A stretch of DNA of 64,000 bases from Microbacterium sp. cx-55 (GTDB lineage Bacteria > Actinomycetota > Actinomycetes > Actinomycetales > Microbacteriaceae): NCBI RefSeq assembly GCF_021117345.1, contig NZ_CP088261.1, forward strand, positions 2,728,001 to 2,792,000, given 5' to 3'. A program made the translations under genes and the position numbers. The notes below the pieces were generated by a model. The model had not been told where the DNA came from. It saw only the letters and a list, made by a program, of their open reading frames with translations, and made no database searches. This document shows positions 1-64,000 of the stretch, in pieces (positions within the stretch are counted from its first letter, which is position 1; every line of letters starts with the position of its first letter).

Positions 1-60
1 CGTGCCGGCACAACACGAAGCGCCCGTCCGGTGGACAGGCGCTCGGTGTCGGTGCCGCGA

Positions 61-159
61 TTACTTCTTGTTGCGGCGCTGGTGGCGAGTCTTACGAAGC
101 AACTTGCGGTGCTTCTTCTTCGCCATGCGCTTGCGGCGCTTCTTGATGACAGAACCCAC
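61..159 (-). CDS. Small ribosomal protein bS22 (AURKAIP1/COX24-type)
   Basis: A 32-residue protein that begins with GTG, MGSVIKKRRKRMAKKKHRKL, and ends HQRRNKK. It is almost entirely Lys, Arg and His, as expected of a peptide that binds 16S rRNA. Length and sequence match the tiny actinobacterial ribosomal protein bS22 (AURKAIP1/COX24 domain), which is well known in mycobacteria and Streptomyces. It sits 83 nt downstream of the small HTH gene on the same strand, a pairing common in actinobacteria. It is too short for most gene finders. The family call is firm; its exact role in the ribosome cannot be told from sequence. Confidence 0.93.
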   Translation of the reverse strand: MGSVIKKRRKRMAKKKHRKLLRKTRHQRRNKK

Positions 160-211
160 GGAAAACCTCACAGATCAGCGGTCTGGGCTCAGGGTGGCCT
201 GTGCCCGGGAA

Positions 212-235
212 CGAGGCATCGAAAAAAATGCCTCG
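212..235 (-). terminator. Hairpin between HTH gene and bS22
   Basis: Arms 212-219 and 228-235 pair perfectly over 8 bp, with an 8-nt loop that is T-rich on the minus strand. It lies 7 nt past the stop of the HTH gene and before bS22, so it may reduce read-through or set the 3' end. There is no clear U-tract after the stem, so termination is only likely. Confidence 0.45.
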
Positions 236-242
236 GATAAGT

Positions 243-434
243 CTAGCCGACGTCGGCGGCCGGCCGCTGCACGAGCTCTGCGACGGCCGATTCCGGCACG
301 CGGTAGCTGTGCCCGAAGCGGATGGCGGGCAGTTCTCCCGCGTGCACGAGTCGGTACACCGTCATCTTGGAGACGCGCATGAGCTGCGCGACCTCCGCGA
401 CCGTCAGGAACCGCACATCCGGCAGCTCGGCCAT
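243..434 (-). CDS. Small excisionase/MerR-type helix-turn-helix protein
   Basis: A 63-residue DNA-binding protein. The core FLTVAEVAQLMRVSKMTVYR followed by LVHAGELPAIRFGHSYRVPE is the winged HTH_17 (excisionase/BldC-like) fold and fills nearly the whole protein. The start at 434 is chosen because GGGGAGGGG lies 6 nt upstream; an upstream ATG at 452 in the same frame has no such site. Streptomyces has a close family member beside its bS22 gene, a developmental regulator, but the target here is unknown. It is probably a transcription factor rather than a phage excisionase, since no integrase is nearby. Confidence 0.85.
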   Translation of the reverse strand: MAELPDVRFLTVAEVAQLMRVSKMTVYRLVHAGELPAIRFGHSYRVPESAVAELVQRPAADVG

Positions 435-527
435 GCCACACCCCTCCCCCATCGCCCGTCGGGCTGCCCGCCACTCTAGGTCCCCGGTGGGACGGATGTA
501 AACCGCTGGTGCTCGTGGGAATGCGGG

Positions 528-926
528 TCAGCGACCGGGAATCTTGCCGAACGCGGCGGTGACGGCCCGACCGACGGATGCGGCGGCACGGCCGACGACG
601 TCGGCGGCGTGCGCGGCGGGCTCCGGGAGGGTGGAGATCGAGTCGTCCAGATCCTCGTCGAGGAACGGGATGAGCCAGTTGTCGATCTCGTCCAGCGGAC
701 CGGACGACAGCGAGTAATAGCGGTGCTGACCCTCCTCGCGCACGGAGACCAGTTCGCTGTCGCGCAGCACCTTCAGGTGCTTCGACACGGTGGGCTGACT
801 GACACCGAGCCTCGCGACGATGTACGACACGCTCGTTCCGCGCTCGCCCGCCATCGATCGATCGAGGAGGAGGCGCAGGATGTCGCGCCGGGTCGCGTCC
901 GCGATCACGCCGAAGATATCCGCCAT
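528..926 (-). CDS. ArsR/SmtB-family transcriptional regulator
   Basis: A 132-residue winged-helix regulator. Residues 1-85 hold the ArsR fold: DATRRDILRLLL, then the recognition helix VSQPTVSKHLKVLRDSELV and the wing GQHRYYSL. There is no Cys-rich metal site of the ArsR or SmtB type, so a metal ligand is not indicated. The C-terminal 45 residues are Ala-rich and unlike the core. The -10 box TAACCT (938-933, minus strand) ends 6 nt before ATG, so the mRNA is probably leaderless. It is divergent from trkH, which may be its target; that link is inference. Confidence 0.85.
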   Translation of the reverse strand: MADIFGVIADATRRDILRLLLDRSMAGERGTSVSYIVARLGVSQPTVSKHLKVLRDSELVSVREEGQHRYYSLSSGPLDEIDNWLIPFLDEDLDDSISTLPEPAAHAADVVGRAAASVGRAVTAAFGKIPGR

Positions 927-1011
927 GCGCTTAGGTTAGTGGGGCGCCGGGCGGAGTACCATTACACCCGTTCGGGTCGCCGACCTGTTGTTCGTGCGAA
1001 AGGGGTGCCGG

Positions 1012-2454
1012 ATGATGTCCGACACCGCGCGCGTGCTGTCGCGGGAACGCCTCTCGATCGCCTTCGACCGGTTCCGAGACGGAGCGCGCGAGTTCACGAC
1101 GTCGTCTCCCGCACGTTTCGCGGTCTTGATCTTCTCGTCGTTGATCCTGCTGTTCACCGCGCTGCTGTCGCTGCCCGCGGCGGCCGCATCCGGTCAGGCG
1201 ACGCCGCTCGCCGACGCCGTGTTCACGGCCGTCTCCACGATCTGCGTGACGGGTCTGTCGACGGTCAACATGGGCGCACACTGGTCGCCGCTCGGCCAGG
1301 TGTTCATCTACATCGGCGTGAACGTGGGCGCACTCGGTGTGCTGACCCTGGCGAGCATCCTCGGGCTCGTCATCTCGAAGCGCCTGGGTTTGCGTGCCAA
1401 GCTCATTGCCGCGGGCGACTCCAACCCGATGCGCGTGCACGGCGGCCCGGTCAACGAGGGGCAGACCGTGCGGCTCGGCGAGGTGGGCCAGCTGCTGGCC
1501 ACCGTCGCGCTCTCGACCCTCGTCATCGAGGCGGGCCTCGCGGTGCTGCTCTACCCGGGCCTGCTGCTCGGCGGCGTCGACCCCATCACGGCCCTCTGGG
1601 AGGCGCCGTACTTCGCGGCGATGTCGTTCACGAACACCGGCTTCGCCCCGAACGCCGACGGACTCGCGCCGTTCGCCACCGACTACTTCTTCATGTCGGT
1701 GCTGATGGTCGGGGTGTTCCTCGGCTCGATCGGGTTCCCCGTCATCTTCACGCTGTGGCGGCACCGCTGGCACGTGCGGCACTGGTCGCTGCACACCAAG
1801 CTCACGCTCATCACGACCGTCATCCTGTTCTTCGCGGGCGCCGTGGCGTTCGTGACCCTCGAGTACGACAATCCGCAGACGTTCGGCGGGATGGATGCGT
1901 GGGACACCACTTTCCAGTCGTTGTTCCTCTCGGCGATGACCCGCTCGGGCGGGTTCTCCGTCATCGACATCGGAGAACTGCACGGGTCGTCGCTCCTGGT
2001 CGGCTCGATGCTGATGTTCGTCGGCGGCGGTTCCGCGTCGACCGCCGGCGGCATCAAGGTGACGACGCTCGCCGTGCTCGCTCTCGCCGTCTTCTCGGAG
2101 GCCAAGGGACGCCCCTCGGTGCAGGCGTTCGGTCGCCGCATCCCGAGCGATGTGCAGCGTGTCGCCCTGTCGGTCGTGGCATGGGGCGCGACGATCGTGG
2201 CGGTATCGACGATCACGATCGCCCAGATCACGAAAGCACCCGTCGACGAAGTGCTGTTCGAGGTGGTGTCGGGGTTCGCCACCGTGGGCCTGTCGACCGG
2301 GCTCACGACAGAGCTGCCCGACCCAGCGGTGTACGTCCTCGCCGTGACGATGTTCATGGGCCGCGTTGGTACAGTGACACTCGCCGCGGCCGTCGCCGCT
2401 TCGTCGCGTTCGCAGTTGTACTCGATGCCTGTTGAGAGGCCGATCGTTGGTTGA
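1012..2454 (+). CDS. TrkH/KtrB-type potassium uptake channel subunit
   Basis: About 480 residues with repeated membrane segments and the four pore-loop motifs of the TrkH/KtrB family, for example TAVSTICVTGLSTVN, SFTNTGFAPN, AMTRSGGFSVID and ASTAGGIKVTTLA. It moves K+ (with Na+ or H+) across the inner membrane, gated by the cytosolic RCK subunit encoded next. ATG at 1012 (or the adjacent ATG at 1015) follows AAAGGGG at 999-1005; a TTG at 988 in frame looks less likely. The stop overlaps the next gene by 8 nt, so the two subunits are translationally coupled. The length fits KtrB better than the longer E. coli TrkH. Confidence 0.93.
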   Translation: MMSDTARVLSRERLSIAFDRFRDGAREFTTSSPARFAVLIFSSLILLFTALLSLPAAAASGQATPLADAVFTAVSTICVTGLSTVNMGAHWSPLGQVFIYIGVNVGALGVLTLASILGLVISKRLGLRAKLIAAGDSNPMRVHGGPVNEGQTVRLGEVGQLLATVALSTLVIEAGLAVLLYPGLLLGGVDPITALWEAPYFAAMSFTNTGFAPNADGLAPFATDYFFMSVLMVGVFLGSIGFPVIFTLWRHRWHVRHWSLHTKLTLITTVILFFAGAVAFVTLEYDNPQTFGGMDAWDTTFQSLFLSAMTRSGGFSVIDIGELHGSSLLVGSMLMFVGGGSASTAGGIKVTTLAVLALAVFSEAKGRPSVQAFGRRIPSDVQRVALSVVAWGATIVAVSTITIAQITKAPVDEVLFEVVSGFATVGLSTGLTTELPDPAVYVLAVTMFMGRVGTVTLAAAVAASSRSQLYSMPVERPIVG

Positions 2455-3118
2455 GAAGCTCCGCTCGGATGCCCCCGTGCTCGTCATCGGGCTGGGCCGC
2501 TTCGGCGCCGCCTGTGCGGGCGAGCTCGACCGGCTCGACCGCGAGGTGCTCGCGATCGACGAGAGCCTCGACCTGGTGCAGAAGTGGTCGGAGCGGGTCA
2601 CGCACACGGTGCAGGCCGACGCGAAGAACCTCGAAGCGCTGAAGCAGATCGGCGCGCAGGACTTCCAGGTCGCCGTCGTCGCGGTCGGGTCATCGATCGA
2701 GGCGTCCGTGCTCATCACGGCCAACCTCGTCGACCTGAAGGTTCCACAGATCTGGGCCAAGGCCGTGTCGCAGTCACACGGCAAGATCCTCGCCCGCGTC
2801 GGGGCGAACCACGTCATCTACCCCGAACGCGAAGCCGGCGAGCGCGTGGCACACCTGGTGAGCGGCCGGATGCTGGACTTCATCCGGTTCGACGACGACT
2901 TCGTGCTCGCCAAGATGTACCCGCCGCGTTTCATCCGCGGCGTCGGCCTGAACGAGTCGGGCGTCCGCAGCAAGTACCGCGTCACGGTCGTGGGCGTGAA
3001 GAGCCCCGGCAAGCCATTCCGCTATGCCGAGGCGAACACGGTCGTCACGAACCACGACCTGATCATCGTCTCGGGCACGAACAGCGACATCGAGCGCTTC
3101 GCGACGCTCGACCGCTGA
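2447..3118 (+). CDS. TrkA/KtrA-type RCK regulatory subunit of K+ uptake
   Basis: A 223-residue cytosolic protein. Residues 11-140 form an RCK_N Rossmann domain with the nucleotide motif VLVIGLGRFGAACAGELD; the rest is an RCK_C domain ending IIVSGTNSDIERFATLDR. Such subunits bind NAD(H) or ATP/ADP and gate the TrkH/KtrB channel. The start is TTG at 2447, favoured by GAGAGG at 2434-2439 with 7-nt spacing, and it overlaps the trkH stop. One RCK pair per chain, as in KtrA, rather than the doubled E. coli TrkA. Together with kdp at 42-50 kb the window carries both constitutive-type and inducible K+ import. Confidence 0.93.
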   Translation: MVEKLRSDAPVLVIGLGRFGAACAGELDRLDREVLAIDESLDLVQKWSERVTHTVQADAKNLEALKQIGAQDFQVAVVAVGSSIEASVLITANLVDLKVPQIWAKAVSQSHGKILARVGANHVIYPEREAGERVAHLVSGRMLDFIRFDDDFVLAKMYPPRFIRGVGLNESGVRSKYRVTVVGVKSPGKPFRYAEANTVVTNHDLIIVSGTNSDIERFATLDR

Positions 3119-3135
3119 GCGAGACGAGCGACCGC

Positions 3136-3603
3136 ATGGGATTCTCGCTGAGCTTCTATCCGATCGACGGTGACGATCTGCGCGCGGACGACCGCGCGCA
3201 GATCATGGCATTCCTCGACGCACGCGGACTGACGGTCGATCCGGAGACGCACGGGCTCTATCGGGTGACAGACGGCGTAGCGCTGGCCTTTGATGGTGCG
3301 TGGACAGACCTGGAGCTCGACCCGCTGGATCAGCCCGAACCTCTGACGGGGTCGCTGCCGCACGCGACCCTCACCGAGGCGGAGTGCACCTTCGTATTCG
3401 AGCTGTGCGCGGCCGGCGGTCTGATGATCGTGAACCCGCAGGGACAGCCGATGTATCTCGGAATCCGCGGCGTCCACACGCCGGAGATGTTCCCCGACCC
3501 GGATGACGCCGTGTGGATCGACAGCCCCGCGGCGCTCGCGTCGACCCTCGGGGGAAGCTTCGGCGATTTCCAGGACTACCTTGGGCGCGTCCGAGGCCGC
3601 TGA
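3136..3603 (+). CDS. Hypothetical protein, 155 aa
   Basis: I do not recognise this protein. It starts with ATG (MGFSLSFYPIDGDDLRADDR), is acidic, has no membrane segment or signal peptide, and contains a plausible mixed alpha/beta fold ending in SFGDFQDYLGRV. It begins 17 nt after the trkA stop, so it is probably carried on the same transcript. There is only a weak purine stretch (GAGACGAG) ahead of the start. Codon use matches its neighbours, which supports a real gene. A role in K+ uptake is not implied by anything visible. Confidence 0.7.
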   Translation: MGFSLSFYPIDGDDLRADDRAQIMAFLDARGLTVDPETHGLYRVTDGVALAFDGAWTDLELDPLDQPEPLTGSLPHATLTEAECTFVFELCAAGGLMIVNPQGQPMYLGIRGVHTPEMFPDPDDAVWIDSPAALASTLGGSFGDFQDYLGRVRGR

Positions 3604-3622
3604 TCACCGACGACGCATCGAC

Positions 3623-4453
3623 TCAACCGCCGGCGGCGAGTTCTTTCGCCCGGGCGAGCGCCGCATCCGTCGCCCGCGCGAACACGTCGTCTAGGTGCGC
3701 GTCTTGGAGGACCGCGATCGCCCGCTCCGTCGTGCCCTTGGGGCTCGTCACGCGACGACGCAGCTCCGCGGGTTCTTCGCCCGACGCAGCGAGCAGCGCG
3801 GCCGCCCCGATGAAGGTCTGCTCGGCCATCGTGCGTGCCTCGTCGCGGTCGAAGCCCTTGCCGATCGCCGCGGTGCTGAGGTTCTCGATCAGCAGGAACA
3901 CGTAGGCCGGGCCGGAGCCCGAGATGGTCGACAGCGCGTCGATCCGGTCCTCGGCCACCTCGAGCACGGTGCCGACGGTCTCGAAGATGGCCGTGACCGT
4001 CGCGACGGCGGCGGCATCGGCGTTCGTACCGGCGGCGAGGCCGGTGACGGCCGCTCCGACGAGTGCCGGAGTGTTCGGCATCGACCGGAGCACGACGGCA
4101 TCCGCGCCGAGAATCCGCTCGAAGGTCGCGATCGTGACGCCCGCCGCGAGGCTCACCACGATCGCGCCCGCGCGCAGGTGCGGGGCGATCTCGGCCAGCA
4201 GGTCCGGCACCATCGCGGGCTTCACACCGATCAGGACCACGTCGGCGGATGCGGCCGCCCGCGCGTTGCCCTCCGGATCCTCCTCCAGCGCAATGCTGTC
4301 GACGCCGTCGAGTTCGGCGAGCGCGGCCGCCTTCGCGCGGGTGCGGTTCGTGACGGTGATTCCGGCGGCGCGCCCGGACCGGACGACACCGTGCAGAACG
4401 GCACCGCCCATCGAACCGGCTCCGAGAATGGCGATCGAGGGAAGCGAGATCAT
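3623..4453 (-). CDS. proC: Pyrroline-5-carboxylate reductase
   Basis: A 276-residue enzyme that reduces 1-pyrroline-5-carboxylate to L-proline with NAD(P)H, the last step of proline synthesis. The N-terminal Rossmann motif AILGAGSMGGAVLHGV, the middle segment VLRSMPNTPALVGAAVTGLA and the C-terminal signature ISGSGPAYVFLLIENL...RRRVTSPKGTTERAI are diagnostic, and the length is typical. TAGGTT (4465-4460, minus) lies exactly 6 nt before ATG, so translation is probably leaderless. It is convergent with the unknown gene ending at 3603 and divergent from the hydrolase gene. Confidence 0.97.
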   Translation of the reverse strand: MISLPSIAILGAGSMGGAVLHGVVRSGRAAGITVTNRTRAKAAALAELDGVDSIALEEDPEGNARAAASADVVLIGVKPAMVPDLLAEIAPHLRAGAIVVSLAAGVTIATFERILGADAVVLRSMPNTPALVGAAVTGLAAGTNADAAAVATVTAIFETVGTVLEVAEDRIDALSTISGSGPAYVFLLIENLSTAAIGKGFDRDEARTMAEQTFIGAAALLAASGEEPAELRRRVTSPKGTTERAIAVLQDAHLDDVFARATDAALARAKELAAGG

Positions 4454-4494
4454 TTCTCCAACCTAGGCCTCGGGGTTCGTCGATAGCCGAGGTC

Positions 4495-4550
4495 TATCAT
4501 CGGACATGCCGGGGCACGGCAGCCCCCTCGCGGTAAAGGACCCGACATGA
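4495..4550 (+). promoter_or_regulatory. Promoter and 14-codon leader ORF before the hydrolase gene
   Basis: TATCAT at 4495-4500 is a good -10 box. Five nt later an ATG at 4506 opens MPGHGSPLAVKDPT, whose TGA at 4548-4550 overlaps the hydrolase ATG at 4547 (ATGA). The transcript would start at or next to the leader ATG, so the leader would be read without a ribosome-binding site and could pass ribosomes to the main gene, which also has AAAGGA ahead of it. No regulatory residue run is visible in the peptide. Confidence 0.5.
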
Positions 4551-5674
4551 CGGAACCGACGACACCTCTTCTCGATGGAATCGATGCGCGACTCGTGGAG
4601 ACCTCGCGGCTCAGCGTGAACATCCTGGAACGAAGCGGTGACGACCCCGCAACGCCGGCCGAGCGCACGGTCGTCCTCGTGCACGGCAATGTCTCCTCGG
4701 CCCTGTTCTGGCAGGAACTGATGCAAGACCTGCCGAGCGACCTGCGCGTCCTGGCCGTCGATCTGCGCGGCTTCGGCGGCACCGAGAGCCTGCCCGTCGA
4801 CGCAACGCGCGGCGTCCGCGACTTCAGCGACGATCTGCACGCGACGCTCGAGGCGCTGCAGATTCCGTCGGCGCATCTGGTCGGCTGGTCGATGGGCGGC
4901 GGTGTCGTCATGCAGTACGCGCTGGATCACCCGGCGCTCTCCCTCACCCTGCAGGCACCGGTCTCGCCCTACGGGTTCGGCGGCACGCGCCGCGACGGAA
5001 GCCGACTGACCGACGACGACGCCGGATGCGGCGGCGGCGGCGCCAACCCCGACTTCGTCCAGCGCCTCATCGATCACGACGCCTCGGACACCGCCGAGAC
5101 CTCGCCGCGCAGCGTATTCCGCTCGGCGTACGTGTCGTCGACCTACACGACCGAGAACGAGGACATCTGGGTCGCGTCCATGCTGACGACCTCGACCGCG
5201 CCCGGCAACTACCCGGGCGACTCGGTATCCAGCCCGAACTGGCCGGGCTTCGGCGCCGGCCGCAACGGGGTTCTGAACACGATGGCCCCGCAGTACTTCA
5301 ACACCTCCGGGATCGTCGACATCGAGCCCAAACCCCCCATCCTCTGGGTGCACGGCGACGTCGACGCGATCGTGTCGGATGCCTCGTTCTTCGACCTGAA
5401 CCATCTCGGGTCGCTCGACATCATCCCCGGCTGGCCCGGCGATGAGGCGGCGCCCGCGCAGCAGATGGTGTCGCAGACCCGCGATGTGCTCGCGGTCTAC
5501 ACCGAACGCGGCGGTCACGTGCAGGAGCTGCTGCTCGAGGGCGCCGGCCACGCGCCGCACCTGGAGCGGCCGGCGGAGGTGAGACGCGCTCTGCTGGAGG
5601 TCATCGGGTACATCGGGCAGGCGCAGCATCCGGCACCGCCGACCGAGACCATCATCCTCCGGTCCGCTGACTGA
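4547..5674 (+). CDS. Alpha/beta-hydrolase fold protein
   Basis: A 375-residue alpha/beta hydrolase. The oxyanion segment VLVHGNVSSALFW, the nucleophile elbow GWSMGGG (Ser near residue 116), an acid in GDVDAIVSD (near 270) and the His in GAGHAPHLERP (near 333) make a full catalytic triad. It is longer than the usual 280 residues because of a large cap insertion (about residues 145-260) with Gly-, Asn- and Tyr-rich sequence. The substrate is unknown; it could be an esterase, lactonase or similar. No signal peptide, so it is cytosolic. AAAGGA precedes ATG. It is followed closely by an LLM oxidoreductase on the same strand, possibly cotranscribed. Confidence 0.88.
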   Translation: MTEPTTPLLDGIDARLVETSRLSVNILERSGDDPATPAERTVVLVHGNVSSALFWQELMQDLPSDLRVLAVDLRGFGGTESLPVDATRGVRDFSDDLHATLEALQIPSAHLVGWSMGGGVVMQYALDHPALSLTLQAPVSPYGFGGTRRDGSRLTDDDAGCGGGGANPDFVQRLIDHDASDTAETSPRSVFRSAYVSSTYTTENEDIWVASMLTTSTAPGNYPGDSVSSPNWPGFGAGRNGVLNTMAPQYFNTSGIVDIEPKPPILWVHGDVDAIVSDASFFDLNHLGSLDIIPGWPGDEAAPAQQMVSQTRDVLAVYTERGGHVQELLLEGAGHAPHLERPAEVRRALLEVIGYIGQAQHPAPPTETIILRSAD

Positions 5675-5690
5675 CCGCGGCGCACCGACC

Positions 5691-6620
5691 ATGGAGTACT
5701 GCGTCTTCACCGAACCCCAGCAGGGTTTCTCCTACGACGACCAACTCGCCTTCGCGCAGTCCGCGGAGCGGCACGGGTTCGACGGGTTCTTCCGTTCCGA
5801 CCACTACCTGCGGATGGGGCCGGGTGACCCGCTCCCCGGTCCGACCGATGCGTGGACGACCCTGGCCGGCCTCGCTCGCGAGACCTCCCGCATCCGCCTC
5901 GGCACGCTCGTCTCATCCGTCACCTACCGGACGCCGGGAGTGCTCGCGATTCAGGTCGCGCAGGTCGACGCGATGTCGGGCGGACGCGTCGAGCTCGGCC
6001 TCGGCACCGGGTGGTTCGAGGAGGAGCATCGCGCGTACGGTATCCCGTTCCCGCCGAAGCGGTTCGCGCTGCTCGAAGAGCAACTCGAGCTCATCACCGG
6101 ACTCTGGCAGACACCCGTCGACGAGGCGTACTCGTTCGACGGCGCGCACTACCGACTCGAGCAGGCACCCGCCCTGCCGAAGCCCGTGCAATCCCGTGTG
6201 CCCGTCATCGTCGGCGGGGGCGGCGCACGGCGTACGCCCGCGATCGCCGCCCGGTTCGCGACGGAGTTCAACATCGGATTCCAGCCGGAGAGCGTCGTGG
6301 CGGAGAAGTTCGACGGCGTCCGTGCCGCGTGCGAGGCGATCGGCCGCGACCCGCAGACCCTGAAACTGTCCGTGGCACTGCCAACGCTCGCGGGCGGGAG
6401 CGACGACGTTCTCTCGCGCCGGGCAGAGGCGATCGGCACCGACCTCGCCGGTTTCCGCGGTGACACGAACATCACCGGCGGGGCCGATGAGATCCTGGCC
6501 AAGGTCGAGCGGCTGCGCGCACTCGGGGCCGAACGCGTCTACTTCCAGCTGATGGACCTGCGCGACCTCGACCACCTCGAGTTCCTCGGTGCCGAGGTGC
6601 TGCCGCACCTTCCGCGCTGA
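5691..6620 (+). CDS. LLM-class F420-type oxidoreductase
   Basis: A 309-residue TIM-barrel protein of the bacterial luciferase-like monooxygenase superfamily. It starts MEYCVFTEPQQGFSYDDQLAF and carries the family marks FRSDHYLRMG, TTLAGLARETSRIRLGTLVS and GRVELGLGTGWFEEEHRAYG. This subgroup in mycobacteria is assigned to F420-dependent oxidoreductases, but an FMN enzyme cannot be excluded. The substrate is unknown. It begins 16 nt after the hydrolase stop, so the pair may work on one substrate. No clear ribosome-binding site is seen, which is compatible with coupling to the gene upstream. Confidence 0.88.
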   Translation: MEYCVFTEPQQGFSYDDQLAFAQSAERHGFDGFFRSDHYLRMGPGDPLPGPTDAWTTLAGLARETSRIRLGTLVSSVTYRTPGVLAIQVAQVDAMSGGRVELGLGTGWFEEEHRAYGIPFPPKRFALLEEQLELITGLWQTPVDEAYSFDGAHYRLEQAPALPKPVQSRVPVIVGGGGARRTPAIAARFATEFNIGFQPESVVAEKFDGVRAACEAIGRDPQTLKLSVALPTLAGGSDDVLSRRAEAIGTDLAGFRGDTNITGGADEILAKVERLRALGAERVYFQLMDLRDLDHLEFLGAEVLPHLPR

Positions 6621-6685
6621 CCGCGCGTTGCGCCCCGGACGCTGACGTCAGGGCGCTGTCGCCCGAACGATACCGCGCGCGTTCC

Positions 6686-7153
6686 TCAGCGTCGCGCGTC
6701 GAAGAATGCCCGGAGCAACGCGGATGCCTCGGTCTCGCGCACTCCGGCGACGACCTCGACCCGGTGCGGCAACCGGCGGTCGCGGACCAGGTCGTAGACC
6801 GATCCGGCCGCACCCGCCTTCTCGTCCCACGCGCCGAAAACGAGGCGGGGCACGCGGGACTGCAGGATCACCCCGGCGCACATGACGCAGGGCTCGAGGG
6901 TCACGACGAGCGTGCACCCCTCGAGGTTCCACTCGCCCCGCGCGGCCGCCGCGCGGCGAAGCGCCACCACCTCCGCGTGAGCGGTCGGGTCCCCGGTCTC
7001 CTCACGCTCGTTGCGGCCCTCACCGAGAATGCGGCCGTCCGCATCCATCACGACCGCACCGACCGGCACGTCTCCCGCGTCACCGGCCTCCGCCGCGAGG
7101 ACCAGCGCCCGCACCATCGCTGCATCGTCGCGGATAGTCACGGGCAGGCTCAT
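6686..7153 (-). CDS. tadA: tRNA adenosine(34) deaminase
   Basis: About 155 residues. It deaminates A34 to inosine in the anticodon of tRNA-Arg(ACG). The zinc site is complete: HAEVVAL supplies His and the proton-shuttling Glu, and PCVMCAG supplies two Cys. The C-terminal helix EASALLRAFFDARR is as in the family. I place the start at ATG 7153 because TAGCCT (7165-7160, minus) ends 6 nt before it, the leaderless spacing; a GTG at 7156 is the alternative. It shares a symmetrical promoter with upp. Confidence 0.95.
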   Translation of the reverse strand: MSLPVTIRDDAAMVRALVLAAEAGDAGDVPVGAVVMDADGRILGEGRNEREETGDPTAHAEVVALRRAAAARGEWNLEGCTLVVTLEPCVMCAGVILQSRVPRLVFGAWDEKAGAAGSVYDLVRDRRLPHRVEVVAGVRETEASALLRAFFDARR

Positions 7154-7155
7154 CA

Positions 7156-7186
7156 CTCCAGGCTAGCCGGGTGCTCTAGCCTGGAG
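7156..7186. promoter_or_regulatory. Symmetrical divergent promoter for tadA and upp
   Basis: CTCCAGGCTAG (7156-7166) and CTAGCCTGGAG (7176-7186) are a perfect 11-bp inverted repeat around a 9-nt centre. Each arm contains a TAGCCT -10 box (7165-7160 minus, 7177-7182 plus), and each box is 6 nt from a start codon (ATG 7153 minus, ATG 7189 plus). The -35 region of each promoter must lie over the other's -10 and start site, so RNA polymerase can probably occupy only one at a time. Confidence 0.75.
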
Positions 7187-7188
7187 AC

Positions 7189-7821
<633 letters not shown>

Positions 7822-7836
7822 CCGCGGCGTCCCGCC

Positions 7837-7860
7837 CTCTGAGCGGGCGTTCGCTCAGAG
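7837..7860. terminator. Bidirectional hairpin between upp and corA
   Basis: CTCTGAGCG (7837-7845) and CGCTCAGAG (7852-7860) pair perfectly over 9 bp with a 6-nt loop. It lies between two convergent genes and its right arm contains the corA stop codon (7855-7857). Such a stem could stop both messages; no U-tract follows. Confidence 0.55.
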
Positions 7861-8853
7861 CCACTTCTTCGTCTTGAAGATCGCGAAGAGTCCGCCGGCG
7901 AACGCCAGCATCATCGCCACCGCGACCGGGTAGCCCCATGCCCAGTGGAGCTCGGGCATGTTGTCGAAGTTCATGCCGTAGATCGAGGCGATGAGCCCCG
8001 GCGCGAAGATGATCGCCGCCCACGACGAAATCTTCTTGATCTCATCGTTTTGAGCGAGGCTCGCCTCCGTCTGCCGGCGCGCCACCAGCGCCGAGTGCAC
8101 CGTCAACGCCTTGTCGAGGACGGCACGGAATCCCTCGATCCGGTCGTTGATCCGGATCGAGTGGTCGAGCACGTCGCGCAGGCTGCGCTGCACTTCGAGG
8201 TTGACGTCGTACTTCTCGTATCCGCGCTGCAGCCACTCCAGCATCCCGGTCAGCGGCGCGACCGCACGGCCGAAGTCGATGACCTCACCGAACAGTTCGT
8301 AGATGCGTCGCGAGAGGGCGTCGTCGTCGCTGTGGCCGAAGAGCTGATCCTCGATCTCGTCGATGTCGTTCTCGATGCCCGCAACGACCGGCTCATACTC
8401 GTCGACCACCCGGTCGAAGATCGCGTACAGCACGGCCTCGGGGCCGAGCGCGAGCAGCTCGGGCTGGGACTCGAGCCGGTGCCGCACCGCGGCCAGGTCG
8501 GGCGACTCCGCGTGGCGGATGGAGATCACGAACTCCGGCCCGACGAACAGGTGCAGCTCACCGAACTCGACCTCTTCGCGCGCGTCGTCGTAGCGGGCGG
8601 GGCGCAGCACCACGAACAGGATGTCGCCGTAGCGCTCGACCTTCGAGCGCTGGTGCCCGCTGAGTGCATCCTCGACGGCGAGCGGATGCAGATCGAACTC
8701 GAGCGCGACGGCCTCGAGCTCTTCGCGACTCGGCCGGTACATCCCGATCCAGGCGAGACCGCCGTACTCGGCACGCAACTCGAACGTCTCGTCGAGGTTC
8801 TGCGGGGTGGCGACACGTCGGCCGTCGACGTAGATGGCGTTGTCGATGAGCAT
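7855..8853 (-). CDS. corA: CorA-type divalent cation channel (Mg2+/Co2+)
   Basis: A 332-residue membrane protein. The large N-terminal cytosolic domain includes AIFDRVVDEYEPVVAGIENDIDEIE and the long helix region; two C-terminal membrane segments flank the hallmark YGMNFDNMPEL loop, and the protein ends with the basic tail FKTKKWL. It imports Mg2+ as a pentamer. The start at 8853 (MLIDNAIYVDGRR) is supported by AAGGAG 7 nt upstream; a start at 8892 in the same frame lacks one. No M-box riboswitch is visible ahead of it. Confidence 0.95.
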   Translation of the reverse strand: MLIDNAIYVDGRRVATPQNLDETFELRAEYGGLAWIGMYRPSREELEAVALEFDLHPLAVEDALSGHQRSKVERYGDILFVVLRPARYDDAREEVEFGELHLFVGPEFVISIRHAESPDLAAVRHRLESQPELLALGPEAVLYAIFDRVVDEYEPVVAGIENDIDEIEDQLFGHSDDDALSRRIYELFGEVIDFGRAVAPLTGMLEWLQRGYEKYDVNLEVQRSLRDVLDHSIRINDRIEGFRAVLDKALTVHSALVARRQTEASLAQNDEIKKISSWAAIIFAPGLIASIYGMNFDNMPELHWAWGYPVAVAMMLAFAGGLFAIFKTKKWL

Positions 8854-8923
8854 GGGATTCTCCTTCACAGCCGACGGGCGATGATAGCCCACGCTCGCCG
8901 ACCATTCGTGAACGTGCCGCCGC

Positions 8924-11900
8924 TCAGACTCCCTCGCCCACCAGCCGGGCGAACGCGCTCAGTCGGGTGACGCCGTCGGGAGTGCGCGGCAGATCATCGA
9001 GGAGCCCGGGCGAGTAGACGACGTAGGCGGCGAACTGCGCACGGGACACGGCGACGTTCAACCGGTTCTGCAGCAGCAGGAACTCGAGTCCGCGCGGCGC
9101 ATCACGACCGGATGACGCGGCGAGCGTCACGATCGCGACGACCGCCTCCTGGCCTTGGAAACGGTCGACGGTACCCACGCGGACACCCGGGATCCCGGCC
9201 GCCTCGAGCGCGGCTTCGACCTCGCCCTGCTGCGCGTTATAGGGGGTCACCACGATGATGTCGTCGGCCGTGACCGGGCGCGAGGGAAGTTCCGTCACCA
9301 CCCCGTCGATCTCGTCGGACGGCGTCCACGTGCGGCCGAGCGTCGCGCGCACGAGCCGCACGACCTCCGCCGCCTCCTCGGGAGACGCAACCGCATTCCC
9401 GCGGTGCCGCACGGGAACCGCGTGCACGCCGGGCACGACGCCCTCGAGGTTGCGGAGCGCGGTGGGCGGCGCCGAGGCGAGTTCTCCCGCGTACGACAGC
9501 AGCGACACCGGGCGGGCGACCTCCGGATGCATCCGCCACGACCGCGACAGGAATGTGCCGTACTCCCGCGGCAGCACCGCGGCGCCGCGCATCACCCAGC
9601 CGAGCGCGGAGGTGTCGACGGGTTCCGGGTGCGTTCCCTGGCTCACCTGCGGAAGCTGCTGCGGGTCGCCGAGGAGGAGCAGCCGCGTCGCAGCGACCGA
9701 GACCGCGATCGTGGAGGCGAGCGAGAACTGCCCGGCCTCGTCGATCACGAGGAGATCGAGACTCCCGCGCGGGACGCGGTTCGAGTGACTGAAGTCCCAC
9801 GCCGTCCCGCCGATGACGAAGCCGCCGGGACGACCCTCCGTGAAGGCCGCGACACCGTTCTTCTCGATCGCGGTGAACGAGACCGTGGCCGCCGCATCCG
9901 GATCCTTCAGCGCCTTTCCGACGAGATGCTTCGGCACCCCGGCCGCGACCACGCGGTCGAGCATGTGCTCGATGACGGCGTGCGATTGCGCCACGACACC
10001 GACGCGATAGCCGTGCTCGTGCACGAGCCGGGCGATGACGTGGGAGCCGACGTAGGTCTTGCCGGTGCCGGGCGGGCCCTGCACCGCGAGGTAACTGCGT
10101 TCCAGTGCCCGGATGCTGCGCGTGATTGCGGTGATGTCATCGAGGGCGCCGCCCGCCGCATCGAGGCGGTGGCTTCCGGTGCGAGGGGGCAGCCGTCGGA
10201 GGATGTCGGTCGCGGGGTCTTCGGGGAACGTCGGCGCCGCATCGATCACGCGGTCGGCCCACGCGTCGATCGCGGTCTGCTGGTTGCCTGCGGACGGCGG
10301 GGCCGACGGCGTGAGCGCGAACGGCAGTTCCACCCAGGTCTCGCCGTCGCTCGCCAGCTCTTCGACGATCGCGCCGTCCTCGAGCACCTCCACGACCCGC
10401 ACCGTGCGAGCCACGTGGATCCACCGCGGCGACGGCACGGTGGGGAAGGGCGCGGGGAGCGGGTAGAGCACGAACGGCTGCCCGCCCGCCGACAGGCGGG
10501 TTCCGGGCGCGAGATCGCCGCGCAACTCGAGCCGGCGGCGGAGCGAACGGGCGCGCCCCTCGCCGGTGTGCCAATCCTCGAGGAGGTGCGAACGCTCGGC
10601 ATCGACCACGACGACGTCGCGGGTGTCTTCCCAGAGCGACACGGGCTCGCGGAGGCGGAGGAAGTGCGACGCCCAGAAGGTCTTCGCCTCCCGCGGGTAG
10701 TAGTCGATCGCGGCCGCGGCCAGCCGCAGCGCCACGACGTCGTCATCGGTCGTCGGATCGGCGCCGGCGGCCGTCACGACCTCGGCGGCGGCGTCCGCGG
10801 CTCGGCCGAGGGCGACGGCGCGGGGCGACGCCTCGTACACGAACTCGCCGACCGACGGATCGCCGGACGGCATCAGCCCCGCGTCGCGCGCACGGTCGAC
10901 CAACCAGTCGCGCAGCCGCAGGGTCGAGACGCAGTCGTCGCGGTTGTACTCGGCGAGGTCCGCGAAGATCGCGGCGGCCGCGTCGCGGTCACCGGCATCG
11001 CGCAGCACGCGCGCTTCGACATACCGCACGATCGAGTCGTCGCCGCGCTGCACCTCACTCGTGCGGAGCGCGTCACCCATGTAGAGCGGCTCGAGCTTCT
11101 TGATCGAATACGACCGCGAGCCCACCCGCAGCGCGCGACGCACCACGGGGTAGAGATCGACGAAGAGACCGTCGCGCAGCATCCGGTCGATCTCCGCCTC
11201 ACGGGTGCCGTACTTCGCGGCCATCGCCAGCAGATGCGTGGGCTCGTACGGCGCGTAATGGTAGATGTGCATTCCCGGATGCTGCCGCCGCCGCAGCTCG
11301 ATCACGTCGACGAACGTCTCGAAGGCCGTGCGCTCCTCGGCGAAGGAGTGCGCCCAGAGGGCGGTGTACTGCTCGCGGGTGTCGATCCACCCGAACAGGT
11401 AATCGATCCCCCACTCCCCGCTCGCACCCTCGGTGTACAGCGGATCACCCTCGAAGTCGAAGAAGAGGTCGCCCGGGTCTCGGCGCGGGAGCGCGCCGAG
11501 CGCCTGCGGCAGCACGACTTCGTAGCGCGGCACGGCGGGGCGGGCGTCCGGCGGCGCCACCTCGCCGGACGGGACTCCGGCCGGGCTGTCGAGCTGGAGG
11601 CGCGCCTGGGTCTGCAGCGAGGCGAAGACATCGGCGCTCATCCGTGCGGGCGCCGCGTCGTCGCCTGCCGCGGCGAGCGCGTCGATCGTCGTGATCCCGG
11701 CGCGACGGAGCCGCTCCCGCTGCACCGGGCGCATGCCCGCCACCAGCAGCAGATCGCGCGCGGCGACGACCTCCTGCTCGCACGTCGCGCATCGTCCGCA
11801 CGCCACGATCTGCAGATCGCCGCGGTCATCGCCCCACGCGAGCGGGTTTCCCGCCGCACCGGCCGCGAGGTCGCGGTCGGCCACGAGCGCGGCGAGTCGT

Positions 11901-12499
11901 CGCCGACGCAGCGCGTACACCGGCGCGAGGTCGGTGACGCGGTGCACGCTCACGGAGCCGTCACCCAGAAGCAACTCCACCCGGTCCGACCGGGGAACAC
12001 CCAATCGGTCGAGCTGCTCGGCGTATGCCGCGAGCTGCATGAGCGCGGTGACCCGCGCGTGCCGGGCGAGCTTCGTGTCTTGCACGATCCACGAACCGTC
12101 GTGACTTCGAACGAGGAAGTCGGCGAATCCGACGAAATCGTCGGTGCGGAACGCCGCCTGGTAGATGACCCGGACAGACGGATCGGTCAGTGCGGCGATC
12201 GTCGCCGCCACCGCAGCGGTCATGCCCTCGGCGTCTCCGGAGCGCGTCTCCGCGATCTCGGCGACCGCGTCGCCCTGCTCCGCCCGGTACCGTGCGAGCG
12301 CGTCTTCTTCGTGCCGGGTGCCGAGCCGGGCGGCCCGCTCGAGCATGAGATCTTCGGGGTCGGGAACGGCGGCGATCCGGCCGAGGCGCGCGTCGATCTG
12401 GCGCGACCACGCGAACTCGCATTCCGCCGCGGCCTTCAGATCGCTCGCACTCCACACGATCCTGCCGGGCTCGCCCTCCTGGGGCTCGATGTACCGCAT
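8924..12499 (-). CDS. TM0106-type RecB-like nuclease fused to UPF1/DNA2-type helicase
   Basis: A 1191-residue DNA or RNA processing protein. The N-terminal half has a RecB-family nuclease region, a Cys cluster CGRCATCEQ near residue 233 that may hold an iron-sulfur cluster or zinc, and an RNase H-like segment beginning FFDFEGDPLY near 345. The C-terminal half is a superfamily 1 helicase: Walker A QGPPGTGKT near 808, Walker B VIDEAGQF near 915, and motifs PYNAQQGEVEAAL and TVDRFQGQEA. AAGGGA precedes the ATG at 12499. This architecture is spread through actinobacteria but its cellular task is not established; repair is the usual guess. Confidence 0.85.
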   Translation of the reverse strand: MRYIEPQEGEPGRIVWSASDLKAAAECEFAWSRQIDARLGRIAAVPDPEDLMLERAARLGTRHEEDALARYRAEQGDAVAEIAETRSGDAEGMTAAVAATIAALTDPSVRVIYQAAFRTDDFVGFADFLVRSHDGSWIVQDTKLARHARVTALMQLAAYAEQLDRLGVPRSDRVELLLGDGSVSVHRVTDLAPVYALRRRRLAALVADRDLAAGAAGNPLAWGDDRGDLQIVACGRCATCEQEVVAARDLLLVAGMRPVQRERLRRAGITTIDALAAAGDDAAPARMSADVFASLQTQARLQLDSPAGVPSGEVAPPDARPAVPRYEVVLPQALGALPRRDPGDLFFDFEGDPLYTEGASGEWGIDYLFGWIDTREQYTALWAHSFAEERTAFETFVDVIELRRRQHPGMHIYHYAPYEPTHLLAMAAKYGTREAEIDRMLRDGLFVDLYPVVRRALRVGSRSYSIKKLEPLYMGDALRTSEVQRGDDSIVRYVEARVLRDAGDRDAAAAIFADLAEYNRDDCVSTLRLRDWLVDRARDAGLMPSGDPSVGEFVYEASPRAVALGRAADAAAEVVTAAGADPTTDDDVVALRLAAAAIDYYPREAKTFWASHFLRLREPVSLWEDTRDVVVVDAERSHLLEDWHTGEGRARSLRRRLELRGDLAPGTRLSAGGQPFVLYPLPAPFPTVPSPRWIHVARTVRVVEVLEDGAIVEELASDGETWVELPFALTPSAPPSAGNQQTAIDAWADRVIDAAPTFPEDPATDILRRLPPRTGSHRLDAAGGALDDITAITRSIRALERSYLAVQGPPGTGKTYVGSHVIARLVHEHGYRVGVVAQSHAVIEHMLDRVVAAGVPKHLVGKALKDPDAAATVSFTAIEKNGVAAFTEGRPGGFVIGGTAWDFSHSNRVPRGSLDLLVIDEAGQFSLASTIAVSVAATRLLLLGDPQQLPQVSQGTHPEPVDTSALGWVMRGAAVLPREYGTFLSRSWRMHPEVARPVSLLSYAGELASAPPTALRNLEGVVPGVHAVPVRHRGNAVASPEEAAEVVRLVRATLGRTWTPSDEIDGVVTELPSRPVTADDIIVVTPYNAQQGEVEAALEAAGIPGVRVGTVDRFQGQEAVVAIVTLAASSGRDAPRGLEFLLLQNRLNVAVSRAQFAAYVVYSPGLLDDLPRTPDGVTRLSAFARLVGEGV

Positions 12500-12579
12500 C
12501 CGTTCCCTTCCGCGTTCGACCCTAACCGCGCCTTCCGACACGACCTGCACGACGCCGCCCGGCCTGCGAGACTGGGCAC

Positions 12580-14646
12580 ATGCGCCGCGACCTGCCCTTC
12601 GAGAGCTCCTACCGGCACGGCTTCGCGCGGATCGCCGCCTGCACGGTGCCGGTCGCGATCGCCGATCCCGCCGCGAACGCCCGCGCGGTGCTCGAGCAGG
12701 TGCGCGCGTGCGACGCCGAGGGCGTCGCGGTGGCCCTGTTCCCGGAGCTCGCCCTGAGCGGGTACGCGATCGACGACCTGGTCCTGCAGGACCCCGTGCT
12801 CGACGCGGTCGTGGATGCCGTGGAAGAACTCGTGGCCGCATCCGTCGACCTCCTGCCGGTGATCGTCGTCGGCGCGCCGCTTCGCCACGGCAACCGTCTG
12901 TTCAACTGCGCGGTCGTGATCCATCGCGGAGAGCTGCTCGGCGTCGTGCCGAAGTCGGCGCTGCCCACTTACCGCGAGTTCTACGAGCGCCGCTGGTACG
13001 CGCCCGGCGACGACCAGCGCGGGCAGGACATCCGCGTCGGCTCCCTGTACGCCCCCTTCGGGCCCGACCTGCTCTTCGACGCGCTCGATGTCGAAGGACT
13101 CGTCGTGCACGCGGAGATTTGCGAAGACATGTGGGTGCCCGTACCGCCCTCGGCAGAAGCGGCACTCGCGGGCGCGACCGTGCTGCTGAACCTCAGCGGC
13201 AGCCCCATCACCATCGGCCGCGCCGACGACCGCAAGCTGCTCGCGCAGTCGCAGTCGCTCCGCTGCCTGGCGGCCTACGCGTACGCCGCCGCGGGGGTCG
13301 GCGAATCCACGAACGACGTGTCGTGGGACGGCCAGACCATGATCTACGAGGGCGGCACCCTCCTCGCCGAGACGGAGCGTTTCCCCGGCGCCGCCCGGCG
13401 GAGCGTCGCCGATGTCGACCTCGACCGGCTGCGGCAGGATCGCCTTCGGCAGGGCACGTTCGACGACAACCGCCGGTCGCTCCAGAGCCGCGTCGACGGT
13501 TTTCGCACGGTGCACTTCCGGCTCGATCCGCCGGCGCGCGACATCGGTCTGCGGCGTACGCTCGACCGTTTCCCGTTCGTTCCGGATGACGCGGCACGGC
13601 TCGCGCAGGACTGCTACGAGGCCTTCAACATCCAGGTGTCCGGACTCGAGCAGCGCCTGCGCGCGATCGGCGGCCCGAAGCCCGTCATCGGCGTGTCCGG
13701 CGGCCTCGACTCCACGCACGCCCTGCTCGTCGTCGCCCGCGCGATGGACCGCGCCGGGCGGCCGCGCAGCGACATCCTGGCGTACACGATGCCCGGATTC
13801 GCCACGAGCGAGCACACCAAATCGAACGCACTGGAGCTCGCCGCGGCGATCGGTGCGACGGTCGAGACGATCGACATCCGCCCGGCGGCCACCGAGATCC
13901 TCACCGGCATCGGACACCCGGCCGCGACCGGCGAGAAGCTGTACGACGTCACTTTCGAGAACGTGCAGGCGGGCGTCCGCACTGACTTCCTGTTCCGCCT
14001 CGCGAACCGCCACGGCGGCATCGTGGTCGGCACATCCGATCTCTCCGAGCTCGCCCTCGGCTGGGCGACGTACGGCGTCGGCGATCAGATGAGCCACTAC
14101 GCCGTGAACTCGGGCGTGCCGAAGACGCTCATGCAGCACCTCATCCGATGGGTCATCGCTGCGCGCGAGGGGGTCGATGACCGCACCGTGGCCGTGCTGC
14201 AGGCGGTGCTCGATACCGAGATCAGCCCCGAGCTCGTGCCCGCCGGCGAAGACGGCAAGGTGCAGTCCACCGAGGACTCGATCGGACCGTACGCCCTCCA
14301 CGACTTCGCGCTGTACCACGTGCTGCGGTTCGGCATGCGGCCCTCCCGCATCGCGTTCCTCGCCGAGCGGGCCTGGGCGGATGCGGATGCGGGCGCCTGG
14401 CCGCCGGGATTCCCGGCGGAGGATCGCTACGCCTACGACCTCGCCACGATCTCGCGGTGGCTGCACGAGTTCCTGCGGCGCTACTTCGGGTTCGCGCAGT
14501 TCAAGCGCAGCGCGATCCCGAACGGTCCGAAGGTCTCGCCGGCGGGCTCGCTGTCACCGCGCGGCGACTGGCGCGCGCCCAGCGACGGCAACGCGCGGGT
14601 GTGGCTCGCCGAACTCGACGCCGCGCTCCCCGACTACGCGGAGTGA
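12580..14646 (+). CDS. nadE: Glutamine-hydrolysing NAD+ synthase
   Basis: A 688-residue two-domain enzyme that makes NAD+ from nicotinate adenine dinucleotide using ammonia tunnelled from glutamine. Residues 1-300 are a nitrilase-fold glutaminase with the Glu in FPELALSGY, the Lys in VVPKSALPTYREFYERRW and the Cys in HAEICEDMW. The synthetase domain has the ATP pyrophosphatase loop GVSGGLDSTHALLV and the GTSDLSELALGWATYGVGDQ segment. Length and layout match the actinobacterial enzyme. GAGACT lies 6 nt before ATG, a degenerate -10 in the leaderless position. A strong terminator follows. Confidence 0.97.
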   Translation: MRRDLPFESSYRHGFARIAACTVPVAIADPAANARAVLEQVRACDAEGVAVALFPELALSGYAIDDLVLQDPVLDAVVDAVEELVAASVDLLPVIVVGAPLRHGNRLFNCAVVIHRGELLGVVPKSALPTYREFYERRWYAPGDDQRGQDIRVGSLYAPFGPDLLFDALDVEGLVVHAEICEDMWVPVPPSAEAALAGATVLLNLSGSPITIGRADDRKLLAQSQSLRCLAAYAYAAAGVGESTNDVSWDGQTMIYEGGTLLAETERFPGAARRSVADVDLDRLRQDRLRQGTFDDNRRSLQSRVDGFRTVHFRLDPPARDIGLRRTLDRFPFVPDDAARLAQDCYEAFNIQVSGLEQRLRAIGGPKPVIGVSGGLDSTHALLVVARAMDRAGRPRSDILAYTMPGFATSEHTKSNALELAAAIGATVETIDIRPAATEILTGIGHPAATGEKLYDVTFENVQAGVRTDFLFRLANRHGGIVVGTSDLSELALGWATYGVGDQMSHYAVNSGVPKTLMQHLIRWVIAAREGVDDRTVAVLQAVLDTEISPELVPAGEDGKVQSTEDSIGPYALHDFALYHVLRFGMRPSRIAFLAERAWADADAGAWPPGFPAEDRYAYDLATISRWLHEFLRRYFGFAQFKRSAIPNGPKVSPAGSLSPRGDWRAPSDGNARVWLAELDAALPDYAE

Positions 14647-14690
14647 CCCGCCCTCATCCGAGCGCCCGCGAACGGCCGAGCCGCACGTTC

Positions 14691-14733
14691 CGGCACCCCG
14701 CACAGGAACTCTTCGTTCCTGTGCGGGGTGCCG
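14691..14733. terminator. Strong bidirectional terminator hairpin after nadE
   Basis: A perfect 19-bp inverted repeat (14691-14709 with 14715-14733) with a 5-nt loop TCTTC. It lies between convergent nadE and the aldoxime dehydratase gene, 12 nt before the latter's stop codon. The stem is far too stable and exact to be chance. Only short T runs flank it. Confidence 0.85.
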
Positions 14734-14745
14734 TTCGTTCCGACG

Positions 14746-15789
14746 TCAGGTGGCGACCGACCTGAGCAGGCCGGTGCGGTCGTGGCATCCGACGTAGATG
14801 AAGCGCTGCTCGTGCTCCGTGGGCACGGTGACCTCGTGGTAGAGCGTGAGTTGCGCGGCCGACCCAAACGCAGAGAGGTACCGCATCGCTGCTCCGAAGA
14901 TTCTCACGTGCGTCTCGTGGGAAGCCGACCAATCTTCGAGGGCGCTCAAATCACGCCACCAGCTCATGCCGAAGGTGCGTTCGGTCGGCTGGTCGTCCTC
15001 ATCGAGGACGACCATGTATCGGTTCTCGTAGCATCCGACCGTTTCGCCGTGGTCGCGCAGGTAGTCCATTCCGGCGCGCAGCGGAGGTTCGACGGTACCG
15101 AGATAGATCTCGCGCTGTTCGCCCGTGGTCTCGCCGTAGTCCTGACCTGACCGAATCAGGCAGGCGTTGCGATGCAGACGAACGGTCCGGGTGAGCCCCG
15201 AGATCTCGGCGACCGTCTCGCCGCCGGGGTACAGCGGGTCGGCCTGCGCGGCAGGGAGACGGTCACGCATCGACCCCCAGTACCCGTGTTCCTCGATCAT
15301 CCCGCTCATCGTCGTTCCCAGGTGCGAGACGCCCTCCGGCGGCTCCGGCGACGAGAAGATCGTCTCGAACCTGTCGGCAGTGGGAGTGACGAGTTCGAGG
15401 AACCGGCCGACACCGGGAACGACGTCAGCTTCATCGAGCCAGGAGGCAAGATTCGCGCGCTCCCAACGAGCGAACGCTCGCAGGTCGTCCCAGTAGGCGA
15501 TGTCGATGACCGTGTCGTAGCCGCGCGCATCCACGTAGCCGGCACGATCGACATGGCCGGGCCCGTCCGCCGTCGCACACAGAGTGCGCAGATGCGCACG
15601 CGCCACGGCCGCATCCGGATCATCCGCTTCGCGCGCCTGGACGCCGAAGTAGGCCATCACGACCGCGCCCATATCCTGCGCGAATCGTGCACTGAACGAG
15701 GGATACGGCGGTTTATACGTACCGACCGGATGCTTCGGTGTCCGATCCGGGTGCCGAAGATGGGAGGGGATAGAAGATTCCATGGTCAT
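14746..15789 (-). CDS. oxd: Aldoxime dehydratase (haem enzyme)
   Basis: A 347-residue enzyme of the phenylacetaldoxime dehydratase family, which removes water from aldoximes to give nitriles using a ferrous haem b. Family marks are the N-terminal PSHLRHPDRTPKHPVGTYKPP, the region FGMSWWRDLSALEDWSASHETHVRIF (His291/His294 are candidates for the haem ligand) and LYHEV (His318, matching the distal catalytic His), with Ser214 in the LIRSGQDY segment. It lies 32 nt after the nitrilase stop, so nitrilase and dehydratase form one operon: aldoxime to nitrile to carboxylic acid plus ammonia. In Bacillus OxB-1 a similar oxd-nitrilase-regulator set is known. Substrate range cannot be read from sequence. 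Confidence 0.92.
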   Translation of the reverse strand: MTMESSIPSHLRHPDRTPKHPVGTYKPPYPSFSARFAQDMGAVVMAYFGVQAREADDPDAAVARAHLRTLCATADGPGHVDRAGYVDARGYDTVIDIAYWDDLRAFARWERANLASWLDEADVVPGVGRFLELVTPTADRFETIFSSPEPPEGVSHLGTTMSGMIEEHGYWGSMRDRLPAAQADPLYPGGETVAEISGLTRTVRLHRNACLIRSGQDYGETTGEQREIYLGTVEPPLRAGMDYLRDHGETVGCYENRYMVVLDEDDQPTERTFGMSWWRDLSALEDWSASHETHVRIFGAAMRYLSAFGSAAQLTLYHEVTVPTEHEQRFIYVGCHDRTGLLRSVAT

Positions 15790-15821
15790 GCTCTGCGCGA
15801 TCCTTCTTCGCCGCTCTCCGA

Positions 15822-16835
15822 CTAGACCAACGCCTCGACGTCGGCGCCGTCGATGATGTCATCTGCCCGCTGCGGAAGGGTGGTCACCACTTTCTGCAAC
15901 CGGCCCGCGTTCTCGAACCGCAGCGTGAACACGTCCGGCCGCGAGTAGTGGCCGACCGGATCGGCCGCATTCTTGGCCGCGAGGATCGCGGAGAAATCGA
16001 TGTCGGCGAACAAGAGCCCCTCCTCGGTAGGCGCCATCGGCTCGGCGAGCGAGCCGCCGTCCGGACCGAAGATGCGCGCGTGTCCGCCACCGAGTGCGAG
16101 GAACTGCTTCTTCAGGTCGGTGTCTGTGTAGACGGCCTGTGCCGCTTCACCGATCACGCCGCACGGCGCGAGAACGAACGTCTGCCCTTCAGCGGCGTAC
16201 TGGCGCGAAGCGCCGACGTTCACCTCGGGACCGAGCGCGGTCGCCACGCCTTCGAAGATCGAGAAGCTCGGCCACGCTGCGATGTGCAGTTGCTCGTCCT
16301 GCGAGAACATGGCGTACTTCGTCAACGGCTGCAGGTGCTCCCAGCAGTTGAGAGATCCAACCCGCCCGACCGCAGTATCGGTCACCGCCACGTCGGACCC
16401 GTCGCCGTCACCGAAAAGCGTGCGCTCGACATGGGTCGGCTTGAGCTTGCGGCGGGTGGCGACCGTCTTGCCCTCCGCGTCGATGAACGCCTGCCCCATG
16501 TAGAGCGATGCTCCGAACCGCTCGCTGTATCCGAAAGCGATGGCGATACCGATGTCGGCTGCGGCCTTCTCGATACGCTTCCATTGCGCCCCACCCACCT
16601 CGAGCGAGTTCGAGGCGTAGGGAACGAGGAACTGCGACTGCCACGGCACCGAGTCCAGCCACAAGAACCACGGGTATCCCGGCAGCCACACTTCGGGGAA
16701 GGCCACCACTTCGGCGCCGCCCGCCTTCGCTTCCTGCGACAAAGCGATGAGCTTGTCGATGCCGCCGTCGAGATCGTTCCAGACCGACTCCGCCTGCACG
16801 GCCGCAGCACGGAACTTCTTCGTGTAATCCACCAT
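15822..16835 (-). CDS. Nitrilase
   Basis: A 337-residue carbon-nitrogen hydrolase. The catalytic triad is intact: Glu48 in FPEVWLPGYP, Lys130 in RRKLKPTHVER and Cys164 in GSLNCWEHLQPL, with ALGGGHARIFGPDGG and the C-terminal GHYSRPDVFTL typical of aryl- and arylacetonitrilases. It turns nitriles into carboxylic acids and ammonia. The ATG at 16835 is preceded by GGAGGAGG; the reading frame stays open to 17069 but that extension would cross the regulatory region. It is the first gene of the nitrilase-aldoxime dehydratase operon. Confidence 0.95.
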   Translation of the reverse strand: MVDYTKKFRAAAVQAESVWNDLDGGIDKLIALSQEAKAGGAEVVAFPEVWLPGYPWFLWLDSVPWQSQFLVPYASNSLEVGGAQWKRIEKAAADIGIAIAFGYSERFGASLYMGQAFIDAEGKTVATRRKLKPTHVERTLFGDGDGSDVAVTDTAVGRVGSLNCWEHLQPLTKYAMFSQDEQLHIAAWPSFSIFEGVATALGPEVNVGASRQYAAEGQTFVLAPCGVIGEAAQAVYTDTDLKKQFLALGGGHARIFGPDGGSLAEPMAPTEEGLLFADIDFSAILAAKNAADPVGHYSRPDVFTLRFENAGRLQKVVTTLPQRADDIIDGADVEALV

Positions 16836-16880
16836 GGTGTCCTCCTCCGCGAGGTGATCGGGAGAGCTCGCGGTGTCATC

Positions 16881-16974
16881 ACGGTAGAAAGAGTTACGAG
16901 CCGGGATCCGACGTTTCGCGTACGCAATCCGGCAGTGCGCGCACACGTTCACCGGAATCCGGCATTCTGCGCAC
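16881..16974 (-). promoter_or_regulatory. Nitrilase promoter with AraC-type direct repeats
   Basis: TACCGT (16886-16881, minus) is a likely -10. Two 19-bp direct repeats, AATCCGGCAnTnnGCGCAC, lie at 16926-16944 and 16956-16974 (16 of 19 identical, starts 30 bp apart). A weaker third copy at 16905-16923 (13 of 19) starts 21 bp earlier and covers the expected -35 position. Direct repeats at helical spacing that end at the -35 are the classic layout for an AraC-family activator, and the araC-type gene starts at 17050. Confidence 0.65.
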
Positions 16975-17049
16975 GCAGCTCTGCGGCGGGCATCGGTTCG
17001 AAACAACACGAAGCCGTGGCCGAAACAATCTGCGTGTGACACTTGCTCC

Positions 17050-17949
17050 ATGCCGCCCGCCCGCGTCACCTCACCGTCGCAATGGGCCGCGGTGTGCAGC
17101 GACGCGTTCGTCCCCCTCGCCGTGCGCTCGACGACGCCGAGCTTCAGCGCAACGCTCGTTCAACGCCGTTTGAGCGACACCGTGGCCCTGACCCGCGTCG
17201 CGAGTGGCCCGTCCCAAGTTGTCCGCGACCGCGAGATCATCGCTGCCAGTCCGCGCGAGAACGTGCTCATCTCTCTCCACCGCAGTGGCACCGGCAACGT
17301 CACGCAAAGTGGACGCTCGGTAGCCCTCGCGCCCGGCACGGCGACCATGTACGACACGTCGTCCCCGTACCTGCTGGACTTCCCCGGCAGGATGAGCGAG
17401 ATCGTGCTGCAACTGCCCCGCGACACCGTCTCGAAGACGGGCAACGCGTTCTCAGACCTGACTGCTCGACCGCTGCCCGCGGGCGCGGGGCTGCGCATGC
17501 TCCACGCCCTCGCCGCAGCCTCGTCCTCTTCGTACGAGCAACCGCTCGACCTGGAACTCGACGCGCTCACCGAGGCCCTTACGAGCCTTGCGGCGACGGC
17601 GATCTCGGGCATCCGCGCGGCACCTGTCGAGACGTCCGTCCTGTTGCTCAGCATGCGCACCTACATCGGCGACCATTTCGCCGATGTCAGGCTGACGCCC
17701 GAAGTCGTCGCATCAGCACACCATGTCTCGCTCCGCTTCGCCCAGAAGCTGTTCGAGCACGGCGGCGACTCCCTCGCCGCATGCATACGCCGGACTCGCC
17801 TCGAGGAAGCCCGTAAGCTCCTCGAAGCGGGCGCCCGCGTCTACACCGCTGCCCATCGGAGCGGATATGACGATCTCGACTCATTCAGCCGAGCGTTCAA
17901 GAGACACTACGGAGTGACGCCGTCGTCATCGCGTCCTGCATCTGCCTGA
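17050..17949 (+). CDS. AraC-family regulator of the aldoxime/nitrile operon
   Basis: A 299-residue activator. Residues 1-190 form the ligand-binding half (AraC_binding_2 type); residues 200-295 hold the two helix-turn-helix motifs, with LTPEVVASAHHVSLRFAQKLFEHGG and the signature SGYDDLDSFSRAFKRHYGVTPS. It is divergent from the nitrilase gene and the direct repeats between them are its probable site. GACACT (17038-17043) is 6 nt from ATG, a degenerate -10 in leaderless position. The inducer is probably an aldoxime or nitrile, by analogy with other oxd clusters; that is inference. Confidence 0.92.
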   Translation: MPPARVTSPSQWAAVCSDAFVPLAVRSTTPSFSATLVQRRLSDTVALTRVASGPSQVVRDREIIAASPRENVLISLHRSGTGNVTQSGRSVALAPGTATMYDTSSPYLLDFPGRMSEIVLQLPRDTVSKTGNAFSDLTARPLPAGAGLRMLHALAAASSSSYEQPLDLELDALTEALTSLAATAISGIRAAPVETSVLLLSMRTYIGDHFADVRLTPEVVASAHHVSLRFAQKLFEHGGDSLAACIRRTRLEEARKLLEAGARVYTAAHRSGYDDLDSFSRAFKRHYGVTPSSSRPASA

Positions 17950-18013
17950 AGCGGGCGTTTTCTTCGGCGACCGCTGCGTTGACCGGTTCGAGATGGACGT
18001 CGTCATGCGTGGA

Positions 18014-18595
18014 CTAGTCGATCGGCGCGACGCTGTGGGCCATCGTGATCACGAAGGCGTTCCGCGACAGGTCGACGACCTCGTAGCGCGTCGGCCGGTC
18101 GTTGATCCAGCCGCGCGTGCCGTTCCGGTCGAGCACGACCCAGTCGGCGCGCACGCGCGCGCCGCGGCCGTCGGCGGCGAGGATCGCCTGCACCCGCGTC
18201 CAGTGCGTGAGGAAATCGAGTTCGGTCGACCCGTCCCACAGCTTGCTGTGCGAGCGGATGACGGCGCGCGTCTGCGCATCCGGATGGAGGTCGCGGAGGT
18301 CGACGCCGACCAGCAGCTCCGGCTCGTGCACCCAGACGACGGTCGCCGCCCGATACTCGGCGACGCCGATCACCACGGGAAGCTCGGTGCCGTCCACCGA
18401 CGCGATCAGACGCGTGTGGTGCCCGAACGTCGTCGGCGACTCACGCTCTATCCGAACGGCGGTCGTCTCGATACCGAGCCGCGCGCCGATGATCTGACGC
18501 GCCAGAATGCGCTTGCGATCGTGCGGCGTCACCGCGGGGTCCCACCCGAGCCGTGCGTTGATTCCTGCGGCGGCGTCCAAAACGACCGAATCCAT
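18014..18595 (-). CDS. PPTase-like protein, probably degenerate
   Basis: A 193-residue protein of no certain family. It resembles Sfp-type 4'-phosphopantetheinyl transferases: VGVDLRD at residues 96-102 lines up with the Mg2+ motif VGVDVE, and HWTRVQAILAADGRG at 131-145 with WTRKEAxLKAxGxG. But the key Glu of the second motif is Gln, the first Glu is replaced by Arg-Asp, and the upstream SHS motif is missing, so transferase activity is doubtful. GAGGAGG precedes ATG at 18595. Convergent with the AraC gene. The homology is my reading of motifs and could be accidental. Confidence 0.55.
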   Translation of the reverse strand: MDSVVLDAAAGINARLGWDPAVTPHDRKRILARQIIGARLGIETTAVRIERESPTTFGHHTRLIASVDGTELPVVIGVAEYRAATVVWVHEPELLVGVDLRDLHPDAQTRAVIRSHSKLWDGSTELDFLTHWTRVQAILAADGRGARVRADWVVLDRNGTRGWINDRPTRYEVVDLSRNAFVITMAHSVAPID

Positions 18596-18783
18596 CAGGA
18601 CCTCCTCAATCCGGGTACGCAAACCTGATGCCAGCCTAGGCCGCGGCGCTCACGCTCGTCGCGACCGGGTGCCGTGAGAAACGCCGGGGGAATGCCGATG
18701 GCGTCCGCGGCCTTGTCATCGACGTACGGCGCCGCGATGCCCGCTGATCGCGCCTCGCGACGCACCGACCTCGGAAGGACATC

Positions 18784-19737
18784 ATGACCCGCATCGGACG
18801 CAGTGACCTCGACATCTTCCCGCTCTCGCTCGGCGGCAACGTGTTCGGCTGGACGGCCGACCGCGATGCCACCTTCGAGATCCTCGACGCGTTCCACGCC
18901 GGGGGCGGCGACTTCATCGACACCGCCGACTCGTACAGCGCCTGGGTTCCGGGTAACACCGGCGGAGAGAGCGAGAAGCTCATCGGCGAATGGCTCGCGT
19001 CTCGCACGCCGCAGAACGTCGTGGTCGCCACGAAGGTGAGCCAGCATCCGGACTTCCGCGGCCTCTCCGCCGCGAACGTCCGTGCCGCCGCGGAGGCATC
19101 GCTCACCCGGCTCGGCGTCGACACGATCGACCTGTACTACGCGCACTTCGACGACCCCGAGACACCCCTCGAAGAGACGGTTGCCGCATTCGGCGACCTC
19201 GTCACTGACGGGCTCGTCCGGTACGTCGCCGTGTCGAACTTCAGCGCCGACCGCATCCGTTCCTGGATCGAACTCGCGAAGGCCGGCGGCAGCGCCCTTC
19301 CGGTCGCGGTGCAGCCGCACTACAACCTGGTGCACCGGAACGAGGTCGAGGAATCGATCGTCCCGGTCGCGGAGGAGTTCGGCCTGTCGCTCGTTCCCTA
19401 CTATGGCCTCGCCTCGGGATTCCTGACCGGCAAGTACCGGTCGGCGGAGGCAGCGCAGGCGCCGTCCACCCCGCGTGCCGAGGGCGCCGCGAAATATGCG
19501 ACGCCGCAGGGCCTGCGGATCATCGACACCCTCGGAGAGATCGGTGCGGCACACGACGCATCCATCGCCGCGACCGCTCTCGCCTGGCTGCGCGCGCAGC
19601 CGACCGTCGCGGCCCCGATCGCGAGCGCATCGCGCGTCTCGCAGGTCGACGATCTGCTCACCAGCGCACGCATCGACCTGACCGCCGACGAACTCGCGGC
19701 GCTCGACGCCGTGTCCAGCTGGTCGCCCGCGTCCTGA
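18784..19737 (+). CDS. Aldo/keto reductase
   Basis: A 317-residue NADPH-dependent TIM-barrel reductase of the YajO/Tas-like group. The catalytic Asp and Tyr lie in FIDTADSYSAWVPG, the Lys in VVVATKVSQHP and the His in DLYYAHFDDPETP; SNFSADRIRSW and the C-terminal cofactor region AAPIASASRVSQVDDLL also fit. The substrate is an unknown aldehyde or ketone. GGAAGG precedes ATG. A strong terminator follows at 19743. Confidence 0.95.
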   Translation: MTRIGRSDLDIFPLSLGGNVFGWTADRDATFEILDAFHAGGGDFIDTADSYSAWVPGNTGGESEKLIGEWLASRTPQNVVVATKVSQHPDFRGLSAANVRAAAEASLTRLGVDTIDLYYAHFDDPETPLEETVAAFGDLVTDGLVRYVAVSNFSADRIRSWIELAKAGGSALPVAVQPHYNLVHRNEVEESIVPVAEEFGLSLVPYYGLASGFLTGKYRSAEAAQAPSTPRAEGAAKYATPQGLRIIDTLGEIGAAHDASIAATALAWLRAQPTVAAPIASASRVSQVDDLLTSARIDLTADELAALDAVSSWSPAS

Positions 19738-19742
19738 TCGTC

Positions 19743-19776
19743 CGCGGGGGGTCGCGCTTCTCCGCGACCCCCCGCG
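19743..19776. terminator. Terminator hairpin after aldo/keto reductase
   Basis: CGCGGGGGGTCGCG (19743-19756) and CGCGACCCCCCGCG (19763-19776) pair perfectly over 14 bp with loop CTTCTC. It starts 6 nt after the reductase stop. The small gene beginning at 19796 has its own -10 just after it. Confidence 0.85.
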
Positions 19777-19795
19777 CCTCGGCTACTGTCGAGGA

Positions 19796-19954
19796 GTGAG
19801 CTTTCTCGGCAACAACTCCGGCGCCGGAGCCGGCGACCCCGGCAACGACCCCAAGAAGCCCTCGCCGGCACGCATCGGCGTGTGGCTGGTCGTGGGCGCC
19901 GTGGGCGTCTACATGGTCGCGTCCGGAGTGATCGGAATCATCTCCGGCGGCTGA
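19796..19954 (+). CDS. Small single-span membrane protein, 52 aa
   Basis: A GTG-started ORF, MSFLGNNSGAGAGDPGNDPK followed by a short basic stretch and one hydrophobic helix (IGVWLVVGAVGVYMVASGVIGII). TACTGT at 19784-19789 is a -10 box ending 6 nt before GTG, and there is no spaced ribosome-binding site, so it should be a leaderless gene. The preceding gene is closed by a terminator, so it needs its own promoter, which fits. Function unknown. The promoter, codon use and clear topology argue that it is real. Confidence 0.7.
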   Translation: MSFLGNNSGAGAGDPGNDPKKPSPARIGVWLVVGAVGVYMVASGVIGIISGG

Positions 19955-19973
19955 GAGCCGAGTCTCCCGCGGG

Positions 19974-20504
19974 TTACTTCTTGCGGGCGATGACGACGAC
20001 GAGTCCGACCAGCGCGAGCACAGCGGCTCCCGCGACGGCGATCGTCCGCAGCGGGTCGGAGCGGTACGCGCTGTGCGCGGTGCTGATGGCGCGACTCGCG
20101 GTCTCCTGCGCGGCCTCCGCTGCCTGGCGTCCGGCGTCGGCGGTCTGCGCCAGCACGTCCTTGGCGGTGTCGGCGATCTCTTCGACGCGGCTGTGGGCGG
20201 CGTCCGCATCCGCGTCGACCTTCCCGGACAGCTTGTCGATCGTCTCGTGGGCGGCCTGCTTCGCTTTCTCCACGCCGTCGGATGCGGCGTCCTCGGCGGT
20301 GTCGATCCCATCATCCGCCTTCTCCGCGGCGGCCTTAACCCCGGCACTCGCGCGGGTCGCCGCGGCGTCGCCGCCGTGCTGAGCCGCGTCGGACAGGTCG
20401 TCTGCGGCGGCCTCGACGTGGGTCTGCACATCGGCGGCCGTGTCGGCCGCGGCCTTCTTCGCCTTCTCGACGGTTTCGCTGACGGTGTTGTCGTTCTCGC
20501 TCAT
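19974..20504 (-). CDS. LEA/YqjD-like amphipathic helical protein with C-terminal membrane anchor
   Basis: A 176-residue protein made almost only of Ala, Asp, Glu, Lys and Gln in long amphipathic helices (VEKAKKAAADTAADVQTHVE and similar stretches), ending in RSDPLRTIAVAGAAVLALVG and a membrane span with a Lys-Lys tail. That is the layout of the ElaB/YqjD/DUF883-type tail-anchored proteins and resembles LEA stress proteins. A role in stress or envelope protection is plausible only. GGGAGGG precedes ATG at 20504. Confidence 0.7.
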   Translation of the reverse strand: MSENDNTVSETVEKAKKAAADTAADVQTHVEAAADDLSDAAQHGGDAAATRASAGVKAAAEKADDGIDTAEDAASDGVEKAKQAAHETIDKLSGKVDADADAAHSRVEEIADTAKDVLAQTADAGRQAAEAAQETASRAISTAHSAYRSDPLRTIAVAGAAVLALVGLVVVIARKK

Positions 20505-20859
20505 GGTGGTCCCTCCCACGGGTTCCGGATGCGGATGCGGTGCCGACGGCCCTCGCGCCGAGCGCGCCAGCCGTTCGCGATACCAGCACAGCACACGCAC
20601 CCCGCCGTCCGTCGTCCCCTTGCGCTTCCCCCGCGCACTGTGCTGCGCCCCCGCATCCGCCTCCCGCACCCGCACCCGCACCCGCGAGACTGCAGTTCGG
20701 TCACGAGACTGCGGCCGCGAACCAACGTCTCGTGGCGCACCTGCAATCTCGCGGTCAGAAGGACGGTCGAAGGGACGGTCGAAGGGGCGCTCGGAGGACG
20801 AACCGGGGTCGGGCACGTAGAGTGTCGGTGATCGTCGTCCCCCACGAGCAAGGCCCCGC
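20505..20859. other. Intergenic stretch with a long palindrome and a promoter
   Basis: No convincing gene. It holds short GCACCC repeats (20664-20684), the palindromic element at 20683-20753, two copies of GGACGGTCGAAG just after it, and TAGAGT at 20818-20823, a -10 box about 36 nt before the beta-helix gene. Confidence 0.6.
20683..20753. repeat. Palindromic element with 17-nt loop (copy 1)
   Basis: Arms of 27 nt (20683-20709 and 20727-20753, 22 of 27 paired) around a 17-nt loop. Each arm contains CGAGAC at both ends. It lies between divergent genes, so it is not a simple terminator. Three more elements with the same loop length occur at 45684, 45748 and 56478. Confidence 0.7.
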
Positions 20860-21912
20860 ATGACCGGACTCGCCCATCTCCGTCGCGTGTTCGCACCGAC
20901 CCTCGTCGCCGCAGTGCTGTTGCTCGCCGGGTGCACCGCCACCGCGGCCTCTCCGGATCCGGATGCCGCCCCCACCGGCAGCGCGACTCCGTCCGCATCC
21001 GCGACGCCCGACAACGCCTGCGCTCCCGGCGCTCGCCTCGTCGGCGACACCCCGAAGAAGCTGCAGGCGGCGCTCGATGCCGCCGAGCCCGGCGACGTGC
21101 TCCAGCTCGCCGACGTCACCTACACCGGGTCGTTCACCATCCGCACCTCGGGCACGGAGGCCGCGCCGATCATCCTGTGCGGCACGTCCGGGTCGGCGTT
21201 GGAGGGCAAGGGCGCGACCTCGGCGGGCATCGTCCTCCGCCTCACCGGGGCGTCGTACTGGACGCTCGAGAACTTCGCCGTGCGGAGCGCGCACGCGGGC
21301 ATCGTGCTGGACGGCGCATCCTCCAACCAGCTGCGGAAGCTCTCGGTCTCCGACATCGGCGGGCAGGGCATTCGCCTCCGAAGCACCAGCGCGCACAACA
21401 TGATCGTGGACTCCACGATCCGCGACACCGGCATCACCGACCGCGACATGGGCGAGGGCATCGCCGTCGGTTCGCGGGAGTCGTCGTGGTGCCAGTACTC
21501 GGAGTGCGAGCCCGACCGGAGCGACGCCACGATCATCGTCGGCACGACGGTCGACCACACCGCCGGGGAGGCGATCAGCGCCGAAGAGGGCACGTCCTCG
21601 GGCGTCATCCGCGACAACTGGCTCTCCCGTGGCGACGGCACGAGTTCCGATTCCGTCGTCGATCTGAAGGGGAACGGCTGGATCTTCGCGCAGAACGAAG
21701 TCGGCGATGCCGCCGGCCCCGGCGTGCAGGTGCACAGCTTCATGCCCGAGTGGGGCCTGAACAACCGCATCGTCACGAACAAGTTCGGCGGCTCGGCCGA
21801 CGAGCTCGCGATTCAGGTGATCGGCGTCGCCGCTCTCACGGCCACCGAGGTCGGCTGCAACAACGCGATGACGTGGGGCCCGCCGGCCCGCACGAACATC
21901 GAGTGCACCTGA
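20860..21912 (+). CDS. Right-handed parallel beta-helix lipoprotein
   Basis: A 350-residue exported lipoprotein. The signal peptide ends with the lipobox LLAGC (Cys near residue 25), followed by a Ser/Thr/Ala/Pro linker. From residue 60 on there is a repeated short beta-strand pattern (GDVLQLADVTYTGSF, ASYWTLENFAVRSAHAG, SSNQLRKLSVSDIGGQG) of the pectate lyase-like beta-helix, with an extra Cys pair in WCQYSECEPD. Such proteins bind or cut polysaccharides, but no catalytic residues can be assigned. It probably faces the cell wall. Confidence 0.85.
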   Translation: MTGLAHLRRVFAPTLVAAVLLLAGCTATAASPDPDAAPTGSATPSASATPDNACAPGARLVGDTPKKLQAALDAAEPGDVLQLADVTYTGSFTIRTSGTEAAPIILCGTSGSALEGKGATSAGIVLRLTGASYWTLENFAVRSAHAGIVLDGASSNQLRKLSVSDIGGQGIRLRSTSAHNMIVDSTIRDTGITDRDMGEGIAVGSRESSWCQYSECEPDRSDATIIVGTTVDHTAGEAISAEEGTSSGVIRDNWLSRGDGTSSDSVVDLKGNGWIFAQNEVGDAAGPGVQVHSFMPEWGLNNRIVTNKFGGSADELAIQVIGVAALTATEVGCNNAMTWGPPARTNIECT

Positions 21913-21922
21913 GCCGGAGAGC

Positions 21923-22093
21923 TCAGGAAGGTCGGCCGGGACGCCCGCGGCGTTCGTTGCGGGCCTTGGCCTCGTCGCGTTCGGCCTCTTCGGCCTTCCG
22001 CCGTTCGCGGCGGAACACCTGCGACGGTCGATAGCTCGGGATGGGGATGGGTTTACTCACGGGAAGATCCGGATTCGGGTTGGAGTTCGTCAT
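21923..22093 (-). CDS. Small basic protein, 56 aa, second of a coupled pair
   Basis: MTNSNPNPDLPVSKPIPIPS and a highly charged C-terminal half (about FRRERRKAEEAERDEAKARN) ending RGRPGRPS. It looks disordered, then a charged helix. Its ATG overlaps the TGA of the acidic ORF upstream (ATGA at 22093-22090), so it would be translated by coupling. There is no ribosome-binding site of its own. No family recognised. The exact overlap with a preceding ORF that has a good ribosome-binding site is the main evidence that it is a gene. Confidence 0.5.
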   Translation of the reverse strand: MTNSNPNPDLPVSKPIPIPSYRPSQVFRRERRKAEEAERDEAKARNERRGRPGRPS

Positions 22094-22191
22094 AGTGGGC
22101 GACTACCGGATCTGTGCACGAAGTCCTCGGTGAGGGCGTCTTCGAAGTCATCGGCATCATCCCGGAGGTCGTCGGCGACCAGGTCATGCAT
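22090..22191 (-). CDS. Small acidic protein, 33 aa, first of a coupled pair
   Basis: ATG at 22191 gives MHDLVADDLRDDADDFEDAL and then TEDFVHRSGSRPL. The peptide is strongly acidic. GGAGGA lies 5 nt upstream of ATG, which is a good ribosome-binding site, and the stop overlaps the next ORF by the ATGA arrangement. A weak TTGCCG / CAACAT promoter pair may lie near 22270-22298 on the minus strand. No family recognised. Confidence 0.5.
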   Translation of the reverse strand: MHDLVADDLRDDADDFEDALTEDFVHRSGSRPL

Positions 22192-22326
22192 GGGGTTCCT
22201 CCGCTCGAACGTCAGCGCTGGTGCCGCTGGTTCGTCGCTCGGCGACGTTGCCGGAAGCGAGATGTTGATCCCGCCGTGATGCTGTCGGCAAAGGTTCGAG
22301 CGCGAACCCGTGCGGCTGACTTCAGG

Positions 22327-22785
22327 CTAGGCGCGGCTCGGATCCGTGCCGGGGTCTTGCCAAACGGGCCGGACAGGCGTACGCCGCGCCCAGATGGCCG
22401 CGAGCAGCATCCCCACGCACGTTCCGGTCGTGTTGGCCAGGACGTCGTAGATGCTCGCCGTCCGCTGGGACAGCAGCTCCCCCTGGATCGCCTCGATCGC
22501 GACGGTGGTGACGATGCCGATCGGCAGCACGAGATGGCGGGATCGATCGAGCAGGATGCTGAGCAGCCACCCGAACGGAACGAAGAACACGATGTTCGCA
22601 CCGAACTCGATCCGCCGGTACGTGGCCCACGGGAGAATCTGCTCGACCCGGTGCAGGAACCCGGTCGCCCCGGAGTCGACCGGTACCGGCCAGAACGCGA
22701 CGAGCGCCGCCGCGACCAGGTACGCGATGAGCAGCACCGCGGCACGGACGCGTGCGCGCCGCTCGGCCGTGGTTCGCTGCTGCAT
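22327..22785 (-). CDS. VanZ-family membrane protein
   Basis: A 152-residue integral membrane protein with four hydrophobic segments. The VanZ signature FGANIVFFVPFGWLLSILL and the segment VAIEAIQGELLSQRTASIYDVLANTTGTCVG are clear. In enterococci VanZ gives low-level teicoplanin resistance; most chromosomal relatives have no assigned role. TACGGT (22797-22792, minus) ends 6 nt before ATG, so the start at 22785 is probably leaderless. The frame is open further upstream, but that runs antiparallel through the aminotransferase gene. Confidence 0.88.
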   Translation of the reverse strand: MQQRTTAERRARVRAAVLLIAYLVAAALVAFWPVPVDSGATGFLHRVEQILPWATYRRIEFGANIVFFVPFGWLLSILLDRSRHLVLPIGIVTTVAIEAIQGELLSQRTASIYDVLANTTGTCVGMLLAAIWARRTPVRPVWQDPGTDPSRA

Positions 22786-22865
22786 CCTGACACCGTATCC
22801 GGGCCAGTTTTCGATCCCGTGACAACCGCGCGGCAATCCGCCGTGCGGCGCGCGCGGGGGCCGGG

Positions 22866-24029
22866 TCAACGGCGGGCGGTCACCGCATCCGCCATCGCGT
22901 GCACCGCCTGGTCGAGGATCGGCCGCGGCATCGCGAGCACCATCCGCACATAACCCTCGTAGCCGCGGCCGCAGAGGGCGCCGTCGGTGAGCACTACCCC
23001 GGCCCGCTCGCGGAAGAAGGCGGCGGGCGAATCGTCGAGGCCGAGCGCCGAGACGTCGACCCAGGCGAGATACGTCGCCTCGGGCGGTGCATAGCGCGCG
23101 CCGGGAAGTGCGTCGGCGAACAGACGGGCGAGCGCCTGCCGATTGCCGTCCAAGTACGCGTTGGTTTCCGCGAGCCAGCGTCGGCCGTCGCGATAGGCCG
23201 CGGTCGACGCGACGACGCCGAGCGTCGCGGCGCCGTGCACGACGGCGAACCCGAAGCGGCGGTAGCGCTCCGCATCCGCGGCGTTCGAGGTGATGAGCTG
23301 CGCCGCTTTCATGCCGGGGATGTTCCACGCCTTCGAGGCGCTCGTTCCCGTGATCGTGTGCCCGGCAGCCGCCTCGGAGATCGATGCGTACGGCACGTGC
23401 ACGGCGCCCCCGTACCGGATGGGGGCGTGGATCTCGTCGGCGAACACCCGACCGCCGTGCCGCTCGACGATCTCGCAGATCGCGAGCAGCTCGGCCCGCT
23501 CGAGCACCGTGCCGGTGGGGTTGTGCGGGTTGCAGAGCACGAGGGTGCGCGCACCCGCCGCGAAGGCCGCGTCGATGGCGTCGAGATCGTGCTGCCAGCG
23601 CCCAGCGTTCACGAGGCCCGGCACCTCCACCACGGGGTGCCCGATGCTCGGCAGATAGGTGAGGAAGGGCATGTACGCGGGCGTCGGCACGATCACCGCG
23701 GAACCTGCCGGCGAATAGTGCTCGACCGCGGCGCCGAGCGCGGCCATCACGTCTGCGACCGGGTGGACCCACTCGGGATCGACCGCCCAACCCTGATCGT
23801 GCGCCAGCCACTCCGAGGTCGCCTGTCCGAGCCGCGCCGCGACGGTGGGCGACAGGTAGCCGAGGTTCTCCTCGTCGATCGCGCGGTGGAGCGCGGCGGT
23901 CACCTCGGGCGCGGTGCCGAAGTCCATCTCGGCGACCCACGCGCCGATCGTTCCCGGATACAAGCTCCACTTGCGGCTTTCCGGTCGATCCAGCATCCGC
24001 CGGGTGCGCTCGTCGAAAGGATGGACCAT
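22866..24029 (-). CDS. MalY/PatB-type PLP C-S lyase / aminotransferase
   Basis: A 387-residue fold-type I PLP enzyme of the MalY/PatB branch. The opening FDERTRRMLDRPESRKWSLY, the motif LGYLSPTVAARL, CNPHNPTG, FADEIHAPIRY and the Schiff-base Lys in GTSASKAWNIPGMKAAQ (near residue 235) are typical. PatB-like enzymes split cystathionine and other S-conjugates to a thiol, pyruvate and ammonia; simple aminotransferase activity is the alternative. TAGGCT (24042-24037, minus) is 7 nt from ATG, close to leaderless. Its chemistry would fit the sulfur block at 31-41 kb. Confidence 0.88.
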   Translation of the reverse strand: MVHPFDERTRRMLDRPESRKWSLYPGTIGAWVAEMDFGTAPEVTAALHRAIDEENLGYLSPTVAARLGQATSEWLAHDQGWAVDPEWVHPVADVMAALGAAVEHYSPAGSAVIVPTPAYMPFLTYLPSIGHPVVEVPGLVNAGRWQHDLDAIDAAFAAGARTLVLCNPHNPTGTVLERAELLAICEIVERHGGRVFADEIHAPIRYGGAVHVPYASISEAAAGHTITGTSASKAWNIPGMKAAQLITSNAADAERYRRFGFAVVHGAATLGVVASTAAYRDGRRWLAETNAYLDGNRQALARLFADALPGARYAPPEATYLAWVDVSALGLDDSPAAFFRERAGVVLTDGALCGRGYEGYVRMVLAMPRPILDQAVHAMADAVTARR

Positions 24030-24075
24030 GGGCGCGAGCCTACCGATTGCGGCGCCCGGCGCCCCCGTGATGCAG

Positions 24076-24190
24076 TATTCTTGTCGACAGCAAGGGGAGT
24101 ACTCCCGTCTGCGGTCGGCCCGTCAATACGGATGCATCGTTGCATCCCGGGTCGCCGGTTCCGGTCACGGAGCGGAGGAGACCTTGGCGT
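24076..24190 (+). promoter_or_regulatory. Promoter and yybP-ykoY (Mn2+) riboswitch ahead of terC
   Basis: TATTCT at 24076-24081 is the -10 box. The leader then has AAGGGGAGTACTCCC (24092-24106), a middle helix region with GTCAATACGG (24122-24131) and GGAGGAGACCTTGGCG (24174-24189). The GGGGAGTA and GGAGACCTT blocks are the conserved strands that meet at the metal site of the yybP-ykoY (alx/mntP) manganese riboswitch, and TerC-family genes are its standard partners in actinobacteria. Expected effect: expression rises when Mn2+ is high. Confidence 0.85.
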
Positions 24191-24224
24191 CATTGTCCGC
24201 GCCACCCCCTTTTGGAGTACGTCC

Positions 24225-25253
24225 ATGCAGGTCACCCCGCTCATCTGGCTCATCACGATTGCCGTGACGATCGCCTTCTTCGTCTACGAATTCTTCGCGC
24301 ATGTGCGAAAGCCCCACGCACCCACGATCGGCGAATCCGCTCGCTGGTCGGCGTTCTACATCGGTCTCGCGCTGCTGTTCGGTGTCGGAATCGGCATGGT
24401 CTCCGGCTGGCAGTTCGGCGGCGAATACTTCGCCGGGTATCTGACCGAGAAGGCGTTGTCGGTCGACAACCTGTTCGTCTTCCTCATCGTGATGACCGGG
24501 TTCGCCGTCCCGAAGGAGTACCAGCAGAAGGTCCTGATGATCGGGATCGTCATCGCTCTGATCATGCGCGGTGGCTTCATCGCGGTCGGGGCGGCGCTGA
24601 TCGAGAACTTCTCCTGGATCTTCTACATCTTCGGTGCGCTGCTGCTGTTCCTCGCCTACCGACAGGCCTTCTCCCACGGCGAGAGCGACCCCGCCAACGG
24701 TCGATTCATGAAGTTCGTCCGCCGTCACCTCCCCATCACCGACGAGTACCACAGCGACAAGCTCACCGTGAAGATCGACGGCAAGCGCTTCTTCACGCCG
24801 ATGATGCTCACGATCGTCGCGATCGGCTTCATCGACCTGGTCTTCGCCGTCGACTCGATCCCGGCCATCTACGGCCTCACCAATGAGGCCTACATCGTGT
24901 TCACGGCGAACGCCTTCGCCCTGATGGGTCTGCGTCAGCTGTTCTTCCTCATCGGCGGTCTGCTGGAGCGCCTGGTGTACCTGGCTCAGGGCCTCGCGGT
25001 CATCCTCGCCTTCATCGGCGTGAAGCTCGTCTTCCACGCCCTCCACGTCAACGAGCTCCCGTTCATCAACGGCGGCGAGCCGCTGCTGTGGGTGCCGGAG
25101 ATCCCGACGTGGCTCTCGCTGGTGTTCATCGCCGCGACGATCGCCGTCGCGACGGTTGCGAGCCTGATGAAGACGCGCGGCGACAAGTCCAAGAGCGACC
25201 GCGACCGCGTGCAGGGCGAGGAGATCACCTCCAGCGACGAGACGGCCCGCTGA
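24225..25253 (+). CDS. TerC-family membrane protein (probable Mn2+ exporter)
   Basis: A 342-residue protein with about eight to nine membrane spans. The TerC marks are EKALSVDNLFVFLIVM and FIDLVFAVDSIPAIYGLT, each with the conserved Asp in a membrane helix, and FTANAFALMGLRQLFF. The C-terminus is a charged tail. TerC/Alx/MeeF-type proteins export Mn2+ or help load exported metalloproteins. The riboswitch upstream argues for manganese. ATG at 24225 follows the riboswitch; its stop overlaps the next gene by one nt (TGATG). Confidence 0.92.
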   Translation: MQVTPLIWLITIAVTIAFFVYEFFAHVRKPHAPTIGESARWSAFYIGLALLFGVGIGMVSGWQFGGEYFAGYLTEKALSVDNLFVFLIVMTGFAVPKEYQQKVLMIGIVIALIMRGGFIAVGAALIENFSWIFYIFGALLLFLAYRQAFSHGESDPANGRFMKFVRRHLPITDEYHSDKLTVKIDGKRFFTPMMLTIVAIGFIDLVFAVDSIPAIYGLTNEAYIVFTANAFALMGLRQLFFLIGGLLERLVYLAQGLAVILAFIGVKLVFHALHVNELPFINGGEPLLWVPEIPTWLSLVFIAATIAVATVASLMKTRGDKSKSDRDRVQGEEITSSDETAR

Positions 25254-26119
25254 TGGGCAAGCTGTCCAAGATCATCGGGATGGCGAAGAAGGCCCTCGAC
25301 GAGAACGGATCCGGCTCCGGATCCGGCTCCCGGACGGGATCCTCCGGCGGCGGGACCGACTGGACGTCGATGGTGCGGGGTGCGGCCAGCGCTCTCACCG
25401 GAGACAACCGGTCGTCGACCCCGAGCACACCGCCGTCGACCGCTCGTTACGTTCCCGGCGAGTCCGCGTACGGGCAGAACCGCTCGTCCGCTCCGGCCAC
25501 GACTCCCCCGTCGGGCCCCGCGGATGCGGCCGATCGCGCCGCCATCGCACGGTACGACTACCTGCTGCAGACGGCCGACCCGCACCAGATCGAGCAGGTG
25601 CACCGCGAGGCGTTCGCGCGGCTCTCTCCGGAGCAGCGTGCACACATCGCGGCGCGGATGCAGTCCGAACTTCCCCCGCACGAGCACCCGCGCTCGGCCG
25701 AGGCTCCGGACCTGGCCCGCGCCGCCGCGCGGACGGAGGCGAGCCGACCCGGCGTGCTGCGGGGTCTCCTCGCTCGCGCCGGCGACGGACGCGGACGCTC
25801 GCGAATGGGCGGCGCCGGCCTGGCGCTCGGCGGCGCCGGCCTCGCAGCCGGTGGCGTGCTGGGCGCGGTGGCCGGCGGTGCGGTGATCAGCTCCGTGGCC
25901 GGGCCGCTGCTCGAACAGGCCGCCGGATTCGGCGTCGACTTCGATGCACTGGCCGCCGGAATCGACCTCGACGCCCTGGGCGGGCTGGACGAGTTCGCGG
26001 CGGGTGCCGGGGATCTGGCCTCGGGCGTCGGGGATCAGGTATCGGGCGTCGGCGAGCAGATCACCGACTTCGGATCGGGCTTCGAGATCCCGGGGCTCGG
26101 CGACCTCTTCGGACGCTGA
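25253..26119 (+). CDS. Hypothetical protein coupled to terC
   Basis: A 288-residue protein I cannot assign. It has a basic start (MGKLSKIIGMAKKALDENGS), a Gly/Ser linker, a helical central part with a conserved-looking core (RYDYLLQTADPHQIEQVHRE AFARLSPEQR, about residues 100-130), a hydrophobic Gly/Ala-rich stretch near 185-220 that may insert into a membrane, and an acidic Gly/Leu-rich tail. Its ATG overlaps the terC stop, so it is made together with the exporter and shares the Mn2+ riboswitch. An accessory role in metal handling is possible, but nothing in the sequence shows it. Confidence 0.75.
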   Translation: MGKLSKIIGMAKKALDENGSGSGSGSRTGSSGGGTDWTSMVRGAASALTGDNRSSTPSTPPSTARYVPGESAYGQNRSSAPATTPPSGPADAADRAAIARYDYLLQTADPHQIEQVHREAFARLSPEQRAHIAARMQSELPPHEHPRSAEAPDLARAAARTEASRPGVLRGLLARAGDGRGRSRMGGAGLALGGAGLAAGGVLGAVAGGAVISSVAGPLLEQAAGFGVDFDALAAGIDLDALGGLDEFAAGAGDLASGVGDQVSGVGEQITDFGSGFEIPGLGDLFGR

Positions 26120-26129
26120 CGCGGAGCCC

Positions 26130-26957
26130 TCAGGGGCAGAGCTCGAAGACGTGCGCGGCGTCACCGGCGGGGGCGAGCCCGCGGTCGCGCAGCACCATGG
26201 AGGCGGGCGAGTCCTCGTCGGCGCACATCTCAGCGAACGGGCGCGGCAGCGCATCCGTGTACTCGATGTCGACGACGTGCGGGCCGTACACCGCCGTGTA
26301 CGCCCCGCACTCGCGGTACACCGCGCACTCCTCGACCACAGCGAAGTCGAAGCCGGCGTCGCGCCGGAGGCGTGCGGCGTCTTCGGCCGCGTTCTTCTGT
26401 CCGGCGGCCAGGCCGTGCGCATGGGCTGAGGTCACCAGCAGTTCGGCGAGCGCGAGGTTGTCACCCAGCTCGAGCGCACCGTCCGAGCGCGTGTACGAGT
26501 CGAGGTTGTCGAACTCCACGGCCTGGAATCCGGCCTCCGCGCACCCGGAGATCCACCCGCCGATCCGCTCGGCGATCGCCGCGCGGTTCGCGGCACTCCC
26601 GGTGTCGAGCAGCGACTCGTCGGGCCAATCGGGGTCGATGACGTCGTCGCCGACCGCATCCGTCAGCACGAGTTCGCCCGGCCAGTCCGCACGCTCACCC
26701 GGTTGCGTCTGGAATCCGTTGAGGTAGCAGATCGAGTAGCGGCCCTCGGCCGGTTCTGCCGCCCGGTCCCGATCGACGATCTCGACGCGCGGATCGGGGT
26801 CGTACGCGCCCCCGAGCTGGTAATCCAGCGGTGCCCCGGCAGGCGGGAGGGCGACGGATGCGGCGTGCCCGCCCGCATCCGATGTGCAGCCGGCGACACC
26901 CCCGACCGCCAGTGTCACCGCGAAGGCGGCCAGAAGCCGGGTCGAGAGGGAGCTCAC
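26130..26957 (-). CDS. GH114-like endo-alpha-1,4-polygalactosaminidase lipoprotein
   Basis: A 275-residue exported lipoprotein: the signal peptide ends at VAGC (Cys near 24). The mature part has a TIM-barrel pattern, ICYLNGFQTQPGERADWP, GFQAVEFDNLDSY, and VVEECAVYRECGAY, matching the DUF297/GH114 family that cuts galactosaminoglycans. The acids in EFDNLD and EEC are candidate catalytic residues. GTG start with GGGGGA just before it. It may act on exopolysaccharide or cell-wall polymers outside the membrane; the true substrate is unknown. Confidence 0.85.
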   Translation of the reverse strand: MSSLSTRLLAAFAVTLAVGGVAGCTSDAGGHAASVALPPAGAPLDYQLGGAYDPDPRVEIVDRDRAAEPAEGRYSICYLNGFQTQPGERADWPGELVLTDAVGDDVIDPDWPDESLLDTGSAANRAAIAERIGGWISGCAEAGFQAVEFDNLDSYTRSDGALELGDNLALAELLVTSAHAHGLAAGQKNAAEDAARLRRDAGFDFAVVEECAVYRECGAYTAVYGPHVVDIEYTDALPRPFAEMCADEDSPASMVLRDRGLAPAGDAAHVFELCP

Positions 26958-26985
26958 TCCCCCATCCTGCCCGGCCGCACCCCGG

Positions 26986-27348
26986 TCAGCCGACGAGCGC
27001 CTCGACCCGGGCGAGCAGTTCGCGGGGCGAGAACGGTTTGGTCATGTAGTCGTCCACCCCCGCGGTGTACGCCCGCTCGATGTCCGCGGCTTGGGCACGC
27101 GCGGTGAGCATGATGATCTTCACGCCGTCGAACGCGATCTCCGCGCGCAGGTCCTCGCAGACTTCGACCCCGTTCCGGCGCGGCATCATCCAATCCAGGA
27201 TGACGACGTCGGGCCGGATCTCGTGCGCGGCAGCGAGTCCCTCGATGCCGTCACCGGCGACCGTCACGGTGTGCCCGGAAGCGGACAGCCGATGCTCGAT
27301 GAGGCCCGCGACGTCGCTGTCGTCTTCGACGACCAGGATGACGGCCAC
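26986..27348 (-). CDS. Stand-alone response regulator receiver protein
   Basis: A 120-residue CheY-like receiver domain with no output domain. VVEDDSD gives the acidic pair, VVILDWMMPRRNG the phosphoacceptor Asp, IIMLTAR the Thr and TKPFSPRELLARVEAL the Lys. The GTG at 27348 is preceded by GAGGAG at 5 nt; the longer in-frame start at 27408 is less likely because it would cross the kinase promoter. It diverges from a MASE1-type histidine kinase 63 nt away, its likely partner. With no DNA-binding part it probably signals by protein contact. Confidence 0.9.
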   Translation of the reverse strand: MAVILVVEDDSDVAGLIEHRLSASGHTVTVAGDGIEGLAAAHEIRPDVVILDWMMPRRNGVEVCEDLRAEIAFDGVKIIMLTARAQAADIERAYTAGVDDYMTKPFSPRELLARVEALVG

Positions 27349-27411
27349 GGCAGCTCCTCTGCGTCGGTCCGCACAGCGCCGTGGGTGCATCACGCACGGT
27401 ACGTTCACTTT

Positions 27412-29379
27412 ATGGAGCCGGCGACCTCGCTGACAAGCCTCGGGGGTGGGGAGTACCGCTCGTGGGTGCCGTCGTGGTGGGTGTGGCTGCTCGCCGCAGT
27501 CACGATCGGTGCGCTCGGAGTGTGGGGAGTCACGTCGTCAGGCGAGGGGTCGATCGTCGCCGCCTGGTGGCCCGCGGCGGGAGTCTCGGTCGCTTTCGTG
27601 CTCGCGATCGCGCCCCGAAGGCGGCTGGGCGCGATCGGGCTCGTCCTGGTCGTCACGGCGGCCGCGAACCTCATCGGCGGACGCGAGCCGGGCGTCGCCA
27701 TCGGGTTCGCGATCGCCAACGCCGCCGAGGCGGCGGTGGTCGTTGCCATCCTGGCGGGCAGGCGACGACGATTCGCCCTGTCGACCGTGATCGATGGCCT
27801 GCGCTTCGTGCTGGCCGTCGCCGCCGGAGCCCTCGTCATCGGCGCCCTGGCAGGGGCCGTCGTGGCCGTGCGAGCGAGCGGCGATTTCGGGTCGACGTTC
27901 GCGACCGCCGCCTCGTCGCACGCTGCCGCCGTGCTGCTGATCGCGCCGTTCGCCGTGCTGCCCGAGCAGATCCTCGAGCGGTTCTCCTGGGTGGAAGTCG
28001 CGCTGCAGACCGTCCTCGTCGGAGCGACCGTCTATCTCGTGTTCCGCCCCGGCGCGCAGCTGCCGTTGGCGTTCATCCCGCTGACATTCGTCGCGTGGGC
28101 CGCCTTCCGCTTCCCGATGGTCATGGCGCTGGCCCAGTCCCTGCTGATCGGCGTCGCCGTTCTGTTGCTCTCCCTCGCTGGCGGCGGCCCCTTCGGCATC
28201 CTCCCGACGGTCGGCATCCCCTCCGCCGCGCTCATCGACGTCTTCCTCGTCGCCCTGGCCGTCATGACCGTGCTGCTCGTCACCGCGAGAAATCAGTTGC
28301 GGGTGGCGACGCGCGCAGCCGCGCAGACGATGCAGCTCGTGACCGGTGGCTTTGTCGGGTCGGAGGTCGGCCTCCTCATCGCCGACGGAAGCCGCGGAGC
28401 GTCGCGGGTCGTGTGGGCCAACGGCGCCGGTCAGAACGCCGTCGCGGCCGAGGTCGACGACGACGGCCGCTGGACGGGCCCCCTCGAGGCGGGCGCCCGC
28501 ACAGCGCTCGATACCGGTGCCGAGTCCGTGTACGAACGCGATGGGTACACCATCCGGATCGTCGCGAACCCGCTCCCCGAGCTGTCGACGCGGTTCGCCG
28601 TTCAGATCATCGATGTCTCCAGCACGGTCCGGATGACGCAGATTCGCGTCGAGGCGGAACTCGAGCGCGACGCCGCGCGGGCCGCCCGGATGGACCTGGA
28701 ACGGCAAAGGGAGGACTTCGTCGCCACGACGAGCCACGAGTTGCGTACGCCCATCACCAGCATCCTCGGCTACTCCGAGTTCCTCGCCGAGTCGGATGAT
28801 CTGACTGCCACCGAGCGGGAGTGGGTCGGGGTGATCATGCGCAACGGCGCACGGCTGTCCGCGCTCGTCGAAGACCTGCTGACGCTCGGCCGCGCGAGCG
28901 CCGCCCCGGTCAACCCGGCTGCCGTTCGCACCCTCGACAGTCACGATCTGATCCACGACGTCGTCATGACGCAGCAACCGATCGCCGATGCGAAGTCCCT
29001 CACCATCCGCGTGCAGACCCAGGACGACGACACGGTGCGGGTGTACCCACCGGATGCGGTGCAGTCGCTCGGCAACCTGGTCTCGAACGCGCTGAAGTTC
29101 ACCCCGAACGGCGGCTCGATCCGCATCCGCACCGCGCAGGACGGAGACGACACGGTCATCTCGGTCGCGGACTCGGGACCGGGAATGCCCGCTGACGCCC
29201 GCGCGCATGCGTTCGACCGCTTCTACCGTGCGCCCGCCGCGGAGCGGGAGAACACTCCGGGAGCGGGGCTCGGACTCTCGATCGCCCGCGAGCTCGCCGA
29301 GCGCAACGGCGGCACGATCGAGCTGTCGGCCGGCGAGAACAGCGGGCTCGTCGCGTCGCTGCGCCTGCCGCGCGGGTAA
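27412..29379 (+). CDS. Membrane sensor histidine kinase with MASE1-like domain
   Basis: A 655-residue kinase. The first 290 residues have about eight membrane spans of the MASE1 type (ARG, AAWWPAAGVSVAFVLAI, GVAIGFAIANAAEAAVV). A PAS-like linker follows, then HisKA with the phospho-His in ATTSHELRTPITSILGYSEF (near 445) and HATPase with LVSNALKFTPNGG, DSGPGMP and GAGLGLSIARELAE. All ATP-binding boxes are intact. TACGTT at 27400-27405 lies 6 nt before ATG: a leaderless start. The signal is unknown. Divergent from the receiver gene. Confidence 0.92.
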   Translation: MEPATSLTSLGGGEYRSWVPSWWVWLLAAVTIGALGVWGVTSSGEGSIVAAWWPAAGVSVAFVLAIAPRRRLGAIGLVLVVTAAANLIGGREPGVAIGFAIANAAEAAVVVAILAGRRRRFALSTVIDGLRFVLAVAAGALVIGALAGAVVAVRASGDFGSTFATAASSHAAAVLLIAPFAVLPEQILERFSWVEVALQTVLVGATVYLVFRPGAQLPLAFIPLTFVAWAAFRFPMVMALAQSLLIGVAVLLLSLAGGGPFGILPTVGIPSAALIDVFLVALAVMTVLLVTARNQLRVATRAAAQTMQLVTGGFVGSEVGLLIADGSRGASRVVWANGAGQNAVAAEVDDDGRWTGPLEAGARTALDTGAESVYERDGYTIRIVANPLPELSTRFAVQIIDVSSTVRMTQIRVEAELERDAARAARMDLERQREDFVATTSHELRTPITSILGYSEFLAESDDLTATEREWVGVIMRNGARLSALVEDLLTLGRASAAPVNPAAVRTLDSHDLIHDVVMTQQPIADAKSLTIRVQTQDDDTVRVYPPDAVQSLGNLVSNALKFTPNGGSIRIRTAQDGDDTVISVADSGPGMPADARAHAFDRFYRAPAAERENTPGAGLGLSIARELAERNGGTIELSAGENSGLVASLRLPRG

Positions 29380-29392
29380 CCCGAAGACCGCG

Positions 29393-31126
29393 TCAGAGAG
29401 CGACCGTCGCGGCCAGCACGACCGAATCGCCGCGCTGCGACACCTCGCCGCCGACGTGCCGGACGCCCCGCCCCAGCGGCCCGATTCCGGGGGCGAGCAC
29501 CCCGGGAGAGACGACCTCGACCTGCAGGACGGGCCGGTCATCGAGGGTGCCCGCGTGCACCGACAGCGCCGCGTGACGCGCCCCCGCGTGCTTGACCGCA
29601 TTGACGAAGCCCTCGCTCGCCACCGCCGCCACCCGCTGGGAAACGCCGCGGTTCGTCGATAACGCCTCCACCGCTTCCGGGTCGAGCTCCGCGCGGATCT
29701 CGAGCACGTGCGACCACGCGGCGATAATGTCGCCGATCTCGTCGACACCGGGCTGGCTGTCGACCGCGGGCGCGAGCACCGCATCCAGTGCGGCCTCGAT
29801 CCGGATGCGGAAGTCCGCGGCCTCGGCAGGTGTGGCCGCGGCATCTTCGAGCGCGGCCGCGAAGACGACGCAGCGCCCCTGCACGGACCCGTGCAGTTCG
29901 CCTGCCGCGGTTCGCAGCATCTCCCGCGTGCGCGTGGTGCGCGCCGTGAGCGACACCGCCTCATCGGCGAGCGCCCGGGTAAGCAGGCGCGACCGCACCC
30001 GTGAGCGGTGCACGGCGTCCGTGCAGAGCGCGGCGACCACCGCGACCCCGGGAAACGCGATCAGCGGAACGAGGGCGGTGACGCCGGCCGCGGGCAGCAG
30101 CCACAGTCCGGCCGCGGTGATCGCGACGCCGACGACGAGCCATGCCGCCAGCAGCACCGCGCCTCGCGTCTGCGGGGACCGACGCACGGGGCGCCGGCTG
30201 ACGACGTCCGCGACCCGGCCGAGTGCGATCGCCAGCACCGCCGCGATCAGGATCAGGTACCAGGGCGCGACCTGGAGCATGTAGGGCAGGCTGCACATCA
30301 GGTAGGCGATCGGCACGGACAGGGTCGGCGGCGGGCGCAGGCGCGTGAGGAACGGTCGGTGCGCCCGAGGCGCGGCGGGGGCCGGTGCGGTGTCGACCCG
30401 CAGCTCGGTCAGCTCGATCCCGGCGCGATCCTCCAGGTCGTGGCTCGCCGCCCGAACCACCTCCGAGAAGCGCCGGACGTCGTCGAAGCCGGGAGCATCG
30501 GCCGTGAGCGCTGCGAGCTCGAGACGGATCAGACCAATGCGATCAGCCAACGCCACCCGAGACTCGCGGGCGAAGGCGTCGGCGCGGCGGTCGGCGACGG
30601 CGAGCGCCGCCAACGCACGCCGCAGCCGCTGGTTCACGGCTTCGGTCGTGGAGTATCCGACCGTGGCGACCGCGACCAGCGACAGCAGCAGCATCCAGAC
30701 GAGCAGGTTCGTCGCGATCCGCTGCGGCCAGCCGCCCACGGTCGGATCAGGCAGGAGCAGCAGCGCGAGCGCATCGTTGAGCAGCGGACGGATGCCGCTG
30801 ACCACGACGATCGCGCTCAGCACCAGCAGCCCCCGGGCGAGCGGTGTCCGCATCCGCCGTTCCTCGTACGCGATCGGCAGCATGCCGAGCACCAGCAGCG
30901 ACCACGACAGCACCGAGATACCCAGGGCCGGCACGTACTCGCGCGCCAGGTCGATCCCCGAGTACGCGCCCAGGATCGTGACGCTGACGACGAGCGACAC
31001 CGCCGCCGACCACCACGTGAAGAATCGTCCGCTGCTGAGGGTCGCCCACCACACGTCGACGGCCGAGCGGAGGATCTGGCCCGGGCGCCGTCCGCGCGGA
31101 GCGAACCTGCCCGTCGATCGACTCAC
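29393..31126 (-). CDS. Polytopic membrane histidine-kinase-like protein
   Basis: A 577-residue protein with two blocks of membrane spans (about 35-170 and 275-370) separated by a helical soluble part, then a C-terminal kinase-like region. ELHGSVQGRC near residue 410 sits where HisKA_3 kinases have LHDxxxQ; the Asp after His is Gly here. SEGFVNAVKHAGARHAAL near 505 is the N-box of the ATPase domain, but the G-boxes are weak (GPLGRGVRHVGG). It could be a sensor with altered phosphotransfer. GTG at 31126 overlaps the TGA of a 14-codon leader ORF (GTGA). No response regulator is adjacent. Confidence 0.75.
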   Translation of the reverse strand: MSRSTGRFAPRGRRPGQILRSAVDVWWATLSSGRFFTWWSAAVSLVVSVTILGAYSGIDLAREYVPALGISVLSWSLLVLGMLPIAYEERRMRTPLARGLLVLSAIVVVSGIRPLLNDALALLLLPDPTVGGWPQRIATNLLVWMLLLSLVAVATVGYSTTEAVNQRLRRALAALAVADRRADAFARESRVALADRIGLIRLELAALTADAPGFDDVRRFSEVVRAASHDLEDRAGIELTELRVDTAPAPAAPRAHRPFLTRLRPPPTLSVPIAYLMCSLPYMLQVAPWYLILIAAVLAIALGRVADVVSRRPVRRSPQTRGAVLLAAWLVVGVAITAAGLWLLPAAGVTALVPLIAFPGVAVVAALCTDAVHRSRVRSRLLTRALADEAVSLTARTTRTREMLRTAAGELHGSVQGRCVVFAAALEDAAATPAEAADFRIRIEAALDAVLAPAVDSQPGVDEIGDIIAAWSHVLEIRAELDPEAVEALSTNRGVSQRVAAVASEGFVNAVKHAGARHAALSVHAGTLDDRPVLQVEVVSPGVLAPGIGPLGRGVRHVGGEVSQRGDSVVLAATVAL

Positions 31127-31215
31127 GCGATCGCGGGCGCGGCGATGACCACCCGCGCAACTGACATTGGTGCTCCCTGAGCCGCGTTCGGGCGCGGCCT
31201 CAGGGGGATTCTAAC
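31123..31215 (-). promoter_or_regulatory. Promoter, hairpin and 14-codon leader ORF before the membrane kinase
   Basis: On the minus strand TAGAAT (31215-31210) is a -10 box. The RNA then folds as CCCTGAGGCCGCG with CGCGGCTCAGGG (31206-31174, one bulge). The 3' arm runs into GGGAG, the ribosome-binding site of a short ORF at 31167-31123, MSVARVVIAAPAIA, whose stop overlaps the kinase GTG (GTGA). The same hairpin may also end the metB transcript, which comes from upstream on this strand. Confidence 0.5.
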
Positions 31216-31245
31216 GGCAGGTGCCGGATGCCCGCGCGATACGAC

Positions 31246-32403
31246 TCAGAGGGCCCCGAGCGCAGCATCCAGATCGGCGATCAGATCGTCGGCATCCTCG
31301 ATGCCCACCGACAGCCGCACGAGCTCGACGGGAACCGCGAGCTCGGTGCCTCGAACGGAGGCGTGCGTCATCTCGTCGGGGTAGTTCACGAGCGACTCGA
31401 CGCCGCCCAGGGACTCCGCGAGCGTGAACAGACGCGTGCTCTCGGCGAACGTGCGGGCGGCCGGGCCGTCGGCGAGTTCGAGCGACACGATGCCGCCGAA
31501 TCCGCTCATCTGACGCGCCGCGATCTCGTGCCCGGGGTGGGACTCGAGTCCCGGGTAGTAGACGCGGGCGACCCGACTGTCGGCCGCGAGGAAACGCGCG
31601 ACCGCATCCGCGTTCGCGCTGTGCTGTCGCATCCGGATGGCGAGAGTCTTGATGCCGCGTGTCGTCAGCCAGGCATCGAACGGTCCGGAGACGGCGCCGG
31701 CCGCGAACTGCAGGAACTTCACCTGCTCGGCGAGGGCGTCATCGTTCGTGACGATCGCACCGCCGACGACGTCGGAGTGACCGCCGAGGTACTTGGTCGT
31801 CGAATGGACGACGACATCTGCGCCGAGGGCGAGCGGCTGCTGGAGAGCGGGAGAGGCGAACGTGTTGTCGACGACGACGAGCGCCCCGGCGGCACGGCCG
31901 AGCCGGGCGAGCCCGGCGATGTCACTGATCTTCAGCAGCGGGTTCGAGGGGGTCTCCACCCACAGGATGCGGGCGGGACGCTCGTTCAGCGCGTGCTCGA
32001 CGGCGGCGAGGTCGCTCATGTCGACGATGCGCAGGCCCACCCCCCACGGGGCGAGGAGGCGGGCGATCAGACGGTAGGTGCCGCCGTAGACGTCGCTGCC
32101 GAGCAGCACCTCGTCGCCCGGCTTCAGTACAGCGCGCAGCAGCGCGTCTTCGGCGGCGAGGCCGGAGGAGAACGAGATGCCATGCGCGGCGCCCTCGATC
32201 GCCGCGAGCTGCGTTTCGAGCGCCGTGCGCGTCGGGTTGCCGCTGCGTCCGTACTCGTATCCGCCGCGGAGGCCCCCGATACCGTCCTGGGCGTAGGTGG
32301 ACGACATGTGGATCGGCGGGATCACCGCGCCCGTCGTCGGGTCGAACTCCTGTCCGGCGTGCACGGCGAGGCTCGCGAATCCGCGTGCGGCGTTCTCGGT
32401 CAT
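31246..32403 (-). CDS. metB: Cystathionine gamma-synthase / gamma-lyase
   Basis: A 385-residue PLP enzyme of the Cys/Met metabolism family. FEYGRSGNPTR-like YEYGRSGNPTRTALE, VLLGSDVYGGTYRL, the Asp in VVVDNTFASP, the Schiff-base Lys in HSTTKYLGGHSDV (near 199) and the C-terminal LVNYPDEMTHASV and RLSVGIEDADDL are all present. The E/S residues that separate synthase from lyase cannot be settled by eye; next to cbs, cystathionine gamma-lyase activity (reverse transsulfuration to cysteine) is at least as likely as synthesis. ATG overlaps the cbs stop (ATGA), so the two are coupled. Confidence 0.93.
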   Translation of the reverse strand: MTENAARGFASLAVHAGQEFDPTTGAVIPPIHMSSTYAQDGIGGLRGGYEYGRSGNPTRTALETQLAAIEGAAHGISFSSGLAAEDALLRAVLKPGDEVLLGSDVYGGTYRLIARLLAPWGVGLRIVDMSDLAAVEHALNERPARILWVETPSNPLLKISDIAGLARLGRAAGALVVVDNTFASPALQQPLALGADVVVHSTTKYLGGHSDVVGGAIVTNDDALAEQVKFLQFAAGAVSGPFDAWLTTRGIKTLAIRMRQHSANADAVARFLAADSRVARVYYPGLESHPGHEIAARQMSGFGGIVSLELADGPAARTFAESTRLFTLAESLGGVESLVNYPDEMTHASVRGTELAVPVELVRLSVGIEDADDLIADLDAALGAL

Positions 32404-33416
32404 CGTTCTACTCCTGCGTTCGAGGCGGACTCAGCGTGGGCGGTGGCGGGCGCGGGGACGTCGACCTCGTAGCCGTGGTCGCGCATCCAGTCGTCATCGA
32501 AGATCTTGCGGATGTAGCCGCGACCGGAGTCCGGAAGAACGACCACCACGACCGCCTCGGCCGGCAGATCGCGGGCGGCGCGGAGCGCCGCGACGACCGC
32601 CATGCCGCTCGATCCGCCGACCAGGAGACCCTCTTCCCGGGCGAGGCGCCGGGTCATGGCGAACGCATCCGCATCCGAGATCGACAGGTACTCGTCGACG
32701 ACCGCGGGGTCGAACGTGTCGGGGTAGAAGTCCTCCCCCACCCCCTCGACGTCGTATCCGTGCACCTCGCCGCCAGCGTAGATCGAACCGATCGGGTCGG
32801 CGCCGATGACGCGTACCGCACCGTGCGAGACCTCTTTCAGGAACCGCCCGGTGCCGCTGATCGTGCCGCCCGTGCCGATGCCCGCGACGTAGTGCGTGAT
32901 CTCGCCGTCGGTGTCGCGCCAGATCTCGGGGCCGGTGGTCTCGTAGTGGCTGCGCGGGCCGTTCGGATTCGCGAACTGGTTCGGCTTGAAGGCCCCGGGG
33001 ATCTCGCGCGCGAGGCGGTCCGAGACCGAATAGTACGAACGCGGGTCCTCCGGCGGCACGGAGGTCGACGTCTCGACGACCTCGGCGCCGTAGGCCTTCA
33101 GCACGGCGACCTTCTCGCCCGCGAACTTGTCGGGCACGACGAACACCATCCGGTATCCGCGCTGCTGCGCGACGAGCGCGAGTCCGACGCCGGTGTTGCC
33201 GCTGGTCGGTTCGACGATCGTGCCGCCCGGACGCAGCAGCCCGTCGCGCTCGGCCGCGTCGATGATGCGGCTCGCGATTCGGTCCTTGGCGGAACCGCCG
33301 GGGTTGAAGTACTCGACCTTCGCCAGCACGGTCGCGGCGATGTCGCCCGTGACGTGGGTGAGGCGGACGAGGGGGGTATTGCCGACGAGGTCGACGACGC
33401 TCTGGGCGTAACGCAT
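32400..33416 (-). CDS. Cystathionine beta-synthase / cysteine synthase-family enzyme
   Basis: A 338-residue PLP enzyme of the beta-replacing family. Lys44 in NPGGSAKDRIASR is the Schiff-base residue; PTSGNTGVGLAL binds the substrate carboxylate and GIGTGGTISGTGRFLKE the PLP phosphate. The segment DPIGSIYAGGEVHGYDVEGVG with EGLLVGGSSG is typical of cystathionine beta-synthases rather than CysK. It lacks the C-terminal CBS (Bateman) domains of many bacterial and human enzymes, so S-adenosylmethionine control through that domain is absent. AGGA lies 8 nt before ATG, inside the segment predicted to pair with the Cys leader ORF. Confidence 0.92.
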   Translation of the reverse strand: MRYAQSVVDLVGNTPLVRLTHVTGDIAATVLAKVEYFNPGGSAKDRIASRIIDAAERDGLLRPGGTIVEPTSGNTGVGLALVAQQRGYRMVFVVPDKFAGEKVAVLKAYGAEVVETSTSVPPEDPRSYYSVSDRLAREIPGAFKPNQFANPNGPRSHYETTGPEIWRDTDGEITHYVAGIGTGGTISGTGRFLKEVSHGAVRVIGADPIGSIYAGGEVHGYDVEGVGEDFYPDTFDPAVVDEYLSISDADAFAMTRRLAREEGLLVGGSSGMAVVAALRAARDLPAEAVVVVVLPDSGRGYIRKIFDDDWMRDHGYEVDVPAPATAHAESASNAGVER

Positions 33417-33422
33417 GGTGGG

Positions 33423-33430
33423 TGTCCTGT
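33423..33430 (-). promoter_or_regulatory. cbs ribosome-binding site complementary to the Cys leader ORF
   Basis: The RNA here reads ACAGGACA and contains AGGA, 8 nt before the cbs ATG. It is an exact 8-nt complement of UGUCCUGU at 33531-33524 in the leader ORF. Pairing would hide the ribosome-binding site. Confidence 0.6.
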
Positions 33431-33480
33431 TTCGGGAGCCGCGGGGCTATCCCATCGCGGCGGCTGTCGGAAGTCGAGAA

Positions 33481-33510
33481 GAGTGCGCGCGAGAACGCGC
33501 GGGATCACTC
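33481..33510 (-). promoter_or_regulatory. Hairpin directly after the Cys leader ORF
   Basis: GAGTG (33510-33506) pairs with CACTC (33485-33481) and CGCGCG (33501-33496) with CGCGCG (33491-33486) around loop TTCT, with a 4-nt bulge. The 5' arm starts inside the leader stop codon, so a ribosome at the Cys codons or stop would disturb it. TTCTCGACTTCC follows. Confidence 0.55.
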
Positions 33511-33535
33511 AGCGACAACAGCGACAGGACAGCAC
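33509..33535 (-). CDS. Leaderless cysteine-rich leader peptide MLSCRCCR
   Basis: GTG CTG TCC TGT CGC TGT TGT CGC TGA, eight residues with three Cys. A -10 box TAGGGT (33547-33542, minus) ends 6 nt before GTG, which matches the leaderless layout seen at many genes in this window, so the message should begin at the GTG itself. All three Cys codons are TGT, the rarer Cys codon in so GC-rich a genome. It lies 93 nt ahead of cbs. Short Cys-codon leader ORFs that act as cysteine sensors are known in mycobacteria; that this one works so is inference. Confidence 0.7.
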   Translation of the reverse strand: MLSCRCCR

Positions 33536-33541
33536 GCGACG

Positions 33542-33730
33542 ACCCTACCACCGCGAACCGACCGCGCGGGCGCCGGAGATCGGCCGCAGATGACCCCGCG
33601 TGACGACGCGCAACGTTTCGTGACGGCCCGATTCGACTCCGATCGGCCTCCCTGGCGCAATGGGGGAAGCGACCCGATCGGCTCGCCACGATGCACTTTG
33701 CACCTGCTCCCGTACCCGAGAGGAAACACC
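33542..33730. promoter_or_regulatory. Divergent control region between cbs and metQ
   Basis: It holds the cbs -10 (TAGGGT, 33547-33542, minus). Towards metQ there are two CGTGACG repeats starting at 33599 and 33619 (20 bp apart) and two CCGATCGGC palindromes at 33639-33647 and 33674-33682. These are candidate operators for a sulfur or methionine regulator, which is not encoded in the window. No SAM riboswitch motif is seen. GAGAGGAAA precedes the metQ ATG. Confidence 0.4.
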
Positions 33731-34708
33731 ATGTCCGACAAGGACCCCGCAGCCCAGAGCGACCTCCGGTCGTCGGTCGGCTCCGCCCGCACCCGACGCC
33801 GCAACATCTTCATCGGAATCGGCGCCGTCGTCGCCGTGGCGCTCGTCGTCGGAGTCGTCGTGATCGTCAACACGCTCACGAACTCCCCGACCAGCGCCGC
33901 CGCGGGCGACGAGCGCCTGACGCTGCGCATCGCGACCTCCGAGGACACCGACTTCCAGAGCGCGATCGGTGACATCGCCGCCGAGAAGGGACTGGACGTC
34001 GAGTGGGTCAACGTCGATGACTGGGTGCTGCCGAACACTGAACTCGCCGCCGGCACGGTCGATGGCAACGCCTTCCAGCACATCCTGTACCTCTCGAACT
34101 TCAACGCGCAGAACGGCGAAGACCTGACGCCCGTCTTCTCCACCGTCATCACGCAGTGGGGCATCTTCTCCGCCACCCTCGGCGGCACCGACGAGATCCC
34201 GGATGGCGGACGCATCGCCATCCCCGACGACCCCTCCAACGGCGGACGCGCACTCGGCATCCTCGCCGCGGCGGGTCTCATCGAGCTGTCCTCGGATGCG
34301 GGCGACTTCCCGACCGTCGACGACATCACCGCGAACCCGCAGAACCTGGAGTTCGTGCCGATCGCCGCCACCACCATCCCGCAGCAGTTCGACGACCCGA
34401 GCCTGTCGGCCGTCGTCGTGGGGCTGTCGTACTTCGACCCGTCGCAGAACATCACCGCCGACGACGCGCTCTACCTCGACGACTCGCTCGATGAGAAGAA
34501 CCTGCCGTACACGAACGTGATCGCGAGCCGCGCCGACAACGCGGACGACCCGGCCTGGAAGATCCTCGAGGAGGCCTACGCCGACCCGCGCGCCGCCGAG
34601 GCGCTCGAGACCGAGGACAAGGGCGCGACCGTGCTCGTGCAGGTTCCGGTCGAGACGCTCCGCGACAAGCTCGCAGAGCTCGAGAAGTCCGCAGCCTCGA
34701 ACGGCTGA
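33731..34708 (+). CDS. metQ: MetQ/NlpA-family substrate-binding protein, membrane-anchored
   Basis: A 325-residue binding protein of a methionine-type ABC importer. The mature part has the NlpA signs: LTLRIATSEDTDFQSAIGDI, NAFQHILYLSNFNAQNGEDL and IAIPDDPSNGGRALGILAAAGLIEL. Unusually there is no lipobox Cys; instead a basic segment (ARTRRRNIFIG) and one membrane span near 25-48 should anchor it. The substrate may be methionine or another sulfur compound. ATG at 33731 follows GAGAGGAAA. A 26-bp inverted repeat separates it from metN. Confidence 0.9.
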   Translation: MSDKDPAAQSDLRSSVGSARTRRRNIFIGIGAVVAVALVVGVVVIVNTLTNSPTSAAAGDERLTLRIATSEDTDFQSAIGDIAAEKGLDVEWVNVDDWVLPNTELAAGTVDGNAFQHILYLSNFNAQNGEDLTPVFSTVITQWGIFSATLGGTDEIPDGGRIAIPDDPSNGGRALGILAAAGLIELSSDAGDFPTVDDITANPQNLEFVPIAATTIPQQFDDPSLSAVVVGLSYFDPSQNITADDALYLDDSLDEKNLPYTNVIASRADNADDPAWKILEEAYADPRAAEALETEDKGATVLVQVPVETLRDKLAELEKSAASNG

Positions 34709-34722
34709 CCCGTCCCCGCCTC

Positions 34723-34777
34723 ACTTGCCTTGAATGCACGGGCGACACGCTGTGTCGCCCGTGCATTCAAGGCAAGT
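34723..34777. repeat. Perfect 26-bp inverted repeat between metQ and metN
   Basis: Arms 34723-34748 and 34752-34777 are exact complements with a 3-nt loop GCT. It lies inside the presumed operon, 15 nt after the metQ stop and 22 nt before the metN start. It could lower downstream expression or protect the metQ message 3' end, so the binding protein would be made in excess over the transporter. Confidence 0.85.
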
Positions 34778-34799
34778 CAGCGTGTGTCCGAGGAGGACC

Positions 34800-35840
34800 A
34801 TGAGCACCGCCATCCGCTTCGAGAACGTCACGAAGACCTTCACCACCGCCAAACGCACCTCGTTCACGGCGTTGAAGAACGTGTCGCTCGACATCGATCC
34901 CGGCGACATCTACGGCATCGTCGGGTACTCCGGCGCCGGCAAATCCACGCTGCTCCGCACGGTCAACGCCCTCGAGCGGCCCACGAGCGGGCGCGTGATC
35001 GTCGGCGATCAGGTCGTCTCCGACCTCACCGGCGCCGCGCTCTCCCGCGCACGCCAGAACATCGGCATGATCTTCCAGCAGTTCAACCTGCTTCGTTCGC
35101 GCACCGTGTACAAAAACATCGCGTACCCGCTGCGTCTCGCGGGCGTCTCCGAGTCCGACACACTCGACCGCGTCGAGGAACTGCTCGACTTCGTCGGCCT
35201 GACCGACAAGGCGCTGCAGTACCCCTCGCAGCTCTCCGGAGGACAGAAGCAGCGGGTCGGCATCGCCCGGGCACTCGCGAACCGCCCGGACGTGCTCATC
35301 AGCGATGAGGCCACGAGCGCCCTCGATCCGCAGACCACGAGCGAAGTGCTCGAGCTGCTGCGCCGCATCCACACCGAGTACGGCATCACGATCCTGGTCG
35401 TCACGCACGAGATGGACGTCATCCGCGAGGTCTGCAACAAGGTCGCCGTCATGCAGAACGGCGAGGTCGTCGAACACGGCAGCGTCTACGACGTGTTCGC
35501 CCACCCACAGCATCCGACCTCGCAGCGCTTCGTCGCGTCGGTGCTGCACCACCTGCCCTCGGCCGACACGATCCGCCGCATCCGCGCCGTGCACACCGGC
35601 CGCCTCGTGCAGTTGCACGTCGAGAACCGCGAGTCGAACGACCCGTTCCTCTCGCGCATCGCGCGCACGCACGATGTCGACGTGAACGTCGTCTACGGCG
35701 GGGTCGACGAGCTGCAGTCCCGCCTGTTCGGCAGCCTCACGGTGGAACTCCTCGGCGCCGAACAGAACATCGATCGCGCGATCGCCGACCTCCGCCAGGG
35801 GTCGCTCGTGACAGAACTCGCGGATGGAGCCGCCGCATGA
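34800..35840 (+). CDS. metN: Methionine-type ABC importer ATP-binding protein
   Basis: A 346-residue ATPase. Walker A GYSGAGKST, Q-loop IFQQFNLL, signature LSGGQKQRVGIARAL, Walker B VLISDEATSALD and the switch His in VVTHEMDV are all intact. The C-terminal 90 residues (about 260-340) are the NIL domain of MetN-type importers, which senses intracellular methionine and shuts transport. AGGAGGA lies 6-7 nt before ATG. The stop overlaps metI by 4 nt. Confidence 0.95.
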   Translation: MSTAIRFENVTKTFTTAKRTSFTALKNVSLDIDPGDIYGIVGYSGAGKSTLLRTVNALERPTSGRVIVGDQVVSDLTGAALSRARQNIGMIFQQFNLLRSRTVYKNIAYPLRLAGVSESDTLDRVEELLDFVGLTDKALQYPSQLSGGQKQRVGIARALANRPDVLISDEATSALDPQTTSEVLELLRRIHTEYGITILVVTHEMDVIREVCNKVAVMQNGEVVEHGSVYDVFAHPQHPTSQRFVASVLHHLPSADTIRRIRAVHTGRLVQLHVENRESNDPFLSRIARTHDVDVNVVYGGVDELQSRLFGSLTVELLGAEQNIDRAIADLRQGSLVTELADGAAA

Positions 35841-36496
35841 ACGACTACCTCGACGCCCTTCTCCCCCGCATCAACAAGGCACTGTTCGAGACCCTGCTGA
35901 TGGTGAGCGTCTCGTTCGTGCTCGCCACGGTGATCGGGCTCCTTCTCGGCCTGCTGCTCTACGCGACGCGGCCCGGCAACCTGCTGCAGAACCGTGGGGT
36001 GTTCGGCGGGCTCAACCTGATCATCAACATCGTGCGACCGATCCCGTTCCTCATCGTCGCTGTCTCACTCATCCCGTTCACCCGGCTTCTCATCGGCACG
36101 AGCATCGGTCCGCAGGCCGCGATCGTGCCGCTGACCCTGGTCGCCTCCGTCGCCATCGCCCGCATCGCGGAGTCGAACCTCGTCGCGGTCGACCCGGGAG
36201 CGATCGAGGCGGGCGCGGCCATGGGCGCGCGACCGGCGCGCGTGCTGTTCACGATCGTCGTGCCGGAGTCGCTCGGGCCGCTGACCCTCGGGCTGACCTA
36301 CATCCTCGTGGCGCTCGTGGATGCGACGGCGGTGGCCGGCGTGCTCGGCGGCGGCGGCCTCGGCGACCTCGCCATGAAGTACGGCTACCAGCGCTTCGAC
36401 TGGCTCGTCATCGGGATCATCGTGCTGATCCTCATCGTGCTGGTGCAGTTCGCGCAGCTTCTCGGCAACTGGGTATCTCGGAAGGTGATGCACTGA
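35837..36496 (+). CDS. metI: Methionine-type ABC importer permease
   Basis: A 219-residue permease with five to six membrane spans and the inner-membrane coupling motif EAGAAMGARPARVLFTIVVPESLGPLTLG. NIVRPIPFLIVAVSLIPFTRLLIGT and the ending RFDWLVIGIIVLILIVLVQ are typical of MetI. It forms a dimer channel with MetN. ATGA overlaps metN, and its stop overlaps the next gene by one nt (TGATG), tying the importer to the monooxygenases that follow. Confidence 0.95.
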   Translation: MNDYLDALLPRINKALFETLLMVSVSFVLATVIGLLLGLLLYATRPGNLLQNRGVFGGLNLIINIVRPIPFLIVAVSLIPFTRLLIGTSIGPQAAIVPLTLVASVAIARIAESNLVAVDPGAIEAGAAMGARPARVLFTIVVPESLGPLTLGLTYILVALVDATAVAGVLGGGGLGDLAMKYGYQRFDWLVIGIIVLILIVLVQFAQLLGNWVSRKVMH

Positions 36497-37686
36497 TGAC
36501 TCTCGACGACGACTGGACGACGCTGCTGACGACTTGGCGCGCGGGCGCCTCCGAACGCGAACGCGAGCGCGAGCTGCTCTTCACCCCCGTCGAACAGCTC
36601 CGGAGGCTCCGCTTCGGCGCGTTCCGCCTGCCGACGGCGCTCGGCGGGGCCGGGGCGAGTCTTCCCGCGCTGTTCGCGCGCGTCATCGCCCTCGCCGAGA
36701 CGGATTCGAACCTCGCGCACATCTGGCGCGGGCACATCGCGTTCGTCGAGGGCCTGCACTGGGACGGACTGGAGACGGATGCGGCCGCGCGCTGGCTGCC
36801 CCGCCTCGCGGCCGGCGACATCGTCGGCAACGCCTTCTCCGAGCAGCGCGAGACGGCGGCGCTCACCACGCGGCTGCACCGGACCGACTCCGGGCTGACG
36901 GTGAGCGGCACCAAGCACTACACGACCGGTTCGATCTACGCGGACTGGATCCACGTCGCTGCGCTCGACGACGAGGATCGCCGCCTCTCCCTGACAGTGC
37001 CCGCGCGGGCCCCGGGAGTGCGGATCGTCGACGACTGGGACGGCTTCGGGCAGCTTCTCACCGGGTCCGGCACGACGATCTTCCAAGACGTCGCCGTCGC
37101 GCCCGACGATGTCTCCGGAGACGGCGACCCCGGAATCGACCGTCACCGCTACATCGGGTCGATCTATCAGCTGAGCCTCCTGGCCGTCATCGCCGGCATC
37201 GCCCAGCGGGCCGTCTCGGACACAGCCGACTTCGTTCGGCCGCGCCGGCGCACCTTCGGCTTCGCGGGCGAGACGCGCCCCGCGGAAGACCCGCTCGTGC
37301 AGCTGACGCTGGGCGAGGTGAGCGCCGCCGCATCCGCCGCCCGCCGCCTGGTGCTGAGCCTCGCCGCCGACCTCGAGCCCGCCGCGCAGGCGGCCCGCGC
37401 GGGCGACGGCGCCGACCTCGCCCGCCTCGAGCTCGAGGTCTACCGCGCGCAGCACACGATCCCCGAGCTCGTGCTGGCCGCGACCACACAGCTGTTCGAG
37501 GTGGGCGGCGCCAGCGCGACCGCCCGTCAACTCGGACTCGACCGGCACTGGCGGAACGTGCGCACGATCGCCTCGCACAACCCCGTCGCCCAGCGCGTGC
37601 GCGCGGTCGGGCGGTTCGAGCTCGACGGCACGGCACCCGCGTGGGCACCCCCGGCGGCGCCGGTCGCCGTCGGGACGCCGGCGTGA
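36496..37686 (+). CDS. Acyl-CoA dehydrogenase-fold flavin monooxygenase (DszC/SfnB-like), 1
   Basis: A 396-residue protein with the acyl-CoA dehydrogenase fold but the sequence style of the DszC/SfnB flavin monooxygenases used in sulfur scavenging. Marks are GNAFSEQRETAALTTRLHRT, GLTVSGTKHYTTGSIYADWIHVAA, GFGQLLTGSGTTIFQDV and the C-terminal LFEVGGASATARQLGLDRHWRNVRTIASHNP with its conserved His. It lacks the catalytic Glu placement expected for CoA thioester oxidation. It probably oxidises a sulfur or nitrogen centre with reduced flavin. Coupled to metI before and its paralog after. Confidence 0.85.
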   Translation: MTLDDDWTTLLTTWRAGASERERERELLFTPVEQLRRLRFGAFRLPTALGGAGASLPALFARVIALAETDSNLAHIWRGHIAFVEGLHWDGLETDAAARWLPRLAAGDIVGNAFSEQRETAALTTRLHRTDSGLTVSGTKHYTTGSIYADWIHVAALDDEDRRLSLTVPARAPGVRIVDDWDGFGQLLTGSGTTIFQDVAVAPDDVSGDGDPGIDRHRYIGSIYQLSLLAVIAGIAQRAVSDTADFVRPRRRTFGFAGETRPAEDPLVQLTLGEVSAAASAARRLVLSLAADLEPAAQAARAGDGADLARLELEVYRAQHTIPELVLAATTQLFEVGGASATARQLGLDRHWRNVRTIASHNPVAQRVRAVGRFELDGTAPAWAPPAAPVAVGTPA

Positions 37687-38876
37687 CCGGCACGCGCACC
37701 GCGGCGCTGGTCGCCCGCTACGCCCCGGTGTTCGATGAGGTCGGCGCGGATGCGGTCGCGCGCGAACGCGAGCGACGGCTGCCGTTCGCGGAGGTGGAGG
37801 CCCTGCGGGGCGCGGGCTTCACCCGGGTGACGCTGCCGACGGAACTCGACGGCGAGGGGGCCACCGCATCCGACCTGTTCGAACTACTCGCGGAACTCGG
37901 TCGGCGCGACCCGAACCTCGCCCAGCTCCTGCGTTCGCACTTCTCCTTCATCGACCGCGCCCTGCTCGCCCCGCCCGATCCGCGCCGCGACCGGCACCTC
38001 GCCCTCGCGGCCGAGGGGCTGATCCACGGCAACGCGACCTTCGAACGCGGCCCGGCGGCGGTCGGTCACGTCGCCACGACCCTCACCCGCGATGAGCACG
38101 GCCTGCGCCTGGACGGACGCAAGTTCTACAGCACGGGCACGCTCTTCGCCGACGTCGTCTCGGTGCTCGCCGAGCACGACGGCGGTCAGGTGGGAGTGCT
38201 CGTGCGCACGGATGCGGACGGACTCGAGCGCATCGACGACTGGGCCGGGTTCGGGCAGCGGATGACGGGCAGCGGCAGCACGGTGTTCCAGAACGTCCGC
38301 GTCAGAGGCGACGACGTCACCCCGCGCGGCGGCGACACCCTGAGCCACGCGGGCGCGTTCGTGCAGCTCGTGCTGCTCGCCGCGGCCACCGGCATCGGGC
38401 GCGCCGTGGCCGACGACGCAGCCGCGTTCGTGCGGAGCCGCACCCGCGGTTTCAGTCACGGCTCGGCGGCGCTGCCGCGCGAAGACCCGCTCGTGCAAGA
38501 GGTGGTCGGCGACCTCGCAGCGGCGTCGTTCGCCGCCGACTCCGCGCTCGCGGCGGCCGCGAACGCGATCGACGCCTCCCACGCGGCACTGCGGGGCGAG
38601 GATCCGGATGCGGCGCGCTCCGCGGTCGCCGCGGCCGACCGGGCCGCCACCTCGGCGCAGCTCGTGATCCTGCCGGCAGTGCTGGACGCCGCGAGCCGCC
38701 TGTTCGAGGTCGGCGGGGCGAGCGCACTGGATGTGGACCGCGCCCTCGACCGGCACTGGCGGAACGCCCGGACGCTCGCCTCCCACAACCCGGCCCGGTA
38801 CAAGGCGCGCGCCCTCGGCGAACACCTGATCGGCGGCGCACCGCTGCCATCGTGGTGGAGTGTGGGCGAAGCATGA
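37683..38876 (+). CDS. Acyl-CoA dehydrogenase-fold flavin monooxygenase (DszC/SfnB-like), 2
   Basis: A 397-residue paralog of the preceding protein: GRKFYSTGTLFADVVSVLAE, GFGQRMTGSGSTVFQNV and LFEVGGASALDVDRALDRHWRNARTLASHNP line up motif by motif. GTG start overlapping the previous stop (GTGA). Two such enzymes in a row suggest either a heteromer or two successive oxidations. The N-terminal RDPNLAQLLRSHFSFID region is DszC/SfnB-like. The substrate, presumably imported by the MetNIQ-type system, is unknown. Confidence 0.85.
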   Translation: MTGTRTAALVARYAPVFDEVGADAVARERERRLPFAEVEALRGAGFTRVTLPTELDGEGATASDLFELLAELGRRDPNLAQLLRSHFSFIDRALLAPPDPRRDRHLALAAEGLIHGNATFERGPAAVGHVATTLTRDEHGLRLDGRKFYSTGTLFADVVSVLAEHDGGQVGVLVRTDADGLERIDDWAGFGQRMTGSGSTVFQNVRVRGDDVTPRGGDTLSHAGAFVQLVLLAAATGIGRAVADDAAAFVRSRTRGFSHGSAALPREDPLVQEVVGDLAAASFAADSALAAAANAIDASHAALRGEDPDAARSAVAAADRAATSAQLVILPAVLDAASRLFEVGGASALDVDRALDRHWRNARTLASHNPARYKARALGEHLIGGAPLPSWWSVGEA

Positions 38877-38889
38877 ACGAAGGAGACCG

Positions 38890-40290
38890 ATGACCGAGCC
38901 CAAGAAGCTCATCCTGAACCTGTTCGAGATGAACACGGTCAGTCACATCACGCACGGCCTGTGGACGCTGCCCGGCAACAACCGGCACCGCTACGGCGAG
39001 CTCTCGTACTGGACCGAGCTCGCGGAGATCCTCGAGGACGGCGGTTTCGACGGCGTCTTCCTCGCCGACGTGGTCGGTGCCTACGACACGTTCCGCGGCG
39101 GTCCGGAGACGGCCGTCCGCGAGGGCCTGCAGATCCCCTCCAACGATCCGATGCTCGTCGTGCCCGCGATGGCGGCCGTGACCCGACGCCTCGGGTTCGG
39201 GATGACGTTCTCGACGAGCTACGAGCCCCCGTTCGCCTTCGCGCGCCGCATGTCGACGCTCGACCAGCTCACCGACGGCCGCATCGGGTGGAACGTCGTC
39301 ACGTCGTACCTGCCGAACGCCGCCCGGAACTTCGGCCTCGCCGACGAGATCCCGCACGACCGTCGCTACGAGATCGCGGACGAGTTCCTCGACGTGGTCT
39401 ACAAGCTGTGGGAGGGCTCGTGGGATGACGACGCCGTCCGGGTCGACCGTGAGGGCGCCATCTACGCGGACCCCGCCAAGGTGCGCTACATCGACCACGT
39501 CGGCGAGAACTTCCGGGTCGCCGGGCCGCACCTGTGCGCGCCGAGCCCGCAGCGCACACCCGTGCTGTTCCAGGCCACGGGCTCGCCCGCCGGAACGGCG
39601 TTCGCCGGTCGGCACGCCGAGGTCGTCTTCACGGGCGGACGAACGGCCGAGGACTTCCGTCGGAACGCCGACCGGATGCGGAACGCCGCGACCGAGAACG
39701 GGCGCTCCCCCGACGACATCCGCTTTATCGTGCAGGCCGGCGTGGTCGTCGGGCGCACCGAGGCGGAGGCCGCCGAGAAGTGGCGGGTGTTCCGCGAACG
39801 CACGAGCCTCGACGGCATCCTCGCCCACGCGAGCGTGCCCCTGGACCTGCCCGCGTTCCCGGGCGAGATCACGGTCCGCGAGGCCGCGATCCGCGCCGGG
39901 CTCGATCCGGAGAAGGTCGGCCTGCCGCTGGATGCGACGGTCGCCGAAACCCTCGAGGGATTCCGGGCGAGCCGGGAGGATCGTTACTTCGTCGCGGGAA
40001 CACCGACGGTCGTGGCGGATGAGATCTGCCGCTGGCTGGATGAGGACGGCATCGACGGCATCAACCTGCGCCAGTACCACTCGTTCGAAACGGCCCGGGA
40101 TTTCGCGGAGCTCGTCGTTCCGGAACTGCGGCGGCGCGGCCGCATCCGGGATCCCGAACCGGCGACGCTGCGAGAGCGTCTGTTCGGTCGCGGACCGACT
40201 CTGCCGGAGACCCACGTCGCCCGGCGCTACCACGACGGCGCGAACCTCGACCGCCCGCTGCCGCCGCTCCGCTTCACCGCGCCGGTCTGA
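38890..40290 (+). CDS. NtaA/SnaA/DszA-family LLM flavin monooxygenase
   Basis: A 466-residue FMNH2-dependent monooxygenase. KKLILNLFEMNTVSHITHGLW, the region GGFDGVFLADVVGAYDTFRG, RIGWNVVTSYLPNAARNFGL and SPQRTPVLFQATGSPAGTAFAGRHAE are hallmarks of the NtaA/SnaA/DszA group. Relatives split C-S bonds of sulfones (DszA) or of S-alkylated cysteines (CmoJ type in Bacillus). AGGAG precedes ATG. Last gene of the metQNI operon; with the two DszC-like enzymes it makes a pathway for taking sulfur from an imported organosulfur compound. It needs a flavin reductase, not found nearby. Confidence 0.9.
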   Translation: MTEPKKLILNLFEMNTVSHITHGLWTLPGNNRHRYGELSYWTELAEILEDGGFDGVFLADVVGAYDTFRGGPETAVREGLQIPSNDPMLVVPAMAAVTRRLGFGMTFSTSYEPPFAFARRMSTLDQLTDGRIGWNVVTSYLPNAARNFGLADEIPHDRRYEIADEFLDVVYKLWEGSWDDDAVRVDREGAIYADPAKVRYIDHVGENFRVAGPHLCAPSPQRTPVLFQATGSPAGTAFAGRHAEVVFTGGRTAEDFRRNADRMRNAATENGRSPDDIRFIVQAGVVVGRTEAEAAEKWRVFRERTSLDGILAHASVPLDLPAFPGEITVREAAIRAGLDPEKVGLPLDATVAETLEGFRASREDRYFVAGTPTVVADEICRWLDEDGIDGINLRQYHSFETARDFAELVVPELRRRGRIRDPEPATLRERLFGRGPTLPETHVARRYHDGANLDRPLPPLRFTAPV

Positions 40291-40381
40291 GGCCGGCGCG
40301 GGCGCGCGGTGCCGCGGGCGCGCGGTGCCGGCGCCCGGCCTGCCGCGCGGGCGGCCGGCTGCGCTGCGGGCTCCGCGCGGT
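40291..40381. terminator. GC-rich repeated hairpin region between LLM and rhodanese genes
   Basis: Between convergent genes. GGGCGCGCGGTGCC occurs twice in tandem and the flanks GGCCGGCGC / GCGCCCGGCC can pair. A bidirectional terminator is likely, but no single clean stem stands out. Confidence 0.35.
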
Positions 40382-41251
40382 TCAGCGGGCGAAGACCTCG
40401 CCCCAGGGCGTGGGGCCCACCGCGACCGGGCGCCCGCGCGAGCGCGACCAGCGGCTCCACGACCCGGGGAAGAGTCGGGCGTCGATGCGGGCCGACGCCA
40501 GGGCCAGCGTCGTGTGCGCCGCCGCGATGCCGGAGCTGCAGTAGACGACGACCTGCGCGTCGGGATCGGCACCCGCATCCGTCAGCGTCCGTCGCACCTC
40601 ATCCGGCGGACGCAGCCGGCCATCGGCCGCGACGTACGCGAGGGTCGGCACGTTGATCGCCCCGGGGATGTGCCCGGCGCTCGGATCGGGGGTCGGGGCG
40701 GCGCCGCGATAATGCAGCGGCGCACGCGCGTCGATCAGCACGCCCTCCTGCGGCGCGCGCGCCGTCTGCTCGATCGTCGCGGTGCCGGGGTCATCGTCGG
40801 CCAGCACGACGTCGCCCGCGGGCGGACGCACGTCACCGCCCTCGAGCAGCTGGCCGTCTTCGATCCAGGCGCGGAGCCCGCCGTCGAGGACCCGGATGTC
40901 GACACCGCGGCGCCGGAGCAGCCACCACGCGCGGGCGGCCGCGACCCCGTCGTTGTCGTCGTAGGCGACGACCAGGTCGCCGCCCCGCACACCCCAGCGC
41001 CGCGCCGCCTCCTGCAGATCCGCCACGTGCGGAAGCGGATGGCGCCCCTCCTCGGGGTGCCCGGGGCGCGTGAGCTCCTGTTCGAGATCGACGTAGACCG
41101 CGCCCGGGAGGTGACCGGCGAGGTACGCGGGACGCCCCTCGGGACGATCGAGGCGCCAGCGCACGTCGAGGATGCGGACGGGCTGCTGCTCTCGCACCCG
41201 GGCGAGATCGGCGACGCCGATCAGCGGCGTCGGGGGGAACGCGAAGGCCAT
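40382..41251 (-). CDS. Sulfurtransferase (two rhodanese domains)
   Basis: A 289-residue thiosulfate or 3-mercaptopyruvate sulfurtransferase. The inactive N-terminal rhodanese domain covers about 1-135 (ILDVRWRLDRPEGRPAYLAGHLPGAVYVDLEQEL), the active one 150-289, with the persulfide Cys in VVYCSSGIAAAHTTLAL. The CSSGIAA loop differs from the CGSGVTA of mercaptopyruvate enzymes, so the donor is open. I use ATG at 41251 rather than 41278 because nearly all homologs begin close to this point and no ribosome-binding site precedes the longer form. It fits the sulfur theme of the region. Confidence 0.9.
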   Translation of the reverse strand: MAFAFPPTPLIGVADLARVREQQPVRILDVRWRLDRPEGRPAYLAGHLPGAVYVDLEQELTRPGHPEEGRHPLPHVADLQEAARRWGVRGGDLVVAYDDNDGVAAARAWWLLRRRGVDIRVLDGGLRAWIEDGQLLEGGDVRPPAGDVVLADDDPGTATIEQTARAPQEGVLIDARAPLHYRGAAPTPDPSAGHIPGAINVPTLAYVAADGRLRPPDEVRRTLTDAGADPDAQVVVYCSSGIAAAHTTLALASARIDARLFPGSWSRWSRSRGRPVAVGPTPWGEVFAR

Positions 41252-41341
41252 GATGCGAGCCTGCCCGCGGGGCGGCATCCACGGGAGGGCACCGTGTCAC
41301 ACGCCGTCACCGGCCGTCATCCTCCGACACACACAGATCGG

Positions 41342-41370
41342 TTGTGCACAATTGAATTGCGTGCAATGCT
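41342..41370 (+). promoter_or_regulatory. OhrR operator overlapping the ohrR promoter
   Basis: TTGTGCACAA (41342-41351) and TTGCGTGCAA (41357-41366) are two similar palindromes whose centres are 15 bp apart, and CAATTGAATTG between them is itself a palindrome like known OhrR boxes. AATGCT (41365-41370), 6 nt from the ohrR ATG, is the likely -10, so binding would block the promoter. Confidence 0.65.
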
Positions 41371-41376
41371 TCTGGC

Positions 41377-41847
41377 ATGACCTTCGCCACGGATCATCCG
41401 GATGCGGCATCCCGCGCCCTGATCCTCGACGAGATGGTCTGCTTCTCCCTCTACAGCGCGAGCCGCGCGACGACCCAGGCGTATCGACGACTCCTGGAGC
41501 CGTGGGGCATCACCTACCCGCAGTACCTCGTGCTGGGGCAGCTGTGGACGCGGGGGCCACTGTCGGTGCGCACGCTCGGCGATGACCTCGGGCTCGACTC
41601 GGGAACCCTTTCGCCGCTGATCACCCGCCTCGAGAACGCCGGAATCGTCACGCGCTCCCGCACCGAGACCGACCGGCGCATCGTCACCGTCGCCCTCACC
41701 GACCGCGGGCAGACGCTCCGGGGCGAGATGGCAGAGGTGCCCGCCCAGCTGATCACGTGCATGGGCCTCTCGCTCGACTCCGCCCGCATCCTCATCAATT
41801 CCCTGCACGCGCTCACCGAGAGCGTGCAGGCCACCCCCGCCGGATGA
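41377..41847 (+). CDS. ohrR: OhrR-type MarR regulator, organic peroxide sensor
   Basis: A 156-residue MarR-family repressor. The reactive Cys lies in LDEMVCFSLYSASRA (Cys22), exactly where OhrR proteins sense organic hydroperoxides, and the winged helix region is LTYPQYLVL-like ITYPQYLVLGQLW, LGLDSGTLSPLITRLENAG and RSRTETDRRIVTVALTDRG. A second Cys near 129 could form the two-Cys type disulfide between subunits. It autoregulates and controls ohr, which follows 33 nt later. Confidence 0.93.
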   Translation: MTFATDHPDAASRALILDEMVCFSLYSASRATTQAYRRLLEPWGITYPQYLVLGQLWTRGPLSVRTLGDDLGLDSGTLSPLITRLENAGIVTRSRTETDRRIVTVALTDRGQTLRGEMAEVPAQLITCMGLSLDSARILINSLHALTESVQATPAG

Positions 41848-41880
41848 ACTCGGCGCCCCCGAAGAAAGGTGAACAACACC

Positions 41881-42303
41881 ATGGAAGCTCTCTACACCGC
41901 TGAAGCCCTCGCCACGGGCGGCGGCCGCAACGGCCACGTCGCGACCTCCGACGGGATCCTCGACCTCGACGTGCGCGTGCCGAAGGAGATGGGTGGCGCG
42001 GGCGGCGCCGCCAACCCCGAGCTGCTGTTCGCCGCGGGCTACGCCGCGTGCTTCCACAGTGCATTCCAGTCCGTCGCTCGCGCGCAGAAGGTCGAGATCC
42101 ACGACACGAGCGTCGGCGCCCGCGTGCAGATCGGCCCGAACGGCGAAGGCGGATTCCAGCTGGCCGTCGAGCTCGAGGTCGTCGTCCCCGACCTCCCGCA
42201 CGAGCAGGCCCAGGCCCTCGCCGACGCCGCACACCAGGTGTGCCCGTACTCGAACGCGACCCGCGGCAACATCGAGGTCACGGTACGCGTCGTCGAGGAC
42301 TGA
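41881..42303 (+). CDS. ohr: Organic hydroperoxide resistance peroxidase
   Basis: A 140-residue OsmC-superfamily peroxidase that reduces organic hydroperoxides with dihydrolipoamide-type thiols. Both redox Cys are present, in GYAACFHSAFQSVA and HQVCPYSNATRGNIEV, and the start LYTAEALATGGGRNGHV is typical. ATG at 41881 has AAGGTG 9 nt upstream; GTG at 41869, four codons earlier, is possible. Cotranscribed with ohrR and closed by a good terminator. Confidence 0.97.
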   Translation: MEALYTAEALATGGGRNGHVATSDGILDLDVRVPKEMGGAGGAANPELLFAAGYAACFHSAFQSVARAQKVEIHDTSVGARVQIGPNGEGGFQLAVELEVVVPDLPHEQAQALADAAHQVCPYSNATRGNIEVTVRVVED

Positions 42304-42315
42304 CCTCCCCCGCAG

Positions 42316-42356
42316 GAAGCGCCCCCGGAGCCGAGCTACGGGGGCGCTTCTTCGGT
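42316..42356 (+). terminator. Rho-independent-type terminator after ohr
   Basis: GAAGCGCCCCCG (42316-42327) pairs with CGGGGGCGCTTC (42339-42350) over 12 bp, loop 11 nt, followed by TTCGGTTT. Confidence 0.85.
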
Positions 42357-42383
42357 TTCCGGCGTGCGCTTCCGGCGTCGGGC

Positions 42384-43061
42384 TCAGGCGTCGGTGACGA
42401 GCCGGTACCCCATCCCCTGTTCGGTCAACAGGTGCACAGGATGCGCCGGATCGGCCTCGAGCTTCTTCCGCAACTGCGACATGTACAGCCGCAGATAACC
42501 CGAATCCGACACCTGCTCGCTCGCCCAGATCTCCTTCAGCAGCGACTGGCGCGTGACGAGGGCGCCGGGGTGCCGCGCGAGGAACTCCAGCATCCGCCAC
42601 TCCGTCGGGGTGAGGTGCACGGGAGCACCGGCGCGGGTGACGGTCTTCGCCGCCAGGTCGAGTTCCACCTCGCCGAAGCGCACCACCGCCTCCCCGGCCG
42701 CGGCGGGCACGCGCCGCCCGAGGGCGCGCAGACGGGCGAGCAGCTCGTCGATCTGGAACGGCTTGGTCACGTAGTCGTCGGCGCCCGCGTCGAGCGCGTC
42801 GACCTTGTCGGCCGAGCCGGTGCGACCCGAGACGACGATGATCGGGGCACTCGTCCACCCGCGCAGGGCCTCGATCACCTGCACGCCGTCGAGCCGGGGC
42901 ATGCCGAGGTCGAGCAGCACGATGTCCGGATGCGTCTGCGCCGCGGTCGTGATCGCACTCGGTCCGTCGACGGCCGCGACCACCTCGTAACCGTGCGCGG
43001 CGAGGGTGATGCGCAGGGCGCGGACGAGCTGCGGGTCGTCGTCGGCCACGAGGATCTTCAT
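42384..43061 (-). CDS. kdpE: KdpE response regulator
   Basis: A 225-residue OmpR-family regulator. Receiver domain 1-120 with VADDDPQLV, the phospho-Asp in IVLLDLGMPRLDG and KPFQIDELLARLRAL; C-terminal winged helix with HLTPTEWRMLEFLARHPGALVTRQSLL and QVSDSGYLRLYMSQLRKKLE. It activates kdpFABC when phosphorylated by KdpD at low K+ or high salt. Its ATG overlaps the kdpD stop (ATGA). Convergent with ohr. Confidence 0.96.
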   Translation of the reverse strand: MKILVADDDPQLVRALRITLAAHGYEVVAAVDGPSAITTAAQTHPDIVLLDLGMPRLDGVQVIEALRGWTSAPIIVVSGRTGSADKVDALDAGADDYVTKPFQIDELLARLRALGRRVPAAAGEAVVRFGEVELDLAAKTVTRAGAPVHLTPTEWRMLEFLARHPGALVTRQSLLKEIWASEQVSDSGYLRLYMSQLRKKLEADPAHPVHLLTEQGMGYRLVTDA

Positions 43062-45583
43062 CCGCCCATCCTCGCGGGTGCCGGCACGGTGTCGTCGACC
43101 GGCAACGAGATCACCATCGTGAGTCCGCCGCCGGGGGTGTCCTCGGGGGTGAGCGTGCCACCCATCCCCTCGACGAACCCGCGCGAGAGGGCGAGCCCGA
43201 GCCCGAGCCCGGTCGTGTTGTCGGTGTCGCCCGTGCGCTGGAACGGGGCGAACATGTCGTCGCGTCGCTCGATCGGCACCCCCACCCCGTGATCGACGAC
43301 GCGGAGTTCGGCGACGGCGCCGAGCCGGCTCGTGGCGACGCGCACCCGCTCGCCCGCCGGCGCGTACCGGTGCGCGTTGGCGAGCACGTTGACGAGCACG
43401 CGCTGCAGGAGCACGGCGTCGGCCCGCACCGCCGGAAGATCGGGGTCCAGGGCCAGCTCCACATCCGCCGGCCCCAGACGCAGCTCGTCGAGCGCCGCCA
43501 GCACGCTGTCCGCCGCGTCCACCGGGGCGAGCGACACCGCCAGCACACCCGCCTGCACCCGGCTCACGTCGAGCAGGTCGGTCACGAGCGTCGTGAGGGT
43601 GCTGAGGCTCTCGTCCGCGGTGGCGAGCAGCTCGGCGCGGTCCTCGTCGCTGAGCTGCACCCCCGCCGCGCGGAGCCCACCGACCGCCGCGACCGCCGCC
43701 GCCAGGGGGCGGCGCAGATCGTGACTCACAGCCGACAGCAGCGCGCTCCGCACCTGATCGGTCTCGGCGAGCGCCCCCGCCTCGCGGGCGGTCTCGCTCA
43801 GGTCGGTGTGCTCGATCGCCGCGGCGAGCTGCGCGACGATCACGTCGAGCAGGCGACGCGCCGCCGCATCCCGCAGCGCACCGTGCAATTCGAGCGTCGC
43901 GCGCGGCTCGGCATCCGTCCCGCCGACCGGGAGCGCCGAGAAGGCATCGCCCCGCACCGGCTCGCCGTCGGTCGCCAGCACGGCCCCGTCGTCGGCGACG
44001 AGCCGCACCCCGGCGAGTCCGAACGCCTCGCGCGTGCGGCTCACCAGCGCGGGCACGGCGCTCTCGCCGCGAAGAACGGAGCCGGCGACCGTCGCGAGGA
44101 GCTCCGACTCGGCGGCCGCACGCTCCGCCCGTCGCGTGCGGCGCGCGGCCTGATCGACGATGTAGCTCACGAGGATCGCGATCACCACGTACAGCGCGAG
44201 CGCGAGGGCGTGCAGCGGATGCTGAATCGAGATCGTGAACTGCGGCGCCACGAAGAGGAAGTCGAGCGTGAACCCCGATAAGACGGCGGCGAAGAGGGCC
44301 GGCCAGATGCCGCCGACGAGCGCCACCACCACGACGAGCAGCTGGTACGACAGCACGTCCGCGGTGATCGATTCGTCGCTGCGGAACGTGAACAGCAGCA
44401 CCGACAACAGCGGGCCGAAGATGAGAGCCACCGCGAAGCCCAGGATGCGGCGCTTGACGCTCAGCGCGCCCCGCTGCATCCGGGGCAGCCGCAGCCGCCC
44501 GCCGGCGGCGGAGTGCGTGACGATGTGCACGTCGATGTCGCCCGACTCGCGGATCACGGTCGCCCCGATGCCCGGGCCGGTGAGCGCCGCGCTGAGGCGG
44601 CTGCGCCGACTGACGCCGATGACGAGCTGGCTGGCGTTCACCGAGCGCGCGAACTCGACGAGCGCCCCCGGCACGTCGTCGCCGACGACCTGGTGGTAGC
44701 TGCCGCCGAGGGTCTCTACGAGCGCCCGCTGCCCGGCGAGCGCCGCCGGGTCGGCGCGGCGGAGGCCGTCCTGACTCGACACGTGCACGGCGAGCAGTTC
44801 TCCGCCGGCCGAGCGGGCGGCGATCCGTGCGCCGCGACGCAGCAGGGTCTCCCCCTCGGTGCCGCCCGTCAGCGCCACCACGACGCGCTCCCGAGCCTGC
44901 CAGCTGCCGCGGATGCCGTGCTCGGCGCGGTAGCTCTGCAGCGCACTGTCGACCTCGTCGGCCAGCCACAGCAGCGCGACCTCGCGGAGGGCCGTGAGGT
45001 TTCCGAGACGGAAGTAGTTCGACAGCGCCGCATCCACGCGCTCCGCCGGGTAGACCTGTCCGGCCGAGAGCCGGTCGCGCAGCGACTGCGGCGCGAGATC
45101 GACGACCTCGATCCGGTCGGCTCGACGCACGACGGCATCCGGAACCGTCTCGCGCTGCAGGGCGCCCGTGATGCGTTCGACGACGTCGCCGAGCGACTCG
45201 ATGTGCTGCACATTCACGGTCGTGATCACGTCGATGCCGGCGTCCAGCAGCTCTTCGACGTCGGCCCACCGCTTCTCGTTGCGCGATCCCGGGGCGTTCG
45301 TGTGGGCGAGCTCATCGACGAGCGCGACGTCGGGATGCCGGGCGAGCACCGCCGCCAGATCCATCTCGGAGAGCTCGACTCCGCGGTGCTGCACCATTCG
45401 GCGGGGCACCTGCTCGAGCCCCTCGATCTGCGCCGCCGTGGCCTCCCGGCCGTGCGTCTCGACGATCGCGATGACGACATCGCGGCCGTCCTGGGCGAGC
45501 CGACGGCCCTCCTGCAGCATCTCGAACGTCTTGCCGACGCCGGGGGCCGCACCCAGCAGCACCCGCAGCTTGCCGCGCTTCAT
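43058..45583 (-). CDS. kdpD: KdpD sensor histidine kinase
   Basis: About 841 residues in the classical order: KdpD N-terminal domain with Walker-like GAAPGVGKT (11-19) and VDELAHTNAPGSRNEKRW, a universal-stress (USP) domain, four membrane spans near 390-480, a GAF-like part, HisKA with the His in AVSHDLRRPLAAAVAAV and HATPase with NVLANAHRYAP and GLGLGLALSRGF. ATG at 45583 has GAGGGA at 7 nt; GTG at 45601 also keeps the frame but has poor spacing. It lies 226 nt after kdpC, with two palindromes in the gap. Confidence 0.95.
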   Translation of the reverse strand: MKRGKLRVLLGAAPGVGKTFEMLQEGRRLAQDGRDVVIAIVETHGREATAAQIEGLEQVPRRMVQHRGVELSEMDLAAVLARHPDVALVDELAHTNAPGSRNEKRWADVEELLDAGIDVITTVNVQHIESLGDVVERITGALQRETVPDAVVRRADRIEVVDLAPQSLRDRLSAGQVYPAERVDAALSNYFRLGNLTALREVALLWLADEVDSALQSYRAEHGIRGSWQARERVVVALTGGTEGETLLRRGARIAARSAGGELLAVHVSSQDGLRRADPAALAGQRALVETLGGSYHQVVGDDVPGALVEFARSVNASQLVIGVSRRSRLSAALTGPGIGATVIRESGDIDVHIVTHSAAGGRLRLPRMQRGALSVKRRILGFAVALIFGPLLSVLLFTFRSDESITADVLSYQLLVVVVALVGGIWPALFAAVLSGFTLDFLFVAPQFTISIQHPLHALALALYVVIAILVSYIVDQAARRTRRAERAAAESELLATVAGSVLRGESAVPALVSRTREAFGLAGVRLVADDGAVLATDGEPVRGDAFSALPVGGTDAEPRATLELHGALRDAAARRLLDVIVAQLAAAIEHTDLSETAREAGALAETDQVRSALLSAVSHDLRRPLAAAVAAVGGLRAAGVQLSDEDRAELLATADESLSTLTTLVTDLLDVSRVQAGVLAVSLAPVDAADSVLAALDELRLGPADVELALDPDLPAVRADAVLLQRVLVNVLANAHRYAPAGERVRVATSRLGAVAELRVVDHGVGVPIERRDDMFAPFQRTGDTDNTTGLGLGLALSRGFVEGMGGTLTPEDTPGGGLTMVISLPVDDTVPAPARMGG

Positions 45584-45683
45584 CCGCGCATCCCTCGCCA
45601 CACCCTCCGAGTATCCTCCGCCGCGCGCTCCGCGCGCCCCGCCTCGCGCTCCTCGCGGCTCGCCTCGCGCTCCGCCCCCACAC

Positions 45684-45734
45684 GCTCACGTGGCGCAATC
45701 CGCCGCAGCCGCCGACCGATCGCGACACGTGAGC
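45684..45734. repeat. Palindromic element with 17-nt loop (copy 2)
   Basis: Arms GCTCACGTGGCGCAATC (45684-45700) and 45718-45734 pair at 15 of 17 positions around a 17-nt loop. It is followed 64 nt later, start to start, by a near copy. Lies between kdpC and kdpD. Confidence 0.8.
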
Positions 45735-45747
45735 CCCTCACGGTTGC

Positions 45748-45798
45748 GCTCACGTGGCGCAATCCGACGGGTCGGGCGACAGATCGCGACACGTGAGC
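45748..45798. repeat. Palindromic element with 17-nt loop (copy 3)
   Basis: Arms at 45748-45764 and 45782-45798 are identical to those of the element at 45684, and again leave a 17-nt loop of different sequence. Conserved arms with a variable loop suggest selection on the stem. It ends 12 nt before the kdpC stop codon. Confidence 0.8.
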
Positions 45799-45809
45799 CA
45801 TTCGGGCGC

Positions 45810-46418
45810 TCAGCGCAGCGCGTCGAGCGCGAGGTTCAGCTCGAGCACGTTGACGCGCGGTTCGCCCAGGAACCCGAGATCGCGCGACGTCGTGTGCGCG
45901 GCGACGAGGGCCTGCACGTCGAAGGCATCGAGGTCACGCGCCGCGGCGACGCGGGCGACCTGCAGGTCGGCGTACGCGACGCTGATATGCGGATCGAGCC
46001 CGGATGCGGACGCCGTCACCGCGTCGGCCGGCACCGACGCCGGGTCCACTCCCTCGAGTTCGGCGACCGCGGCCCGTCGTTCGGTGATGGCCGCGATCAG
46101 GTCCTCGTTCTCGGGGCCGAGGTTTGAGCCGGACGACGCGCCCGCGTCGTAGCCGTCGCCGGCGGCCGACGGCCGCGACTGGAAGTATTCGGGGAGCGCC
46201 TGGCCGTCCGCATCCGTGAAGGACTGTCCGATCAAGGCGCTGCCGACGACCGTGCCGGCGGCATCCGTGACGGGCGAACCGTTGGCCTGCGCGGGCAGGA
46301 GGACCTGCCCGACGCCGGTGATGACGGCGGTGTAGCCGACGCCGAGCACGAGGGTGGCGACGAGCATCGCGCGAACGGCGACACCCGCCTGGCGGAGGGT
46401 GGTGCGAGTGGATGACAT
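45810..46418 (-). CDS. kdpC: KdpC subunit of K+-transporting ATPase
   Basis: A 202-residue single-span protein. The N-terminal anchor (AMLVATLVLGVGYTAVITGVGQ) is followed by GSALIGQSFTDADGQALPEYFQSRPSAAGDGYDAGASSGSNLGPEN and the signature VTASASGLDPHISVAYADLQVARVAAAR. It stabilises the KdpFABC complex and raises ATP affinity of KdpB. It begins 22 nt after kdpB on the minus strand. Confidence 0.97.
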   Translation of the reverse strand: MSSTRTTLRQAGVAVRAMLVATLVLGVGYTAVITGVGQVLLPAQANGSPVTDAAGTVVGSALIGQSFTDADGQALPEYFQSRPSAAGDGYDAGASSGSNLGPENEDLIAAITERRAAVAELEGVDPASVPADAVTASASGLDPHISVAYADLQVARVAAARDLDAFDVQALVAAHTTSRDLGFLGEPRVNVLELNLALDALR

Positions 46419-46440
46419 GGTGTTCTCTCCTGAGACCGGG

Positions 46441-48600
46441 TCAGAAACCCGGGATGAGGCTCACGACGAGGTCGATGAGTTTGATGCCGACGAAGGGGAC
46501 CACGACGCCGCCGACGCCGTAGATCAGCAGGTTGCGACCGAGGATCTGCGCGGCCGACGCGGGCCGGTACCGGACCCCGCGGAGGGCGAGCGGGATGAGG
46601 GCCACGATGACGATCGCGTTGAAGATGATCGCGCTCGTGACGGCGGATGCGGGCGAGTGCAACTGCATGATGTTGAGCGCCGCGAGGCCCGGGAAGATCC
46701 CCATGAACATCGCCGGGATGATGGCGAAGTACTTGGCGATGTCGTTGGCGAGCGAGAAGGTCGTGAGCGCCCCGCGGGTGATGAGCAGCTGCTTACCGAT
46801 CCGCACGATGTCGATCAGCTTCGTCGGGTCCGAATCGAGGTCGACCATGTTGCCGGCCTCCTTCGCCGCCGACGTGCCGGTATTCATCGCGACGCCGACG
46901 TCGGCCTGCGCGAGCGCCGGGGCGTCGTTGGTGCCGTCGCCGGTCATGGCCACGAGGTTGCCGCCCTCTTGTTCGCGACGGATGAGGGCGAGCTTGTCTT
47001 CCGGGGTGGCCTCGGCGAGGTAGTCGTCGACGCCGGCCTCCGCCGCGATGGCCTTCGCGGTGAGCGGGTTGTCGCCCGTGATCATGACAGTGCGGATGCC
47101 CATCGCGCGCAGCTCGTCGAACCGTTCGCGCAGCCCCTCCTTGACAATGTCCTTCAGGTGGATCACGCCGAGCACCCGACCCGCGCCCGCCGCGTCGATC
47201 GTCGCCACGACGAGAGGGGTGCCTCCGGCCTGCGCGATCGCATCGGTCTCGCCCGTGAGGGAGGCGCGGATCGAGGCGCCGACCGGGGAGCCTTCCTCCT
47301 CGAGCCAGGCCGCCACGGCCGAGCCGGCTCCCTTCCGGATGCGGCCGCCATCCGCGAGGTCGAGTCCGCTCATGCGGGTCTGCGCGGTGAACGGCACGAC
47401 GACGGCGCCCGCGGGCTCTTCGACGTGGATGCCGCGGGTCGACGCGAGCTCGACGACCGAGGTGCCCTCCGGGGTCGGGTCGGCGAGGGAGGACAACGCG
47501 GCAGCGCGGGCGAGCTCGTCGTCTCCGACGCCCGCCAGCCGCACGAAGTTCGCGGCGCGACGGTTGCCGTAGGTGATCGTGCCGGTCTTGTCGAGCAGCA
47601 GGGTCGTCACGTCACCGGCGGCCTCGACCGCGCGGCCCGACATGGCGAGCACGTTCCGCTGCACGAGCCGGTCCATCCCGGCGATGCCGATGGCCGACAG
47701 CAGCGCGCCGATCGTGGTCGGGATGAGGCAGACGAGAAGCGCGACGAGCACGGGGATGCTGACCGGCGCCGCCGCGTACGAGGCGATCGGGTTGAGGGTC
47801 AGCACCACCACGACGAACACGATCGACAGGCTCGCGAGCAGGATGCCGAGGGCGATCTCGTTCGGAGTCTTCTGCCGACTGGCACCCTCGACGAGTGCGA
47901 TCATCCGGTCGACGAAGGTCTCACCGGGCTTCGATGTGATGCGGACGACGACCCGGTCGCTCAGCACCCGGGTGCCGCCGGTGACCGCGCTGCGGTCGCC
48001 GCCGGACTCGCGGACGACGGGAGCGGACTCGCCCGTGATGGCCGACTCGTCGACCGTGGCGATTCCGTGCACGATGTCGCCGTCACCCGGGATGAGTTCT
48101 CCCGCCGACACGACGACGACGTCCCCGAGCGTCAGATCGCTCGACGCGACCTCCTCGGTCTGCGCGTGGGCGGCCGCCGTATCCGCCGCGGAGTCGTATC
48201 CGCGCACGCGACGGGCCATCGTGCTGGTGCGGGTCTGGCGAAGCGTCGCCGCCTGCGCCTTTCCGCGGCCCTCCGCCACGGATTCGGCGAGGTTCGCGAA
48301 CAGCACGGTCAGCCACAGCCAGACCGCGATGCCCCAGGTGAATCCCGCGGGAACAGCCGCCCCGCCGGAGTCCTCCGCGCCCCCGAGGAAGGGTTCGGCG
48401 ATCGCGATGACCGTCGTGAGGGCCGCGCCCACCCACACGAGGAACATGACGGGGTTGCGCCACAGCTCCCGGGGGTCGAGCTGGCGGAGCGCTCCGGGGA
48501 GCGCCTGAGCGAGTGCCGCCGCGCTGAAGGCGCGGGAGCCCGCGCGCCCGGTCGGAGCCGCCGGCTCGGTCGCGAGTGAGGTATCGGTCGAGGTGGACAT
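46441..48600 (-). CDS. kdpB: KdpB catalytic P-type ATPase subunit
   Basis: About 719 residues. The phosphorylated Asp is in [16 protein letters not shown] (near 335); TGES in [16 protein letters not shown] drives dephosphorylation; [20 protein letters not shown] is the hinge. KdpB hydrolyses ATP to power K+ uptake through KdpA. I use ATG at 48600, which overlaps nothing but sits 1 nt after the kdpA stop (TGATATG); TTG at 48609 is a weaker option. The Gly/Ala-rich first 30 residues are a species-specific tail. Confidence 0.97.
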
Positions 48601-48601
48601 A

Positions 48602-50284
48602 TCAGGCAAGCCCTTCCGCCAGGGGACCCAGCGCGAGAACGGGGAAGTAGGTGAGTGCGGTGATCACGACGGAGACGACCACGAGAAGTCCGACGAACTG
48701 CGGACGGTGCGTGGGCAACGTGCCCGTCGTGTTCGGCAGCCGCTGCTGGCTTGCGAGCGAACCGGCGAGCGCCAGCACGAGCGCGATCGGCACGAAGCGT
48801 CCGAGCAGCATCGCGACGCCGAGCGCCGTGTTGAGCCAGGGCGTGTTCGCGGTGAGACCGGCGAAGGCGGAGCCGTTGTTGTTCGCGGCGGAGGTGAAGG
48901 CGTACAGCACTTCGGTGAGGCCGTGGATGCCGGGGTTCCAGATCGACGTCGCCTCGACGTCGTCACGGACGGCCGGAACGGCGAAGCTCAGCGCGGTGCC
49001 CGCCAGCACGAGGGTCGGAGTGACGAGGATGTAGAGGCTCGCGAGGGTGATCTCGCGCGGCCGCATCTTCTTTCCGAGGTACTCCGGGGTGCGCCCGACC
49101 AGCAGACCGCCCACGAACACGGCGATGATGGCGAGCACGAGCAGCCCGTAGAGACCCGACCCGACGCCGCCGGGCGCGATCTCGCCGAGCATCATGTTGA
49201 GCAGCGGCACCATGCCGCCGAGCGCGGTGTACGAGTCGTGCATCGAGTTGACGGCACCGGTCGAGGTGAGCGTGGATGCGGCGCCGAACAGCGTCGATCC
49301 GAAGAGGCCGAACCGGTCCTCCTTGCCTTCCATCGCGGCGCCCGCGAGCTGCGGCGCGCTACCCAGGCCGAGCGACTCGATCCAGGTGAGCGCGGTCAGG
49401 GACGCGAGGAACAGCGTGCTCATGACCGCGAGGATCGCGTAGCCCTGGCGGTTGTCGCCGACGATGCGGCCGAAGGCCCGGGGCATGGCGAACGGGATGG
49501 CGAGCATCAACACGATCTGCAGGACGCTCGTCCACGGGGTCGGGTTCTCGAACGGATGCGCGGAGTTGGCGTTGAAGAAGCCGCCGCCGTTGGTGCCGAG
49601 CTGCTTGATCGCCTCCTGCGAAGCGACCGGGCCACCGGGGATGGACTGGGCGCCGCCGACGAGGGTCGTCGTGTCGGTGAAGCCCGCGAAGTTCTGAACG
49701 ACGCCGCCGACGATGAGCGCGACCGCCGCGATCGCGGCCAGCGGCAACAGCAGCCGCACGACGCCGCGGACGAGATCGACCCAGAAGTTGCCGATCGTGC
49801 CGGATCCGCGCCGCGCGAAGCCGCGGACGAGCGCGATCGCGACCGCGATGCCGACCGCCGCGGACACGAAGTTCTGCACCGCGAGACCGGCGAGCTGCAC
49901 GGTGTAGCCCATGGTCAGCTCGGGCGAGTAGGACTGCCAGTTCGTGTTGGTGACGAACGAGACCGCCGTATTGAAAGCGAGCCCCTCCGGAACGGCCGGC
50001 AGGCCGAGCGAGTACGGCAGGAACTCCTGCGTGCGCTGCAGGAGGTAGACGAGGAACACGCCCACCACCGAGAACATCAGCACACCGCGCAGGTACGCCT
50101 GCCAGGTCTGCTCGGAGGCCGGATCGACGCCGATGACGCGGTAGATCCCGCGCTCGATCCGCCAGTCCCGCACCGAGGTGTAGACGTACGCGATGGCGTC
50201 GCCGAGCGGACGGTAGAGGAGCCCGAGGATCACCAGCACGGTGGCGATCTGCAGGATGCCGAACCAGATCGTGGCCGCATCCAT
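48602..50284 (-). CDS. kdpA: KdpA K+-binding channel subunit
   Basis: A 560-residue membrane protein with the four selectivity-filter loops of the superfamily of K+ transporters: [50 protein letters not shown] and [15 protein letters not shown]. It binds K+ with micromolar affinity. Its ATG overlaps the kdpF stop (TGATG). Length is standard. Confidence 0.98.
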
Positions 50285-50373
50285 CAGAACTTCTCCGGCT
50301 TCACGAGGGCCACCACGAGGTAGGCGATAGCGGAGACGCCGAGGACGACGGCGATCACGGACAGAACCGTCAT
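50284..50373 (-). CDS. kdpF: KdpF small subunit
   Basis: A 29-residue single-span peptide, [20 protein letters not shown] then VALVKPEKF. The C-terminal KPEKF matches the conserved (R/K)PE(R/K)F of KdpF. It stabilises the KdpABC complex in the membrane. Its ATG overlaps the stop of a further small ORF (ATGA) and its stop overlaps kdpA (TGATG). Confidence 0.95.
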
Positions 50374-50453
50374 AGCTTCTCGACCCCCTTGGCGACGAGG
50401 GCGACGAGCGCGAAGAGCGCGAGGGTCGCTGCGACGTAGATCACATCGAGCAC
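50370..50453 (-). CDS. Extra small membrane protein heading the kdp operon, 27 aa
   Basis: GTG at 50453 gives [20 protein letters not shown] then AKGVEKL: one membrane helix with a short basic tail. GGGAG lies 6 nt upstream, and its TGA overlaps the kdpF ATG (ATGA). Similar peptides seem to head kdp operons in other actinobacteria, often left unannotated. It may be a further accessory subunit or a second KdpF-like stabiliser; it lacks the KPEKF end. Confidence 0.8.
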
Positions 50454-50474
50454 GGAGGACTCCCGGATGCAGGG

Positions 50475-50492
50475 CACGTGCGCGGGCACGTG
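50475..50492. promoter_or_regulatory. Tandem CACGTG motifs in the kdp upstream region
   Basis: GGGCACGTG occurs twice with starts 12 bp apart (CACGTG at 50475-50480 and 50487-50492), 22-39 nt before the first kdp ORF. The minus strand reads GCTCACGTG here, the same nine bases that open both palindromes at 45684 and 45748. It could be part of the KdpE site, but position so close to the start is also compatible with RNA-level control. Confidence 0.35.
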
Positions 50493-50656
50493 AGCGCCCG
50501 AGGTGAGCGCCGACATTGATCGAACCGCGCCGCCGGCCCGTGCCCGCGGATCCTCACGGGATCCCTACGGGTCGCGCGACGTTCCTCACGGTCCTCCTAC
50601 GCCGCATCCGTCGTCACGGCGCGCGCCGCACGTCGATGTGCACTATCTGCCAAGGA

Positions 50657-50673
50657 GTGCAATACTGCACTTC

Positions 50674-50689
<16 letters not shown>
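50657..50689 (+). promoter_or_regulatory. Probable TetR operator at its own start
   Basis: GTGCAATACTGCAC (50657-50670) and TGCACTTCGTGCA (50666-50678) are overlapping palindromes built from GTGCA/TGCAC, and AGTGCAG follows. They span the translation start of the TetR gene at 50674. A homodimeric TetR repressor bound here would shut its own operon. Confidence 0.6.
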
Positions 50690-53081
<2,392 letters not shown>

Positions 53082-53090
53082 CGCCCGCGC

Positions 53091-53456
53091 TCAGACGGCG
53101 GGCGCGAGATTTCCGTGAGCGGATGCGGAGCGCCAGGCACGGCTCGTGCGGGCGATCGCGACGTCGTCGGGGCGGGAGCGCGCCGGGGTGCACTCCTCGA
53201 GAGCACCCTTGGCCGCGCCGAGCGTGACGAAGGTGCCGCGCGGGCGTCCGGCTCCGTCCATCGTGGCGAAGCCGGCGCCCGTGTCGGTCACCGTTCCGAC
53301 GAAGGTGAACGATGTGTTCGCCACGTGAAGGCCCGGTTCGACCTCGACCCACACGGCGCGGGCGCGTCGAACGGCCGCGTCGTCGATGAGAGGAAGCGTG
53401 ATGGGTTCGGTCGGCGGCAGCGAGTCGACATCGGGACGATTCACGATCGCGTGCAT
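53091..53456 (-). CDS. Hypothetical protein, 121 aa
   Basis: I do not recognise it. From ATG 53456 it reads MHAIVNRPDVDSLPPTEPIT, then a compact beta-rich core WVEVEPGLHVANTSFTFVGTVTDTGAGFATMDGAGRPRG with GAAKGALEEC, without membrane spans. GGAG lies 9 nt upstream; longer starts at 53471, 53483 and 53543 are possible. It sits alone, convergent with the exporter gene, and may be a lineage-specific protein. Confidence 0.6.
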   Translation of the reverse strand: MHAIVNRPDVDSLPPTEPITLPLIDDAAVRRARAVWVEVEPGLHVANTSFTFVGTVTDTGAGFATMDGAGRPRGTFVTLGAAKGALEECTPARSRPDDVAIARTSRAWRSASAHGNLAPAV

Positions 53457-53603
53457 CAGCGGGTGCTCCATTCGGCGGGTCATTCGAGTTCGAAAATCAG
53501 TGTCCCCTCGACACCATCCGCGCACCCCGGACTGGCGGCGCACCGCCGGATCTGCTAAAGCTCATCCACTTCTCGCAGGGCATGCAATTTCTCGGCCAAC
53601 TGA

Positions 53604-53616
53604 TTAACCCGGTTAA
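53604..53616. promoter_or_regulatory. TTAACCCGGTTAA palindrome
   Basis: A perfect 13-bp palindrome in an AT-richer stretch about 40 bp before the next start, near the expected -35 of that gene; a half copy GTTAAG follows at about 53626. Suitable as an operator, possibly for the MarR protein encoded at 54013. Confidence 0.45.
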
Positions 53617-53656
53617 GCACCGATAGTTAAGGCAAGTCGGCAGTTAGGCTGCATCC

Positions 53657-53953
53657 GTGGGACAGTTGCTTTACGACGCCGGTGCGCAGTCGTTCGATAT
53701 TGAAGACCGTGCGCTCGCGCATCTGCGAGTGATCCTGATGAACAAGTTGCGGCGTGGGGAGCCGTTCTTGCTGCACCTTCCGGACCCCCAGAACATGGGT
53801 ATCCGGAGCGTATGGATCCACCCCGCGATCTCGCTGGTGCTGTCGTTCTACGGCAGCCGGAGTCCGTCGCTCAATCGGGAGTGGCTCGACGAGCTCATGA
53901 CCGATGCGAACGGGCCGCACGGGCTGACGCTCGGCACGGAGCCGGCGGCCTGA
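53657..53953 (+). CDS. Small conserved-looking protein, paralog of 54544-54897 product
   Basis: 98 residues: MGQLLYDAGAQSFDIEDRAL, then HLRVILMNKLRRGEPFLLHL, VWIHPAISLVLSFYGSR, and a helical end. It shares the pattern IEDRxLAH(L/V)(R/K)V..KLRR.E.F.L..(R/I)SxWI.P.I with the protein at 54544. I recall related proteins in Microbacteriaceae without known function. GTG at 53657 has TAGGCT (53645-53650) exactly 6 nt before it: leaderless. Confidence 0.75.
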   Translation: MGQLLYDAGAQSFDIEDRALAHLRVILMNKLRRGEPFLLHLPDPQNMGIRSVWIHPAISLVLSFYGSRSPSLNREWLDELMTDANGPHGLTLGTEPAA

Positions 53954-54012
53954 CGCAGCATCGCGGCGCCCTCTGGCGTCAGCGACCTCGGCGTCTCAGC
54001 GGACTCGGCGCC

Positions 54013-54459
54013 TCAGCGGCACTCGAGGTCGACCGAGTCGACGATCTGCTCGAGGAACTCGGCGACAGCGGTGGCGACCTTCGGATCGAGGTCGCTCGCC
54101 ATCTCCCGCACGCGGGCGGTGAGCGGGTCGAGGTCGTCCGCATCCACCGACCGGTCGAACGGCACGACGAGCTTGCTCCGGCGATCTTCGGGGTTCTGCG
54201 CGAAGGAGATCATGCCGCCCGCGTGGAGCTTGTCGAGGATGCCGGTGACGGCGGCCGGCGACACCCCGAGGTGAGCGGAGATGGCGCGCGGAGTCACGCT
54301 CTCGCCCGCATCCGCTCGCTCGAGGATGAGTCGCATGGCGGCGCGCGCGTTCTCGCTCGGACCGCACTGGGTCTGTCGACGCCGGGACAGGCTGGCCTCG
54401 GCCAGCCGTAGTCGCTCCATCGCCTGGGATGCGCGCGTCCTCGCGTCGATTTCCGCCAT
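54013..54459 (-). CDS. MarR-family transcriptional regulator
   Basis: A 148-residue regulator with the winged-helix core ESVTPRAISAHLGVSPAAVTGILDKLHAGGMISFAQNPEDRRSKLV and long helices on either side for dimerisation. It begins at ATG 54459 with AAGGGA 8 nt upstream. It lies between two paralogous small genes transcribed away from and towards it, so it may control them. The ligand is unknown. Confidence 0.9.
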   Translation of the reverse strand: MAEIDARTRASQAMERLRLAEASLSRRRQTQCGPSENARAAMRLILERADAGESVTPRAISAHLGVSPAAVTGILDKLHAGGMISFAQNPEDRRSKLVVPFDRSVDADDLDPLTARVREMASDLDPKVATAVAEFLEQIVDSVDLECR

Positions 54460-54543
54460 CGTTACGTCCCTTCACCACCGCATCCCTACGGGCGTCGGGA
54501 GCGCAGTGCCCTAAACGTTAGCCGGTGCACGGAGGCGATGTCT

Positions 54544-54897
54544 TTATGCGGCCGCCGTGGGTTTCTGCTGAGTGCCGGCGGGGTTCTGCTCGGCGGCCGC
54601 AGCCTCGTGCTCGAGCGTGAGGCTCATGCCCCCGGACGAGTTGGCCGACGCCGCAAGCGTGGTCAACAGCTCGGAGTCGAGGGACTCGGCTTCCGCGGAA
54701 TCGAACACGAATCGAAGGGGGATGGAGGGCTGGATCCAGATGGTGCTGCGACCGGAGTTTCCGGATGCGTGCCGCCAGGAGAGCGTGAAGCTCTCGTTGC
54801 GGCGGAGCTTCGTCGCCACCACGACCTTCACGTGCGCGAGCAGGCGATCCTCGATCTCGATCGGATCGCGGTCGTCGCCGTAATACAAGCTCCCCAT
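54544..54897 (-). CDS. Small conserved-looking protein, paralog of 53657-53953 product
   Basis: 117 residues: MGSLYYGDDRDPIEIEDRLL, AHVKVVVATKLRRNESFTLS, STIWIQPSIPLRFVFDSAE and a helical segment LDSELLTTLAASANSSGGMS, then an Ala/Gln-rich tail absent from the paralog. GGAGGAG precedes ATG at 54897. The WxxxxGxSGRSTIWI pattern and the paired copies suggest a small nucleic-acid- or ligand-binding fold, but no function is known to me. Confidence 0.75.
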   Translation of the reverse strand: MGSLYYGDDRDPIEIEDRLLAHVKVVVATKLRRNESFTLSWRHASGNSGRSTIWIQPSIPLRFVFDSAEAESLDSELLTTLAASANSSGGMSLTLEHEAAAAEQNPAGTQQKPTAAA

Positions 54898-55037
54898 CGC
54901 TCCTCCGTCTGCGCTGAAATGGTGAGTAGTTAGCTGAGCGATATATTCATAGCTCACCCCGCCCGGCCGCGCAACGCGCGCCGGAACATGCCGCCTCACG
55001 CACCGCAACCCCTCGCCGAGGAAAAATTCCGTTCGGC

Positions 55038-55043
55038 TATATT
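55038..55043 (+). promoter_or_regulatory. -10 box TATATT of the leaderless 61-aa gene
   Basis: TATATT, 6 nt before the ATG at 55050. The AT-rich box stands out in this GC-rich region. No ribosome-binding site is present. Confidence 0.7.
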
Positions 55044-55049
55044 CGCGGC

Positions 55050-55235
55050 ATGTACGTGCTCGATGGTGGCCCCCGCGCGGGCCAACTCGTCGACGATCTT
55101 CCCCGCGGGTACGCCCTGGATGGCTCGTCGCGACCGTCTTTCGCGCGCGTTCTCATCGCCGACATCCCTGCGGTCACCGCGGTGTGGACCGCGCCGCCGC
55201 CACTCCACGGCGCGCACCTCCGTCGCGTCGAGTGA
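55050..55235 (+). CDS. Small leaderless protein, 61 aa
   Basis: MYVLDGGPRAGQLVDDLPRG then YALDGSSRPSFARVLIADIP and a C-terminal VWTAPPPLHGAHLRRVE. It has a compact beta-like opening and no membrane segment. The strong TATATT box at leaderless spacing and codon use like its neighbours support a real gene. The family is unknown to me. Confidence 0.65.
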   Translation: MYVLDGGPRAGQLVDDLPRGYALDGSSRPSFARVLIADIPAVTAVWTAPPPLHGAHLRRVE

Positions 55236-55245
55236 CCGCGTAGCG

Positions 55246-55272
55246 GCGGGCGGGGTGACTCGCCCGCCGGCC
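55246..55272 (+). terminator. Hairpin after the 61-aa gene
   Basis: GGCGGGCG and CGCCCGCC pair over 8 bp around GGGTGACT, 10 nt after the stop. A second related GC-rich repeat with GGGGTCACTCGCCC follows, so two stems may act together. Confidence 0.5.
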
Positions 55273-55386
55273 TCGCGGCGCGGGGTCACTCGCCCGGCGC
55301 ACTCACGGCGCGGCGACCGCGCGGCCTCACCACCTCCTCGAAGAACTCACGGGAATGCACAGCCTCCCCGCGGTGCTGGGTCTGGG

Positions 55387-56463
55387 GTGGACATTTTCGA
55401 ACCCCTGACCCTCGGCCGAACCCGACTCGCGAATCGCGTTGCCATGGCGCCCCTCACGCGCCTGCGCGCCGGTGAGGACGGCGTGCCCGGCGACCTTCTC
55501 GTCGAGCACTATCAGCAGCGCGCCGGCCTTGGCCTCATCATCACCGAAGGCACCTACCCCGTGCGCGAAGGCCGCACCTGGATCGGCCAGCCCGGCATCG
55601 AAACGGATGCGCAGGTCGCGGGCTGGAAGCGCGTGACCGACGCCGTGCACGCCGCCGGCGGACGGATCGCCCTGCAGATCATGCACGGCGGACGCATCTC
55701 CCACCCCGAGATCACCGGCACCGGGCGCGTCGTCTCAGCCAGCGCGCTCGCTGCGCCGGGCGAGGTCCGCATCCCGTCGGGCAAGGCCGACCACCCCGTC
55801 GCGCACGCTCTCGAGATCGACGAGCTCCCCGACGTCGTGCGCGGATTCGCGGATGCCGCACGCCGCGCGATCGAGGCGGGGTTCGACGCCGTCGAGGTGC
55901 ACGGTGCGAACGGGTACCTGATCCAGCAGTTCCTCGCGCCGAGCTCGAACCAGCGCGACGACGCCTACGGCCGCACTCCGGAGGGTCGCGCGCGGCTCGC
56001 GATCGAGGTCGTCACCGCGGTTGCCGAGGCCGTCGGCGCCGACCGCACCGGCATCCGCCTCTCCCCCGAGCACAACATCCAGGGCGTCGTGGACAGCGAC
56101 CCCGCCGAGACGGCGGCGACGTACGCGGCTCTCGCGGCCGGAATCGCGCCGCTGGGCATCGCATTCGTCGACATCCTGCACGCCGACCTGCGCGGCGAGC
56201 TCGTGCAGGCGATCCGTCGCGATTCCGGCACTCTTGTGATCGGCAACTCGGGCTTCAGCTCGCAGACCACCCGCGACGAGGCATCCGCGCTGATCACCGA
56301 GGGCGTCGTGGATGCGGTGGCGGTCGGCCGCGCCGCGATCGCGAACCCCGACCTCATCGAGCGCTGGCGCCACGATGCCGAGGAGAACACGCCGAACCCC
56401 GGCACGTTCTACGGCCCGACCGGCGAGGGATACATCGACTACCCGACGCTCGCGCGGGTCTGA
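55387..56463 (+). CDS. Old yellow enzyme-family NADH:flavin oxidoreductase
   Basis: A 358-residue FMN TIM-barrel ene-reductase. FEPLTLGRTRLANRVAMAPLTRLRA, the His-Asn pair in VEVHGANGYLIQQFLAPSSNQRDDAYGRTPEGRARL and LQIMHGGRISHPE place it with the NemA/XenB/OPR group that reduces activated C=C bonds and nitro compounds with NAD(P)H. GTG at 55387 begins the conserved part; no good ribosome-binding site is visible and the frame stays open upstream, so the start is uncertain by a few codons. Confidence 0.92.
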   Translation: MDIFEPLTLGRTRLANRVAMAPLTRLRAGEDGVPGDLLVEHYQQRAGLGLIITEGTYPVREGRTWIGQPGIETDAQVAGWKRVTDAVHAAGGRIALQIMHGGRISHPEITGTGRVVSASALAAPGEVRIPSGKADHPVAHALEIDELPDVVRGFADAARRAIEAGFDAVEVHGANGYLIQQFLAPSSNQRDDAYGRTPEGRARLAIEVVTAVAEAVGADRTGIRLSPEHNIQGVVDSDPAETAATYAALAAGIAPLGIAFVDILHADLRGELVQAIRRDSGTLVIGNSGFSSQTTRDEASALITEGVVDAVAVGRAAIANPDLIERWRHDAEENTPNPGTFYGPTGEGYIDYPTLARV

Positions 56464-56477
56464 CCCCCACCCGCATC

Positions 56478-56546
56478 GCGAGACGGGATCTTCGCGCCGA
56501 GACGGAGGGGTTACCCCGCGGTCTCGGCGCGCAGATCCCGTTTCGC
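56478..56546. repeat. Palindromic element with 17-nt loop (copy 4)
   Basis: Arms of 26 nt (56478-56503 and 56521-56546) pair at 24 of 26 positions around a 17-nt loop. As in the element at 20683, each arm carries CGAGAC at or near both ends. Between convergent genes; its right arm reaches the GH1 stop codon, so it may also end transcription. Confidence 0.85.
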
Positions 56547-57976
56547 TACCTCGGCAGCACGCCTGTCGCCGCGAGCTCGCGGAACCAGAGCCCGCTGTCC
56601 TTCACCGTGCGCTCCTGCGAATCGAAGTCGACCCGCACGATTCCGAACCGCTTGGCATAGCCGTAGCCCCATTCGAAGTTGTCGAGCAGCGACCACACGA
56701 AGTACCCCCGCAGGTCGACACCCGCCGCGAGGGCCCGGTGCGCGGCCGTCAGGTGGCGACGCAAGAAGTCGGTGCGCTCCTCGTCGCGGATGCGGCCGTC
56801 GTCCGTCACCGCGTCATCGAACGCCGCACCGTTCTCGGTGACCATCAACGGCAGCCCCGGCAACTGCTCCCCGAGCGAACCGAGCAGCTGCTCGAGCGCC
56901 TCGGGCGCGATGTTCCACCCCATCGACGTGTGCGGACCGGGCTGCTCGAGGAACTCGACCACGTCGCTGCTACCCGGCCACGCGGTACCCTCCGGCGCAC
57001 CCTTGTGCCCGTCGTGCGTTTCCCGGGGCGAGACGCCGTCCCACATCCGCACCGTGACGGTCGAGTAGTAGTTCACGCCGAGCACGTCGATCGGCTGCGC
57101 GATCGCGGTCAGGTCGCCCTCGCGGACGAAAGACCAGTCGGTCACCGCCGCCGTGTCGGCGATGAGGTCGTCCGGGTAGGCACCCTTCAGCATCGGGCCC
57201 GTGAAGGCACGGTTCGCCAGCGCGTCGACGCGGCGGACGGCCTCGGCCGCATCCGGCCCCTCGCCCCGCGGCACGTGGAAGTTGAGCGTCACCGAGTACT
57301 CCGGCGAGCCCGTCGAAGTCGCCCGCAGCGCCTGCACCGCGCGACCGTGCGCGAGGTTCAGATGGTGCACCGCGGCGAGCGCCGCGGCCGGCTCGTGCCG
57401 CCCGGGCGCATGCCCACCCTGACCGTAGCCGAGGTAGGCGGAGCACCACGGCTCGTTCAGGGTCGTCCAGGTGTGGATGCGGTCTCCCAGCGCTGACCCG
57501 ACGATCTCCGCGTAGCGCTCGAAGGCGTCGGCGGTCGCCCGCACGGGCCAGCCGCCCGCATCCTCGAGGGGCTGCGGAAGGTCCCAGTGGTAGAGCGTCG
57601 CCACGGGGCGGATGCCGCGCTCGCGCAGCCCGTCGACGAGCCGCGAGTAGAAGTCGAGTCCGGCCTGGTTCACCTCGCCGGTGCCGGTCGGCACGATGCG
57701 CGGCCAGGCGATCGAGAACCGGTAGGCGTCTAGCCCGAGCTCGGCCATGAGGTCGAGATCCGATTCCCACCGGTGGTAGTGGTCGCACGCGACATCACCC
57801 GTGTCGCCGTCCCAGACCTTGCCGGGCGTTCTGCTGAACGTGTCCCAGATCGAGGGAAGCCGACCGTCCTCGGCGGCCGCACCTTCGACCTGGTACGACG
57901 CGGTCGCCGATCCGAAGGTGAAGCCCTTCGGGAAGACGAGTCCGCTGTCGCGGTAGTCCGGGTTTCCTGCGCTCAT
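56546..57976 (-). CDS. GH1 beta-glucosidase
   Basis: A 476-residue family 1 glycosidase. [20 protein letters not shown], the acid/base Glu in [14 protein letters not shown] (near 170), the nucleophile Glu in [12 protein letters not shown] (near 383) and the ending [20 protein letters not shown] are complete. No signal peptide, so it splits imported cellobiose or similar sugars in the cytosol. A CebR-like operator lies about 89-102 nt upstream of its ATG. Confidence 0.97.
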
Positions 57977-58047
57977 GCCGTTCGCTCCGCTTCGCTGCTC
58001 GATCGCGCGCGGGGGTCGGAGGATCGACCGGTCCGTGCCGTCATCCC

Positions 58048-58078
58048 ACCGTAACGGATTGACGTGGGAGCGCTTCCA
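58048..58078 (-). promoter_or_regulatory. GH1 promoter with CebR/LacI-type operator
   Basis: TGGGAGCGCTTCCA (58065-58078) differs by one base from the perfect palindrome TGGGAGCGCTCCCA used by CebR, the cellobiose repressor of Streptomyces, for its cellulase and beta-glucosidase genes. TACGGT (58053-58048, minus) is a fitting -10, and the operator covers the -35 position. Confidence 0.75.
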
Positions 58079-58139
58079 TCACCCTCTCGAACGGCGTCGG
58101 ACCGTCACGAGACCGCATCCGCCGTCGGAGAATGGGACC

Positions 58140-58952
58140 ATGCCGATCCTCAACAAAGACATGACCCTGTGCATCTCGCTGGCCGCACGGCCGTCGAACA
58201 TCGGCACCCGTTTCCACAACTATCTGTACGACGAACTCGGGCTGAACTTCATCTATAAGGCGTTCACCACCGACGACATCGCCGGAGCGATCGGCGGCAT
58301 AAGGGCCCTCGGCATCCGGGGCTGCTCGGTGTCGATGCCGTTCAAGGAAGACGTGCTCGCCCTGGTCGACGAGATCGAGTCGTCGGCCGCCGCCATCCAA
58401 TCGGTCAACACGATCGTGAACGCGAACGGCCGTCTGACGGCATCCAACACCGACTACGAAGCCGTCGCCCAGCTCCTCGCCGAGCACGCCGTCGACCCCG
58501 GCGCCTCCGTGCTGGTGCGAGGTTCGGGCGGAATGGCGAAGGCGGTCGTCGCGGCCTTCGCGGGCGCCGGCTTCCGCGATCTGACCGTGCTCGCCCGCAA
58601 CACTGCGGCCGGCGCCCGCCTCGCCGACCAGTACGGGTTCCGCGCCGTCACCGAGATTCCCGCGCCCGGTGCCGACGTGATCGTCAACGTCACGCCGCTC
58701 GGGATGAGCGGGGCGGATGCGGACGCCCTCGCCTTTCCCTCCTCGCACATCGCCGCTGCGCACACGGTCTTCGACGTCGTCGCGTTCCCGTCCGAGACTC
58801 CGCTCATCCGGGCAGCACGCGCGCACGGCGTCGCAGTCATCACGGGCGCCGAAGTGATCGCCCTGCAAGCGGCCCGGCAGTTCAGCCGCTACACGGGAGT
58901 GACGCCGACCCCCGAGCAGATCGCCGCCGCATCCGCCTTCTCCCGCGCGTGA
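58140..58952 (+). CDS. Shikimate 5-dehydrogenase-like protein (AroE family)
   Basis: A 270-residue NAD(P)-binding protein. The substrate domain has SMPFKEDVLALVD with the catalytic Lys, SVNTIVN and NTDYEAVAQLL with the catalytic Asp; the Rossmann part is VLVRGSGGMAKAVVAAFAGAGF, where AroE has GAGGA(A/S)RA. The opening NKDMTLCISLAARPSNIGTRFHNYLYDEL is unlike true AroE and typical of a related actinobacterial group. It may be a quinate/shikimate-type dehydrogenase of uncertain substrate. Probably not the essential AroE. Confidence 0.85.
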   Translation: MPILNKDMTLCISLAARPSNIGTRFHNYLYDELGLNFIYKAFTTDDIAGAIGGIRALGIRGCSVSMPFKEDVLALVDEIESSAAAIQSVNTIVNANGRLTASNTDYEAVAQLLAEHAVDPGASVLVRGSGGMAKAVVAAFAGAGFRDLTVLARNTAAGARLADQYGFRAVTEIPAPGADVIVNVTPLGMSGADADALAFPSSHIAAAHTVFDVVAFPSETPLIRAARAHGVAVITGAEVIALQAARQFSRYTGVTPTPEQIAAASAFSRA

Positions 58953-59007
58953 CGGGTGCGGCGTCGCACGCGATGCGCCCCAGGTGACGCGTCGCAGGTG
59001 ATGCCCC

Positions 59008-59931
59008 TCAGGTGATGCCCGCGGCGACGGTCGCCGCGACCGGCCGCCACCGCGGACACCAACAGCGCACCGCTGACCGGTACCGCCGGAAGTCGTCGCC
59101 GAACCGTTCCTCGAGGTCGCGTTCCTCGAGCGGGCGGATGGCGTAGTTCCACACCAGCGAGCCGCACACGGCGTAGACCACCACCAGCCACGACGACAGC
59201 ATGAGACCCACCGCGGCTCCCTGGACGATGCCGGCCAGAGCCATCGGGTTGCGGACGAATCGGTACGGACCACGCACGACGAGATCGCTCGCCATCGCCG
59301 CGGGCAGCGGGGTCCCCCTCCCGAGAGTCGACATGACAACCGCCGACCAGATCCCGAGCGCGCTTGCGGCGACGAAGACCACGGCTCCGGCGATCACCAC
59401 CACAGCCGGGACCGGCACGTCGACCCGCCACCTCACCTCGAACCACCGGATGATCGCCGGTACCACTCCGAGCGCCAGCCCCCAGAAGACGAGAATCTGC
59501 AGCCCCGTTGCCGCCATGTGGCGGTAAACAGGTGCCCCGCGATCCGCCGCCCGGAAGCGGAACGGACCGTTGAGCAGCCAATGCGTCGGGACTCTCCCCC
59601 ACAGCACCAGCCCGAGCGCGAGTGCCGATGCGACCGCCGCCGCGATCATGAGCACGGCACCCCATCCGGCCGTTCCGGTCATCGTCGCGTAGCCGACCAG
59701 GAGCACGGCGACGATCGCACTCCACAGCGTCGCGATGATAGCTGCGGCACTGATGCCGCATGCCGCCAGCACCGAGCCGGCGACGAAAAGCGGAACGTCG
59801 AAGGCGGCCACGAGCAGCGGGTCGAGGCCGCCGAGGGTCGCGCGTCGCACCGCCGGGACGAGGAACACCGCGAGCCACCACCCGGCGCCGGCGACCGCCT
59901 GCACCGCGAAGTACGCGCCCCCCCACACCAT
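59008..59931 (-). CDS. Isoprenylcysteine methyltransferase-like membrane protein
   Basis: A 307-residue protein with about seven membrane spans. The C-terminal half has the ICMT/PEMT pattern: LVVRGPYRFVRNPMALAGIVQGAAVGL, then NYAIRPLEERDLEERFGDDFRRYRSAVRCWCPRW. Such enzymes methylate lipids or small molecules with S-adenosylmethionine at the membrane; the bacterial substrate is unknown. ATG at 59931 lies 6 nt after TACTGT (59943-59938, minus), a leaderless start. The frame is open to 60447 through the 192-bp repeats, but that extension looks non-coding. Confidence 0.82.
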   Translation of the reverse strand: MVWGGAYFAVQAVAGAGWWLAVFLVPAVRRATLGGLDPLLVAAFDVPLFVAGSVLAACGISAAAIIATLWSAIVAVLLVGYATMTGTAGWGAVLMIAAAVASALALGLVLWGRVPTHWLLNGPFRFRAADRGAPVYRHMAATGLQILVFWGLALGVVPAIIRWFEVRWRVDVPVPAVVVIAGAVVFVAASALGIWSAVVMSTLGRGTPLPAAMASDLVVRGPYRFVRNPMALAGIVQGAAVGLMLSSWLVVVYAVCGSLVWNYAIRPLEERDLEERFGDDFRRYRSAVRCWCPRWRPVAATVAAGIT

Positions 59932-59969
59932 GTCGGCACAGTAACACCGCCCGCCCAGGCCCCGAGTGG

Positions 59970-60485
59970 CTCCGCAGTCGTCGGACGCGTGGGGCTGGTG
60001 ATGACAGATGAGGCGGATGAGGCGCGCCCCGTGCGTCGAATCCGACAACTGCGGAGCCATCACCCCAGGGAGGGGGGTCGGCAGGGCGTCTGCGGGCACG
60101 CGCGAGCACCCGGCAGGCACCCCGCCAACGCCCGGCAGATGCCCGCCGAGGAGCCCGGCTACTCCGCAGTCGTCGGACCGCTGGGGCTGATGATCACAGA
60201 TGAGGCGAATGAGGCGCACCCCGCGCGTTGAATCCGACAACTGCGGAGCCAACACCCCGGGGAGCCGACCCGGCCCGGCGCCTGCGGGCACGCGCGAGCA
60301 CCCGGCAGGCACCCCGCCAACGCCCGGCAGATGCCCGCCGAGGAGCCCGGCTACTCCGCAGTCGTCGGACCGCTGGGGCTGATGATCACAGATGAGGCCG
60401 ATGAGGCGCATCCCGCGCGTTGAATCCGACAACTGCGGAGCCATCACACCGGGGAGCCGGCCCGGCAGGGCGCCTGCGGGCGGCG
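59970..60485. repeat. Three tandem 192-bp repeats with palindromic heads
   Basis: Copies begin at 59970, 60162 and 60354, exactly 192 bp apart; the third is cut short near 60485. Copies 2 and 3 are nearly identical, copy 1 more diverged. Each head has 16-nt arms, CTCCGCAGTCGTCGGA and TCCGACAACTGCGGAG (15 of 16 paired), around a 55-nt middle containing GATGAGGC twice. Confidence 0.9.
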
Positions 60486-60503
60486 CGAGCCCGCAGCGGG
60501 CTC

Positions 60504-60620
60504 GCGCCGTCGGGCGCGCGGGATGGCGAGCGCGGGCCGGCGAGCGCGGGCCGGCGGGCGCGCGCCGTCGGGCGCGCGGGATGGCGAGCGCGGGCCGGCG
60601 GGCGCGGGCCGGCGGGCGCG
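60504..60620. repeat. 58-bp GC-only tandem repeat
   Basis: GCGCCGTCGGGCGCGCGGGATGGCGAGCGCGGGCC-type units start at 60504 and 60562, with GCGGGCCGGCGGGC sub-repeats. Low-complexity sequence with no coding signal. Confidence 0.65.
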
Positions 60621-60636
60621 GGCCCGCGGGCGCCGC

Positions 60637-61686
60637 TCAGCGGGTGCGGGTGCGGGTGCGCGGGCGGGCGGGCGGCAGCGCGGGAGCCGGAACGGCGGCG
60701 CCGACGCGGTTGACGAGCCGCCCGATGCCCTCGATCGTCATCGCGACCTCGTCGCCCTCCCGGAGCGGCGGCGGCGTCAAGCCGCCGTTTCGGCCCCACA
60801 GCTCGCCGAGGCAACCGCCGTTGCCGACGGTGCCCGACCCGAGCACATCGCCCGGCACGACCCGCGAGTTACGTGACGCGTAGGCGACGAGCTCCGCGAA
60901 CGGCCAGCCCATGTTCGAGATCAGGTCCTCCCCGATCAATTCACCGTTCACGCGCGCCTCCGCGCGAATGCCCAGAAACCCGTCCGCATCGAGAAATTCA
61001 TCGAACTCGTCGGCCGTCACGATCCACGGACCCAGCACGGTGCCGAAGTCCTTGCCCTTCGCAGGCCCCAGCCGCACCTTCATCTCCCGCGCCTGCAGAT
61101 CGCGAGCCGACCAGTCGTTCATGATCGTGTAGCCGAAGATGGCGGATGCCGCCTCCGCCGCCGTGAGGTTCGCCTCGCCCGCTCCGCCGCCGATCACCGC
61201 GGCGAGCTCGAGTTCGAAATCCAACCGCTCGGTGACCGGGGGACGGAGATCCTCGCCGTCGGCGAGCACCGTATGCGGGTTCGTGAAGTAGAACGTCGGA
61301 GCCTGGTACCACTCGTCGGGCACGTCGCTCTTGCCCTCGACGCCCGCCGACACCCCTTCCACGTGCTCCTCGAAGGCGACGAAGTCGCGGATGGATGCGG
61401 GAACGAGCGGCGGAAGCAACGTCACCTCCGTGAGCGCTACCTCGTCATCAGGGCGCCCGTTATCGCCGCCCCTCTTATCGCCGCCCGCGTCATCACCACC
61501 CACACCAAAGCCCCCCGCGTCATCGGCCCGCCCGTCGCGCACGCGAGCGTACGTCTCGTGCGCCGCGCCGAGCCCCGCCGCCAGCAGAGCGGCGACGGTT
61601 CCACCGTCCGGGAAGGGGACGACTCGATCGTCGATGACGAAGCCTTCGGCGGTGACTCCGTGGTGCGTCCAGCGCGCGATTCTCAT
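60637..61686 (-). CDS. Fumarylacetoacetate hydrolase-family protein
   Basis: A 349-residue FAH-fold enzyme. The metal- and substrate-binding core is clear: DFVAFEEHVEGVSAG, FYFTNPHTVLADGEDLRPP, FELELAAVIGGG, GYTIMNDWSARDLQAREM, KDFGTVLGPWIVT and GDVLGSGTVGNGGCLGELWG. Relatives hydrolyse fumarylacetoacetate-like or 2-oxo acid substrates in aromatic breakdown. Residues about 55-80 are a Gly/Asp-rich insertion of low complexity, and the C-terminus ends in an RTRTR tail made by a short DNA repeat. ATG at 61686 is chosen because the family's conserved part begins there. Confidence 0.9.
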   Translation of the reverse strand: MRIARWTHHGVTAEGFVIDDRVVPFPDGGTVAALLAAGLGAAHETYARVRDGRADDAGGFGVGGDDAGGDKRGGDNGRPDDEVALTEVTLLPPLVPASIRDFVAFEEHVEGVSAGVEGKSDVPDEWYQAPTFYFTNPHTVLADGEDLRPPVTERLDFELELAAVIGGGAGEANLTAAEAASAIFGYTIMNDWSARDLQAREMKVRLGPAKGKDFGTVLGPWIVTADEFDEFLDADGFLGIRAEARVNGELIGEDLISNMGWPFAELVAYASRNSRVVPGDVLGSGTVGNGGCLGELWGRNGGLTPPPLREGDEVAMTIEGIGRLVNRVGAAVPAPALPPARPRTRTRTR

Positions 61687-62007
61687 GGGAGGGATCCAAT
61701 CATTCGGGGGCGATTTACGATGCGTGGCCGGGCCAACGGCCGGAGCCGGAGAGCCAGCGGCAGGACCGGAGAGCCAGCGGCAGAACCCGAGAGCCAGCGG
61801 CAGAACCCGAGAGCCAGCGGCAGGGCCGGAGTGCCAACTCCGGAGCCGGAGTGCCAGCGGCAGGACCGGAGTGCCAGCGGCGAGGCCGGAGAGCCAGAGC
61901 CGGGTACGCCCGCAGGCCGGCATCACAGCCCGCGCCGGCGGGCCAGCCAGCCCCGCGCCGCGGGCCGGCGGCAACACGCCGCCAAAGCCCACCCGGCGCG
62001 TCAACCA
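61687..62007. other. Intergenic region filled by a 20-bp tandem repeat
   Basis: No gene is apparent. The 20-bp repeat array occupies the middle and GC-rich runs the rest. The FAH promoter must lie near its left end; I cannot place it. Confidence 0.6.
61748..61907. repeat. 20-bp tandem repeat, eight units
   Basis: Units of GGAGAGCCAGCGGCAGGACC with small changes start every 20 bp from 61748 to 61888; a degenerate ninth may precede them. Twenty is not a multiple of three, so the array is not an in-frame protein repeat. It is a likely variable-number locus. Confidence 0.9.
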
Positions 62008-62904
62008 TCAGGCGTGACAGTCGAGCGGCTGCGACCCGTTGTATTCGTACATGTCCTGCCACGCGGCGGGAACGTCGGGTTCGGTGCCGTCGAGCTCGGC
62101 GAGCGCGCGGTGCAGGTTGCCGACGATCCGCTCGCGCTCGGCGAGCGCGCCGAACGGCCCGAGGTCCAGTCCGCGCGCGGCCTCCGCGGCCGACAGCCCG
62201 GCACGGTGCGCGGACTCCGCTGCGTCGAGCAGAAAGCGGAGGTAGTCGGCCACCGGGGCGAGAAGCTCCGGGCCCCCGACCGCACCGTGTCCGGGCACGA
62301 CCGTTTCGGGCTCGAGCGCCGCGAGCTGTTCGAGCGCCCGGAGCCACCCCGCGGGCGAACCCGACAGCGCGAACGGCGTTCCACCGTGGAAGACGAGGTC
62401 GCCGGTGAACAGCACGCCGTCCTCGGGAAGCCAGACGTAGGCATCGCCGGTCGTGTGCGCGGGTCCGCCCGGATGCCGCACCTCGAGCCGGTGCCCGCCC
62501 TCGTCGATCGTGAGGGCGTCGCCAAAGAGGATCGTCGGCAGCCGCGGGCTGACCGCGCCCTGGTCGAAGGGCGAGAAGATGTGCGGCGCCAGCGCGTGCG
62601 ACCGCCGGAGGTCGTCGGCGACCGAGCGATGCGCGACGATCTCCGCATCCGGCAGCAGCGATGCCCCGTTGCAGTGATCGGGATGCGAGTGGGTCAGCAC
62701 GATCCGGCGCACCGGCGCGTCCGTCGCACCTTCGACGGCCCGCAGGTAGGCCCGCATCCGCTTCTCGGTCGATGTCGCGTCGATACTCGTGGCGCCGTAG
62801 GGCCCTGCGACGAGGCCCGTGTTGTTGATCATCCAGCCGCCGTCGGGCTGGATGTAGGCCCACACGCCGCTCGCGAGCTGCTGCAGCTCGGGGGCGGAGG
62901 TCAT
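62008..62904 (-). CDS. Metallo-beta-lactamase-fold hydrolase
   Basis: A 298-residue metal-dependent hydrolase. LTHSHPDHCNGASLL (near 70) is the zinc motif HxHxDH, HPGGPAHTTGDAYVWLP and GVLFTGDLVFHGGTPF supply the third His and Asp, and VVPGHGAVGG the last His. A helical C-terminal part follows. It is close to the group of quinoprotein-relay or lactonase-like hydrolases; the substrate is unknown. Its ATG overlaps the upstream MFS gene's stop (ATGA), so the two are coupled and probably one catabolic operon with the FAH gene. Confidence 0.9.
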   Translation of the reverse strand: MTSAPELQQLASGVWAYIQPDGGWMINNTGLVAGPYGATSIDATSTEKRMRAYLRAVEGATDAPVRRIVLTHSHPDHCNGASLLPDAEIVAHRSVADDLRRSHALAPHIFSPFDQGAVSPRLPTILFGDALTIDEGGHRLEVRHPGGPAHTTGDAYVWLPEDGVLFTGDLVFHGGTPFALSGSPAGWLRALEQLAALEPETVVPGHGAVGGPELLAPVADYLRFLLDAAESAHRAGLSAAEAARGLDLGPFGALAERERIVGNLHRALAELDGTEPDVPAAWQDMYEYNGSQPLDCHA

Positions 62905-64000
62905 CGGACGTCTGCCCGCGAGAAGCGCGGCAGGGTCAAGAGGATGACGGCGGCGACGCCCATCATGACCGCGGCGAGGATGAGCGGGATGGTGTAACTG
63001 CCCGTGCCGTCGAAGGCGAAGCCGGCGAACACCGGCCCGAAGGCGCTGCCGATCATGAACACGCTGTAGACGAGGCTGTACAGCGCACCGAAGGCCCGGG
63101 GCCCGAAGTAGCGCGAGCTGAGGTACGACATGAGGTCGATCTCGGCGCCGAACCCGATTCCGATCAGGAGCGCGGTCAGCGGTGCCGCGCCGGGGCCGGC
63201 CCAGAGCAGCAGCAGACAGCCGAGCGCGGCGGCGAGGAAGAGCGGCACGGCGACGTAGGTCGCGTAGAAGCGATCGAACAGCCAGCCGATCACGGGGCGC
63301 GCGATCACGGTGCCGGCACCCACGAGCGATGAGAGGAAGGCCGCCTGCACGGGGTCGACGCCCGAGTCGATGAGCAGCGGCACAAAGTGCGGGATCATCG
63401 TCAGCAGCGCCCAGCCGAGCAGGAAGAACACGACGCACAGGCTCCAGAACTCACGGCGCCGGATGGCGAGGCGAAGCGTGAGACCGGGGAGCGTGGAACG
63501 GTCCACCGCGGCGACGGCCGACGGCGGCGTCAGCCGGGCGAAGAACACCAGGACGAAGGGCAGCGCGGCCAGGAGCGCCATGACCAGGTAGGCCGCGCGC
63601 CATCCGCTGTCGGCGATGACGACACCCATGAGCGGTGGCAGCACGAGTCCGGCCGCACCCAACCCGCCGGCGACGATCCCGAGGGCGATGCCGCGCCGCC
63701 TGTCGAACTTCTCCACGACGGCCTTCGAGTAGGTCACCGCGGAGGTGCCGGCGCCGAGGATTCCGGCGACCGCGTAGAAGGAGAGGAAGGTCGCGAGGCT
63801 CGAGGTGAGTGTGCTGAGCAGGATCATCGCGATGACGAAGAGCGGAACCGACACCATCACGACGCGCTTCACCCCGAAACGGTCGAGGAAGCGACCGACG
63901 AAGGGCAGGGCCGCGGCAAGTCCGAGGGAGCTCACGAGCGAGGCGAGGTTGATCTCGCCTCTTCCCCATCCGAATTCCGTCTGGAGCGGCACGACCAGTG
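62901..64000 (-). CDS. MFS transporter of the OFA/MCT type (5' end outside window)
   Basis: At least 363 residues and about eleven spans: LQTEFGWGRGEINLASLVSSLGLAAALPFVGRFLDRFGVKRVV has MFS motif A, and GALYSLVYSVFMIGSAFGPVFAGFAFDGTGSY is typical of the oxalate:formate/monocarboxylate group. The first membrane helix is missing, and the ORF reaches the right edge, so the gene starts beyond 64000. It probably imports the organic acid used by the downstream hydrolases. Confidence 0.88.
   Translation of the reverse strand, partial: LVVPLQTEFGWGRGEINLASLVSSLGLAAALPFVGRFLDRFGVKRVVMVSVPLFVIAMILLSTLTSSLATFLSFYAVAGILGAGTSAVTYSKAVVEKFDRRRGIALGIVAGGLGAAGLVLPPLMGVVIADSGWRAAYLVMALLAALPFVLVFFARLTPPSAVAAVDRSTLPGLTLRLAIRRREFWSLCVVFFLLGWALLTMIPHFVPLLIDSGVDPVQAAFLSSLVGAGTVIARPVIGWLFDRFYATYVAVPLFLAAALGCLLLLWAGPGAAPLTALLIGIGFGAEIDLMSYLSSRYFGPRAFGALYSLVYSVFMIGSAFGPVFAGFAFDGTGSYTIPLILAAVMMGVAAVILLTLPRFSRADVR

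What the first reader, a model, noticed from the sequence alone, without database searches (positions are those of the whole stretch)
33416..33547. Cysteine-sensing leader ORF that can mask the cbs ribosome-binding site
Seen: on the minus strand a TAGGGT -10 box sits 6 nt before GTG of an 8-codon ORF, MLSCRCCR, with three TGT Cys codons. Its codons 2-4 contain TGTCCTGT, an exact 8-nt complement of ACAGGACA over the cbs ribosome-binding site 93-100 nt downstream. A stem-loop begins inside the ORF's stop codon. Known: short Cys-codon ORFs act as cysteine sensors in mycobacteria. Inferred: when charged tRNA-Cys is scarce, the ribosome stalls on the ORF, covers TGTCCTGT and frees the cbs start; when cysteine is ample it leaves, and cbs-metB are silenced. 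A leaderless sensor ORF that itself provides the anti-ribosome-binding-site strand is an economical design.
Basis: partly seen in the sequence, partly recalled or inferred. Interest (0 to 1): 0.88.

Follow-up and report, generated by a model that had tools for sequence, protein, structure and literature searches.

The report
Cysteine-sensing mini-gene before cbs
Just before the cysteine-making genes cbs and metB sits an eight-codon mini-gene with three cysteine codons that very probably serves as a cysteine gauge; its sequence can also fold over the start signal of cbs, a kind of switch already known from mycobacteria and here found across another bacterial family.

Summary
In detail: TAGGGT, 6 nt, GTG-CTG-TCC-TGT-CGC-TGT-TGT-CGC-TGA, and TGTCCTGT is exactly complementary to ACAGGACA over the cbs Shine-Dalgarno site, SD. 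The ORF is not chance: 79 of 97 Microbacterium-type cbs upstream regions by a strict scan, 0 in shuffles; no other hit in the window. Differently worded Cys ORFs precede cbs in 17 of 64 other Microbacteriaceae loci, never where cbs itself looks leaderless. Their Cys codons are 86-93% UGU although ordinary genes prefer UGC. A cysteine-responsive attenuator is well supported. SD masking by the ORF is partly supported: in silico, masking the ORF frees the SD better than masking other segments in 17 of 18 genera. But only 2 of 74 Microbacterium leaders reach 8 bp, 4.5% of between-genus swaps do, and a whole-fold swap test was null. The kind is known: mycobacterial polycysteine attenuators (Canestrari 2020, abstract recalled) and the B. 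longum cbs leader (PMC1262725). New member of a known kind.

The parts
33542..33547 (-). -10-like hexamer TAGGGT, 6 nt before the ORF start
   Evidence: a TAnnnT box 6 nt (62 cases) or 7 nt (17 cases) before the start in 79 of 81 leaders, absent in L002 and L023
33509..33535 (-). probably leaderless Cys-sensor ORF MLSCRCCR (GTG ... TGA), three TGT codons
33524..33531 (-). TGTCCTGT, in codons 2-4, complementary to the cbs ribosome-binding site
33481..33510 (-). stem-loop that starts inside the stop codon (GAGTG...CACTC); other stems at this place in relatives (for example GAACG/CGTTC, GAGCC/GGCTC)
33463..33476 (-). element CGAC....GACAGC, predicted to pair with the Cys tract (GCTGTT and GTCG, 33522-33513)
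   Evidence: fold; covariation modest
33438..33461 (-). hairpin GCCGCG...CGCGGC between that element and the SD
   Evidence: fold
33423..33430 (-). ACAGGACA over the cbs Shine-Dalgarno (AGGA 33428-33425)
32400..33416 (-). cbs, cystathionine beta-synthase-like PLP enzyme, 338 aa; only a PALP domain found
   Evidence: best NCBIfam match TIGR01137 cysta_beta, 489 bits, cut-off 510
31246..32403 (-). metB-like cystathionine gamma-synthase/lyase family gene, start overlaps the cbs stop (ATGA)
   Evidence: NF005871 above its cut-off

Best explanation
A cysteine-responsive attenuator of the cbs-metB operon driven by a leaderless polycysteine uORF. Inferred working: transcription starts at the GTG and a ribosome loads on the bare 5' end. 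When Cys-tRNA is scarce it halts at the UGU codons; its footprint covers nearly the whole 24-nt coding part, so the ORF strand cannot pair with the cbs SD, and cbs (with metB, coupled through the ATGA overlap) is translated to make cysteine from homocysteine. When cysteine is ample the ribosome finishes eight codons at once and the 5' part of the ORF folds back on the RBS (in the window GUG and UGUCCUGU pair with ACAGGACA and bases 3' of it), with the stop-codon stem-loop and the next hairpin bringing the two ends together; cbs is silenced. Shown here: anatomy, conservation of ORF, box, Cys codons, UGU choice and target gene, and the predicted fold. Inferred: transcript start, stalling, cysteine response, and translational rather than transcriptional output.
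For: ORF before cbs in 81 of 97 Microbacterium-type upstream regions by a loose scan (74 distinct leaders) and 79 of 97 by the strict scan, 0 in shuffles. Different Cys ORFs in 17 of 64 loci of other Microbacteriaceae genera and in 3 of 25 loci outside the family. Never with a leaderless-looking cbs: 0 of 42 against 31 of 62. Cys codons UGU:UGC 219:16 (Microbacterium) and 102:16 (other genera) against 39:119, 17:89 and 15:84 in ordinary genes. SD of the window fully paired with the ORF when free, mostly open when it is masked; 17 of 18 genera respond more to masking the ORF than other segments. AGGACA in 16 of 32 leader-bearing RBSs with AGGA (other genera and window; 25 of 68 in Microbacterium) against 6 of 107 background genes. 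ORF/RBS pairing better than genus swaps (energy median p 0.008, longest helix 0.002). No intrinsic terminator.
Against: No expression data. The 8-bp helix is absent from the near relatives looked at; 72 of 74 Microbacterium leaders have fewer than 8 nt of perfect pairing, mostly 4 to 6. Within Microbacterium a first duplex test gave native = swapped (2110 of 5000 shuffles as good); other segment choices gave anything from 0 to 2194 of 5000. Whole-fold swap test null: SD-ORF pairing 0.454 native, 0.453 swapped. The number of genera with 7 nt or more equals the swap expectation (5 against 4.9; 3 against 1.8 for 8 nt). L004-type leaders show no SD change when the ORF is masked. The background for AGGACA is Microbacterium DNA while the 32 are mostly from other genera.
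Confidence: 0.65

Rival explanations
1. Same Cys sensor, but the output is transcriptional: the stalled or finished ribosome decides Rho-dependent (or another non-intrinsic) termination between ORF and cbs, as suggested for mycobacterial cys operons in 2005.
For: PMC1262725 proposed Rho, weakly, for cys leaders (part 1 of 3 read). No intrinsic terminator is found. In some clades masking the ORF hardly changes predicted SD accessibility, so another output would be needed there.
Against: Masking the ORF frees the SD more than other segments in 17 of 18 genera; RBS context biased to complement Cys codons. The C-rich CGACC word downstream is not enriched over shuffles.
Confidence: 0.2
2. A refinement of the best explanation rather than its opposite: the ORF senses cysteine and masks the SD, but through loose, composition-based pairing and not through the named 8-bp helix. 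Any UGU-rich ORF is complementary to an AGGACA-type RBS.
For: Foreign Cys ORFs pair with the SD as well as native ones in whole folds; 8-nt matches arise in 4.5% of swaps; most Microbacterium leaders have 4-6 nt; UGU inversion and AGGACA enrichment.
Against: Some native pairs are long: window and L184 8 nt, L191 9 nt, L290 11 nt; mean native duplex energy and helix length exceed swaps.
Confidence: 0.4
3. The leader ORF raises cbs translation by delivering ribosomes (reinitiation or coupling), without sensing cysteine.
For: PMC4833913 proposes reinitiation at leader peptides in general (search listing with start of abstract only).
Against: It gives no role to Cys runs conserved in otherwise divergent peptides or to the inverted Cys codon choice; the stop lies 92 nt before cbs in the window.
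Confidence: 0.05
4. Chance ORF without function.
For: The 8-nt complementarity alone is weak evidence.
Against: 0 to 1 hits per shuffle round against 42 of 104 and 79 of 97.
Confidence: 0.01

Closest known systems
Polycysteine leaderless short ORFs of Mycobacterium smegmatis (Canestrari et al. 2020, Mol Microbiol 114:93; paper not held; abstract recalled; passages of papers citing it read)
   Same: Leaderless short ORF with clustered Cys codons directly upstream of cysteine-metabolism genes; proposed ribosome stalling that disrupts a structure hiding the downstream RBS
   Different: Other family, other operon (cbs-metB), only 8 codons, Cys codons split by Arg; in this genome a single exact match to the core pattern (7 further places with 2 mismatches were not inspected); no experiment here
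Candidate Cys leader peptides of cys operons and of Bifidobacterium longum cbs (Seliverstov et al. 2005, PMC1262725; part 1 of 3 of the text read)
   Same: Short ORF with a Cys run before cbs or cys genes, no conserved terminator
   Different: That paper considered Rho termination, gave no SD-masking structure for cys leaders, and named no Microbacteriaceae in the part read
uORFC-8-2 motif upstream of cysS in Rhodobacterales (PMC8632094, passage read)
   Same: uORF with Cys codons inside the first stem, attenuation by shortage of charged Cys-tRNA
   Different: Alphaproteobacteria, cysS, ends in an intrinsic terminator, Cys codons usually at positions 14 and 15
Translation attenuators in which a uORF strand occludes the SD (general scheme stated in PMC13236596, passage read)
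   Same: uORF base pairs with downstream sequence, ribosome stalling unmasks the SD
   Different: The signal here would be Cys-tRNA charging

Membership tests
Polycysteine leaderless uORF attenuator (Canestrari type; features from the recalled abstract) | Short ORF with clustered Cys codons upstream of a cysteine-metabolism operon | tested here: met
Polycysteine leaderless uORF attenuator (Canestrari type; features from the recalled abstract) | Leaderless initiation (start codon at the 5' end) | tested here: inconclusive
   TAnnnT box 6-7 nt before the start in 79 of 81 leaders; no 5' end data
Polycysteine leaderless uORF attenuator (Canestrari type; features from the recalled abstract) | mRNA structure hides the RBS of the downstream gene and is opened by a ribosome on the Cys tract | tested here: inconclusive
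   predicted in the window and most genera; swap test null; 8-bp helix not conserved
Polycysteine leaderless uORF attenuator (Canestrari type; features from the recalled abstract) | Downstream expression rises on cysteine limitation, dependent on Cys codons | not testable with these tools
   needs reporter or proteome data
Classical transcription attenuator | Intrinsic terminator between leader ORF and first gene | tested here: not met
   0 terminator-like sites in 33300-33760
Described Rfam families | Match to a covariance model | tested here: not met
   0 matches at gathering level in the window, 0 at E<=1 in 33300-33800
uORFC-8-2 cysS motif | Upstream of cysS, Cys codons at 14-15, terminal U run | tested here: not met
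   target is cbs, Cys at 4, 6, 7, no terminator

The most novel reading that the evidence does not exclude
The sensing codon is itself the masking strand. UGU codons and the bare 5' start (GUG) are natural complements of an AGGACA(C) ribosome-binding site, so a leaderless poly-UGU ORF is at once cysteine gauge, anti-RBS and lock on its own start codon. This would explain the inverted Cys codon choice, the AGGACA bias of the cbs RBS, and why unrelated peptides keep the same logic without one conserved helix, with lineages switching between this device and a leaderless cbs.
Probability: 0.3. Interest if true: 0.66.

Novelty: new member of a known kind. Interest (0 to 1): 0.47.

Why it matters
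It carries cysteine attenuation by tiny, probably leaderless ORFs to Microbacteriaceae and to a likely reverse-transsulfuration operon, with 116 distinct leaders in 18 genera on which the role of codon choice and of ORF/RBS pairing can be tested. The UGU inversion and the either/or relation between leader ORF and leaderless cbs are simple, checkable regularities.

Tried and rejected
Rejected: the 8-bp helix as a conserved feature (2 of 74 distinct Microbacterium leaders reach 8 nt). A CGACC element after the stop looked conserved by eye across genera but is not enriched over shuffles. RNAalifold on the MAFFT alignment gave a 5-pair consensus of -0.41 kcal/mol, probably because of indels. A hand-set pairing of the Cys tract with the CGAC..GACAG element shows modest covariation (covariation score 0 of 500 shuffles as high, cells changed on both sides 7 of 500, but pairs changed on both sides 195 of 500). 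First within-genus duplex test null. AUG/GUG start against CAU/CAC near the SD: suggestive cases (L002, L016, L175), but 19 GUG leaders also have CAU and 7 of 11 AUG leaders have neither. Intrinsic terminator: none. The loci of the other PLP-enzyme hits in the own genome (L082-L084) have no such ORF; cysS was located but its upstream DNA was not scanned.

Rows dropped or not fetched: L026 (record named Nanopelagicales) left out of the Microbacterium set; that set keeps records titled Microbacteriaceae bacterium (L013, L019), Planococcus (L020) and Actinomycetota (L033). Of 45 cbs places without a locus, 40 were fetched; G001, G014, G095, G034 were not, and G030 has no upstream DNA. Of 66 non-own family genomes with cbs, 64 were examined; the weak hits G147 and G108 were not. 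Of the 40 extra loci, 20 were the best-scoring new hits and 20 were picked, 18 of these from genera already known to have the ORF, so 42 of 104 is a biased rate and 17 of 64 the fairer one. In the order scan 25 non-family loci were examined, L312 and L323 with misplaced starts.

Full report
What is there. On the minus strand the described features are all present at the stated places. The gene at 33416-32400 is a cystathionine beta-synthase-like PLP enzyme (best NCBIfam match TIGR01137, 489 bits against a cut-off of 510; only a PALP domain in Pfam). It overlaps by ATGA with a cystathionine gamma-synthase/lyase family gene. Divergent to it lie genes whose best matches are MetQ/NlpA, MetN and MetI. 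The own genome has no match to the PAPS reductase family, which was found in all 14 control genomes, so a role of cbs-metB in supplying cysteine from methionine-derived homocysteine is likely (inference).

The leader ORF is real. Relatives were taken in three ways: 80 loci from genome contigs, 99 genomes of the genus of which 75 had cbs at E<=1e-80, and 86 genomes of the family of which 67 had it. Among 97 Microbacterium-type upstream regions (27, 29 loci, 40 fetched, and the window) 81 have the ORF by a loose scan, 74 of them distinct, and 79 by a strict one, with 0 in ten rounds of shuffling and 0 on the reverse strand. The peptide is nearly fixed (MLTCRCCR; variants with an extra second residue, LTLRCC, or an RPCC tail). 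A TAnnnT box stands 6 or 7 nt before the start in 79 of 81. In the 16 without the ORF a TAnnnT box stands directly before cbs instead. A 19-base core pattern (up to 1 mismatch) occurs in 142 of 366 genomes of the genus, mostly once per genome, against five hits of the reversed control; that each lies before cbs was not checked. In the window and in 184,778 bases of L001-L027 the strict pattern hits only the cbs leader (1 and 24 hits).

It reaches beyond the genus. Of 64 cbs loci of other Microbacteriaceae genera 17 have a leaderless-looking Cys ORF of different sequence, such as VFLSCCRH, MRLRLSCSCCPR, VNISRSCCRR, VSTVKSCCCCR; four more have a Cys-rich ORF without the box. With 40 more loci, half of them picked mainly from these genera, 42 of 104 have one, against 0 to 1 per shuffle round. 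None of the 42 has a -10-like box directly before cbs, while 31 of the 62 others do (related sequences, so its p-value of 1.9e-9 is optimistic). One genus besides Microbacterium shows both states in different species (g54). Outside the family 3 of 25 loci have such an ORF (L304, L305, L316), and none of the 52 loci L028 to L080 without L033, all from outside the genus, has one with the box.

Codon choice. Cys codons in the leaders are UGU:UGC 219:16 (Microbacterium) and 102:16 (other genera), whereas predicted genes in the same DNA have 39:119, 17:89 and, in the window, 15:84 (gene sets are simple long, GC3-rich ORFs; leaders of one genus are related). Cysteine sensing explains Cys codons; the choice of UGU needs slow decoding, base pairing, or both.

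Does the ORF mask the RBS? In the window the minimum-energy fold closes with UGUCCUGU paired to ACAGGACA and the GUG paired to 33420-33418; the SD is fully paired when free and 0.62 unpaired with the footprint masked. Over 18 genera, masking the ORF raises predicted SD accessibility to 0.61 against 0.43 for masking other segments of equal length, higher in 17 of 18; within Microbacterium in 63 of 74. Native ORF/RBS duplexes beat between-genus swaps moderately (energy median p 0.008, longest helix 0.002 for -18..+3; comparisons outside the RBS region 0.06 to 0.996), with long single cases (L166 7 nt, L184 8, L191 9, L290 11). AGGACA stands in 16 of 32 leader-bearing RBSs with AGGA against 6 of 107 other genes (25 of 68 in Microbacterium leaders and 2 of 9 in family cbs genes without a detected leader).

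Results against it. 8 nt or more arises in 4.5% of swaps, and the number of genera with 7 nt or more is what swaps give. The whole-fold swap test shows no difference. Only 2 of 74 Microbacterium leaders reach 8 nt; L001, L013 and L102 have 4, and codon 3 is ACC there, not TCC. L004-type leaders show no predicted SD change. Within-genus duplex tests range from null to strong with the segment chosen. I conclude that a Cys ORF is generically able to hide this RBS, and that the exact 8 bp in the window is a local strengthening, not the conserved core.

Literature. Canestrari et al. 2020 is not held; its abstract is recalled, and passages of papers citing it were read. Seliverstov et al. 2005 (PMC1262725, part 1 of 3 read) already reported a Cys leader peptide before B. 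longum cbs. The papers listed by the searches showed, by title and abstract start, no description of a Cys leader in Microbacteriaceae; the library lacks most subscription papers.

Verdict. A genuine, conserved, probably cysteine-sensing leader of a kind already known; direct SD masking is the most likely mechanism but stays a prediction.

Noticed in passing
window 32400-33416 (minus); L306: CBS of leader-bearing Microbacterium is mostly 326-344 aa (338 in the window, PALP domain only), whereas the one Microbacterium without the leader that was measured (L306) has 462 aa and 21 of 22 leader-bearing proteins of other genera have 453-459 aa with extra C-terminal sequence. Loss of a C-terminal regulatory part may go with the RNA device in this genus.
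   Followed up: partly
L141-L143, L145, L146, L150, L152-L161 upstream of cbs: In a second Microbacterium group cbs looks leaderless itself (for example TACCCT 6 nt before ATG), mostly behind another gene, with no Cys ORF.
   Followed up: partly
own genome G000: No match to the PAPS reductase family PF01507, found in all 14 control genomes: sulfate assimilation of the usual type seems absent.
   Followed up: partly
window 33731-36496 (plus): Genes best matching MetQ/NlpA, MetN (with NIL domain) and MetI stand divergent to cbs-metB, fitting methionine import as sulfur source.
   Followed up: partly
L009, L010, L012, L096, L104: A clade has CTT in place of Cys codon 4 while the RBS reads CAGGAAG; CUUC can pair with GAAG. 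Possible co-change, not tested on a tree.
   Followed up: no
L304, L305, L316: Cys ORFs before cbs in two other families of the order, again with an AGGACAC ribosome-binding site.
   Followed up: no
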